This document shows positions 1-37,687 of a stretch of 37,687 nt of DNA, piece by piece. Position numbers and translations under genes: made by a program. The notes under the pieces are model-generated. The model was not told the origin of the DNA and searched no databases. It saw only the letters and a list, made by a program, of their open reading frames with translations. This DNA comes from an uncultured Erysipelotrichaceae bacterium. Lineage in GTDB: Bacteria > Bacillota_I > Bacilli_A > Erysipelotrichales > Erysipelotrichaceae. The stretch is taken from the NCBI GenBank assembly GCA_947649125.1, contig CANSQL010000024.1, forward strand, positions 1 to 37,687, read 5' to 3'. Each line of letters starts with the position of its first letter. Position 1 is the stretch's first letter.

Positions 1-218
1 ACACCAAAGTTTAAAGGTATGGCACACCCACACACGAATTTAAAGCGCCGGAATTCTTGTAATTTCTGTTTTTTTATTCTTAACTCTGCTGAGTTACAAA
101 GTGATTGTGCTGATACAATTTTACTTACAATTTATTACTTTATATCGATTTGCTGAAAAAGAATAAAAAAAAATCAAAATTTTTTGGGGAAACGCATTTT
201 CCTGTGTACATATATAAC
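1..218. other. Left edge, no convincing gene
   Basis: Frame 1 is open from the window edge to a TGA at 151-153, but its translation (Cys-, Ile- and Phe-rich) resembles no family I know and the DNA looks non-coding. It could be the tail of a gene that starts outside the window. The rest is AT-rich, with a small GGAAA/TTTCC hairpin near 186-203. I see no promoter for dprA that I would defend. Confidence 0.2.
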
Positions 219-232
219 AGGAGGAATTCACT

Positions 233-964
233 ATGCGAAATAAAATTTTGTATTATGCTTTGAAATATAAAGGAGAATGGCAGCAGATAACCAATGCGAT
301 TGCGAATCAAGAGCGTGCAGAGGAAATCGATTATCCGTATCCTTATGTAACGATATTGGATAAAGCGTATCCGCCCGCCTTGCGAGCACTGCGCTATGCA
401 CCGTGGGTAATCTTTTATGAAGGCGATTATTCCTTGTTGGAACAAAAAGCAATATCCATAGTCGGAGCGCGCGAATGTAATGCTTACGGTAAAAAAATGG
501 CAATTCATGTTTGTCGGCTTTTGAAGCAGCACGCGGTCATTGTTTCCGGCTTGGCGAAGGGAGTCGATGCGATCGTTCATCAGGAGGCATTGGATGCGCA
601 TACGATCGGTGTGGTCGGCTGCGGAGTCAACATAAGCTATCCGAAAGAAAACAGTCTGTTGTATGAAGAAATGCGAAAGCATCATTTGATTCTCAGCGAA
701 TATCCGCATGACAGTCGTCCGATGGCCTATCATTTCCCATGGCGAAATCGTTTGATTGCCGCACTCGGTTCATCGCTTGTGGTCATTCAGGCAAAAAAAA
801 GAAGCGGTACTTTATTAACGGTAAATGAAGCGTTGGAATTGGGGAAGTCAATTTACTGTATACCGCATAATTTCAGCGATTATTACGGCTTGGGAAGTAA
901 TTTATTACTCTCTCAGGGCGCAAATATTTTAATCGATGATGATGATATTTCGGCAATCTTATGA
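233..964 (+). CDS. dprA: DNA-processing protein DprA (Smf)
   Basis: DprA binds incoming single-stranded DNA in the cytoplasm and loads RecA during natural transformation. The 243-residue product carries the Rossmann-type DprA core: SIVGAREC and VSGLAKGVDAIVHQEAL for the nucleotide-fold strands, then VVGCGVNISYP, then LSEYPHDSRPMAYHFPWRNR and the AKKRSGTL segment. It is shorter than most DprA proteins (about 280-370 residues): the N-terminal SAM-like domain is reduced and there is no C-terminal winged helix, so it is a minimal version. The ATG at 233 follows AGGAGG (219-224) with 8-nt spacing. It sits upstream of topA, as in many Bacillota. Competence function is inferred from family only; no other competence gene is in view. 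Confidence 0.93.
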   Translation: MRNKILYYALKYKGEWQQITNAIANQERAEEIDYPYPYVTILDKAYPPALRALRYAPWVIFYEGDYSLLEQKAISIVGARECNAYGKKMAIHVCRLLKQHAVIVSGLAKGVDAIVHQEALDAHTIGVVGCGVNISYPKENSLLYEEMRKHHLILSEYPHDSRPMAYHFPWRNRLIAALGSSLVVIQAKKRSGTLLTVNEALELGKSIYCIPHNFSDYYGLGSNLLLSQGANILIDDDDISAIL

Positions 965-1033
965 AAAAATCATTTGACAAATTTACGATTTACGGAAATA
1001 ATATGATACGTATTGTTAGCTAGGAGGATGTTG

Positions 1034-3244
1034 ATGAAGAATTTAGTAATCGTGGAGTCACCGTCAAAATCAAAAACAATTGAGAAATATTTAGGTGATG
1101 ATTTTCAGGTTGTTTCAAGCAAAGGTCATATTCGCGATCTTGCGACAACCGGCAAGGGCGGTCTTGGTATCGATATTGAAAATAACTTCACGCCGACATA
1201 TAAAGTAAGCAGCGATAAACGCGCTGTCGTTAAGGAATTAAAAGCACTGGCAAAGAAAAGCGACCATGTGTATCTGGCAAGCGATCCCGATCGTGAGGGT
1301 GAAGCCATCGCATGGCATTTGGCACAGGTGCTTGAATTGAATATGGAAAATGATAATCGCATCATTTTTAATGAGATTACGAAAAAGGCCGTATTAGAGG
1401 CATTTCAGCATCCGCGAACGATCGATCAGGACCTTGTGAAAAGTCAGGAAGCACGTCGTATGCTGGATCGTATCATCGGCTTTAAGCTTTCCAAGCTGTT
1501 ACAAAGCAAGATCAAATCAAAATCTGCGGGTCGTGTTCAATCGGTAGCCTTGCGCTTGATCGTTGAGCGTGAAAATGAAATCCGCCGTTTTAAGAGTGAG
1601 GAATATTGGACGCTTCATGCGAATGTGAAGAAGGACAATAAGGCCTTCAGTGCACAGCTGATTAAAATCGACGGCAAGAAGGCAAAGCTGAAGACTCAGG
1701 AAGAAACCGATGCGATCATTGCGCGTTTGAATGAATTTCATGTAGCCTCAATTGAAAAAAAGGTACGTAAAAAAGAGGCAAAGATGCCGTTTATTACCTC
1801 AACGCTCCAACAGGAAGCAAGCACGAAGCTTGGCTACGGGGCGAAAAAGACAATGCAGATTGCGCAAAAGCTCTATGAGGGTATTGCGTTAGGGGGACAT
1901 ACCGAAGGTCTGATTTCCTATATGCGTACCGACAGTACCCGTTTATCACAGGTGTTTGTGAATGATGCCTTTGCCTATATCGAAAGTGAATTCGGTAAGG
2001 AATATAAAGGCAAAGCCCGGCAGAAAAATGATGAGCATGCACAAGATGCCCATGAAGCGATTCGTCCGACAAATATTCATAATACACCGGAAAAGGTGAA
2101 GCAGTATTTAACGAACGAACAATATCGTTTATATAAGCTGATTTATGCACGAGCAGTTGCATCCTTAATGGCAGCAAGCAAAAGCAATGTCGTAAATGCC
2201 ATTATTCGCAGTGATAATTGCGATTTCAGCGCCAACGGCAGTATGCTTGCGTTTGACGGTTATTTAAAGATGTACGGCGATTATGAAAGTACGAAAGATG
2301 AAATGCTGCCTGAACTGATTGAAAATGAATCGTTGAAGCAGGTTGAACTTGAAGGCAAGCAGCATTTTACGGAACCGCCGTTAAGATACAGTGAGGCTCG
2401 TTTGATCAAGGAATTAGAGGAAAAGGGAATCGGACGTCCTTCAACCTATGCGATTATTATCGATACACTGCAGGCACGCGGCTATGTATCGTTAGAACGA
2501 CAAAGTGAAGGAAGTAAAACCAAGGTGTTTGTTCCGAGTGAACAGGGAGAACTGACAGATGAAAAGCTGCAGGAATTTTTCAGCAGTATTATCAATGTCA
2601 CGTATACTGCCGATATGGAAGGACACTTGGATGAAATTGCGGCAGGAGACCGTAATAATATCGAGGAGGTTCGCACCTTCTATGAAAAGTTTGAACCGTT
2701 GCTTGATGAAGCATATGAAAAGATGGAAAAGAAGGAATTGGAGCGAACAGGTGAGGCTTGTCCCGATTGCGGTGCCGAGCTCGTTTATCGAAACGGTCGC
2801 TTCGGTCGCTTTATTTCCTGTATCAATTTTCCAAGCTGTCGTTTTACGAAAAGCGAGGAAGAGGAAGCGAATGCAAGTGATGAGGTTTGTCCGAAATGCG
2901 GCGGTAAGATGGTCAGCAAGAAGGGACGCTACGGTGCATTTTTGGCCTGCAGCAATTATCCCGATTGTAAATACATCAAAAGCACGAAGCAAAAGGAAGA
3001 GCCGAAGCCTACCGGTGAGTTGTGTCCGGATTGCGGTCATGAACTGGTAGAGCGTAAATCACGCTTCGGAACGACCTTTGTCGGCTGTTCCAATTATCCG
3101 AAGTGCCGCTATATCAAGAAAACGCCGAAGGCAGCAAAAGCTGATGAAGCGGATAGCGAACAGGAAAAGAAAAAGGCAGCACCGAAGAAAAAAACAACAC
3201 GCAAGGTAGTGAAAAAAGCTGCCGACAGTGAGGATAACGCTTAA
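1034..3244 (+). CDS. topA: DNA topoisomerase I (type IA)
   Basis: TopA relaxes negatively supercoiled DNA through a transient 5'-phosphotyrosine link. The Toprim start ([17 protein letters not shown]), the [14 protein letters not shown] acidic motif and the active-site Tyr (about residue 296, in [10 protein letters not shown]) are all present. The C-terminus has three Cys4 zinc ribbons of the CPDCG...CxNxPxC type (roughly residues 575-700), then a Lys/Ala-rich basic tail. The reading frame is open from TTG 1013, but AGGAGG at 1022-1027 points to ATG 1034, giving 736 residues beginning [12 protein letters not shown], as in homologues. The stop TAA shares one base with the trmFO start (TAATG), so the two are probably coupled in translation. 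Confidence 0.97.
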
Positions 3245-4542
3245 TGCAGCCGGTTACGATTGTCGGAGCGGGACTTGCGGGAAGTGAAGCTGCTTGGCAG
3301 TTAGTGAAACGCGGTATTCCGGTCAGACTGTATGAGATGCGTCCGCAGAAATCATCACCGGCCCATCACAGTGCAAATTTTGCCGAGCTTGTCTGCAGCA
3401 ACTCCCTTCGTTCGGATTCCATGCTGAATGCAGTCGGTGTGCTGAAGGAAGAAATGCGGCTGATGGATTCCTTGATCATGCGCTGTGCCGATGAACATCG
3501 TGTGCCGGCAGGCAGTGCATTGGCAGTCGATCGTCATAAATTTGCGGAAGCTGTAACAAGTACACTTGTGAATCATCCGTTGGTTGAGGTGATTCATGAG
3601 GAAGTGTGCGAAATACCGAACACACCGGTTATCATTGCCGGAGGTCCGCTGATTTCTGATTCCTTAAGCAAGGCGATTGCGGATCTGGTTCAAAGCGATT
3701 ATTTCTATTTTTATGATGCTGCGGCCCCTATCGTGGAAAAGGATTCAATCGATTTCTCCAAGGCTTATGTAAAAAGCCGCTATGATAAGGGAGAAGCAGC
3801 CTATATCAACTGTCCGATGGATCGTCAGCAGTTTGAAGCATTTTATCAGGAGTTGATTCAGGCAGAAACCGTTTCACTTCATGAGTTTGAAAAGGAAATT
3901 TATTTTGAAGGCTGTATGCCGTTTGAGGAAATGGCAAAGCGCGGTCCCAAGACTTTGTTGTTCGGGCCGATGAAGCCGGTCGGTTTGGAAAAGCCGGACG
4001 GAACGCGCCCGTATGCAGTCGTGCAGCTGAGACGTGATAATGCGGCAGATACGCTGTACAACATTGTCGGCTTTCAAACCCATTTGACATGGGGGGAACA
4101 AAAACGCATTCTCGCCATGATTCCGGGACTTGAAAATGCGGTGATTACCCGATACGGCGTTATGCATCGCAATTCCTATTTGTGTTCGCCCAAGCTGCTT
4201 CGTACAACCTATCAACTGAATACGCGCGATGACCTGTTTTTTGCCGGACAGATGTGCGGTGTTGAGGGCTATGTGGAAAGCGCCGGCAGCGGGCTGATTG
4301 CCGGTATGAATATGGCACGTCTTGTGCAAGGGAAACAGCCGCTGGAAATGCCGCCCACCTGTATGATCGGAGCGATGGCTCATTATATCACACATGCGGA
4401 TAAGAGCTATTTTCAGCCGATGAATGCGAACTTCGGCATTATGAAGCTGATCGAAGTGGTAAAGAAAAAGGATCGCAAGGAAGCGATGGGCAAACAGGCC
4501 TTACAGGTGATTTCCGATATGCTTGAGGAAATCAATTCATGA
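3244..4542 (+). CDS. trmFO: Methylenetetrahydrofolate-tRNA-(uracil-5-)-methyltransferase TrmFO
   Basis: TrmFO makes ribothymidine at position 54 of tRNA, using methylene-tetrahydrofolate and FAD/NAD(P)H. The N-terminus has the FAD-binding dinucleotide fold ([14 protein letters not shown], then YEMRP) and the family signature CSNSLRSD near residue 55. The second FAD contact, [22 protein letters not shown], lies near residue 340 and is written here as CGVEGYVE plus SAGSGLIAG. The length of 432 residues is typical. It overlaps topA by 1 nt and xerC by 4 nt (ATGA). The topA-trmFO-xerC order is classic for Bacillota and supports the call. Confidence 0.96.
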
Positions 4543-5462
4543 AGGAATGGAAGCAGCGCTTTCTTGACTATATCAACCAGTTAAATACCGGATCTAAGCA
4601 TACGCTTGAGGCTTATGAGCGTGATATCGATGACTTTATTGCGTTTTTAAACGAGGAAGGAATCACCTCTTTTGAGCATACCGATCGTATCGTGGTGATG
4701 AATTATATTGCCTCATTACGCCAAAGGGACGGAGTGAGCGGAGCGATGAAAAATACAAGCATTGCCCGCAAGCTTTCCTCGCTTCGCTCTTTTTATCGCT
4801 ATCTCAATGAGTTTATCGGTATTCAGGAGAATCCGTTCTTGTATGTCAAGGGACCGAAAATCAGTCGTCGGATTCCTGAATTTCTCTTTTATGATGAAAT
4901 GGAGCTTTTTCTGAGCAGCTTTAACATAGAGAAGGATGTTGATTTACGCAATCGTGCGCTGTTTGAAATGATGTATGCCTGCGGTCTGCGTGTCAGTGAA
5001 ATCGTTACGTTGCGCCTTGAGGATATTGATTTTATCGATCAGGTCGTGCATATTACCGGAAAAGGGGACAAGCAGCGTATCGTACCGTTTTATGATATGG
5101 CGAAAGAGATATTACAGCGCTATATCAAAGAGGTCAGAGAGAAATGGATTCAAAAGGAAAGGCATTCGATTGTGTTTATCAATCAGCGCGGTAAAGGATT
5201 AACGACACGCGGTGTTCAGTATTTGATGCAGAAGCAGGCTGATGCACTGAATATGTCAATACATATTCATCCGCATATGTTTCGTCATTCCTTTGCGACA
5301 CACTTATTGGATAACGGTGCTGATCTTCGTCTTGTACAGGAGCTGTTGGGACATTCTTCATTGTCTACGACGCAGATTTATGTTCATGTTTCGCAGGAGC
5401 GCTTAAAGAATGTCTATATTCATGCGCATCCAAGAGCGAAGCAGCCTTCTTCAAAAGAATAA
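4539..5462 (+). CDS. xerC: Tyrosine recombinase XerC
   Basis: XerC-type recombinases resolve chromosome dimers at dif during cell division. The 307-residue protein has the N-terminal SAM-like core-binding domain and a C-terminal catalytic domain with the full active-site set: Arg151 (CGLRVSE), Lys175 (GKGDKQR), His246 and Arg249 (HPHMFRH), His272 (LLGHSS) and Tyr281 (TTQIYVHVS). It starts inside the trmFO stop (ATGA) and ends the topA operon at a terminator. The position after trmFO is that of xerC/codV in other Bacillota. The hslVU-codY genes that often follow are absent here. Confidence 0.94.
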
Positions 5463-5472
5463 TAATTCAAAC

Positions 5473-5510
5473 AATACGCTTATCAGCCGCGGCCATAAGC
5501 GTATTTATTT
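5473..5510 (+). terminator. Intrinsic terminator after xerC
   Basis: A perfect 11-bp inverted repeat (AATACGCTTAT at 5473-5483, ATAAGCGTATT at 5495-5505) with an 11-nt loop is followed by a T-rich tail. It closes the dprA/topA-xerC unit. I see nothing coding between here and the rpsB promoter (5511-5692). Confidence 0.8.
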
Positions 5511-5692
5511 TAGAATGCCGACTGACAGAGCTTTATTGCCTGTGGCAGCGAGAAGCGATTCAAGAAACGAAAAATGATTGTAAAGTAAGACTCTCAGTAA
5601 CGGATAGGCAATCAATAACGAGGCAGATGAAGTATGGAAACCGCAGAAAACAGGGAATAATAACCGGGTGCGATGAAATGGTAAAAAAAGGC

Positions 5693-5721
5693 TTTTCATA
5701 CTGCAGAATCTGTGCTATACT
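5693..5721 (+). promoter_or_regulatory. Promoter for rpsB-tsf
   Basis: An extended -10 (TGC TATACT, hexamer 5716-5721) lies 17 nt after a weak -35 (TTTTCA, 5693-5698). Transcription would start near 5728 and leave a leader of about 130 nt before rpsB. Confidence 0.6.
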
Positions 5722-5727
5722 ATATGG

Positions 5728-5856
5728 CAGTGCGAACGAATCGCACAATACACACATCATGGATACGACAGTCCGTGCCTTTTGCCGAAGTCGGCTTTTA
5801 CAAGGTTACTGTCGAGAGGAAGTGATGGAGGTATAACGGAAAGTGAGGATATTTTT
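5728..5856 (+). promoter_or_regulatory. Structured 5' leader of rpsB (possible S2 autoregulatory RNA)
   Basis: The leader contains a perfect hairpin GTGCGA/TCGCAC (5730-5735 with 5741-5746). It also has a long-range stem GACAGT/ACTGTC (5767-5772 with 5808-5813) that encloses a GCCG-AAGT-CGGC tetraloop hairpin (5784-5795). A GGAGG at 5827-5831 has no start codon behind it; the working ribosome site is GAGGAT at 5845-5850. Ribosomal protein operons often carry such leaders, bound by the encoded protein. Binding by S2 is an inference. Confidence 0.45.
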
Positions 5857-6822
5857 ATGCCAATCGTTTCAATGAGAAAATTATTGGAATCAGGTGTTCA
5901 TTTCGGACATCAAACACGTAGATGGAACCCTAAGATGAAACCAAACATCTATGCGAGCCGCAACGGGGTATACATCATCAACTTGGAGAAAACCCAGGAG
6001 CAGTTGGAAACTGCATACAACGCATTAAAGGCAATTGCGGAAAAGGGGGGCAAGGTTTTATTTGTCGGAACTAAGAAGCAGGCGCAGACTTGTGTTGTAG
6101 AGGAAGCATTACGCAGCGGTTCTTTCTTCGTAAATCAGCGTTGGTTGGGCGGTCTGTTGACAAACTTCAGAACGATCCAGAAACGTGTAAAACGCTTAGT
6201 TGAAATCGAGGAAATGGAAGCAAGCGGTATCTTAGAGGTTTATCCGAAAAAAGAAATTGCACAAATCAAAAAGGAAAAAGCCCGTCTTGAAAACTTCTTA
6301 GGCGGTATCAAGGAAATGAAGAAGCTGCCGAATGCAGTATTTGTGATCGATCCTAAGGAAGAGCACAATGCAGTAGCGGAAGCAAAAAAATTAGGTATCC
6401 CGGTATTCGCTATGGTCGATACTAACTGTGATCCGGAAATGGTTGATTATCCGATCGCTTCTAATGATGATGCGAATCGTTCGGTTAAATTGATCACTAC
6501 TTTAATGGCTGATGCGATCGTTGAAGCCAAGGGCGGTTTATTAAGCGTTGCGCACAACATCGATGAAAATGAAGCCGATGTAACTATGAAGGACGTTATT
6601 CAGAATGTTGAGGAGCAGATTGCCGAAAATGAGCGCCGTCGTCGTCAGAGAATCGAGGAACGCCGCAATCGCCGCAACAGCTTCGATCGTAACCGCAATT
6701 CGCGTCGTGAAGGCGGTAAGCCGTTTGTAAAACGTGAAAGCGCACCGGTGAAAGAAGAAGCAAATACGGAAGCAGCTGCTGAGGTGAAGGCAGAGGCCAA
6801 GGCTGAAGAAGCTGCGAAGTAA
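5857..6822 (+). CDS. rpsB: 30S ribosomal protein S2, with long charged C-terminal tail
   Basis: S2 joins late in small-subunit assembly and is needed to anchor S1 or mRNA. The core matches family features: the start [27 protein letters not shown] (given here as the [17 protein letters not shown] motif), [12 protein letters not shown], and the PNAVFVIDP...[12 protein letters not shown] region. The ATG at 5857 is chosen because GAGGAT precedes it by 6 nt and it gives the conserved N-terminus. An in-frame ATG 25 codons upstream (5782) falls inside the structured leader and is rejected. At 321 residues it is about 60-80 longer than usual. The excess is a low-complexity Arg/Asn-rich then Glu/Ala/Lys-rich tail (about residues 255-321). 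Confidence 0.97.
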
Positions 6823-6840
6823 GCAATAGGAGGAAATCAT

Positions 6841-7731
6841 ATGGTAACGGCAAAGGACGTAAAGGAATTACGTGAAAGAACCGGTGCAGGCATGATGGAC
6901 TGTAAAAAAGCCCTGACTGAATGTGAAGGTAATATGGATAAAGCAATCGACTGGCTTCGTGAAAAGGGCATCGCTAAGGCTGCCAAGAAGTCTGATCGCA
7001 TTGCGGCTGAGGGATTGAGCCGTGTTGCCGTAGAAGGCAATACCGCAGTCGTTTTTGAGGTAAACTCAGAAACAGACTTCGTCGCAAAGAACGAGCAGTT
7101 CCTTACATTATTAGAGGATATCAAAAAAGCATTGTTCGCAGTGAAGCCGGCAACCTTAGAGGAAGCCTTGGCTGCACCGTGCGGTGCTTCTACCGTCAAT
7201 GATGAATTGACAAACGCAACTGCGAAAATCGGTGAAAAAATCACTCTTCGTCGTTTTGCGGTCGTTGAGAAAAATGATGATGAGGTTTTCGGAAGCTATA
7301 TGCACATGGGCGGTAATATCTCCGCATTGGCTGTATTAAAGGGCAATGCAGATGAGAAAATCGCCAAAGAGATCGCAATGCAGATCGCAAGTATGGCACC
7401 GCAGTACGTAACACGTGATGAGATGCCTGCCGAGGTCGTTGAGCATGAGCGTAAGGTACAAACCGAAATCGTTAAGAACGATGAAAAGCTGGCAAACAAG
7501 CCGGACAAGGTATTGGCAGGTATCATTGAGGGTAAAATCTCTAAGAACCTGAAGGACCTGTGCCTTGTTGAACAGGAATTCTTCTTGAATCCTGATCAGA
7601 AGGTAGGACAATACTTGAAGGAGCATAATGTAACGGTTGCTTCCTTTACTCGTTATTTAGTCGGTGAAGGCATTGAAAAACGCAATGATAATTTTGCGGA
7701 AGAGGTAATGTCTCAGGCATTCGGTAACTAA
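6841..7731 (+). CDS. tsf: Translation elongation factor Ts
   Basis: EF-Ts recycles EF-Tu by releasing GDP. The N-terminal UBA-like domain (VTAKDVKELRERTGAGMMDC, KKAL) and the conserved SETDFVAKNEQF motif are intact. The length of 296 residues is normal. The ATG at 6841 follows AGGAGGAAATC, 18 nt after the rpsB stop. The rpsB-tsf pair is co-transcribed nearly everywhere in bacteria, and a strong terminator follows directly. Confidence 0.97.
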   Translation: MVTAKDVKELRERTGAGMMDCKKALTECEGNMDKAIDWLREKGIAKAAKKSDRIAAEGLSRVAVEGNTAVVFEVNSETDFVAKNEQFLTLLEDIKKALFAVKPATLEEALAAPCGASTVNDELTNATAKIGEKITLRRFAVVEKNDDEVFGSYMHMGGNISALAVLKGNADEKIAKEIAMQIASMAPQYVTRDEMPAEVVEHERKVQTEIVKNDEKLANKPDKVLAGIIEGKISKNLKDLCLVEQEFFLNPDQKVGQYLKEHNVTVASFTRYLVGEGIEKRNDNFAEEVMSQAFGN

Positions 7732-7736
7732 TGTTG

Positions 7737-7765
7737 AAATGGACACCACACAGTGTCCATTTTTT
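7737..7765 (+). terminator. Intrinsic terminator after tsf
   Basis: A 10-bp perfect stem (AAATGGACAC 7737-7746, GTGTCCATTT 7753-7762) with loop CACACA runs into a T-tract. Confidence 0.88.
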
Positions 7766-7848
7766 ACGAAATCACGGCTTGATCAATGCTTCATTTATAA
7801 AAAAGCGAAGGCTGATTGAAAAAAAGCTGATGAAAGTGAAAGTTTCTC

Positions 7849-7877
7849 TTTTATTTATGATAAAATTTCTTTATAAT
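7849..7877 (+). promoter_or_regulatory. Probable promoter for pyrH-frr
   Basis: A perfect -10 (TATAAT, 7872-7877) has only a weak -35 at 17 nt (TTTTAT, 7849-7854). It lies in the 224-nt gap between the tsf terminator and pyrH. Confidence 0.5.
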
Positions 7878-7955
7878 GTATATAGTTATGTTTGAACAGC
7901 CGGATACAGCGTAAAGAATACGGCTGAAGGGCTGAAAAGGTAAGGTGGATAGCGA

Positions 7956-8669
7956 ATGTATAAACGAGTATTATTGAAATTGAGCGGTGAAGCTTTAGCG
8001 GCAAACGGAAATCCGTTTGATCCGGAAATATTAGCGAATCTTGCGAAGGAATTAAAGGAAGTTCATGACTTGGGCGTAGACTTGGCAATCGTTGTAGGCG
8101 GCGGAAACTTTATCCGCGGTAAGATTGCCGAACAGATGGGCGTTGAGCGTGTGCAGGCCGATTATATGGGCATGCTGGCAACGGTCATCAATGCGTTGGC
8201 TGTTCAAAGCGCTTTGGAGCAAGAGGGTGTACCGACACGAGTACAGACGGCGATCGAAATGCAGAAGGTTGCGGAGCCGTTTATCGTTCGTCGCGCCTTG
8301 CGTCACTTGGAAAAGGGACGAATCGTGATTTTCGGTGCAGGTACGGGAAATCCTTATTTCTCAACCGATACGACAGCGGCCTTAAGAGCCAGTGAAATCA
8401 AAGCTGATGTGATATTGATGGCGAAAAACGGTGTGGACGGTGTATATAATGCCGATCCGAAAACCCATCCTGAGGCAACGAAATACGAAAATCTGTCGTA
8501 TATGGATTTGATCAAGGAAGGACTTCAGGTCATGGATACGACTGCGACCAGCATGTGTATGGACAATGAAATCGATTTGGTCGTATTCAATATGAATGAA
8601 AGAGGCAATATCGTAAAGGCAGTCAAGGAAGAAATCACAGGAACAACGATATCAAAGGAAGGTAACTAA
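7956..8669 (+). CDS. pyrH: Uridylate kinase (UMP kinase)
   Basis: PyrH phosphorylates UMP to UDP in pyrimidine nucleotide synthesis. It belongs to the amino-acid-kinase fold and is unrelated to eukaryotic UMP kinases. Visible motifs are [13 protein letters not shown] at the N-terminus, [10 protein letters not shown] (phosphate loop), the [13 protein letters not shown] region and [19 protein letters not shown]. The length of 237 residues is typical. AAGGTGG at 7942-7948 sets the ATG at 7956. frr follows after 1 nt, the usual pyrH-frr pairing. Confidence 0.96.
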
Positions 8670-8670
8670 T

Positions 8671-9213
8671 ATGAGCTATATGGATGTAATGAATGATAAA
8701 ATGAGCAAGGCAGTCGAAGCCTTGGAAAGCAATTTAAAGTCGATTCGTACCGGTCGTGCCAACCCGACGATTTTAGATCGTGTGGAATTGGAGTATTACG
8801 GTTCTATGACCCCGCTGAATCAATTATCCAGTATTTCGGTGGTAGAGGGAAGACAGCTTATGATCAAGCCGTTTGACCGCAATATGCTGAAGGAAATCGA
8901 GCGTGCGATCGCTATGGCTGATTTGGGCCTGGTACCGCAAAATGACGGAAGCGTAATCCGCATCATGATTCCTGCATTGACTGAGGATCGTCGTAAGGAG
9001 CTCAGCAAGGATGCGCATAAAATGGGTGAGGATGCAAAAATTGCGATTCGCAATATTCGTCGTGATGCTGCAAATGCGGCTAAAAAAGATGCTGAATTAA
9101 CTGAGGACCTGAAAAAGCAGGCACAGGATGATATTCAAAAGGCAACGGATCAGTTTACCGCAAAGGTAGATAAGATCGTTGATGAAAAATGCAAGGATAT
9201 CATGTCGGTATAG
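8671..9213 (+). CDS. frr: Ribosome recycling factor
   Basis: RRF works with EF-G to split the post-termination ribosome. The 180-residue product has the conserved SIRTGRANPTILDRV segment, the PLNQLSSISV hinge, the EDRRKELSKDAHKMGEDAKI helix (given as EDRRKEL) and the long C-terminal helices ending in KVDKIVDEKCKDIM. It is a few residues shorter than the common 185. The ribosome site (GGAAGG) lies inside the end of pyrH, so the two are likely coupled. Confidence 0.96.
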   Translation: MSYMDVMNDKMSKAVEALESNLKSIRTGRANPTILDRVELEYYGSMTPLNQLSSISVVEGRQLMIKPFDRNMLKEIERAIAMADLGLVPQNDGSVIRIMIPALTEDRRKELSKDAHKMGEDAKIAIRNIRRDAANAAKKDAELTEDLKKQAQDDIQKATDQFTAKVDKIVDEKCKDIMSV

Positions 9214-9251
9214 ACGGGATTAAGCGAAGCAAATAAAAAAACAGCTTAAAG

Positions 9252-9277
9252 TAACCCACAGTGTGGGTTATCTTTTT
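9252..9277 (+). terminator. Terminator or attenuator between frr and uppS
   Basis: TAACCCA (9252-9258) pairs with TGGGTTA (9264-9270) and is followed by TCTTTTT. The ribosome site of uppS (AGGAGGG, 9278-9284) starts on the very next base. The element may partly stop transcription while letting some read through into uppS, since no separate uppS promoter is visible. Confidence 0.65.
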
Positions 9278-9290
9278 AGGAGGGTAGCGG

Positions 9291-9995
9291 ATGGAACAAA
9301 AAATACCTGCTCATATTGCGATTATAATGGACGGTAACGGACGTTGGGCCAAAAAAAGAGGCCTGCCGCGCACTGCCGGACATAAAAAGGGCGCAGAAAC
9401 CATACGTAAAATTGCGATTGCCTGTAACAACAAGGGTGTCAAGGCACTGAGCGTCTATGCGTTTTCTACGGAAAACTGGAAGCGTCCCGAGGCAGAGGTT
9501 GATTATTTATGCAAACTGCCGCGTTTCTTTTTCAATCGCTATATGGAAGAATTAAAACAAAATAATATCCAGGTACGCTTTTTAGGTGAAATCGAGCGTT
9601 TTCCCAACGATACTCAAAATGTGATTTTAAGTGCAGTGGAACAGACAAGCACGAATACCGGCTTGATTCTTTGTTTGGCAGTCAATTACGGCGGCAGAAG
9701 GGAAATCACACTCGCTGCCCGAGCTTATGCACAGGATGTTTTAGCGCATAAGGCAGATTTGACGATTGATGAGGATGAATTCGGTAAGTATATGATGAGC
9801 GCCGATATGCCGGATGTCGATTTGATGATTCGTACAAGCGGTGAATTGCGGCTGTCTAATTTTATGCTTTGGCAAAATGCATATTCCGAATTCCTGTTTA
9901 CCGATGTCGCATGGCCTGATTTTGATGAAGAACAGCTAGAGCGAGCTATCGATGAATATACGGCAAGAGATCGCCGTTTCGGAGGTTTGAAATGA
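9291..9995 (+). CDS. uppS: Undecaprenyl diphosphate synthase (cis-prenyltransferase)
   Basis: UppS condenses eight isopentenyl diphosphates onto farnesyl diphosphate to make the C55 lipid carrier of cell-wall synthesis. The start (IAIIMDGNGRWAKKRG) holds the catalytic Asp14, the HKKGAETIR region follows, and the C-terminal signature IRTSGELRLSNFMLWQNAYS (about residues 180-200) is intact. The length of 234 residues is slightly short of the usual 245-255. It overlaps cdsA by 4 nt (ATGA). uppS-cdsA-dxr-rseP is a widely conserved run joining isoprenoid, phospholipid and envelope-stress genes. Confidence 0.95.
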   Translation: MEQKIPAHIAIIMDGNGRWAKKRGLPRTAGHKKGAETIRKIAIACNNKGVKALSVYAFSTENWKRPEAEVDYLCKLPRFFFNRYMEELKQNNIQVRFLGEIERFPNDTQNVILSAVEQTSTNTGLILCLAVNYGGRREITLAARAYAQDVLAHKADLTIDEDEFGKYMMSADMPDVDLMIRTSGELRLSNFMLWQNAYSEFLFTDVAWPDFDEEQLERAIDEYTARDRRFGGLK

Positions 9996-10768
9996 TAACG
10001 AGAATAATTACGGCATTGGGGATTCTTGCCTTTATCGTACCGGCCTTGTTGTTTGGCGGCTGGCTGTTATTCGCATTGATTTCCTGTATCATTATCGGCG
10101 GCGGCTTAGAATTCTTACATCTGTCGCTCAATCATAAGCGCTGGCCGCTCTTTATCAAGCCGTTTACGATATCATGTGTCTTTATCACTGTGTTTTGTCC
10201 TCATGAGGGCTTGGTCTTACCGCTTATGGGTGTATGTATGCTGCTGTTTTTATCGATTCAAATATTCAGTGAGGCCTTTGATGCGAAGGATGCGTTTCTT
10301 TGTATCGCTTATATCAGCTTCTTTTATATCATTGCGACAAGCTTTCTTCAAATCTATAAGGCTGATGCAATCTATATATGGCTGATTTTGATTGCGACCT
10401 ACAGCTGTGATACGGCTGCTTATTTGATCGGTACATGTATCGGCAGACATAAATTAAATCCGCGTATTTCACCGAATAAAACGATTGAGGGAAGTGTCGG
10501 CGGCTTATTGGTTGCGGCTGTCTGTACGTTCTTATTCAGCTATTATTTTATTGACCAAATGCAGCTTTGGGAAATCGCTGCTGCGGCCGTATTGCTGCCG
10601 ATCAGCGGTCAGCTCGGAGATTTGGCCTTCAGCGCAATCAAGCGTGCTTATGCAATCAAGGACTTTTCATCACTGCTTCCGGGACACGGCGGTATATTAG
10701 ACCGTTTGGATTCATTGATCTTTAATTTTGTTTGCTTTGCGATGATACTGGCGGTGATGGCGATATGA
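9992..10768 (+). CDS. cdsA: Phosphatidate cytidylyltransferase (CDP-diglyceride synthase)
   Basis: CdsA is an integral membrane enzyme that makes CDP-diacylglycerol from phosphatidic acid and CTP, the branch point to all phospholipids. The 258-residue protein is a chain of hydrophobic segments. Near the C-terminus it has the family signature: SAIKRAYAIKDFSSLLPG followed by HGGILDRLDS. The ATG lies in the uppS stop (ATGA), and its own TGA overlaps the dxr start in the same way. Confidence 0.94.
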   Translation: MITRIITALGILAFIVPALLFGGWLLFALISCIIIGGGLEFLHLSLNHKRWPLFIKPFTISCVFITVFCPHEGLVLPLMGVCMLLFLSIQIFSEAFDAKDAFLCIAYISFFYIIATSFLQIYKADAIYIWLILIATYSCDTAAYLIGTCIGRHKLNPRISPNKTIEGSVGGLLVAAVCTFLFSYYFIDQMQLWEIAAAAVLLPISGQLGDLAFSAIKRAYAIKDFSSLLPGHGGILDRLDSLIFNFVCFAMILAVMAI

Positions 10769-11925
10769 AACGACTGTTGTTATTAGGGGCAAGCGGCTCG
10801 ATCGGTCTGCAGACGGTGGATGTCGTATCTCGTCATAGAAATGAGTTTTGTATCATAGGCTTAAGTGTCGGATATCAAATCGATAAGCTTCATGAGCTGT
10901 TAAAGCAGCTTCCTGAGGTAAAGCGCGTCTGTGTTGCCGAAAGCGAACAGCTTGCTTCTTTAAGGAAAATGTATCCTAAGATTCATTTTGAAGCAGGAGA
11001 AAGCGGCTTAGCGGCGCTGTGCGCTTGGGATGAATACGATGTGCTCGTCAATGCATTGGTCGGCTTTCGCGGTCTGATACCTACGCTTACGGCCATTCAG
11101 CATGACAAGGACGTTGCCTTAGCGAACAAGGAAAGCCTTGTGGTCGGCGGTGAGCTTGTCAAGGCGGAGTTGGCAAAGCATTCTTCGAAGCTGTATCCGA
11201 TTGACTCTGAGCATTCCGCAATCTTTCAATGCTTCAAGGGCAATGAGCATCGTGCTGTCGATAAGCTGATCATAACGGCAAGCGGTGGAAGCTTTCGTGA
11301 TTATACACGGGAGCAGCTGCAGGATGTCAGTGTGAAGCAGGCCTTAAGTCATCCGAATTGGAACATGGGAAGTCGTATTACGATTGATTCCGCAACGATG
11401 ATGAACAAAGGCTTTGAGGTGATTGAAGCTCATTATCTGTTTGATATTCCGTATTCTGATATCACCACACTGATTCATCGAGAATCGATCGTTCATTCCA
11501 TGGTGCAGTTTCAAGATCATGCGATATTGGCACAGCTTGGAACACCGGATATGCGTATTCCGATTCAATACGCATTGACCTATCCGCTGCGTGAGAAAAT
11601 TTACGAATCCGAACCGTTGGATTTTAACAAGCTGAGCACGCTGCATTTTCAACCGACGGATCTAAAACGCTATCCGCTGTTGAAAACAGCCTATGAGGTC
11701 GGAGTGCGCAAGGGAAACGGCGGAGCGATCATGAACGGGGCCGATGAAGCTGCGGTAGCCCATTTCCTTGCCGGAAACATAAGCTTTTTAGATATTGAAG
11801 CGGCAGTACAGGGTGCGCTTGAGCATATTGAATATGTAGCGAATGCGACATTATCGGATTTGATTGATGCAGATCGTAATGCCCGTACTTATGTAGACGT
11901 ATTCGCAGAAAGGAAGCATTTATGA
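10765..11925 (+). CDS. dxr: 1-deoxy-D-xylulose-5-phosphate reductoisomerase
   Basis: Dxr commits deoxyxylulose phosphate to the MEP isoprenoid pathway, using NADPH and a divalent metal. The N-terminus LLLGASGSIGLQTVDVV is the NADPH site. Also visible are LANKESLVVGG, the metal-binding PIDSEHSAIFQ, TASGGSFRDY and HPNWNMGSRITIDSATMMNKG (given as WNMGSRITIDSATMMNKG). The frame is open from 10732, but the ATG at 10765 gives the conserved start and the ATGA overlap with cdsA. The result is 386 residues, the usual size. It feeds precursor to UppS, encoded two genes upstream. Confidence 0.96.
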   Translation: MKRLLLLGASGSIGLQTVDVVSRHRNEFCIIGLSVGYQIDKLHELLKQLPEVKRVCVAESEQLASLRKMYPKIHFEAGESGLAALCAWDEYDVLVNALVGFRGLIPTLTAIQHDKDVALANKESLVVGGELVKAELAKHSSKLYPIDSEHSAIFQCFKGNEHRAVDKLIITASGGSFRDYTREQLQDVSVKQALSHPNWNMGSRITIDSATMMNKGFEVIEAHYLFDIPYSDITTLIHRESIVHSMVQFQDHAILAQLGTPDMRIPIQYALTYPLREKIYESEPLDFNKLSTLHFQPTDLKRYPLLKTAYEVGVRKGNGGAIMNGADEAAVAHFLAGNISFLDIEAAVQGALEHIEYVANATLSDLIDADRNARTYVDVFAERKHL

Positions 11926-12962
11926 GCATTATATACTTTATCTTGATATTAAGTGTGATTATTATCATTCATGAACTGGGACATTTATTGACAGCGAAAT
12001 ATTTTAATGTCTACTGTCAGGAATTTTCCATCGGTATGGGTCCTACGATCTATAAGCGTGAGGGAAAGGAAACTGCCTTTTCTGTTCGTGCCTTGCCGTT
12101 GGGCGGATTTGTCTCTATGGCAGGCGAGGAGGGAGTAGATGATGAATCGATTCCCTTTGAGCGCACCTTAAAAGGAATTGCTTGGTGGAAACAGGTCATC
12201 ATTATGGCAGCGGGCGCAATTATGAATGTGCTGTTGGCATGGTTATTGTTTATCGTCGTTACGATGGCTCAGGGTCGTGTCGTATTGCCGAGTGAGCCGA
12301 TTGTCGCAGGCTTTACCGCCGATTCGGCAGCGGAAGCGGCAGGCTTTGAAATCGGTGATCGCATCACCAAAATCACAAGCGGTTCCGAGGTTACCGTTGT
12401 GAATACCTTTGATGATATTACGGAGCATTTCAGCTATTTCCCTAAAACAGAGGCCGTAATTGATGTGGAGCGTGACGGCAAGGCCATACAGCTTACGCTT
12501 TCACCGAAATATAATGAACAAGAGGAGCGCTATTTAGCGGGCTTTGAGGCAAATGTGAATATAAAGGAAATCTCAGCCTTGGAAAGCTTCAAATACGGCA
12601 CAGAACGTATGATTGACGGCTCTACGGCAATATTTCGTTCTCTGTCTAAGCTGATTCGCGGAATCGGACTGGAAAATTTAAGCGGTCCGGTCGGAATCTT
12701 TCAAATAACGGCAGAGACGACACAGAACGGCTTATTACCGGCAATCTCCTTGATTGCGCTGTTGTCGCTGAATATCGGTATCTTTAATTTATTGCCGCTG
12801 CCGATACTAGACGGCGGACGCATCTTTATCACCCTAATTGAAAAAATCAGCGGGCGAACATTGGGAGAGCGTGCAGAAATGATTATCATGATGATCGGTG
12901 TCGTTTTATTGGTGGCGCTGATGGTATTCGCTACGTGGCAGGATATCGTTCGATTATTTTAA
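11922..12962 (+). CDS. rseP: RIP site-2 zinc metalloprotease RseP/RasP
   Basis: This is an intramembrane protease that cuts anti-sigma factors and leftover signal peptides. The zinc site HELGH is at residues 17-21 in the first transmembrane segment. The third metal ligand is in NLLPLPILDGGR near residue 290. A PDZ domain lies between (about residues 120-200, AAEAAGFEIGDRITKI). The length is 346 residues. The start overlaps the dxr stop (ATGA), and a terminator follows. In many Bacillota proS and polC come next; here they do not. Confidence 0.94.
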   Translation: MSIIYFILILSVIIIIHELGHLLTAKYFNVYCQEFSIGMGPTIYKREGKETAFSVRALPLGGFVSMAGEEGVDDESIPFERTLKGIAWWKQVIIMAAGAIMNVLLAWLLFIVVTMAQGRVVLPSEPIVAGFTADSAAEAAGFEIGDRITKITSGSEVTVVNTFDDITEHFSYFPKTEAVIDVERDGKAIQLTLSPKYNEQEERYLAGFEANVNIKEISALESFKYGTERMIDGSTAIFRSLSKLIRGIGLENLSGPVGIFQITAETTQNGLLPAISLIALLSLNIGIFNLLPLPILDGGRIFITLIEKISGRTLGERAEMIIMMIGVVLLVALMVFATWQDIVRLF

Positions 12963-12965
12963 ATG

Positions 12966-13005
12966 AAGCTGAAGGCATTTACTGATAATGTCGACAGCTT
13001 TTTTT
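12966..13005 (+). terminator. Intrinsic terminator after rseP
   Basis: AAGCTG (12966-12971) pairs with CAGCTT (12995-13000). An inner GGCATT/AATGTC helix is separated from it by a 2x2 internal loop, and seven Ts follow. It ends the uppS-rseP unit. The next 250 nt (13006-13252) hold no gene that I can see. Confidence 0.75.
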
Positions 13006-13252
13006 CGGCCTTTATCCGTGGTTAAGTACTTTGATTGAATGAGAATACAGTGATTTATGACAATGATAAAACGGTATCACTCATATGCGTAAAGGTCTCC
13101 GAATCGAAAAAGTATAAATGAGTAAAGGAGTATCAAAGCGAAGCGCTGAAACAAACAGAATAAAAAACTTTCGGCTTGAAAACGCTTCAGCCTCATTTAT
13201 GCTTGTTGAGAGAAAAAATATTTGAAAAACAATAGGAAAGCAGTGGTTTTGA

Positions 13253-13281
13253 TTGCGTTGAGGGGCATTTTATGCTATATT
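13253..13281 (+). promoter_or_regulatory. Promoter upstream of the pre-tig gene
   Basis: TTGCGT (13253-13258), a 17-nt spacer and an extended -10 (TGC TATATT, hexamer 13276-13281) lie 32 nt before the GTG start at 13313. It probably serves the small gene and tig. Confidence 0.6.
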
Positions 13282-13312
13282 ATTATATGTTTGTGTAAGA
13301 AAGGAAGATCGT

Positions 13313-14041
13313 GTGGAATACTATTACGAGGATATCCTGAAGCAGCTTCACAAACTGATGGCAGAGCATAAGGAACAAGAGGCATATGCGATCTTAGAGC
13401 AGGAGCTTTCCATGCCGTATATTCCCAAGGACGTCGAGCCTGAGCTGATTCGGCTTTATAATGAATGCCGCAGTACACTGCGTCGTGACAAGCATCAGCG
13501 CTCCTATGACGAGGAGGATATCGAGGCATTGTTGAACGGCAGTCTTGAGGAACAGTTTATGGCTGTGGAGCTGTTGAAAAAAAGCAATATCCGCAATCAT
13601 TTGAATCAAATAGAGGCGTATTTGTGCAACACACCGCATGTATTGGTAAGCTCATACCTGATCGATGCTTTGATGGAACAGAAAATTGCCGATGAAATCC
13701 ATATGAAATATAATGAGATGGATATCAGCTTTCTGCCGTGTTATATTGAAGCACCGATGCGTGCGAAGGGTGCGATCATCGCCGCAAATGCCTTATGTGA
13801 ATGGTTTGAGGATGAGGATCCGACCTTTCTGAAGCTGTGTATCGAATCATTGATACAAGAGTGCTATCTGCATTTGCCCTTCAATATCGATGAGGATGAG
13901 GGTATTCCGCTGGCCTTATCCGTTGTCTGTTATGTCATGAGGGCAAACGGCGCACAAAAGGAAATTGATGAATTTTTAAGCGATAAGAATTTGGAAGATG
14001 AAAAGGGCTTCGCATTGTTGTTAAATAAGCATGGTATTTAA
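13313..14041 (+). CDS. Helical protein of unknown function upstream of tig (DUF3196-like)
   Basis: The 242-residue, acidic and mostly helical protein has no catalytic motif I recognise. It begins MEYYYEDILKQLHKL from a GTG (13313) placed 5 nt after AAGGAAG. There is no earlier in-frame start with a better ribosome site. Helix pairs such as KEQEAYAILEQELSMPY and MAVELLKKSNIRNHL suggest an alpha-solenoid (TPR-like) scaffold. It reminds me of the DUF3196 family of Mollicutes and Erysipelotrichia, but I cannot confirm that here. It sits 51 nt upstream of tig with no terminator between, so it is likely co-transcribed and may take part in folding or ribosome-linked work. Confidence 0.8.
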   Translation: MEYYYEDILKQLHKLMAEHKEQEAYAILEQELSMPYIPKDVEPELIRLYNECRSTLRRDKHQRSYDEEDIEALLNGSLEEQFMAVELLKKSNIRNHLNQIEAYLCNTPHVLVSSYLIDALMEQKIADEIHMKYNEMDISFLPCYIEAPMRAKGAIIAANALCEWFEDEDPTFLKLCIESLIQECYLHLPFNIDEDEGIPLALSVVCYVMRANGAQKEIDEFLSDKNLEDEKGFALLLNKHGI

Positions 14042-14092
14042 GCATTACATGTTTATGATAAAAAAGAAAAAAGTATACAGGAGGAATAAACA

Positions 14093-15373
14093 ATGAATTC
14101 AAAATGGGAACTGAAGGAGCATTCAACCGGAGATTTGACGGTAAGCGTAGAGGGTGAAACTTGGGAAAAAGCACAGAAGAAGGCATTTGCGAAATTGGCT
14201 AAAAATGTCCAGCTTCCGGGCTTTCGCAAGGGCAAGGTACCCGCAAATGTATTAAAGCGTGCCGTTAATCCGCAAAGTGTGATGTATGAGGCAATCGATG
14301 AAATCGCAAATGATGTATTTTTAGAAGCCGTTAAGGAACAGAATTTGGAAATCGTCGGTAAGGCAAGCTTAGATATCGATGATATCAGTGAGGCTAAGGT
14401 AACGATGAAGTTTACCGTTGCGATCAAGCCTGAGGTTAAGCTTGGGGATTATAAGAATCTGGATGTGAAAAAGGAAGCAGTTACGATTACCGATGATGAA
14501 GTAAATGCACAGATCAAACAGATTCAGGAGCGCAATGCCGACTTTGTGATTCGTGAGGATGATGAAGCGGTTGAAAACGGTGATACTGCGGTAATTGATT
14601 TTGAAGGCAGCAAGGACGGCGTTTTATTTGAGGGCGGAAGCGGTACTTCTTATCCGCTTGAAATCGGCAGCGGTTCCTTTATTCCGGGCTTTGAGGAGCA
14701 GTGCATCGGGATGAAAAAGGGCGAAACAAAGGAAATTACCGTAACCTTCCCTGAGAATTATCAGGCAGCTGAATTGGCCGGTCAAGAGGCTCAGTTCAAG
14801 GTTACCGTTCATGAAATCAAATATAAGCAGCTGAATGACTTTGATGATGAAATGGTAAAGGAACAAAATATTGAGGGTGTGGAAACTGTTGATGCCTTTA
14901 AGGAGTATACATTAAAGAATTTGACTGAGCAGAAGGAGCAGCAGGTTGATGAAGCATTCACTAACGAATTGCTGACTAAGATCGTTGACGGTGCCGAGAT
15001 TGACATTCCGCAGGCAATGATCGATGAAGAGTGCGACGGTCTTGTCAATGATTTTGCGCAGCGTTTAAAAGCACAGGGCTTTGAAATGGATACTTATCTG
15101 AAACTGACAAATATGAGTGAGGAAGCATTGCGTGAGCAGTTCGCGATCGATGCGAAAAATAAGGTTTCTGCACGTTTGGTATTGGAGGCTATCGCTGATG
15201 CGGAAAGCATTGTCATCAGTGAGGATGATATCAACACCGAAATAGAAACGATTGCGAAAACATATAATATGGAAAGTGAACAAGTGAAGCAGTTGATTCC
15301 AAGCGAAAGCGTTTCTTATGACTTAAAGATGCGTAAAGCATTAGAATTGGTGAAAGAAACAGCCGGCAAGTAG
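14093..15373 (+). CDS. tig: Trigger factor (ribosome-associated chaperone/PPIase)
   Basis: Trigger factor meets nascent chains at the ribosome exit tunnel. The ribosome-binding loop signature GFRKGKVP is present near residue 43. The FKBP-type PPIase domain spans about residues 150-245 (ENGDTAVIDFEGSKDG, IPGFEEQCIGMKKGE), and the long helical C-terminal chaperone domain follows. The length of 426 residues is typical. AGGAGG with 8-9 nt spacing sets the ATG at 14093. A terminator follows. clpX, which usually comes next in Bacillota, is missing here. Confidence 0.97.
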   Translation: MNSKWELKEHSTGDLTVSVEGETWEKAQKKAFAKLAKNVQLPGFRKGKVPANVLKRAVNPQSVMYEAIDEIANDVFLEAVKEQNLEIVGKASLDIDDISEAKVTMKFTVAIKPEVKLGDYKNLDVKKEAVTITDDEVNAQIKQIQERNADFVIREDDEAVENGDTAVIDFEGSKDGVLFEGGSGTSYPLEIGSGSFIPGFEEQCIGMKKGETKEITVTFPENYQAAELAGQEAQFKVTVHEIKYKQLNDFDDEMVKEQNIEGVETVDAFKEYTLKNLTEQKEQQVDEAFTNELLTKIVDGAEIDIPQAMIDEECDGLVNDFAQRLKAQGFEMDTYLKLTNMSEEALREQFAIDAKNKVSARLVLEAIADAESIVISEDDINTEIETIAKTYNMESEQVKQLIPSESVSYDLKMRKALELVKETAGK

Positions 15374-15380
15374 TCGCTTA

Positions 15381-15410
15381 AAAGACGCAGGCAAAGGCGG
15401 CGTCTTTTTT
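15381..15410 (+). terminator. Intrinsic terminator after tig
   Basis: AAAGACGC (15381-15388) pairs with GCGTCTTT (15400-15407) across an 11-nt loop, with six Ts at the end. Confidence 0.85.
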
Positions 15411-15442
15411 GGCCTTTATAACAACGAAGGGAGTGCGAAAAA

Positions 15443-17767
15443 ATGAGTGATAATACAAACCAGACAAAACAGCTTCCGCTTGTATGTACCCGCGGTGTAG
15501 TGGTTTTTCCGGAACAGGAAGTCATTATTGATGTGGGCAGAAGCAAGTCGGTACATGCGGTTGAGGATTCGCAAAATGATTATGACGCTAAGATTGTATT
15601 GGTTGCGCAGAAGGAGCTGAATGTTGAAAATCCGACGATTGCGGATCTATATGAATTCGGAACCCTGTGTACGATCAAGCATATCCGCAGAATGGACGGT
15701 TATCTACGGGTAAAGTTTAAGGGTGTGCAGCGTGCGGCAATCATGAATGTGATTGATTCTGCAGTCGGAATGTTGGCTGATATCGAAATTAAAGAGGATA
15801 TTGCAGAAGAATCATTAGAGGAAATTGCTTTAGTGCGTAAAATTGCCAAGCAGTTTGAAAATATGGATATTACCAATGTCAATATACCTAAGGATATGGT
15901 AAATAATTTGGCAAAGGGAGCCAGTGCCGCTCAGATGACGAATATGATCGGTCAGCTCTTTCCTTTTACCTTGGAGCGTAAGCAGGAATTATTAGAGACT
16001 TTGGAAATCAACGAACGTCTGTTAATCATCCTGCAGGAGCTGGAAAGTGAAAAGGAATTGTCATTATTGGAAAACAGAATCAATGAAAAGGTAAAAACAC
16101 GCATTGAGGAAGGGCAGAAGGAATATTATCTGCGTGAAAAGCTCAGAGTGATCAAGGAGGAGCTGGGGGATGTTCCCGATGCGGACAGAGATGCGGATGC
16201 GATTCGCAAGCGTATCGATGAAAACCCATATCCGGAAAATATCAAGGAAAAGCTGCGTGAGGAGCTGGCTCGTTATGAAATGCTGCCGGCCGCAAGCGGA
16301 GAATCCGGGGTCATCAAGACGTATATTGACTGGATGCTGGCTTTACCTTGGTGGGAGGAATCCAAGGACAATGACGATCTTTCAGCGGCGGAACAGGTGT
16401 TGAATGAGGATCATTACGGCTTGGAAAAAATCAAGGAGCGTATCTTGGAGTATTTAGCGGTGAAGCAGATGACAAATTCACTGAAGGCGCCGATATTATG
16501 TCTTGTCGGGCCTCCGGGAGTCGGTAAGACCTCGTTGTCTAAATCCATCGCAAGAGCGTTAAATCGTGAGTTTGTGAAAATCTCTTTGGGCGGTGTCAAG
16601 GATGAAAGTGAAATCCGCGGTCATCGCAGAACGTATTTAGGCTCACTTCCGGGACGCTTTATTCAAGGGATGAAAAAAGCAGGAACGATGAATCCCGTCT
16701 TTTTGATTGATGAAATCGATAAAATGGCTTCGGATTATAAGGGTGATCCGGCAAGCGCCATGCTTGAGGTGCTAGACCCCGAACAAAATGCATTGTTTTC
16801 CGATCATTATTTAGAAGAGCCGTATGACTTAAGCAAAGTGTTGTTTATCGCAACGGCAAATTATTTGGATGATATTCCGACTGCTTTAAGAGATCGTTTG
16901 GAGATCATTCAGCTTTCCTCTTATACAGAACTGGAAAAGCTTCATATCGCTAAGGATCACTTGATTCCCAAGCAGCTGAAGGAAAACGGCTTAAAGACTT
17001 CTCAGTTTAAGCTTGATGAAGATGTGCTGTTGTATTTGATTCGCTATTATACAAGAGAAGCAGGTGTGCGTTCTTTGGAGCGAACAATTGCTACCTTGGC
17101 ACGTAAGAGCGTATTGGCGATATTAAAGGATCATAAGCGTTCGGTGAAAATCACGAAAAAGATGATTCGTGAATGGCTAGGTCATGAAAAATATGATTAC
17201 GGTAAACGAGAAGCGAAAAATCAAGTCGGTACCGTTACCGGCTTGGCATATACGGCCTTCGGCGGCGATGTGCTGCAGGTCGAGGTAACGCATTTTGACG
17301 GTAAGGGCAAGCTTGTGATTACCGGACAATTAGGCGACGTAATGAAGGAAAGTGCTACGATTGCGTATGATTATGTACGTGCCAATGCCCGTAAGTATAA
17401 AATCAAGCCGGAGCTGTTTGAGAAGAACGATATTCATATTCATGTGCCTGAAGGAGCGGTGCCGAAAGACGGACCGAGTGCCGGTGTCACCTTGACGACT
17501 GCGTTGGTTTCTTCCTTAAGCAATGTGAAGGTGAAGGCGGATGTCGCTATGACAGGTGAGGTAACACTTCGCGGTAATGTACTGCCGATCGGCGGCTTAA
17601 AGGAAAAGTCGATGGCGGCACATCGAAGCGGTATCAAAACGGTTGTCATTCCGAAGGCAAACGTAAAGGATATTGATGATATCCCGCAAACGGTCAAGGA
17701 TGCGATTGAATTCGTTCCGGTGGAAAAAATTTCACAGGTATTGGATATCGCGTTAGAGAAGGAATAA
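15443..17767 (+). CDS. lon: ATP-dependent Lon protease
   Basis: Lon is a cytosolic AAA+ serine protease that degrades misfolded and regulatory proteins. The order is an N-terminal substrate domain (residues 1-200), a coiled-coil linker, an AAA+ module with Walker A GPPGVGKTS (Lys362) and Walker B FLIDEIDKM, and a C-terminal protease domain. Its Ser679 (PKDGPSAG) and Lys722 (GGLKEKS) form the catalytic dyad. By residue count these match the E. coli numbering exactly. The 774 residues are normal. The ATG at 15443 follows AAGGGAG. The stop overlaps the engB start by one base, giving the conserved lon-engB pair. Confidence 0.98.
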   Translation: MSDNTNQTKQLPLVCTRGVVVFPEQEVIIDVGRSKSVHAVEDSQNDYDAKIVLVAQKELNVENPTIADLYEFGTLCTIKHIRRMDGYLRVKFKGVQRAAIMNVIDSAVGMLADIEIKEDIAEESLEEIALVRKIAKQFENMDITNVNIPKDMVNNLAKGASAAQMTNMIGQLFPFTLERKQELLETLEINERLLIILQELESEKELSLLENRINEKVKTRIEEGQKEYYLREKLRVIKEELGDVPDADRDADAIRKRIDENPYPENIKEKLREELARYEMLPAASGESGVIKTYIDWMLALPWWEESKDNDDLSAAEQVLNEDHYGLEKIKERILEYLAVKQMTNSLKAPILCLVGPPGVGKTSLSKSIARALNREFVKISLGGVKDESEIRGHRRTYLGSLPGRFIQGMKKAGTMNPVFLIDEIDKMASDYKGDPASAMLEVLDPEQNALFSDHYLEEPYDLSKVLFIATANYLDDIPTALRDRLEIIQLSSYTELEKLHIAKDHLIPKQLKENGLKTSQFKLDEDVLLYLIRYYTREAGVRSLERTIATLARKSVLAILKDHKRSVKITKKMIREWLGHEKYDYGKREAKNQVGTVTGLAYTAFGGDVLQVEVTHFDGKGKLVITGQLGDVMKESATIAYDYVRANARKYKIKPELFEKNDIHIHVPEGAVPKDGPSAGVTLTTALVSSLSNVKVKADVAMTGEVTLRGNVLPIGGLKEKSMAAHRSGIKTVVIPKANVKDIDDIPQTVKDAIEFVPVEKISQVLDIALEKE

Positions 17768-18357
17768 TGATGCAGGTTCAAAAGGCAGAACTGGTAATCA
17801 GTGCTCCCAATCGAGAGTCATGGCCTCAAAGCACACTGCCTGAGCTTGTGCTTGCCGGGCGTTCCAATGTCGGTAAATCAAGCTTTATTAATGCGATAAC
17901 GAATCGTAAGAAACTGGCGTATGTCGGCAATACACCGGGTAAGACAAGGTTATTGAATTTTTTCAATATCAATGATCGATATATGTTTGTCGATGTCCCG
18001 GGGTATGGCTTTGCGAATCTTTCTAAATCTCAGTTGATTGCGTTCGGTGAGATGATGGAGGATTATTTTGCGAATCGTGAACAGAAAAAGGGTTTGTTGA
18101 TGCTGGTCGATGCCAGACATATGCCCAGTGAGGATGATTACGGTATGTTGGAATATGCGCGCTATTATGAAATTCCGGTATGTATCGTCGCAACCAAAAC
18201 GGATAAGGTACTGCCTTCAAAGCGCAGGCATATGATGAATAAGCTCAAAGAGGCGCTTGATTTACGAAGCGATGAAGCACTTATTCCGTTCTCAGCCCAA
18301 ACGAAAGAGGGCGTTGATGAGGTCTGGACAGAAATTATTAAAATCATGGAGGCTTAG
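17767..18357 (+). CDS. engB: Ribosome-biogenesis GTPase EngB (YsxC)
   Basis: This is an essential TRAFAC GTPase for large-subunit assembly. The G motifs are clear: GRSNVGKSS (G1), the TPGKT switch, DVPGYG (G3), TKTDK (G4) and FSAQT (G5). It has 196 residues. Two ATGs are adjacent (17767 and 17770). The first overlaps the lon stop (TAATG) and either could be used. The stop codon lies in the left arm of the following terminator. Confidence 0.95.
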   Translation: MMQVQKAELVISAPNRESWPQSTLPELVLAGRSNVGKSSFINAITNRKKLAYVGNTPGKTRLLNFFNINDRYMFVDVPGYGFANLSKSQLIAFGEMMEDYFANREQKKGLLMLVDARHMPSEDDYGMLEYARYYEIPVCIVATKTDKVLPSKRRHMMNKLKEALDLRSDEALIPFSAQTKEGVDEVWTEIIKIMEA

Positions 18358-18395
18358 TGTGTCGGGGCAATTCCGATGCCTAAGCTTTTTCTTTT
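18352..18395 (+). terminator. Intrinsic terminator after lon-engB
   Basis: GCTTAG (18352-18357) pairs with CTAAGC (18380-18385), with an inner TCGG/CCGA helix, then TTTTTCTTTT. The left arm overlaps the engB stop. It marks the right end of the conserved block before the AT-rich insert. Confidence 0.8.
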
Positions 18396-18565
18396 ACAGG
18401 GGTGAGCCTCTTTTCTGAAAAGATAAATGATAAACGTTATTTTGTTATTGTATGACACAGTATGGGAAGCAGACAGATATATTGATTGAAAAAGAATAAT
18501 TAAAAGAAATGTGCTTAAATAATTAGTATAAGAATGTTATAATTATCTCAAAGAGAGGGATAATT

Positions 18566-18986
18566 ATGATTTTAAGGATATTAGAATCCAATTTAAATTT
18601 GCGTGTTGACAGAAGATACAATAAAAAAAATTCAAATACTAAGTACATATTGAAAAAAGAGGTTGCGGAAGCACAATTAGCATACAAAGATATCGATTTA
18701 TATTGTAATGTGTAGAGATACTTATACACCGGAATATTGTCAATATTACTTTAGTTATCAACAAATTAAAAGCGATTTAGAAGGTAAAAATATGGCTATG
18801 GGAATTAATCTTGAGGAAGGACATAAGGAAAATAGTTATAACAGCTTCTTGGCTATCGATCATATTGCGACAGGCAGTTCGTTATCATATAAAGAAAATC
18901 CTCAATATTCATCTAAGTATAAAGTAGGAGCACCGATAGGAACTCCTAATCATGCATATTTATTTGCTTCTATAGAAACAAAGTGA
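18566..18986 (+). pseudogene. Broken small gene in the AT-rich insert
   Basis: Two short frames look like pieces of one gene. The first (ATG 18566 to TAG 18715, 49 codons) has a plausible -10 (TATAAT, 18538-18543) and a ribosome site AGAGAGGG. The second is open from 18681 in another frame, with an ATG at 18708, and runs to a TGA at 18984-18986. They overlap around 18681-18715, and joining them there by a frameshift would give one protein of about 140 residues. I do not recognise either half. The base composition is AT-rich, as in the following RhuM gene and unlike engB. They could instead be two real small genes. Confidence 0.35.
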
Positions 18987-19079
18987 TAAAGTATTGCTAA
19001 AAGTGATATGGATTGGCAAATCTCCGTTTAGTTAGCTGAGAAAGAAATAGAAAAATTAGAATTATGAGAGGTGTTTAGT

Positions 19080-20126
19080 TTGATAAAAAAGAAAAAAGGA
19101 ATCAGTATTCGTTCGAGTGCAGCAGAGTATCTTACCTATGTTGCTTCTGTTGGGAGTCAAGAAAATAGCATAGAAATGCGTTATGAAGATGAAAATATAT
19201 GGTTAACACAGAAGATGCTGGCGACTCTTTATGGTGTTGATGTTCGCACAATAAATGATCATATTAAAAAAGTATTTGAAGATTCAGAGTTAGAAGAGCC
19301 GGCAACTATCCGAAAATTCCGGATAGTTCAAACTGAAGGAACTCGCCAAGTTCAAAGGGATATAAAACACTATAGTCTGCAAATGATTATTGCTGTTGGT
19401 TTTAAGGTAAATAATGAACGTGCAGTGCAATTTAGAAAATGGGCAAACAGTATTGTAAAAGACTATACAATTAAAGGGTGGGTAATAGATAATGATAGGC
19501 TTAAAAACAGTGGCTCTGTGCTTACAGTAGAGTATTTTGATCAGTTACTTGAACAGATACGTGAAATTCGTTTATCAGAACGTCGATTTTATCAAAAGAT
19601 TACAGATATATATGCTACTTCTTTGGATTATGATCGCACAGCAACTACGACTAAATGTTTTTTTGCAAAGGTTCAAAATAAAATGCATTATGCAGTACAT
19701 GGACATACTGCAGCAGAATTGATTTATGAACGAGCAAATTCTCAAAAGCCACATATGGGTCTTACAACTTGGGGGGATGCTCCAAAGGGAAAGGTTGTAA
19801 AAAGAGATGTAAGCATAGCTAAAAATTATCTTACTGAACAAGAAATACGTTCATTAGAGCGTATTGTATCTGCATACCTTGACTTAGCTGAAGATCGTGC
19901 AGAAAGACATATCCCGATGACTATGGAAGATTGGAGCAAGCGTTTAGATTTATTTTTAATGGCTGATGACCGTGAGATTCTCAAAGATGAAGGCAAAATA
20001 ACAGCAGAAATTGCAAAATCTAAAGCTGAAACTGAATTTGAAAAATATCGTATCATTCAAGATAAATTGTTTATATCTGATTATGATAGATATTTAATGG
20101 AATTAGAAGAAAACATCAAGGAATAG
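19080..20126 (+). CDS. RhuM-family protein (Virulence_RhuM domain)
   Basis: The 348-residue product matches RhuM proteins: the block IWLTQKMLATLYGVDVRTIN plus DHIKKVFEDSEL reads as an N-terminal DNA-binding-like domain. It is followed by ATIRKFRIVQTEG, YSLQMIIAVGFKVNNERAVQ and FRKWANSIVKDYTIKGWVID. RhuM was named for a Salmonella pathogenicity-island gene. Its biochemical role is unknown, and homologues are scattered in mobile and defence islands. The frame opens at GTG 19071, but GAGAGG (19066-19071) overlaps that codon, so TTG 19080 (8 nt downstream) is the better start. The gene is AT-rich against its surroundings and lies within an interruption of the engB-spoVID-valS order, which suggests horizontal gain. 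No promoter is certain. Confidence 0.85.
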   Translation: MIKKKKGISIRSSAAEYLTYVASVGSQENSIEMRYEDENIWLTQKMLATLYGVDVRTINDHIKKVFEDSELEEPATIRKFRIVQTEGTRQVQRDIKHYSLQMIIAVGFKVNNERAVQFRKWANSIVKDYTIKGWVIDNDRLKNSGSVLTVEYFDQLLEQIREIRLSERRFYQKITDIYATSLDYDRTATTTKCFFAKVQNKMHYAVHGHTAAELIYERANSQKPHMGLTTWGDAPKGKVVKRDVSIAKNYLTEQEIRSLERIVSAYLDLAEDRAERHIPMTMEDWSKRLDLFLMADDREILKDEGKITAEIAKSKAETEFEKYRIIQDKLFISDYDRYLMELEENIKE

Positions 20127-20217
20127 ATAAATTTAAATTTATGGCTAATTCGCAATAATTAAAAGTAATGCTGATTAAATAGTTATAAAATTAGTGTAAA
20201 AGAATAGAGGAGAGAGC

Positions 20218-20352
20218 ATTGATTTTAAAACAGTAGACGTTCAATTAAACGGTGAAGCTATTATATTAACAGTTTGGTTAATGCCTTATGATAATGGAAA
20301 TGACAAAAGTAACACAGTAAGCACTGTACTCCGAGATTTATTAGGGCAGTAA
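20218..20352 (+). other. Short coding remnant or ATT-start mini-gene
   Basis: From 20218 a 44-codon frame reads as a plausible protein (KTVDVQLNGEAIILTVWLMP in the middle) and stops at TAA 20350-20352. It follows GAGGAGAG, but the only codon at the right distance is ATT. An in-frame stop at 20197-20199 rules out a longer gene. It may be a gene tail left by insertion or deletion, or a mini-gene with a rare start like infC. I do not recognise a family. Confidence 0.3.
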
Positions 20353-20410
20353 ACTGATAAACAGAGTTAAAATAATAAAGAGTTGTGCTCATCAATCAGA
20401 TTCATAAATA

Positions 20411-20448
20411 AAACCTCCCCGACATATATATCAATAGGAGGTTTTTTT
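20411..20448 (+). promoter_or_regulatory. Terminator-like hairpin whose 3' arm is the ribosome site of the next gene
   Basis: AAACCTCC (20411-20418) pairs perfectly with GGAGGTTT (20437-20444) over an 18-nt loop, and a run of seven Ts (20442-20448) follows. The same GGAGG (20437-20441) stands 9 nt before the ATG at 20451 and is the only ribosome site there. When folded, the hairpin would both end transcription and hide the ribosome site. A possible promoter (TTGTGC 20383-20388, 16 nt, TAAATA 20405-20410) would start transcripts near 20417, without most of the left arm, so those would escape both effects. Confidence 0.6.
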
Positions 20449-20450
20449 AT

Positions 20451-21149
20451 ATGAAAAAAATGAAAATCGAAAAGCAACTGATTTTTGCCGATCAGGTACA
20501 ACAGGTAAACACACTGAAAGTCAGCGAACATTTGAACTATCGTCATGAGGAAGACGGTATAAGAGCGATGGGACCGCTCTATATTGAAGGTGAGTATACA
20601 GGTAGTGACGGTATCGAAAAATTTCGTGAAGCACTTGAAATGGATGTGTTGGCACCGAATCATAAGCTGAGTGATGAACCGTTTTCCTTGATGATTGAGG
20701 ATTACCAGGCAAAAGCCAATCAAGATACGATTCAAGTAAGCATTACACTGGCAATACAGGGCTTAAACGATGATAAAAAAGAAGCGGCAGCACCGATCGC
20801 TAAAGAAGTACCGATGCCAAGCAAGGTACAGAAGGAAATGAAGCAGGCAGAGCCTGTAACAGCACCGCAAGATTCAGTATTGGCACAGGAAGTGATGCAA
20901 TCGGAGAGCGAGGCCGTACAGAGCGAAGATACGCAACAAGAAAGTACAGATACCGTCGTTGATGATTTCAATGATTTATTTGCGGACAGTGAAAGCACCT
21001 ATACGAGCTATCGCATCATTGTCGCAAAGCCAAACGATACGTATGCGTCAATAGCCGATCGCTGTGAGGTAGATGAACAACAGTTGAGGGATACGAATAA
21101 GAATAAAGAAATCAGTGCCAAAACACCGGTGATTCTGCCGTTTCAATAA
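20451..21149 (+). CDS. SpoVID-like LysM protein
   Basis: The 232-residue protein has three parts. Residues 1-105 form a beta-rich domain (FADQVQQVNTLKVSEHL, GPLYIEGEYTG, IQVSITLAIQG) like the N-terminal domain of the spore-coat morphogen SpoVID. Residues 106-180 are a Gln/Glu/Ser-rich linker. Residues 186-232 are a LysM-like module (YRIIVAKPNDTYASIADRCE, ending VILPFQ). In Bacillus, spoVID lies between the engB-hem cluster and valS, the same place as here, which supports the match. In SpoVID the C-terminal LysM holds coat proteins at the forespore surface. No signal peptide is seen, as expected for a mother-cell protein. Whether this organism sporulates cannot be told from the window. Confidence 0.65.
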   Translation: MKKMKIEKQLIFADQVQQVNTLKVSEHLNYRHEEDGIRAMGPLYIEGEYTGSDGIEKFREALEMDVLAPNHKLSDEPFSLMIEDYQAKANQDTIQVSITLAIQGLNDDKKEAAAPIAKEVPMPSKVQKEMKQAEPVTAPQDSVLAQEVMQSESEAVQSEDTQQESTDTVVDDFNDLFADSESTYTSYRIIVAKPNDTYASIADRCEVDEQQLRDTNKNKEISAKTPVILPFQ

Positions 21150-21156
21150 AAAGCAG

Positions 21157-21185
21157 TTGAAAATAAGCATATTATTTGATACAAT
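21157..21185 (+). promoter_or_regulatory. Promoter of the valS T-box operon
   Basis: TTGAAA (21157-21162), a 17-nt spacer and TACAAT (21180-21185) with an upstream TG form a good sigma-A promoter. The start would be near 21192, at the beginning of the T-box leader. Confidence 0.75.
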
Positions 21186-21191
21186 ACTACT

Positions 21192-21413
21192 TGTAAATGC
21201 GAGGAAAAGAAGGAGTATTAGCGGCTGAGCTGCAAAGAGAGCTTCCGTTTGGTGAAAGGAAGTCAGAAGGTCGTTAAGAAGTAGTCTTGGAGCAGATTCA
21301 TTGAACCGAAGTAGGTGAATCCGTCATGATACGTTACATCAAAGAGGCAGTCATACGATTGTGAATATAGGTGGTACCACGTGTAACAGCGTCCTTGCGA
21401 GGGCGCTTTTTTT
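21192..21413 (+). ncRNA. T-box leader, valine-specific
   Basis: A T-box riboswitch senses uncharged tRNA and allows read-through of a terminator. The conserved T-box sequence AGGTGGTACCACG lies at 21369-21381. The terminator AGCGTCCT/AGGGCGCT plus seven Ts is at 21388-21413. Stem I features are an AGTA at 21214-21217, an AGAGAG and a CTTCC...GGTGAAAGGAAG arm (21242-21262). The 3' side of stem I has GAAGTAGTC near 21278-21286; both GTA and GTC are valine codons and one should be the specifier, which agrees with valS downstream. A GATTCA/TGAATC helix (21295-21300 with 21316-21321) fits stem III. Confidence 0.9.
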
Positions 21414-21465
21414 GATTATACGGCTTCTGCAGAGGTGATGAAATACGGAGATTTCAACAAAAAGA

Positions 21466-21972
21466 TTGCGGCTTCGATCAATTGAGCGCTGTGATGCGGT
21501 TGACTTATTTATGCTGATAGAAGCAAGTGAGACAACAGGACAGGGAATCGGATCAATGAACTATACAGCCGATGATATCTTGAACTTGATTGACGCTGAG
21601 CTGAAGTCAGGGCAGATGCACTCCGCAGTCATTGAGCGATTGAGCGATGATGCGTTGATCGGAATCATCAGTGTCAATGCACATACGCATGATTGTGTTG
21701 ACATTGCATATTTTATGAAGGCAGAACTTCGCAGGCAGGGATATATGCGGGAAGCACTGCAGGCGTATTGCGCTTATGTGTTCTCACGGTGTGCTGTTTC
21801 GCGTATTATTGCGCAATATCGTACTGATAACGAGGCAAGCGCTGCGCTTTTGCGCTCCTGCTGCTTTCGCAAAACCGATATTACGCAAATGCTGATGAAC
21901 GATTACAAATATCATGAGGCAATCACATGCTGTCTTACAAAGGATGAATTTAAAATAGGAGGAATTATATGA
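21466..21972 (+). CDS. GNAT-family N-acetyltransferase co-transcribed with valS
   Basis: The protein looks like a RimJ/RimL-type acetyltransferase. ERCDAVDLFMLIE follows the first strand, then LIGIISVNAHTHDCVDIAYF, then the acetyl-CoA loop LRRQGYMREAL, and near the C-terminus DNEASAALLRSCCFRKT. Its substrate is unknown. The conserved first strand (ISTKRLRLRS) begins at ATT 21451, upstream of the first usual start codon (TTG 21466). No ATG, GTG or TTG exists between it and the in-frame stop at 21439-21441. A strong SD-like GAGGTGAT (21432-21439) sits just upstream. Start 21466 is therefore a conservative choice. The gene lies between the T-box terminator and valS and overlaps valS by 4 nt. Confidence 0.75.
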   Translation: MRLRSIERCDAVDLFMLIEASETTGQGIGSMNYTADDILNLIDAELKSGQMHSAVIERLSDDALIGIISVNAHTHDCVDIAYFMKAELRRQGYMREALQAYCAYVFSRCAVSRIIAQYRTDNEASAALLRSCCFRKTDITQMLMNDYKYHEAITCCLTKDEFKIGGII

Positions 21973-24593
21973 AAAAGGAATTGGCACCTAAATATGACCA
22001 TAAAAAGGTTGAGCATTACTATGAGGAATGGTGCAGTAAAGGGTATTTTACCGCAGGTGATAAAACCAAGGACCCGTATTGTATCGTAATCCCGCCGCCG
22101 AATGTTACCGGTAAGCTGCACTTGGGCCATGCGTGGGATACGACGATGCAGGATATGGTAGCGCGCTACAAGCGTATGCAGGGCTATGATATGCTGTGGC
22201 TTCCGGGTATGGATCATGCCGGTATTGCGACTCAGGCAAAGGTTGACGCACGCTTGAAGGAAGAAGGCGTTTCTCGTTATGATATCGGCCGCGAGGCGTT
22301 TTTAAAGCGGGCATGGGAGTGGAAGGATGAATATGCCGGACATATCCATGAACAATGGGCAAAGCTAGGCTTGTCCTTAGACTACAGCCGTGAGCGCTTT
22401 ACACTTGATGAAGGTCTCAGTGAAGCAGTCCGCAAGGTTTTCGTCGATCTGTATCAAGAGGGCTTGATTTATCAGGGCGAGCGCATTATCAACTGGGATC
22501 CCCAGGCAAAGACGGCTTTATCGAATATCGAGGTCATACATAAGGAAATCGAGGGCTGCATGTATTACTTCAAATATGAGGTGCAGGAAACCGGCAAGCA
22601 GCTTGTAATAGCGACGACAAGACCGGAAACGATGTTTGCCGACCAAGCGATTTTTGTTCATCCCGAGGATGAGCGCTATACGGATATTATCGGCTTACAT
22701 GCGATCAATCCTGCGAACGGAGAAGCACTTGTCATTATGGCTGATGACTATATCGATCGTGATTTCGGTACCGCAGTTATGAAATGTACACCGGCACACG
22801 ATCCCAATGACTTTGCGTTAGCGAAAAAATACGGCTTAAGTATGCCCGTGTGTATGAATCCCGACGGAACGATGAACGCAATGGCAAAGCAGTATGAAGG
22901 CATGGATCGCTTCGCTTGCCGCAAGGCGCTTGTCGAACAGTTTGAAAAGGACGGTGTAGTAGACCATATCGAAAAAATCGTCCATCAGGTAGGACACAGC
23001 GAGCGTACCGGTGTTATCGTCGAGCCGTACCTGTCTAAGCAGTGGTTCGTGAAAATGGAGCCGTTGGCCCGGGAGGTTTTAAAGAATCAAGAAATCGAAG
23101 CGGAAAAAATCAATTTCTATCCGCAGCGCTTTGAGAAAACATTCCGTCAATGGTTGGAGAATATAGAAGATTGGTGCATCTCCCGTCAGCTTTGGTGGGG
23201 ACATCGCATTCCTGCATGGTATCATAAGGAAACAAAGGAAATCTATGTCGGTATGGAACAGCCGGCCGATATTGAAAACTGGGAACAGGACGAGGATGTA
23301 TTAGATACTTGGTTCTCCTCTGCCTTATGGCCGTTCTCTACGCTTGGCTGGCCGCATAATACCGATGATCTGGATCGTTATTTTCCGAATGATTTATTGA
23401 TAACCGGCTATGATATCATCTTCTTCTGGGTTGCACGTATGGCCTTCCAAACACGTTACTGCATGAAGTCTCGTCCGTTCAAGGATGTCTTAATTCACGG
23501 CTTGATCAGAGATGAAAAGGGTCGTAAAATGAGTAAATCACTCGGCAACGGTGTTGATCCGATGGATGTGATCGATCAATACGGCTTGGATTCCCTGCGC
23601 TTTTTCCTAACGACGAATTCTACGCCGGGTCAGGATTTACGCTTTTCCAATGATAAAATGGAATCCAGCTGGAATTTCATCAATAAGATATGGAATGCTT
23701 CACGCTTCGTCCTGATGAATTTAGATGATGCGATGGAATTGAGTGATATTGACTTTACGCATGCTTCAATGATTGATAAATGGATCATCAATCGTTTTAA
23801 TCAAGTATTGGAAAGTGTCAGCGCCAATATGGATAAATATGAATTTGCGCTTGTCGGCAATGAATTATACAGCTTCGTATGGGATGATTTCTGTTCATGG
23901 TATATCGAGCTGTCCAAGGCAGGCTTATCCAGTGAGGACAAGCAGGTTGCGAATGCGACTAAATCAACATTGGCAGCGATATTAAACGGTATCGTTCGTC
24001 TGCTTCATCCGTTTATGCCGTTTGTATGCGAGGAGTTATATTTATCACTGCCGCATGAAGAAGAAAGCATCAACTTAGCCAAGTGGCCGACCAAAATTGA
24101 TGTTACGATCGATGAAAGCGAGGCAGAGGGTGTTTCACAGCTGATTACGATGATTGAGGCAGTACGTGAAATTAAAACGACTTATCAATTAAAACCGAGC
24201 ACCGAGCTGCAGGTCATTATTTGTGATGCTGCGGATCGTATGTTGTCATGCGATGCCAAAATCAATGCGATCTTACAGCGTATGTGTCATGCGACATGGA
24301 TCGATGAGCTGCCGAATGAGGAAATGGTCGTAAGAGCGATTCGCGGTGGCTCCTTAAAGGTTGCCTTGGCAAGTGTTATCGATGTGGAAGCGGAAATCGC
24401 AAAGCTCAGTAAGGAAGTTACACGACTGCAGCAGGAAATCAAGCGCAGTGAAGGGATGCTGAATAATCCGGGCTTTGTCCAAAAGGCACCGCAGGCAAAG
24501 GTAGACAGTGAAAAGGCAAAGCTTGAGGAATATCGCAAGCAGTTTGACATTGCTTCAAAGCAGCTGAGTGCCTATGAGGCAAAGCGCTCTTAA
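21969..24593 (+). CDS. valS: Valyl-tRNA synthetase
   Basis: ValS charges tRNA-Val and edits mischarged threonine. It is a class I enzyme of 874 residues with PPPNVTGKLHLGHAW (HIGH box, about residue 46), the CP1 editing domain (TTRPETMFADQAIFVHPED), DWCISRQLWWGHRIPAW and GRKMSKSLGNG (KMSKS box, about residue 520). A C-terminal coiled coil (about residues 808-874, KEVTRLQQEIKRSEGML) is typical of ValS. ATAGGAGGAATTAT before the ATG is an excellent ribosome site, and the ATGA overlap couples it to the acetyltransferase. The upstream T-box should raise its expression when valine-charged tRNA is scarce. Confidence 0.98.
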   Translation: MKKELAPKYDHKKVEHYYEEWCSKGYFTAGDKTKDPYCIVIPPPNVTGKLHLGHAWDTTMQDMVARYKRMQGYDMLWLPGMDHAGIATQAKVDARLKEEGVSRYDIGREAFLKRAWEWKDEYAGHIHEQWAKLGLSLDYSRERFTLDEGLSEAVRKVFVDLYQEGLIYQGERIINWDPQAKTALSNIEVIHKEIEGCMYYFKYEVQETGKQLVIATTRPETMFADQAIFVHPEDERYTDIIGLHAINPANGEALVIMADDYIDRDFGTAVMKCTPAHDPNDFALAKKYGLSMPVCMNPDGTMNAMAKQYEGMDRFACRKALVEQFEKDGVVDHIEKIVHQVGHSERTGVIVEPYLSKQWFVKMEPLAREVLKNQEIEAEKINFYPQRFEKTFRQWLENIEDWCISRQLWWGHRIPAWYHKETKEIYVGMEQPADIENWEQDEDVLDTWFSSALWPFSTLGWPHNTDDLDRYFPNDLLITGYDIIFFWVARMAFQTRYCMKSRPFKDVLIHGLIRDEKGRKMSKSLGNGVDPMDVIDQYGLDSLRFFLTTNSTPGQDLRFSNDKMESSWNFINKIWNASRFVLMNLDDAMELSDIDFTHASMIDKWIINRFNQVLESVSANMDKYEFALVGNELYSFVWDDFCSWYIELSKAGLSSEDKQVANATKSTLAAILNGIVRLLHPFMPFVCEELYLSLPHEEESINLAKWPTKIDVTIDESEAEGVSQLITMIEAVREIKTTYQLKPSTELQVIICDAADRMLSCDAKINAILQRMCHATWIDELPNEEMVVRAIRGGSLKVALASVIDVEAEIAKLSKEVTRLQQEIKRSEGMLNNPGFVQKAPQAKVDSEKAKLEEYRKQFDIASKQLSAYEAKRS

Positions 24594-24624
24594 TCAAAAA
24601 TCAATTATTTTGATTCATCCTATA

Positions 24625-24714
24625 TCCGGTTGTAATAACAAAGAGTAATGATGTGAAGGTCAGAAGTTTACCTTCAACAAGTGTTGAAGTACTTAATAGA
24701 ATCCTGTAACCGGA
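24625..24714 (+). promoter_or_regulatory. Structured non-coding element between valS and ilvE
   Basis: A 10-bp closing helix (24625-24634 with 24705-24714; core TCCGGTT/AACCGGA, with two G-U pairs inside) encloses two alternative hairpins. One is TGAAGGT/ACCTTCA (24654-24660 with 24670-24676). The other is CTTCAAC/GTTGAAG (24672-24678 with 24683-24689, loop AAGT). The two share bases 24672-24676 and so exclude each other. I know no named RNA family that matches. It could be a leader or attenuator of ilvE, or a 3' end structure of the valS message. Confidence 0.45.
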
Positions 24715-24774
24715 ATCATAATTTTGTATTGAAACAAAAGCTATTATTTTCATGAAAATTTATGAAAAAAGCTA

Positions 24775-24803
24775 TTGACGAACATAAAAAAAGGGTGTAA
24801 CCT
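24775..24803 (+). promoter_or_regulatory. Promoter for ilvE
   Basis: TTGACG (24775-24780), a 17-nt spacer and TAACCT (24798-24803) preceded by TG lie 31 nt before the ATG at 24835. The -35 is strong and the -10 weak. Confidence 0.5.
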
Positions 24804-24834
24804 AAAGGAAAATGAAAAGTTAGGAGTGATATCT

Positions 24835-25911
24835 ATGAAAATAACGATTGAGGAAGCAAAGGTAAAAAAAGCGAAGCCGCAGCCGGGAACACCGTTAGGC
24901 TTCGGTAAATACTTTACCGATCATATGTTTTTAATGGATTGGACAAAGGAAAACGGGTTTGAGAATGCACGTATCGTACCGTATGGACCGATTTCAATGG
25001 ATCCGGCGAGCATGGTGCTTCATTATGCACAAGAAACCTTTGAAGGGATGAAGGCATATCGTGCCAAAGACGGACGTATTTTATTGTTCCGTCCGGAGAT
25101 GAATGCGAAGCGATTTATTAATTCGAATCGTCGTTTATGTATGGCAGAGGTGCCTGTGGAAGATTTTGTGGAGGCAGTAAGAGCTGTCGTCGAATATGAA
25201 CAAGATTGGGTACCGAGTGAGGAAGGAACCTCATTATATATTCGTCCGTTTATGTTTGCCTCTGAGGCAGCGGTCGGGGTTCATCCTGCCGCTAGCTATA
25301 CCTTTGCGATCATTCTTTCACCGGTCGGCGCATATTATCCGCAAGGTGTGAATCCGGTCAAAATTTACGTTGAGGATGAATTTGTCAGAGCGACCAAGGG
25401 CGGTACCGGCTTTACCAAATGCGGCGGTAATTATGCTTCAAGCATTGCGGCACAGATGAAGGCGGAAAAGCTCGGTTATACGCAGGTTTTATGGCTGGAC
25501 GGTGTAGAGCGCAAATATGTGGAAGAAGTCGGTACGATGAATGTTATGTTTAAGATCAATAATGAAATCATTACCGCACCGTGTGACGGCACGGTTCTTC
25601 CGGGTGTTACTCGTGATTCGATCATTACCCTGTTGAAGGAATGGGGCTATACGGTACGTGAGGAGCATTTGGCAATCGATGATCTGATGAAAGCGGCGCA
25701 AAACGGCACGTTAGAGGAAGCATTCGGTACCGGAACGGCTGCGGTCATTTCACCGATCGGCGAATTGAATTATAAGGGCAATATCGCTGTTATCAATGAT
25801 TTTAAGACCGGTGCTTTGACACAGAAGCTTTATGATACGTTAACCGGTATCCAATGGGGCGATATCGAGGATACACACGGTTGGGTACATGATATCGCGA
25901 AAATGAAATAA
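24835..25911 (+). CDS. ilvE: Branched-chain amino acid aminotransferase
   Basis: This fold-type IV PLP enzyme interconverts Val, Leu and Ile with their 2-oxoacids, using glutamate/2-oxoglutarate. The 358-residue length and the motifs HYAQETFEGMKAYR, YIRPFMFA, TKGGTGFTKCGGNYASS (PLP lysine most likely Lys195), YVEEVGTMNVMF and LPGVTRDSII fit the large (mammal-like) BCAT group. The frame opens at 24775, but AGGAGTGAT at 24822-24830 and the conserved start favour ATG 24835. It follows valS, a thematic link in valine use, but it has its own promoter and a terminator. Confidence 0.95.
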   Translation: MKITIEEAKVKKAKPQPGTPLGFGKYFTDHMFLMDWTKENGFENARIVPYGPISMDPASMVLHYAQETFEGMKAYRAKDGRILLFRPEMNAKRFINSNRRLCMAEVPVEDFVEAVRAVVEYEQDWVPSEEGTSLYIRPFMFASEAAVGVHPAASYTFAIILSPVGAYYPQGVNPVKIYVEDEFVRATKGGTGFTKCGGNYASSIAAQMKAEKLGYTQVLWLDGVERKYVEEVGTMNVMFKINNEIITAPCDGTVLPGVTRDSIITLLKEWGYTVREEHLAIDDLMKAAQNGTLEEAFGTGTAAVISPIGELNYKGNIAVINDFKTGALTQKLYDTLTGIQWGDIEDTHGWVHDIAKMK

Positions 25912-25919
25912 TGAATAGG

Positions 25920-25977
25920 AGCTGCAGCTCAACAGGATTCGATGAAGAAGAATCACCTGTCAGGCGCAGCTTTTTTT
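25920..25977 (+). terminator. Intrinsic terminator after ilvE
   Basis: AGCTGC (25920-25925) pairs with GCAGCT (25966-25971), with an inner ACAGG/CCTGT helix (about 25932-25936 with 25956-25960), then TTTTTTT. Confidence 0.75.
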
Positions 25978-26103
25978 GTTGATTGGGCAAGCATTTAATC
26001 TCTATTACGGATTGGATAAGGATACAGCTTTTCGTTTAAAGGACGGTATTCATTCGGTCTTTCGCTTTATGCTCTGCTTTTTCACCATGATAATCAGAAA
26101 TAC

Positions 26104-26133
26104 TTGTGATGAGCCGCATATCGGTGGTATACT
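26104..26133 (+). promoter_or_regulatory. Promoter for the two G3E GTPase genes
   Basis: TTGTGA (26104-26109), an 18-nt spacer and an extended -10 (TGG TATACT, hexamer 26128-26133) lie 33 nt before ATG 26166. I looked for a Zur-type palindrome over or near it and did not find one. Confidence 0.6.
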
Positions 26134-26165
26134 ATTTGCGCAAACAATCATAGGAGGGAAGCAAA

Positions 26166-27230
26166 ATGACGAAGATAGATATTATTTCCGGCTTTTTAGG
26201 CGCAGGGAAAACGACCTTGATCCGCAAGCTGATTCAAGAGGCTTATCAAAATGAAAAGCTGGTATTGATTGAAAATGAATTCGGTGAGATTGGAATTGAC
26301 GGCGGTTTTTTAAAGGATGCGGGAATTGCGGTCAAAGAGATGAACAGCGGTTGTATTTGTTGTTCCTTGGTCGGCGATTTTGCGCAGAGTCTGACGATGG
26401 TCATGGATGAATATGCACCGGATCGCATTATCATTGAACCAAGCGGTGTCGGCAAGTTGTCTGATGTGATTCAAGCCGTCACAAAGCTGAATGATGAAAG
26501 AATGTCGTTGAATTCTTATACTACGGTAGCCGATGCGAAAAAGGTAAAAACCTACAGTAAGAATTTCGGTGAATTCTTTAATAATCAAATTGCTTATGCG
26601 AAAACGATTGTGTTAAGCAGAACACAGTTGCTTTCTCAAGAAAAGCTGAATGAGGTCGTATCGCTGTTACAGAAGCAAAATCCTAAGGCAAGCTTGATTG
26701 TAACGCCTTGGGAGGAGTTAGACGGTGAGAAAATACTGAATACTATGGAGCACGGTGATGATATGGCAAGTGAGCTTTTAGCAGAAATGAATCATCATCA
26801 CGATGAGCATTGTTGCTGCGAACATGATCATCATGAAGGACATTGTTCCCATGAGCATCATCACGATCACGATCACGAGCACTGTTCCCATGAGCATCAT
26901 CATGAGCATGAGGATTGCGGTTGTCATCACCACCATCACCATGCCGATGAGGTATTCACAAGCTGGGGCAGAGAGACCGCCAAGCTTTATTCAAAGAACG
27001 AAATCCAAGCGATACTGACCGCTCTTTGTGAGGAAGCTATCTATGGCAAGGTGCTTCGCGCCAAGGGGATGCTGAGGGGTGAGCACACATGGTATTATTT
27101 TGATATGGTACCGCAGGAATATGAGCTTCGGGAAGGGACTCAGGAAACGATCGGAAAGCTCTGCGTCATCGGCTCGGATTTGAATGAAGAAGCATTGGAA
27201 AAGCTGTTTGGATTGGTGAGTGAAAGGTAA
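26166..27230 (+). CDS. G3E (CobW/COG0523) GTPase with His-rich metal-binding insert
   Basis: Proteins of this family use GTP to hand metal ions, often zinc, to target enzymes. The 354-residue product has GFLGAGKTT (Walker A, residues 9-17), ENEFGEIGID, the metal-binding CICC motif (residues 63-66), IIEPSGVG, and a CobW C-terminal domain from about residue 262. Between the domains, residues 210-259 hold about 26 His and 7 Cys, a strong Zn/Ni/Co binding stretch. AGGAGG precedes the ATG. The stop shares one base with the next gene, also a G3E GTPase, so the pair form an operon. The metal is not fixed by sequence; zinc is the best guess. Confidence 0.92.
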   Translation: MTKIDIISGFLGAGKTTLIRKLIQEAYQNEKLVLIENEFGEIGIDGGFLKDAGIAVKEMNSGCICCSLVGDFAQSLTMVMDEYAPDRIIIEPSGVGKLSDVIQAVTKLNDERMSLNSYTTVADAKKVKTYSKNFGEFFNNQIAYAKTIVLSRTQLLSQEKLNEVVSLLQKQNPKASLIVTPWEELDGEKILNTMEHGDDMASELLAEMNHHHDEHCCCEHDHHEGHCSHEHHHDHDHEHCSHEHHHEHEDCGCHHHHHHADEVFTSWGRETAKLYSKNEIQAILTALCEEAIYGKVLRAKGMLRGEHTWYYFDMVPQEYELREGTQETIGKLCVIGSDLNEEALEKLFGLVSER

Positions 27231-28168
27231 TGAATGTACCTGTATATCTGTTTACCGGTTTTTTAGACAGCGGTAAAAGTACCTTTATTCAAGATACGCT
27301 TCGCGATCCGCAGTTTCATAACCGAGAAAAAACCTTACTGCTGCTTTGTGAGGAGGGAGAAGTCGAGTTTGATCCGGTCGTTATGGCCGATTATCAAGTA
27401 GATATCGTATCAATCGAAAATGAAAGCGATTTAACCTATGAATATTTATGTGAGCTGCATAAGCGCTATCAACCGCAGCGAGTCATGATTGAATTCAACG
27501 GCATGTGGAGTGTTACCGCTTTTTTAGATGTGGAATATCCGTTGGAATGGCTGTTGGTTCAAATCATGACAACGATTGATGCATCCAGCTTTGCCTTATA
27601 TATGAATAATATGCGTTCGCTGATTTATGAACAGGCGGTACACAGTGAGCTTATTATCTTTAATCGCTGTGATGATTCCACGAAGAAAAGCTTTCTGCGC
27701 GGTAATATCAAGGCAATCAATAAGGGGGCACAAATCATTTATGAATCCGTTGACGGTAACATCAATCAGTTGGCTGATGATATTCTTCCGTTTGATAAAG
27801 AAGCCGATATGATAACGATACAGGCGGATGATTACGGATTGTGGTATATGGATATTATGGAAAAGCCGCAGAGCTATGAGGGCAAAAGCGTTATCTTTGA
27901 AGCACAGGTAGTCGAGGTCGATCATGAGCACCGGGATATATTTTTAATCGGTCGTGAGGCAATGGTATGCTGCGCTGAGGATATTCAAATGATTGGCTTT
28001 ATCGTACATTATGCGAAAAGCATGGAACTGAAAAGCGGACAATGGCTTTCATTACGGGCCAAGGTCCATTGTGAATATGATAAGCAATATGACGGCATCG
28101 TTCCGGTACTTTATTGTGAATCGCTTACTGACGCTCAACGTATCGAGGACTATGTTACATTCAGTTAA
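27230..28168 (+). CDS. G3E GTPase domain fused to a YcgQ/DUF1980-type domain
   Basis: The N-terminal half is a CobW-like GTPase (Walker A GFLDSGKST at residues 10-18, IEFNG in place of IEPSG, and NRCD at 145-148 as the G4-like motif). It lacks the CxCC metal motif. The C-terminal part (about residues 215-312: GKSVIFEAQVVEV, then REAMVCCAEDIQMIGFIV, then SGQWLSLRAKV and VPVLYCESL) looks like the C-terminal domain of YcgQ (DUF1980/TIGR03943), where a CC...DA...G signature is typical. YcgQ proteins pair with a YcgR permease in zinc-linked operons; no permease is seen here. The start overlaps the preceding stop (TAATG). A bidirectional terminator follows. Confidence 0.8.
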   Translation: MNVPVYLFTGFLDSGKSTFIQDTLRDPQFHNREKTLLLLCEEGEVEFDPVVMADYQVDIVSIENESDLTYEYLCELHKRYQPQRVMIEFNGMWSVTAFLDVEYPLEWLLVQIMTTIDASSFALYMNNMRSLIYEQAVHSELIIFNRCDDSTKKSFLRGNIKAINKGAQIIYESVDGNINQLADDILPFDKEADMITIQADDYGLWYMDIMEKPQSYEGKSVIFEAQVVEVDHEHRDIFLIGREAMVCCAEDIQMIGFIVHYAKSMELKSGQWLSLRAKVHCEYDKQYDGIVPVLYCESLTDAQRIEDYVTFS

Positions 28169-28175
28169 TTATATA

Positions 28176-28207
28176 AAAACAGAGCTTTTGTATCGGCTCT
28201 GTTTTTT
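28176..28207. terminator. Bidirectional terminator between convergent genes
   Basis: AAAACAGAGC (28176-28185) and GCTCTGTTTT (28196-28205) form a perfect 10-bp stem with A-tract and T-tract on the two sides. It can therefore serve both the GTPase operon (+) and the XRE gene (-). Confidence 0.9.
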
Positions 28208-28215
28208 CATGCAAG

Positions 28216-28542
28216 CTATTTCAGATTTCCTTCCAATGCTTCCATCATTTGAATAATCGCTTGCTTACTTTGCTTGGAAAGCTTGCGAAAGGATAGAATG
28301 AGATATTGTTCATCTGCTGTTTGAATATAATTCGTATTCACATGCGAGGATGTGAAAAATACAGACGGTTCAATATCGAGTGCGTGGCAGATTTTGTCAA
28401 GCACATCTAAGGGAGGGAGAGATTTACCGGTGATATATTTTGATATGGCCTTTTGACTCAGTCCCACCTTTTTCCCAAGTCTTTCCTGTGTCATATTCTT
28501 TAATTCGAGATGGTTTTGAATGATGAATCCTACGTCATTCAT
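28216..28542 (-). CDS. XRE-family transcriptional regulator
   Basis: The 108-residue protein has an N-terminal helix-turn-helix of the Cro/C1 type: NMTQERLGKKVGLSQKAISK plus YITGKSLPPLDVLDKICHAL, residues about 16-56. A short helical C-terminus (LILSFRKLSKQSKQAIIQMM) probably mediates dimer formation. AGGAGG lies 7 nt before its ATG on the minus strand, and a -10 (TATAAT, complement of 28566-28571) sits upstream. It is divergent from the surface-protein gene, and palindromic sites lie between them, so it most likely represses that gene and itself. Confidence 0.9.
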   Translation of the reverse strand: MNDVGFIIQNHLELKNMTQERLGKKVGLSQKAISKYITGKSLPPLDVLDKICHALDIEPSVFFTSSHVNTNYIQTADEQYLILSFRKLSKQSKQAIIQMMEALEGNLK

Positions 28543-28579
28543 TAAGTTTCCTCCTTTTTGGAATAATTATAGAATAAAC

Positions 28580-28609
28580 AGTAGTAGGGGATTGATTTAA
28601 ACTACTACT
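28580..28609. promoter_or_regulatory. Operator 1 (inverted repeat)
   Basis: AGTAGTAG (28580-28587) and CTACTACT (28602-28609) are perfect inverted arms 14 nt apart. They flank the -35 and enter the spacer of the surface-gene promoter. They also lie just upstream of the minus-strand -10 of the XRE gene, so one bound protein could control both. Confidence 0.6.
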
Positions 28610-28620
28610 AATGGTAAAAT
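28592..28620 (+). promoter_or_regulatory. Promoter of the surface-protein gene
   Basis: TTGATT (28592-28597), a 17-nt spacer and an extended -10 (TGG TAAAAT, hexamer 28615-28620). The start would be near 28627, at the edge of operator 2. Confidence 0.65.
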
Positions 28621-28627
28621 TACATTG

Positions 28628-28646
28628 ATACTACCAAAGGTAGTAT
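28628..28646. promoter_or_regulatory. Operator 2 (perfect palindrome)
   Basis: ATACTACC-AAA-GGTAGTAT is a perfect 8-3-8 palindrome at the expected transcription start of the surface-protein gene. It shares the CTAC/GTAG core with operator 1, which suggests the same regulator binds both. Confidence 0.65.
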
Positions 28647-28681
28647 GTGTAGTTTCATGTATTTGATGAAGGAGATGGTAT

Positions 28682-28717
28682 ATGAGGATGAAGCAGCTTT
28701 GCGAGAAAGGGATATGA
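28682..28717 (+). CDS. Leader peptide (11 residues) upstream of the surface protein
   Basis: ATG 28682 is placed 7 nt after AAGGAG (28669-28674), an ideal ribosome site, and encodes MRMKQLCEKGI before TGA 28715-28717. The stop is directly followed by the AGGAGG of the main gene (about 28719-28724). Translating this peptide would hold ribosomes next to that site, so coupling or attenuation is likely. Too short to judge by homology. Confidence 0.5.
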   Translation: MRMKQLCEKGI

Positions 28718-28730
28718 TAGGAGGTAAATC

Positions 28731-31655
28731 ATGATAAAAAGTAAAGCGAAAAAGTTTGGGTTAACGGTATTATCATCAGCAATGCTGGCGGGCATTGTGA
28801 ATCCGTTTCCTGTAATTGCGGCAGAGCCGTTAAAGGGAAAAAATGATATAGCAGCGCAGGCCTTTGATACGACAAAGCCGGTGTTTGAAAGACTGGAATT
28901 GCCGCAAAACGGTCAAACGGTAAAGGTAGGGGACAAGATACCGGTATATGTATATGCCTATGATGCGGACAGCGGTATCAAAACACTGGAAACAAGAATT
29001 ACATTTACTGATAAGGAATTAGATCTATATGAAGTTGAATACGTATTTTGTGAGTATAATGAACAAAATAAGCGTTATGAAGGTGAAATCGAAATCATTG
29101 ACGGCGGCTATACGAAATTGGAAATCGGTAAAGTTGTCATCACGGATAACAGCGGGAATATCCTTGAGGATTATCTTGAAGATTTTGATAATGTTCATGC
29201 GATGATCGAAGGCGGAACTTATGTCGAAAACGAGAAGGGAATCATCGCTGAGGCTTCCGATATTCAAATCGCAAAGATGAATCAGATCGTTTCTGATAAA
29301 GAGGAGCTGACAGTCAGTGTTACGCTTCCGGAAAATGCGAATGAGGATATTGATTCATTGAATGCTGAATTTTATAATGACAGCCGCGGATATACAGGTA
29401 CGACTCTGAATAAGAGTGCGACTGATTCAAGATTGTTTACGGGAACGATAACCTTTAATTATAACGGTAAGTATCGTCTGGATGTGTTAGATGCACATAG
29501 CAGTACCGGAATCAATATGGGCAGAATTACCTACAACAATATGGACGATGTATGGGTAGAGGTTGAAAAGGAAGACTCTATCGATCCGGTATTTAAATCC
29601 ATTGAGATGACTCACAGAGGCGAATTTGTAAAACCGGGGGATAGAATTGATATACGTGTAAAAGCTTCTGATAATGATAAGCTGGAGAAATCAGGCTATG
29701 TCGGAATGCGCGCGGTAATGGATAATATTGAAAATCGCTATCATAGTGTAGAGGTTACCTATAATGAAAAAGAAGATGTTTTTGAGGGCGTTTTTGAAAT
29801 CACCAAGGATACATATCCTTGTGAATGGTATGTGGATGATGTCAGAATAGATGATGTATCCGGCAACGGTATCGATAATTTAAAATTGAATCTTGAAGAA
29901 GATTATTATGTACTGGTTAAGAACGGAAATACGTTTGTGAATCCGTCGTATAAGGTTAATTTACAATTTTATTCTTTAAACAGTAAAGGAGAAATGGTTA
30001 AATCCAAGGAGTTCAAGGGTATAGAGGCAGATCGCAGAAGTAAATGGGGCGATGTGATTAAAAGTGTACCGAGCGTCAGCACTACATATAAAGGATTGAA
30101 ATTTAAGGAATGGACCGATGATTACGGCGGAACCTTTACGCTTGATAAAGAAATACTGGATGATGATTTCGCTATGTATTTTGCGAGCTATGATAAAAAA
30201 ATCGTAAGAGGAAGCTATCATTATCCGAATAAAAACTTAAAATCCGACTACGGCCGCAAAGGTTACCCGGTAGAACTGATTGTTGATCCTGATGAAACTT
30301 ATGAAAATGTATTTAAGCAATTAGCGAAAAAGGAAAAACCGAGCAATATGTATTCCGAGGCAGTATTTACCGGTTGGGATATGGATACTTCTTACAGGGG
30401 TGAGCTTCGTCGCACTGTAAATGAGCTTGACTTTTATGCGAAATTCAAAGATAAAGCTGTAGTAAGTATCTATAAAGATTACTATGATGAAAACGGAAAG
30501 GATGCGCTCCTTGATATTCAAAATAAGCTTGAATATGCAGTCGTAGATAAAAATACAACTTATCAGACATTAATGGATCGCTATGAAAAACGAAGCGTTA
30601 AGCATTATAAAGGACTGCGTTTTAAAGAATGGGACATTAGATGTCCGTACGGACAGGAATTGGAACCTATCAAGGATACAAGCTTTGATTATTCCTCCAT
30701 TTATTTCTTAGCCAAATATGAAAATTGTATGGTTAACTTTATTGTACAGGATAAAGCAGATGAGTTTGGCTCTACGGACAGTTTAGCATATAAAGCTGTA
30801 AAACCGATTGTCGTTGAAAAGGGAGCGATGGTTACATTCCCTAACGGAATCGGAGCGTACAAGGATGTTAATTGGAAATATTCCGTTATCGGTGATTTCC
30901 TTATGGGCGGACGCGGAGTAGCGAACTACAAGAGCGGTGAAAAAGTCAAGGTCACCTCAAATATTCGCTATATCGGATATACAGATTCAAGTACGGAACC
31001 AAATCAGCCGATCATTAATCCGGAAGTTAATAATAAATTATCTCAAGCAGTCATTGATGAAATTGCCGATCGTATTGAAACAGCAAAGTCCGGTGAGGTT
31101 ATTGAAGTAACGATGAATAATGCTACAGTTGTTCCTAAGCATATTTTAGAGGTATTAAAAGGTAAGGATGTAACTGTTAAGCTGAATATGAAGGGCTATA
31201 CATGGGCTATTAACGGAAAGGATATTTTCGCTGAGAAGTTAAAAGATATCAATCTTAAGGTTACTTTCAATACCAACAATATTCCGAACAATGTAGTGAG
31301 TCAATTAGCACAGGGGAATCCGGTAAAACAGCTTTCTTTGGCTCATAACGGTGATTTTGGCTTTAAAGCGAATTTGACCTTTGATATCGGAGATGAATTT
31401 AAGGGAAAATACGGCAATTTATATTATTATGACAGTGATCGCAAAATGGTATTTATGAATGCAGGTCAGATCAAAGAGGATGGAAAGGTTACCGTTTCAT
31501 TCAGTCATGCTTCAGAATATGCGATTGTGATCAGCGATACGGCAACACCGAATACAGGAGATGAAACAAATGCTTCCTTGTATCTCATGCTGATGCTTAT
31601 GACATTGGGCATGGGCGGTTACTTCTTATGGAAAAAGCAGAGGGAAACAGTATAA
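28731..31655 (+). CDS. Large cell-wall-anchored surface protein
   Basis: The 974-residue protein has a signal peptide (residues 1-31, KSKAKKFG then LTVLSSAMLAGIVNPF, cut near VIAA/EP). At the C-terminus it has a sorting signal: TPNTG (residues 939-943), a hydrophobic stretch (about 949-966) and KKQR at the end. The sorting motif departs from LPxTG at the first residue. Residues about 45-400 look like repeated beta-sandwich domains (two VFxxxEx...G..VK.GD.I...V.A.D.... repeats near 51 and 283). From about 405 to 760 come beta-grasp repeats with FKEW and FTGW motifs, as in InlB B/Listeria-Bacteroides repeats. It probably binds host or matrix ligands. AGGAGG precedes the ATG. XRE control is inferred from the flanking operators. 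Confidence 0.85.
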   Translation: MIKSKAKKFGLTVLSSAMLAGIVNPFPVIAAEPLKGKNDIAAQAFDTTKPVFERLELPQNGQTVKVGDKIPVYVYAYDADSGIKTLETRITFTDKELDLYEVEYVFCEYNEQNKRYEGEIEIIDGGYTKLEIGKVVITDNSGNILEDYLEDFDNVHAMIEGGTYVENEKGIIAEASDIQIAKMNQIVSDKEELTVSVTLPENANEDIDSLNAEFYNDSRGYTGTTLNKSATDSRLFTGTITFNYNGKYRLDVLDAHSSTGINMGRITYNNMDDVWVEVEKEDSIDPVFKSIEMTHRGEFVKPGDRIDIRVKASDNDKLEKSGYVGMRAVMDNIENRYHSVEVTYNEKEDVFEGVFEITKDTYPCEWYVDDVRIDDVSGNGIDNLKLNLEEDYYVLVKNGNTFVNPSYKVNLQFYSLNSKGEMVKSKEFKGIEADRRSKWGDVIKSVPSVSTTYKGLKFKEWTDDYGGTFTLDKEILDDDFAMYFASYDKKIVRGSYHYPNKNLKSDYGRKGYPVELIVDPDETYENVFKQLAKKEKPSNMYSEAVFTGWDMDTSYRGELRRTVNELDFYAKFKDKAVVSIYKDYYDENGKDALLDIQNKLEYAVVDKNTTYQTLMDRYEKRSVKHYKGLRFKEWDIRCPYGQELEPIKDTSFDYSSIYFLAKYENCMVNFIVQDKADEFGSTDSLAYKAVKPIVVEKGAMVTFPNGIGAYKDVNWKYSVIGDFLMGGRGVANYKSGEKVKVTSNIRYIGYTDSSTEPNQPIINPEVNNKLSQAVIDEIADRIETAKSGEVIEVTMNNATVVPKHILEVLKGKDVTVKLNMKGYTWAINGKDIFAEKLKDINLKVTFNTNNIPNNVVSQLAQGNPVKQLSLAHNGDFGFKANLTFDIGDEFKGKYGNLYYYDSDRKMVFMNAGQIKEDGKVTVSFSHASEYAIVISDTATPNTGDETNASLYLMLMLMTLGMGGYFLWKKQRETV

Positions 31656-31695
31656 CAGATTAACCATTGTTTCACACCACTACCAAGAATAAAAT

Positions 31696-31729
31696 AAGAA
31701 GGTATGATATATGTCATATCTTCTTTTTT
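31696..31729 (+). terminator. Intrinsic terminator after the surface protein
   Basis: AAGAAGGTATGA (31696-31707) pairs with TCATATCTTCTT (31714-31725), one G-T pair, loop TATATG, then Ts. In the rest of the gap before ppdK (31730-31910) I see no gene; the open frame at 31667-31852 runs through this terminator and is not credible. Confidence 0.85.
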
Positions 31730-31910
31730 CAATATACGAATAAACGGGATGTTGAAATTGAACAGGAAAAGGAAAGTGTTGACACGCATGGATATTCACA
31801 AAAGCATAGGAATAGAATAGAAAGGAGTCTGAAATCAGTGAATGGTTTGTAATAACGGACAGTCTTTTCTTTTGATATCAGCTTTTTTCAAAAATTAATT
31901 GTACCTACTA

Positions 31911-31937
31911 GGAAAACGCTTTCAAAAAGTGTATAAT
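31911..31937 (+). promoter_or_regulatory. cre site and -10 of the ppdK promoter
   Basis: GGAAAACGCTTTCA (31911-31924) matches the CcpA-binding cre consensus TGWAANCGNTNWCA at 13 of 14 positions (only the first base differs). A perfect -10 (TATAAT) lies at 31932-31937 with no recognisable -35, so cre covers the place where the -35 should be. CcpA bound here should block transcription while a preferred sugar is present. Confidence 0.8.
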
Positions 31938-31971
31938 ATATCTATGTGAATACATATGAGGAGGAAAAGCA

Positions 31972-34608
31972 ATGGATAAAAAATATGTATATTTGTTTTC
32001 TGAAGGAAATGAAAATATGCGTGAATTGCTTGGCGGTAAAGGCGCTAACTTAGCTGAAATGATGAATTTAGGTATGCCTGTACCGTACGGCTTTACCATT
32101 ACAACGGAAGCTTGTAATCGTTATTATGATGATAATGAAACGATTAACGATGCAATCAAGGCGGAGATTTTCGATTACTTAGGTAAATTGGAGGAATTGG
32201 CCGATAAACGCTTCGGTGATGCAAAAAATCCGTTACTTGTATCTGTGCGTTCCGGTGCACGTGCTTCGATGCCCGGTATGATGGACACGATTTTGAATCT
32301 CGGTATGAATGATGATGTCGTAAAGGGAGTTGCCGAATTATCCGGCAGTGAGCGCTTTGCGTATGATTCCTATCGTCGTTTTATTCAGATGTTTGCCGAT
32401 GTGGTTATGGGCTTAAATAAAGCGCGCTTTGAGGAGATCATCGATGAGATGAAGGAGCGGAAGGGCGTTAAGCAGGATACGGAATTAGACGGCGAAGATA
32501 TGAAGGAAATGGTAAAACGCTTCAAGGCGTTTTATCAGGATGAGCTTCATGAGGAATTCCCGAGCGATCCAAGAGAGCAGCTGTATCGTTCCGTAGAGGC
32601 TGTGTTCCGTTCTTGGAATAATCCGCGTGCTATTTTCTATCGTAAAATGAACGATATTCCGGGAAGCTGGGGTACGGCAGTCAACGTACAGATGATGGTA
32701 TTCGGCAATATGGGCAATGACTGCGGAACCGGAGTTGCCTTCACCCGTAATCCGAGCACCGGTGAAAACAAGCTGTACGGTGAGTTTTTGATGAATGCAC
32801 AGGGTGAGGATGTCGTTGCCGGTATTCGTACTCCGCAGACGATCGATCAGCTGAAGGATGTAATGCCTGAGGCATATGATACTTTTACTAAAATTTGTGA
32901 GAAATTAGAAACACACTATAAGAATATGCAGGATATGGAGTTTACGATTGAACGCGGTAAGCTTTTTATGCTGCAGACAAGAAACGGAAAGCGTACTGCA
33001 GCGGCAGCCTTGAAAATTGCCTGTGATATGTTTGATGAAGGCATGATTACCAAAGAGGAAGCCTTGATGATGGTGGAGCCGAAGCAGCTGGACAGCTTAT
33101 TGCATCCGCGCTTTGATGAAGGCAAGCTGAAGGCTGCTAAGCCGATTGCTTCTGCGTTACCGGCATCTCCGGGTGCGGCATGCGGACAAATTGTTTTTAC
33201 GGCTGAGGAAGCGATTGAAGAAAGTGAAAAGGGCAATAAGGTCGTGCTTGTGCGCTTGGAAACCTCACCTGAAGATATCGAAGGAATGCATGTATCCGAG
33301 GGTATTTTAACAGTACGAGGCGGTATGACATCTCATGCGGCAGTTGTTGCCCGCGGTATGGGTACCTGCTGTGTATCAGGCTGCGGTGAAATCAAAATCA
33401 ACGAAGCGAATCGATCTTTTGAAGTTAACGGTGCTACGTACCATGCCGGTGATTATATTTCCTTAGACGGTTCTACCGGCAACATTTACGGTGAAGCGAT
33501 TCCGACAGTTCCGGCAGCGATTTCCGGTGATTTCGAACGCTTTATGAATTGGGCCGATGAAGTGCGTGTTTTACAGGTAAGAACGAATGCCGATACACCG
33601 AAGGATGCGGCACAGGCTGTTAAATTCGGTGCACAGGGAATCGGTTTGGTTCGTACCGAGCATATGTTCTTTGAGGGCGATCGTATCAAGGCGGTAAGAG
33701 AAATGATCGTTTCAAAAAATGAGGAACAACGCCGTAAGGCATTGAGTAAATTACTGCCGATGCAAAGAGGCGATTTTGAGGGCATTTATGAGGCTATGGA
33801 AGGTCGCCCGGTTACGATTCGTTATTTGGATCCGCCTTTGCATGAATTCCTGCCTTCCAACAAACAGGATATTGAACAGCTTGCGAATGAAATGGGCATC
33901 AGCGTTGATGAATTAAACAGTGTTGTCGTGTCTTTACATGAGTTTAACCCGATGATGGGACACCGCGGCTGTCGTTTGGCAGTTTCTTATCCCGAAATTG
34001 CGGAAATGCAGACAACGGCAGTAATCGAAGCGGCAATCAATGTGAATCGCAAGCATCCGGATTGGAAGGTCGTTCCGGAAATTATGATTCCGCTTGTCGG
34101 TGATCTGAATGAATTGAAGTATGTAAAAAATGTAGTTGTAAAAACTGCAGAGGAAGTGTTAAAGCGTGAAAATGCTGCTATGGAATATCATGTAGGTACT
34201 ATGATCGAGATTCCTCGTGCCGCATTACTGGCTGATGAAATCGCCCAAGAGGCTGAGTTCTTCTCCTTCGGTACGAACGATTTGACCCAGATGACCTTTG
34301 GTTTCTCTCGTGATGATGCAGGTGCATTCTTAAATGATTATTACGGAAAGAAAATCTTTGAACAAGACCCGTTCTCACGTGTCGATCAAAAGGGTGTCGG
34401 CAAGCTGATCAAACTGGCGGTTGAAGGCGGCAAGGCAACTCGTCCTAATATCAAGCTGGGAATCTGCGGTGAACATGGCGGTGATCCGAGCACGATTGAT
34501 TTCTGTCATCGTATGGGCTTGACGTATGTATCCTGCAGTCCGTTCCGTGTACCGATTGCGCGACTTGCGGCAGCTCAGGCAGCTATACGCAGTAGGGAGG
34601 GGAAGTAA
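31972..34608 (+). CDS. ppdK: Pyruvate, phosphate dikinase
   Basis: PPDK interconverts pyruvate + ATP + Pi with phosphoenolpyruvate + AMP + PPi. It can work in gluconeogenesis or, in many anaerobes, as a PPi-linked glycolytic step. The 878 residues contain the ATP-grasp domain (LLGGKGANLAEM, VSVRSGARASMPGMMDTILN), the swivelling His domain with GGMTSHAAVVARGMG (catalytic His455, as in the Clostridium symbiosum enzyme) and the PEP-binding TIM barrel with GICGEHGGDPS (catalytic Cys832). GAGGAGGA precedes the ATG. It appears monocistronic. The cre site suggests sugar repression, which would fit a gluconeogenic role better. Confidence 0.97.
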   Translation: MDKKYVYLFSEGNENMRELLGGKGANLAEMMNLGMPVPYGFTITTEACNRYYDDNETINDAIKAEIFDYLGKLEELADKRFGDAKNPLLVSVRSGARASMPGMMDTILNLGMNDDVVKGVAELSGSERFAYDSYRRFIQMFADVVMGLNKARFEEIIDEMKERKGVKQDTELDGEDMKEMVKRFKAFYQDELHEEFPSDPREQLYRSVEAVFRSWNNPRAIFYRKMNDIPGSWGTAVNVQMMVFGNMGNDCGTGVAFTRNPSTGENKLYGEFLMNAQGEDVVAGIRTPQTIDQLKDVMPEAYDTFTKICEKLETHYKNMQDMEFTIERGKLFMLQTRNGKRTAAAALKIACDMFDEGMITKEEALMMVEPKQLDSLLHPRFDEGKLKAAKPIASALPASPGAACGQIVFTAEEAIEESEKGNKVVLVRLETSPEDIEGMHVSEGILTVRGGMTSHAAVVARGMGTCCVSGCGEIKINEANRSFEVNGATYHAGDYISLDGSTGNIYGEAIPTVPAAISGDFERFMNWADEVRVLQVRTNADTPKDAAQAVKFGAQGIGLVRTEHMFFEGDRIKAVREMIVSKNEEQRRKALSKLLPMQRGDFEGIYEAMEGRPVTIRYLDPPLHEFLPSNKQDIEQLANEMGISVDELNSVVVSLHEFNPMMGHRGCRLAVSYPEIAEMQTTAVIEAAINVNRKHPDWKVVPEIMIPLVGDLNELKYVKNVVVKTAEEVLKRENAAMEYHVGTMIEIPRAALLADEIAQEAEFFSFGTNDLTQMTFGFSRDDAGAFLNDYYGKKIFEQDPFSRVDQKGVGKLIKLAVEGGKATRPNIKLGICGEHGGDPSTIDFCHRMGLTYVSCSPFRVPIARLAAAQAAIRSREGK

Positions 34609-34729
34609 ATCTATATTTCGATTTCACGATAGATTACGCTCAAGCACTGACTTTTCGTAGGGCGAATGGGGATTATTTGCGAGAGGGGCAGTGGAAAGTC
34701 CTTACTGTTGAAGTGTATATAATTTAATG

Positions 34730-34759
34730 AAAATCCCGTCTTTTATAAGGCGGGATTTT
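34730..34759 (+). terminator. Terminator upstream of the ABC-3C operon
   Basis: A 13-bp stem (34730-34742 with 34747-34759, AAAATCCCG/CGGGATTTT core, one T-G pair, loop TTAT) has A- and T-tracts on both sides. It lies 120 nt after ppdK. The stretch 34609-34729 holds nothing else that I can name. Confidence 0.75.
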
Positions 34760-34769
34760 CTGGTATAAT
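34741..34769 (+). promoter_or_regulatory. Promoter of the ABC-3C operon, overlapping the terminator
   Basis: An extended -10 (TGG TATAAT, hexamer 34764-34769) stands 17 nt after TTTTAT (34741-34746), which lies inside the terminator loop and stem. The start would be near 34776, about 67 nt before the first gene. The -35 is weak, so basal expression is probably low. Confidence 0.55.
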
Positions 34770-34842
34770 TATTAAAAGAAATAGTTTAGGACAAGATGTA
34801 AGATGAAAAGACATTTTAGTAAGATATACTGGAGGATAAGTT

Positions 34843-35064
34843 ATGGATTATTTAATGTTAATATTAACAGCTATTGGTACGACTGCTACAGTAGTATCGG
34901 CAGTTATTACCATAAAAGCAAAAAATGAGACGAAAGATATATTAAAACAAATTAAGGAAGAAAAAAGTAGGAATATTAGAAATAGCGGAGATGTTCGTGT
35001 TACAAATAGTGGTAATAACTCTGGAGTATTGAGTGCTATTAATTCAGGAGATATACATAAATGA
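34843..35064 (+). CDS. Small membrane protein with C-terminal NSG repeat (candidate effector)
   Basis: The 73-residue protein has a transmembrane segment (about residues 3-24), a charged helical stretch (25-44, ETKDILKQIKEEKSRN) and an Asn-Ser-Gly repeat tail (47-73). The tail piece NSGNNSGVLSAINSGDI (55-71) aligns with residues 10-26 of the next gene's product. I know no named family. A short membrane protein with a signalling motif at its end, next to a sensor-like partner with the same motif, suggests a membrane-acting effector. That is an inference. A TGGAGGAT ribosome site precedes the ATG, and the gene overlaps the next by 4 nt (ATGA). It is AT-rich, as is the whole operon. Confidence 0.7.
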   Translation: MDYLMLILTAIGTTATVVSAVITIKAKNETKDILKQIKEEKSRNIRNSGDVRVTNSGNNSGVLSAINSGDIHK

Positions 35065-35654
35065 CAAAAAGCGAGTATAAAGTAGACAATAGTGGAGATA
35101 ATCAAGGAGTTATCGTAGGGCAGAATACAGGAACTATTAACCTTTCAATACAAAATGTCATAAAAATTCCCTCATTGATATCCACAGTAGTTCAGGCTTT
35201 AGGAATTGCGTGTGCCACAGAAGATATATCGCCAAAGATTGGAACTCCAAAGGAATATAAGCCAGATGAAAAAATAGAATATAATTGTGTAATAAGATAT
35301 AAATATGTAATCAAAGAGTTCGCAACATATTATTCTACTTGTGAAAGTTATTTAAATGCATATGATGATTCAAATATTAGGGGTAAAGCAAGAATATTAA
35401 AATGTGTTCATTTATGGTATTTGGATGCAAAGGGAGAAATTTTATCAGAGAACAAAGATACAGATAAAAGTGATATTGAAGTTATAAGGCAAAATTCAGA
35501 TAGGATAATAGATATGGTGAAAGATAGAATTTTTGAAACTGTTATAAACTCAAAGGAAATTGATTCTGTATATATAGAAAATCTGCACTTAGGAATAGCT
35601 TGTTTTACTTGTTTTTGTTTTATGGAGTGTAAAATATTGGAGAAACCGTTATGA
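35061..35654 (+). CDS. Putative third component of an ABC-3C system, N-terminal NSG motif
   Basis: The 197-residue protein starts with a Gly/Asn-rich motif, NSGDNQGVIVGQNTGTI (residues 10-26), as is common at the N-terminus of ABC-three-component partner proteins. The rest (about 35-197) is a mixed alpha/beta domain with IEYNCVIRYKYVIKEFATYY, LKCVHLWYLDAKGEIL and LHLGIACFTCFCFMECKILE. I see no catalytic signature. It lies directly between the membrane protein and the 84-residue middle component, with 4-nt overlaps on both sides. In the ABC-3C scheme this position is held by the protein carrying the conserved C-terminal domain that contacts the other components. That assignment rests on context and general look, not on a firm domain match. 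Confidence 0.65.
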   Translation: MTKSEYKVDNSGDNQGVIVGQNTGTINLSIQNVIKIPSLISTVVQALGIACATEDISPKIGTPKEYKPDEKIEYNCVIRYKYVIKEFATYYSTCESYLNAYDDSNIRGKARILKCVHLWYLDAKGEILSENKDTDKSDIEVIRQNSDRIIDMVKDRIFETVINSKEIDSVYIENLHLGIACFTCFCFMECKILEKPL

Positions 35655-35905
35655 TAATAAATATTGATAGAAAATCTAATTTTTCATTGTATTATTTGGG
35701 AAGCGTTTTACTTGCTATTTTAGAACAAGTGACTGTTATATCAATTGAAGATTTATTATCGGAAATGCAGAATCAATTAAAGGAAAAAGTTCATGTTGAT
35801 TTTATTTATTATGCATTAGATTGGTTGTTTTTATTGTCTGTTGTAAGAATAGAAGGAGGACATGTGTATTATGAAAATAAAAAAATTAATAGTACGCAAA
35901 ACTAA
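35651..35905 (+). CDS. ABC-three-component middle component (small winged-helix-like protein)
   Basis: The 84-residue protein (start IINIDRKSNFSLYYLGSVLL, then EQVTVISIEDLLSEM, then HVDFIYYALDWLFLLSVVRI) has the size, position and pattern of the small middle component of ABC-3C systems. These begin with a LxxSLLxIGxxLL-like helix and end with FxxALDFLFxLGxI. It is probably the adaptor between ATPase and effector. It overlaps the upstream gene by 4 nt and the ATPase gene by 35 nt. Confidence 0.75.
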   Translation: MIINIDRKSNFSLYYLGSVLLAILEQVTVISIEDLLSEMQNQLKEKVHVDFIYYALDWLFLLSVVRIEGGHVYYENKKINSTQN

Positions 35906-37577
35906 ACCTTCTGAGGTAGTAATTAGAGAGATTACTTTCAATGAAAAAGGGCTTAGCTTGATAGTAGATAATACTCCAGAAGATATTATCCAAAGTGGTA
36001 ATAGTGTAGGAAAGTCTACAGCAATTAAAATAATTGACTTGTGCTTAGGGGCAAGATCAGTACGTGAACTTTACTATGATTTTGACACAAGAAGTGAAAA
36101 TATAGAAGTAAAGGATTTTTTGAGTGAAAATAAAGTACAGGCAGAATTAATTTTATTAGATAAAAATAAAAATATTTATTCAATTAGAAGAGATCTGTTT
36201 CCACATGGGAAAAAGTATATTTTTGATGATGAATATAATAAAGATGAATTTGGAACTGAACTTAAAAAAATTATTTTTGGTTTGAGTGAACCAAGACCAA
36301 CTTTTAGGCAATTAATACCTAAATTTGTAAGGCTGGAAAATACTGCTGAAGATAGTATGATTAAGTTCTTACCAATGATGACAAGTAATGATGCCTATGA
36401 TGCGATATATTGTTTTTTGTATCAAATATATAGTGATAAATTGGTAAATCAAAAAAGTGAGATTTTGGAGAAACTTTTGGAGTGCCAAAAGACAGTTCAG
36501 GCATTAGAAAAAAGTAAAAGTATAACATCATTGAATTTATTAAAACAATCTCTTGAAATCATAAATTCTGATTTGAAAGATTTATATGATAAAAGACAGA
36601 AATTGTCTTATATGGATATATATCGCGATGAATTGGATACAAAGAGAAAACTTACATTGCGTATCAATGATTTACAAGAAAAAATGGAATTATTAGAATT
36701 TGAAATTGATAATATTGAAAAAAGTATTTTGAAACTATCTGAAGAAAAAAGGGATATTGATTTTGATACTTTAAGTGCTATTTATAATGAAGCAAAGAGT
36801 TATATTCCAGAGTTACACAAAAGCTTTGAAGATATGGTAAAATTTCATAACGTAATGATTCAGAATCGAATTGATTTTATACAGCAGCAATTGGAATCAA
36901 AACATGATTTGCTTGAGCGGTATTCGCAGCAGTTAGGAAAATTGCTTGAAGAAAAAGAAAAAGTTACTATAGATGTGTTGGATGAAGGACTTTTGGATGA
37001 ACTAAATATGTTAAATAAGAAAATAGAGGGATTATCTTTAAAAAAAGGAGAAATTCAACAATCTATTTATTTAATTGAAGAACAGGAGCAGATTCGTCAA
37101 AATCTTAATAAAGAACTTTTAGCTGTTGAAAAACAGATGGAGGATGAAGGGATAGAGGAAAAAGTAAAAAGATTTAATCAAATTTTTTCGGATTATTGTG
37201 ATAAATTATACGGAGAAAAATATTTACTGGCTTATAATGACAATTGGAAAGAAGAAAAAAAGTTCCCTGTTAGTATAGCTTCTCTTGGGGGAAAGATAGG
37301 AACAGGAAAGAAAAAAGCTGTTATTGTAGCATATGATTTGGCATATATGCAATACAGCATAGAGGTAGGGATGAAAGTTCCACAGTTTGTAATCCATGAT
37401 AAGATGGAGAATACACACATTAATCAAATTAAAACTATATTTGAAATTTGCAATAGGATTGAAGGGCAGTATATAATCCCTATATTGAGGGAACGGATTG
37501 ATAAAGTAGATCAACAATATATAGAGAGTTCAAAAGTTTTAGAATTAAGTTCTTCCGATAAGTTTTTTAGAATTTAG
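35871..37577 (+). CDS. DUF2326-type SMC/Rad50-like ABC ATPase (ABC-3C ATPase)
   Basis: The 568-residue protein is a split ABC ATPase with a coiled-coil middle. Walker A is GNSVGKST (residues 43-50), and coiled coil covers about 185-435. The C-terminal half has an ABC signature-like SIASLGGKIGTGKKKAVIVA (about 468-487) and PQFVIHDKMEN (504-514) at the Walker B position, typical of DUF2326 proteins. These ATPases are thought to sense foreign or damaged nucleic acid and release an effector. ATG 35862 is only 2 nt from AGGAGG (35854-35859), so ATG 35871 (11 nt) is the better start. A terminator follows. The AT-rich coding differs from the host core, which suggests horizontal gain. Confidence 0.88.
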   Translation: MKIKKLIVRKTKPSEVVIREITFNEKGLSLIVDNTPEDIIQSGNSVGKSTAIKIIDLCLGARSVRELYYDFDTRSENIEVKDFLSENKVQAELILLDKNKNIYSIRRDLFPHGKKYIFDDEYNKDEFGTELKKIIFGLSEPRPTFRQLIPKFVRLENTAEDSMIKFLPMMTSNDAYDAIYCFLYQIYSDKLVNQKSEILEKLLECQKTVQALEKSKSITSLNLLKQSLEIINSDLKDLYDKRQKLSYMDIYRDELDTKRKLTLRINDLQEKMELLEFEIDNIEKSILKLSEEKRDIDFDTLSAIYNEAKSYIPELHKSFEDMVKFHNVMIQNRIDFIQQQLESKHDLLERYSQQLGKLLEEKEKVTIDVLDEGLLDELNMLNKKIEGLSLKKGEIQQSIYLIEEQEQIRQNLNKELLAVEKQMEDEGIEEKVKRFNQIFSDYCDKLYGEKYLLAYNDNWKEEKKFPVSIASLGGKIGTGKKKAVIVAYDLAYMQYSIEVGMKVPQFVIHDKMENTHINQIKTIFEICNRIEGQYIIPILRERIDKVDQQYIESSKVLELSSSDKFFRI

Positions 37578-37583
37578 ATTATG

Positions 37584-37626
37584 AAAAACCTATTGATTTT
37601 CAAAACGAGAATCAGTCGGTTTTTTT
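37584..37626 (+). terminator. Intrinsic terminator after the ABC-3C operon
   Basis: AAAACC (37585-37590) pairs with GGTTTT (37618-37623), with an inner TTGATT/AATCAG helix, and ends in a T-tract. It starts 7 nt after the ATPase stop. Confidence 0.75.
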
Positions 37627-37638
37627 ATTGTGTGAGAA

Positions 37639-37661
37639 AACCCCCAGATAGTCTGGGGGTT
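37639..37661. repeat. Perfect 10-bp hairpin at right edge (possible insertion-element end)
   Basis: AACCCCCAGA (37639-37648), loop TAG, TCTGGGGGTT (37652-37661). It has no T-tract and stands 13 nt after a complete terminator, so it is not needed for the ABC-3C operon. GC-rich end hairpins of this kind are typical of IS200/IS605 elements. The window ends 26 nt later, so no transposase can be seen. Confidence 0.4.
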
Positions 37662-37687
37662 CAAAAGAGCTTTAGCGATGAGTCTAT

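Follow-up and report, generated by a model that had tools for sequence, protein, structure and literature searches.

A CxCC-free G3E GTPase fused to a DUF1980_C domain and its CICC-bearing CobW partner, candidate subunits of a metallochaperone

Architecture of the two-gene unit

The stretch of DNA analysed here (the window, 37,687 nucleotides, from a gut bacterium) carries two adjoining GTPase genes on the forward strand. The first, at 26166..27230, encodes a 354-residue protein, hereafter the partner, a COG0523/CobW GTPase with a cobW nucleotide-binding domain (E 1.6e-39) and CobW_C. The P-loop reads GFLGAGKT, EPSG is present, a CICC motif lies at 26352-26363, and SRTQ (26616-26627) replaces NKxD. 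A His/Cys-rich stretch, probably a metal store, separates the GTPase and C-terminal domains (26793..26945). Both the CICC and the His-rich store had been attributed to this upstream gene in the original prediction, and both are indeed encoded there.

The second gene (27230..28168, also forward) overlaps the partner stop by one base (TAATG) and encodes a fusion protein of 312 residues. Its residues 4-170 (27239..27739) match the cobW nucleotide-binding domain (PF02492, E 4.3e-11), and residues 186-309 (27785..28156) match DUF1980_C (PF21537, E 7.7e-19), scoring 68.2 bits where the cut-off is 25.9. This confirms that DUF1980_C, the soluble C-terminal domain of YcgQ/TIGR03943, is here joined to a G3E/CobW GTPase domain, as had been proposed. 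The DUF1980-type region had been placed at residues 215-312; searched alone this segment still matches DUF1980_C at 1e-13, but the domain begins around residue 186. The proposed profile check was likewise borne out in part, with DUF1980_C above its cut-off, whereas TIGR03943 (E 3.5e-14, 52.7 bits) does not reach its full-length cut-off of 88.8, as expected for a protein that holds a partial domain. CobW_C yielded no match in a Pfam search of the 312-residue protein, so the C-terminus is not simply the ordinary CobW C-terminal domain. The N-terminal membrane domain of DUF1980 was not matched either, and the likeness to YcgQ is confined to the soluble C-terminal domain.

The GTPase part of the fusion displays the P-loop GFLDSGKS, a switch I CEEGE, a Walker B EFNG and NRCD at the G4 position, and CxCC is absent from the sequence; retention of the P-loop together with loss of CxCC thus agrees with the original prediction. 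Within DUF1980_C, the segment GREAMVCCAED (G241-D251, 27950..27982) holds positions that are conserved across 133 fusions. Both PF02492 and PF21537 (the latter at E 0.001 or better) are recovered in 40 of 40 aligned relatives, and the fusion is therefore no sequencing or frameshift artefact.

An extended -10 promoter-like element, TGgTATACT (26125..26133, forward strand), lies about 30 bp 5' of the partner start, and a hairpin resembling an intrinsic terminator (aaacagagc...gctctgttt followed by a T run; 28177..28207, forward strand) closes the pair. Flanked in this manner, partner and fusion look like one self-contained transcription unit. The pattern TG.TATA[AC]T recurs in 37 of the 118 upstream regions of paired loci. 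In the same 118 regions we found neither a shared dyad nor known Zur, AdcR or Fur boxes, the operator of the genus being possibly a different one; constitutive expression is therefore as likely as zinc control.

A full-length model of the fusion reached a mean pLDDT of 88.8 and a pTM of 0.60, so that each domain is credible while their relative placement is not. By fold, the N-terminal domain comes closest to HypB (Z 14.4) and YjiA (Z 13.8), with other SIMIBI GTPases next, among them ones that work as dimers. In the model DUF1980_C has five long strands (220-230, 237-245, 252-260, 272-284 and 289-301), with the CC pair and the Asp in the loop between the second and the third. Foldseek, at lower significance, returned OB-fold proteins, SSB and a CST chain among them; jointly, the strands and these matches suggest an OB-like domain. 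Sequence search recovered no solved relative of DUF1980_C, and short WW- and PDZ-domain matches (E 0.01-0.7) were discarded as chance-like.

Distribution, pairing and invariant residues

DUF1980_C was matched in 103 of 196 genomes of the same family, nearly always within open frames of about 305-345 residues, equivalent to the fusion in size, and in 41 of 295 genomes of a phylum-wide sample. Among 84,980 species genomes, a scan gave at least 580 confirmed relatives; among the matches listed are members of Erysipelotrichaceae, Lachnospiraceae and Oscillospiraceae, and the best 80 of the at least 580 also include neighbouring groups. The two-gene unit is widespread, and apparently unstudied. In one example from a public record (Vescimonas fastidiosa), the genes bear no more than the labels 'CobW family GTP-binding protein' and, for the second, 'GTP-binding protein'. 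A literature search that did not extend to the review of COG0523 by Edmonds et al. (2021), where an earlier description is possible, found nothing joining DUF1980, TIGR03943 or UPF0703 with COG0523.

A CICC-bearing, His-rich partner lies directly upstream on the same strand in 118 of 133 fusion loci, in most cases overlapping the fusion gene or lying no more than tens of bases from it, and in two more (L187 and L193), where the P-loop is spelled differently, it was recognised by profile. In 12 of the 13 remaining loci the stretch or contig stops near or inside the place of the partner. Conversely, a family-wide partner search detected four genomes (G086, G146, G098 and G118) with a strong partner match and no DUF1980_C match, each with the match close to a contig end; the hit in a fifth, G049, turned out to be an ordinary CobW. 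Apart from the partner there is no constant neighbour, the next-commonest cluster occurring in 16 loci, and none in the loci compared that could name a client. The pair consequently appears self-contained.

It is conceivable that the two proteins act separately, as chaperones for different clients that are co-transcribed as both serve metal homeostasis. The pairing described here is one of genes, and a single intact fusion locus (L200:4986-5942) has no adjacent CICC partner, the fusion there coming after two ORFs, one rpoC-like (1232 aa) and one unrelated (405 aa). Yet near-complete direct pairing over many genera, often with a one-base overlap and with no other shared neighbour, renders separate action rather improbable.

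Thirteen positions are invariant in all 133 fusions: G10, G15, K16, E41, G43, E88, N90, N164, Y216, R242, C247, C248 and D251. G241 is kept in 132 and D208 in 130, and the fusions accordingly share a GR-x4-CC-x2-D segment as well as ExG and ExN. CxCC occurs in none of the 133, anywhere in the sequence. On the other side, CICC and EPSG are found in 118 of 118 partners, ExxG thereby being represented, and the His count per partner ranges from 17 to 66. All COG0523 proteins contain CxCC, and some contain [ST]KxD (PMC7895991); judged by its sequence, the fusion is G3E-like yet outside COG0523 by this definition.

The G4 motif is more variable. Fusions have NR in 127 of 133 cases, with diverse residues after it and Asp at the fourth place in 66, while partners have Ser first in nearly all of the 118 and mostly Gln or Asp last (SRTQ in 64, SRTD in 12; SRTQ or SRSQ in 77). 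Complementary loss of the G4 Asp was considered as a proof of a heterodimer; suggestive on few sequences, it failed on the full set, where 46 of 118 pairs have the Asp in neither subunit and the association lacks significance (p 0.08). A neat complementary split of the GTPase motifs is hence not supported, and the nucleotide specificity of the pair is uncertain.

These motifs also bear on whether the fusion, rather than handling metal as a chaperone, binds nucleotide in order to regulate or activate the partner; it would then be a pseudo-chaperone whose DUF1980_C uses its vicinal cysteines to sense metal or redox state. The uniform loss of CxCC, the alteration of Walker B to E-x-N-G, the G4 Asp in just half of the fusions (66/133) and a CC pair that could form a disulfide are all congruent with such a role. 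Against this, the P-loop Lys and the switch ExG are invariant, as in a working nucleotide site, and we regard the regulator explanation as unlikely, though worth keeping in mind.

Permease association and zinc context

In B. subtilis and group A Streptococcus, the YcgQ/YcgR homologues ScfB/ScfA are regarded as belonging together, and in the latter they are important for fitness, with a biochemical role that is unknown (PMC5584981). The fusion has the C-terminal DUF1980_C with GR..M.CC..D in common with YcgQ/TIGR03943, the partner of the YcgR (UPF0718/ArsP_1) permease, but differs by being fused to a GTPase, by lacking a match to the N-terminal membrane domain and by the lack of a permease match in the genomes searched in the genus. 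The original prediction implied coupling to a YcgR-type permease, and the pairing of ScfB with ScfA would favour a system that passes metal to or from such a protein. ArsP_1 (PF03773, the YcgR family) is however not matched in any of seven genomes searched in the genus, the source genome included, and in the family it is present in 21 of 103 genomes with DUF1980_C versus 44 of 93 without, so that about 80% of the former have none. Where both were seen on one contig, they are some 18 kb or more apart. It follows that the fusion does not work through the permease, an explanation which is by now strongly disfavoured and which we hold to be very improbable.

Another context is more informative. 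Five related genomes (L111-L114 and L229) encode a DUF1980_C lipoprotein, its CC pair lying in GPGCCGNDG or a similar sequence, within a znuA-ABC-znuB operon, at L111:4578-5123, L112:5493-6038, L113:5089-5631 and L114:4721-5248, and on the reverse strand in L229. Pfam confirmed the genes of the operon, which specify ZnuA, an ABC ATPase and an ABC-3 permease, together with the Fur-type regulator that stands in front in L111. This Erysipelotrichaceae lipoprotein has the same Pfam domain as the fusion, but is secreted, sits in a zinc-uptake context and has no GTPase domain. The zinc association originally put forward for the domain is thereby upheld, and the lipoprotein form may serve as one independent support, drawn from gene context, for the zinc link of DUF1980_C. 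It also favours metal over redox, counting further against the regulator explanation. That DUF1980_C is met with on either side of the cell membrane, outside as part of a zinc-uptake operon and inside as part of a GTPase, would better suit a metal-binding or docking module than an enzyme. In its own right, the GPGCC-bearing lipoprotein is possibly a new accessory component of zinc uptake. The genome that harbours the window (98.7% complete) has no match to ABC-3 (ZnuB type) or ZIP and a single Fur-family regulator.

A candidate two-subunit metallochaperone

Descriptions of the CobW-family GTPases present them as chaperones of a single chain, with CxCC as the defining motif, and their known clients are few. 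The partner looks like an ordinary member of this family, having CxCC, a His-rich stretch and CobW_C; the fusion has the G3E nucleotide-binding domain in common with YjiA, ZagA, ZigA, CobW and ZNG1, and departs from them in having neither CxCC (0/133) nor CobW_C. Other SIMIBI GTPases, such as SRP54-FtsY and HypB/UreG, act as hetero- or homodimers. Their GTPase-domain fold is like that of the fusion (Z 11-14), while no client or accessory domains are in common, and a dimer of fusion and partner is our proposal.

We give roughly even chances to the reading that the products of the two genes are subunits of a single metallochaperone, nucleotide-driven and of the G3E (SIMIBI) type, with zinc as the most likely metal. 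Several lines of evidence point this way: direct and often overlapping adjacency (118/133 loci, plus the two found by profile), the contig-end position of the match in the partner-only genomes, the constancy of K16, E41, G43, E88, N90, R242, C247, C248 and D251 in 133 fusions devoid of CxCC, and that of CICC and EPSG in the partners. Moreover, the modelled N-terminal domain of the fusion has HypB and YjiA as its best fold matches, with dimeric SIMIBI GTPases among the matches, and a DUF1980_C lipoprotein resides in the znu operon, while no other neighbour of the pair is conserved. Finally, COG0523 proteins bind metal at CxCC together with nucleotide (PMC7895991). The two-subunit reading is weakened by the intact L200 locus, by the G4 statistics and by the upstream regions, where the missing Zur, AdcR or Fur operator leaves zinc-starvation control of the operon conjectural.

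In the mechanism that we infer, partner and fusion would form a heteromer, in which the partner gathers metal, presumably zinc, in its His-rich stretch and loads it onto the CxCC beside its nucleotide. The CxCC-less fusion subunit would bind nucleotide on its own P-loop, forming a second nucleotide site, and the OB-like DUF1980_C, with GR-x4-CC-x2-D, could serve as an acceptor or as a docking module for the client, taking over or gating the transferred metal. Hydrolysis may then separate or re-arm the two proteins. The original idea of a 'YcgQ-type step' working jointly with GTP-driven delivery is still conjectural.

A more specific form of the two-subunit reading is put forward more tentatively, at somewhat less than even chances: an obligate hetero-oligomeric G3E metallochaperone, with the donor site (CxCC and His store) on one of two co-transcribed subunits and the acceptor or docking site (the CC-D of DUF1980_C) on the other. 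The fusion would then represent a CxCC-free CobW branch with a mechanism of its own, widespread in gut Firmicutes. A very common CxCC-free CobW member, tied to a CxCC partner and bearing the YcgQ domain, could allow donor, acceptor and nucleotide steps to be separated. The fusion also places DUF1980, of unknown role in YcgQ/ScfB, in a zinc context and in a soluble protein that is easy to purify.

Elsewhere in the window, a RhuM-family protein (PF13310; PADLOC candidate PDC-S05) is encoded amid housekeeping genes at 19071-20126, and a SPOCS/SpoVID-N spore-coat type domain (PF20918, E 8e-7) at 20451-21149 gives a hint of spore-making. At the end of the window (35061-37577), a 197-aa ORF with no Pfam match is followed by a DUF2326 protein similar to two components of candidate defence systems, PDC-M68B and LmuB.
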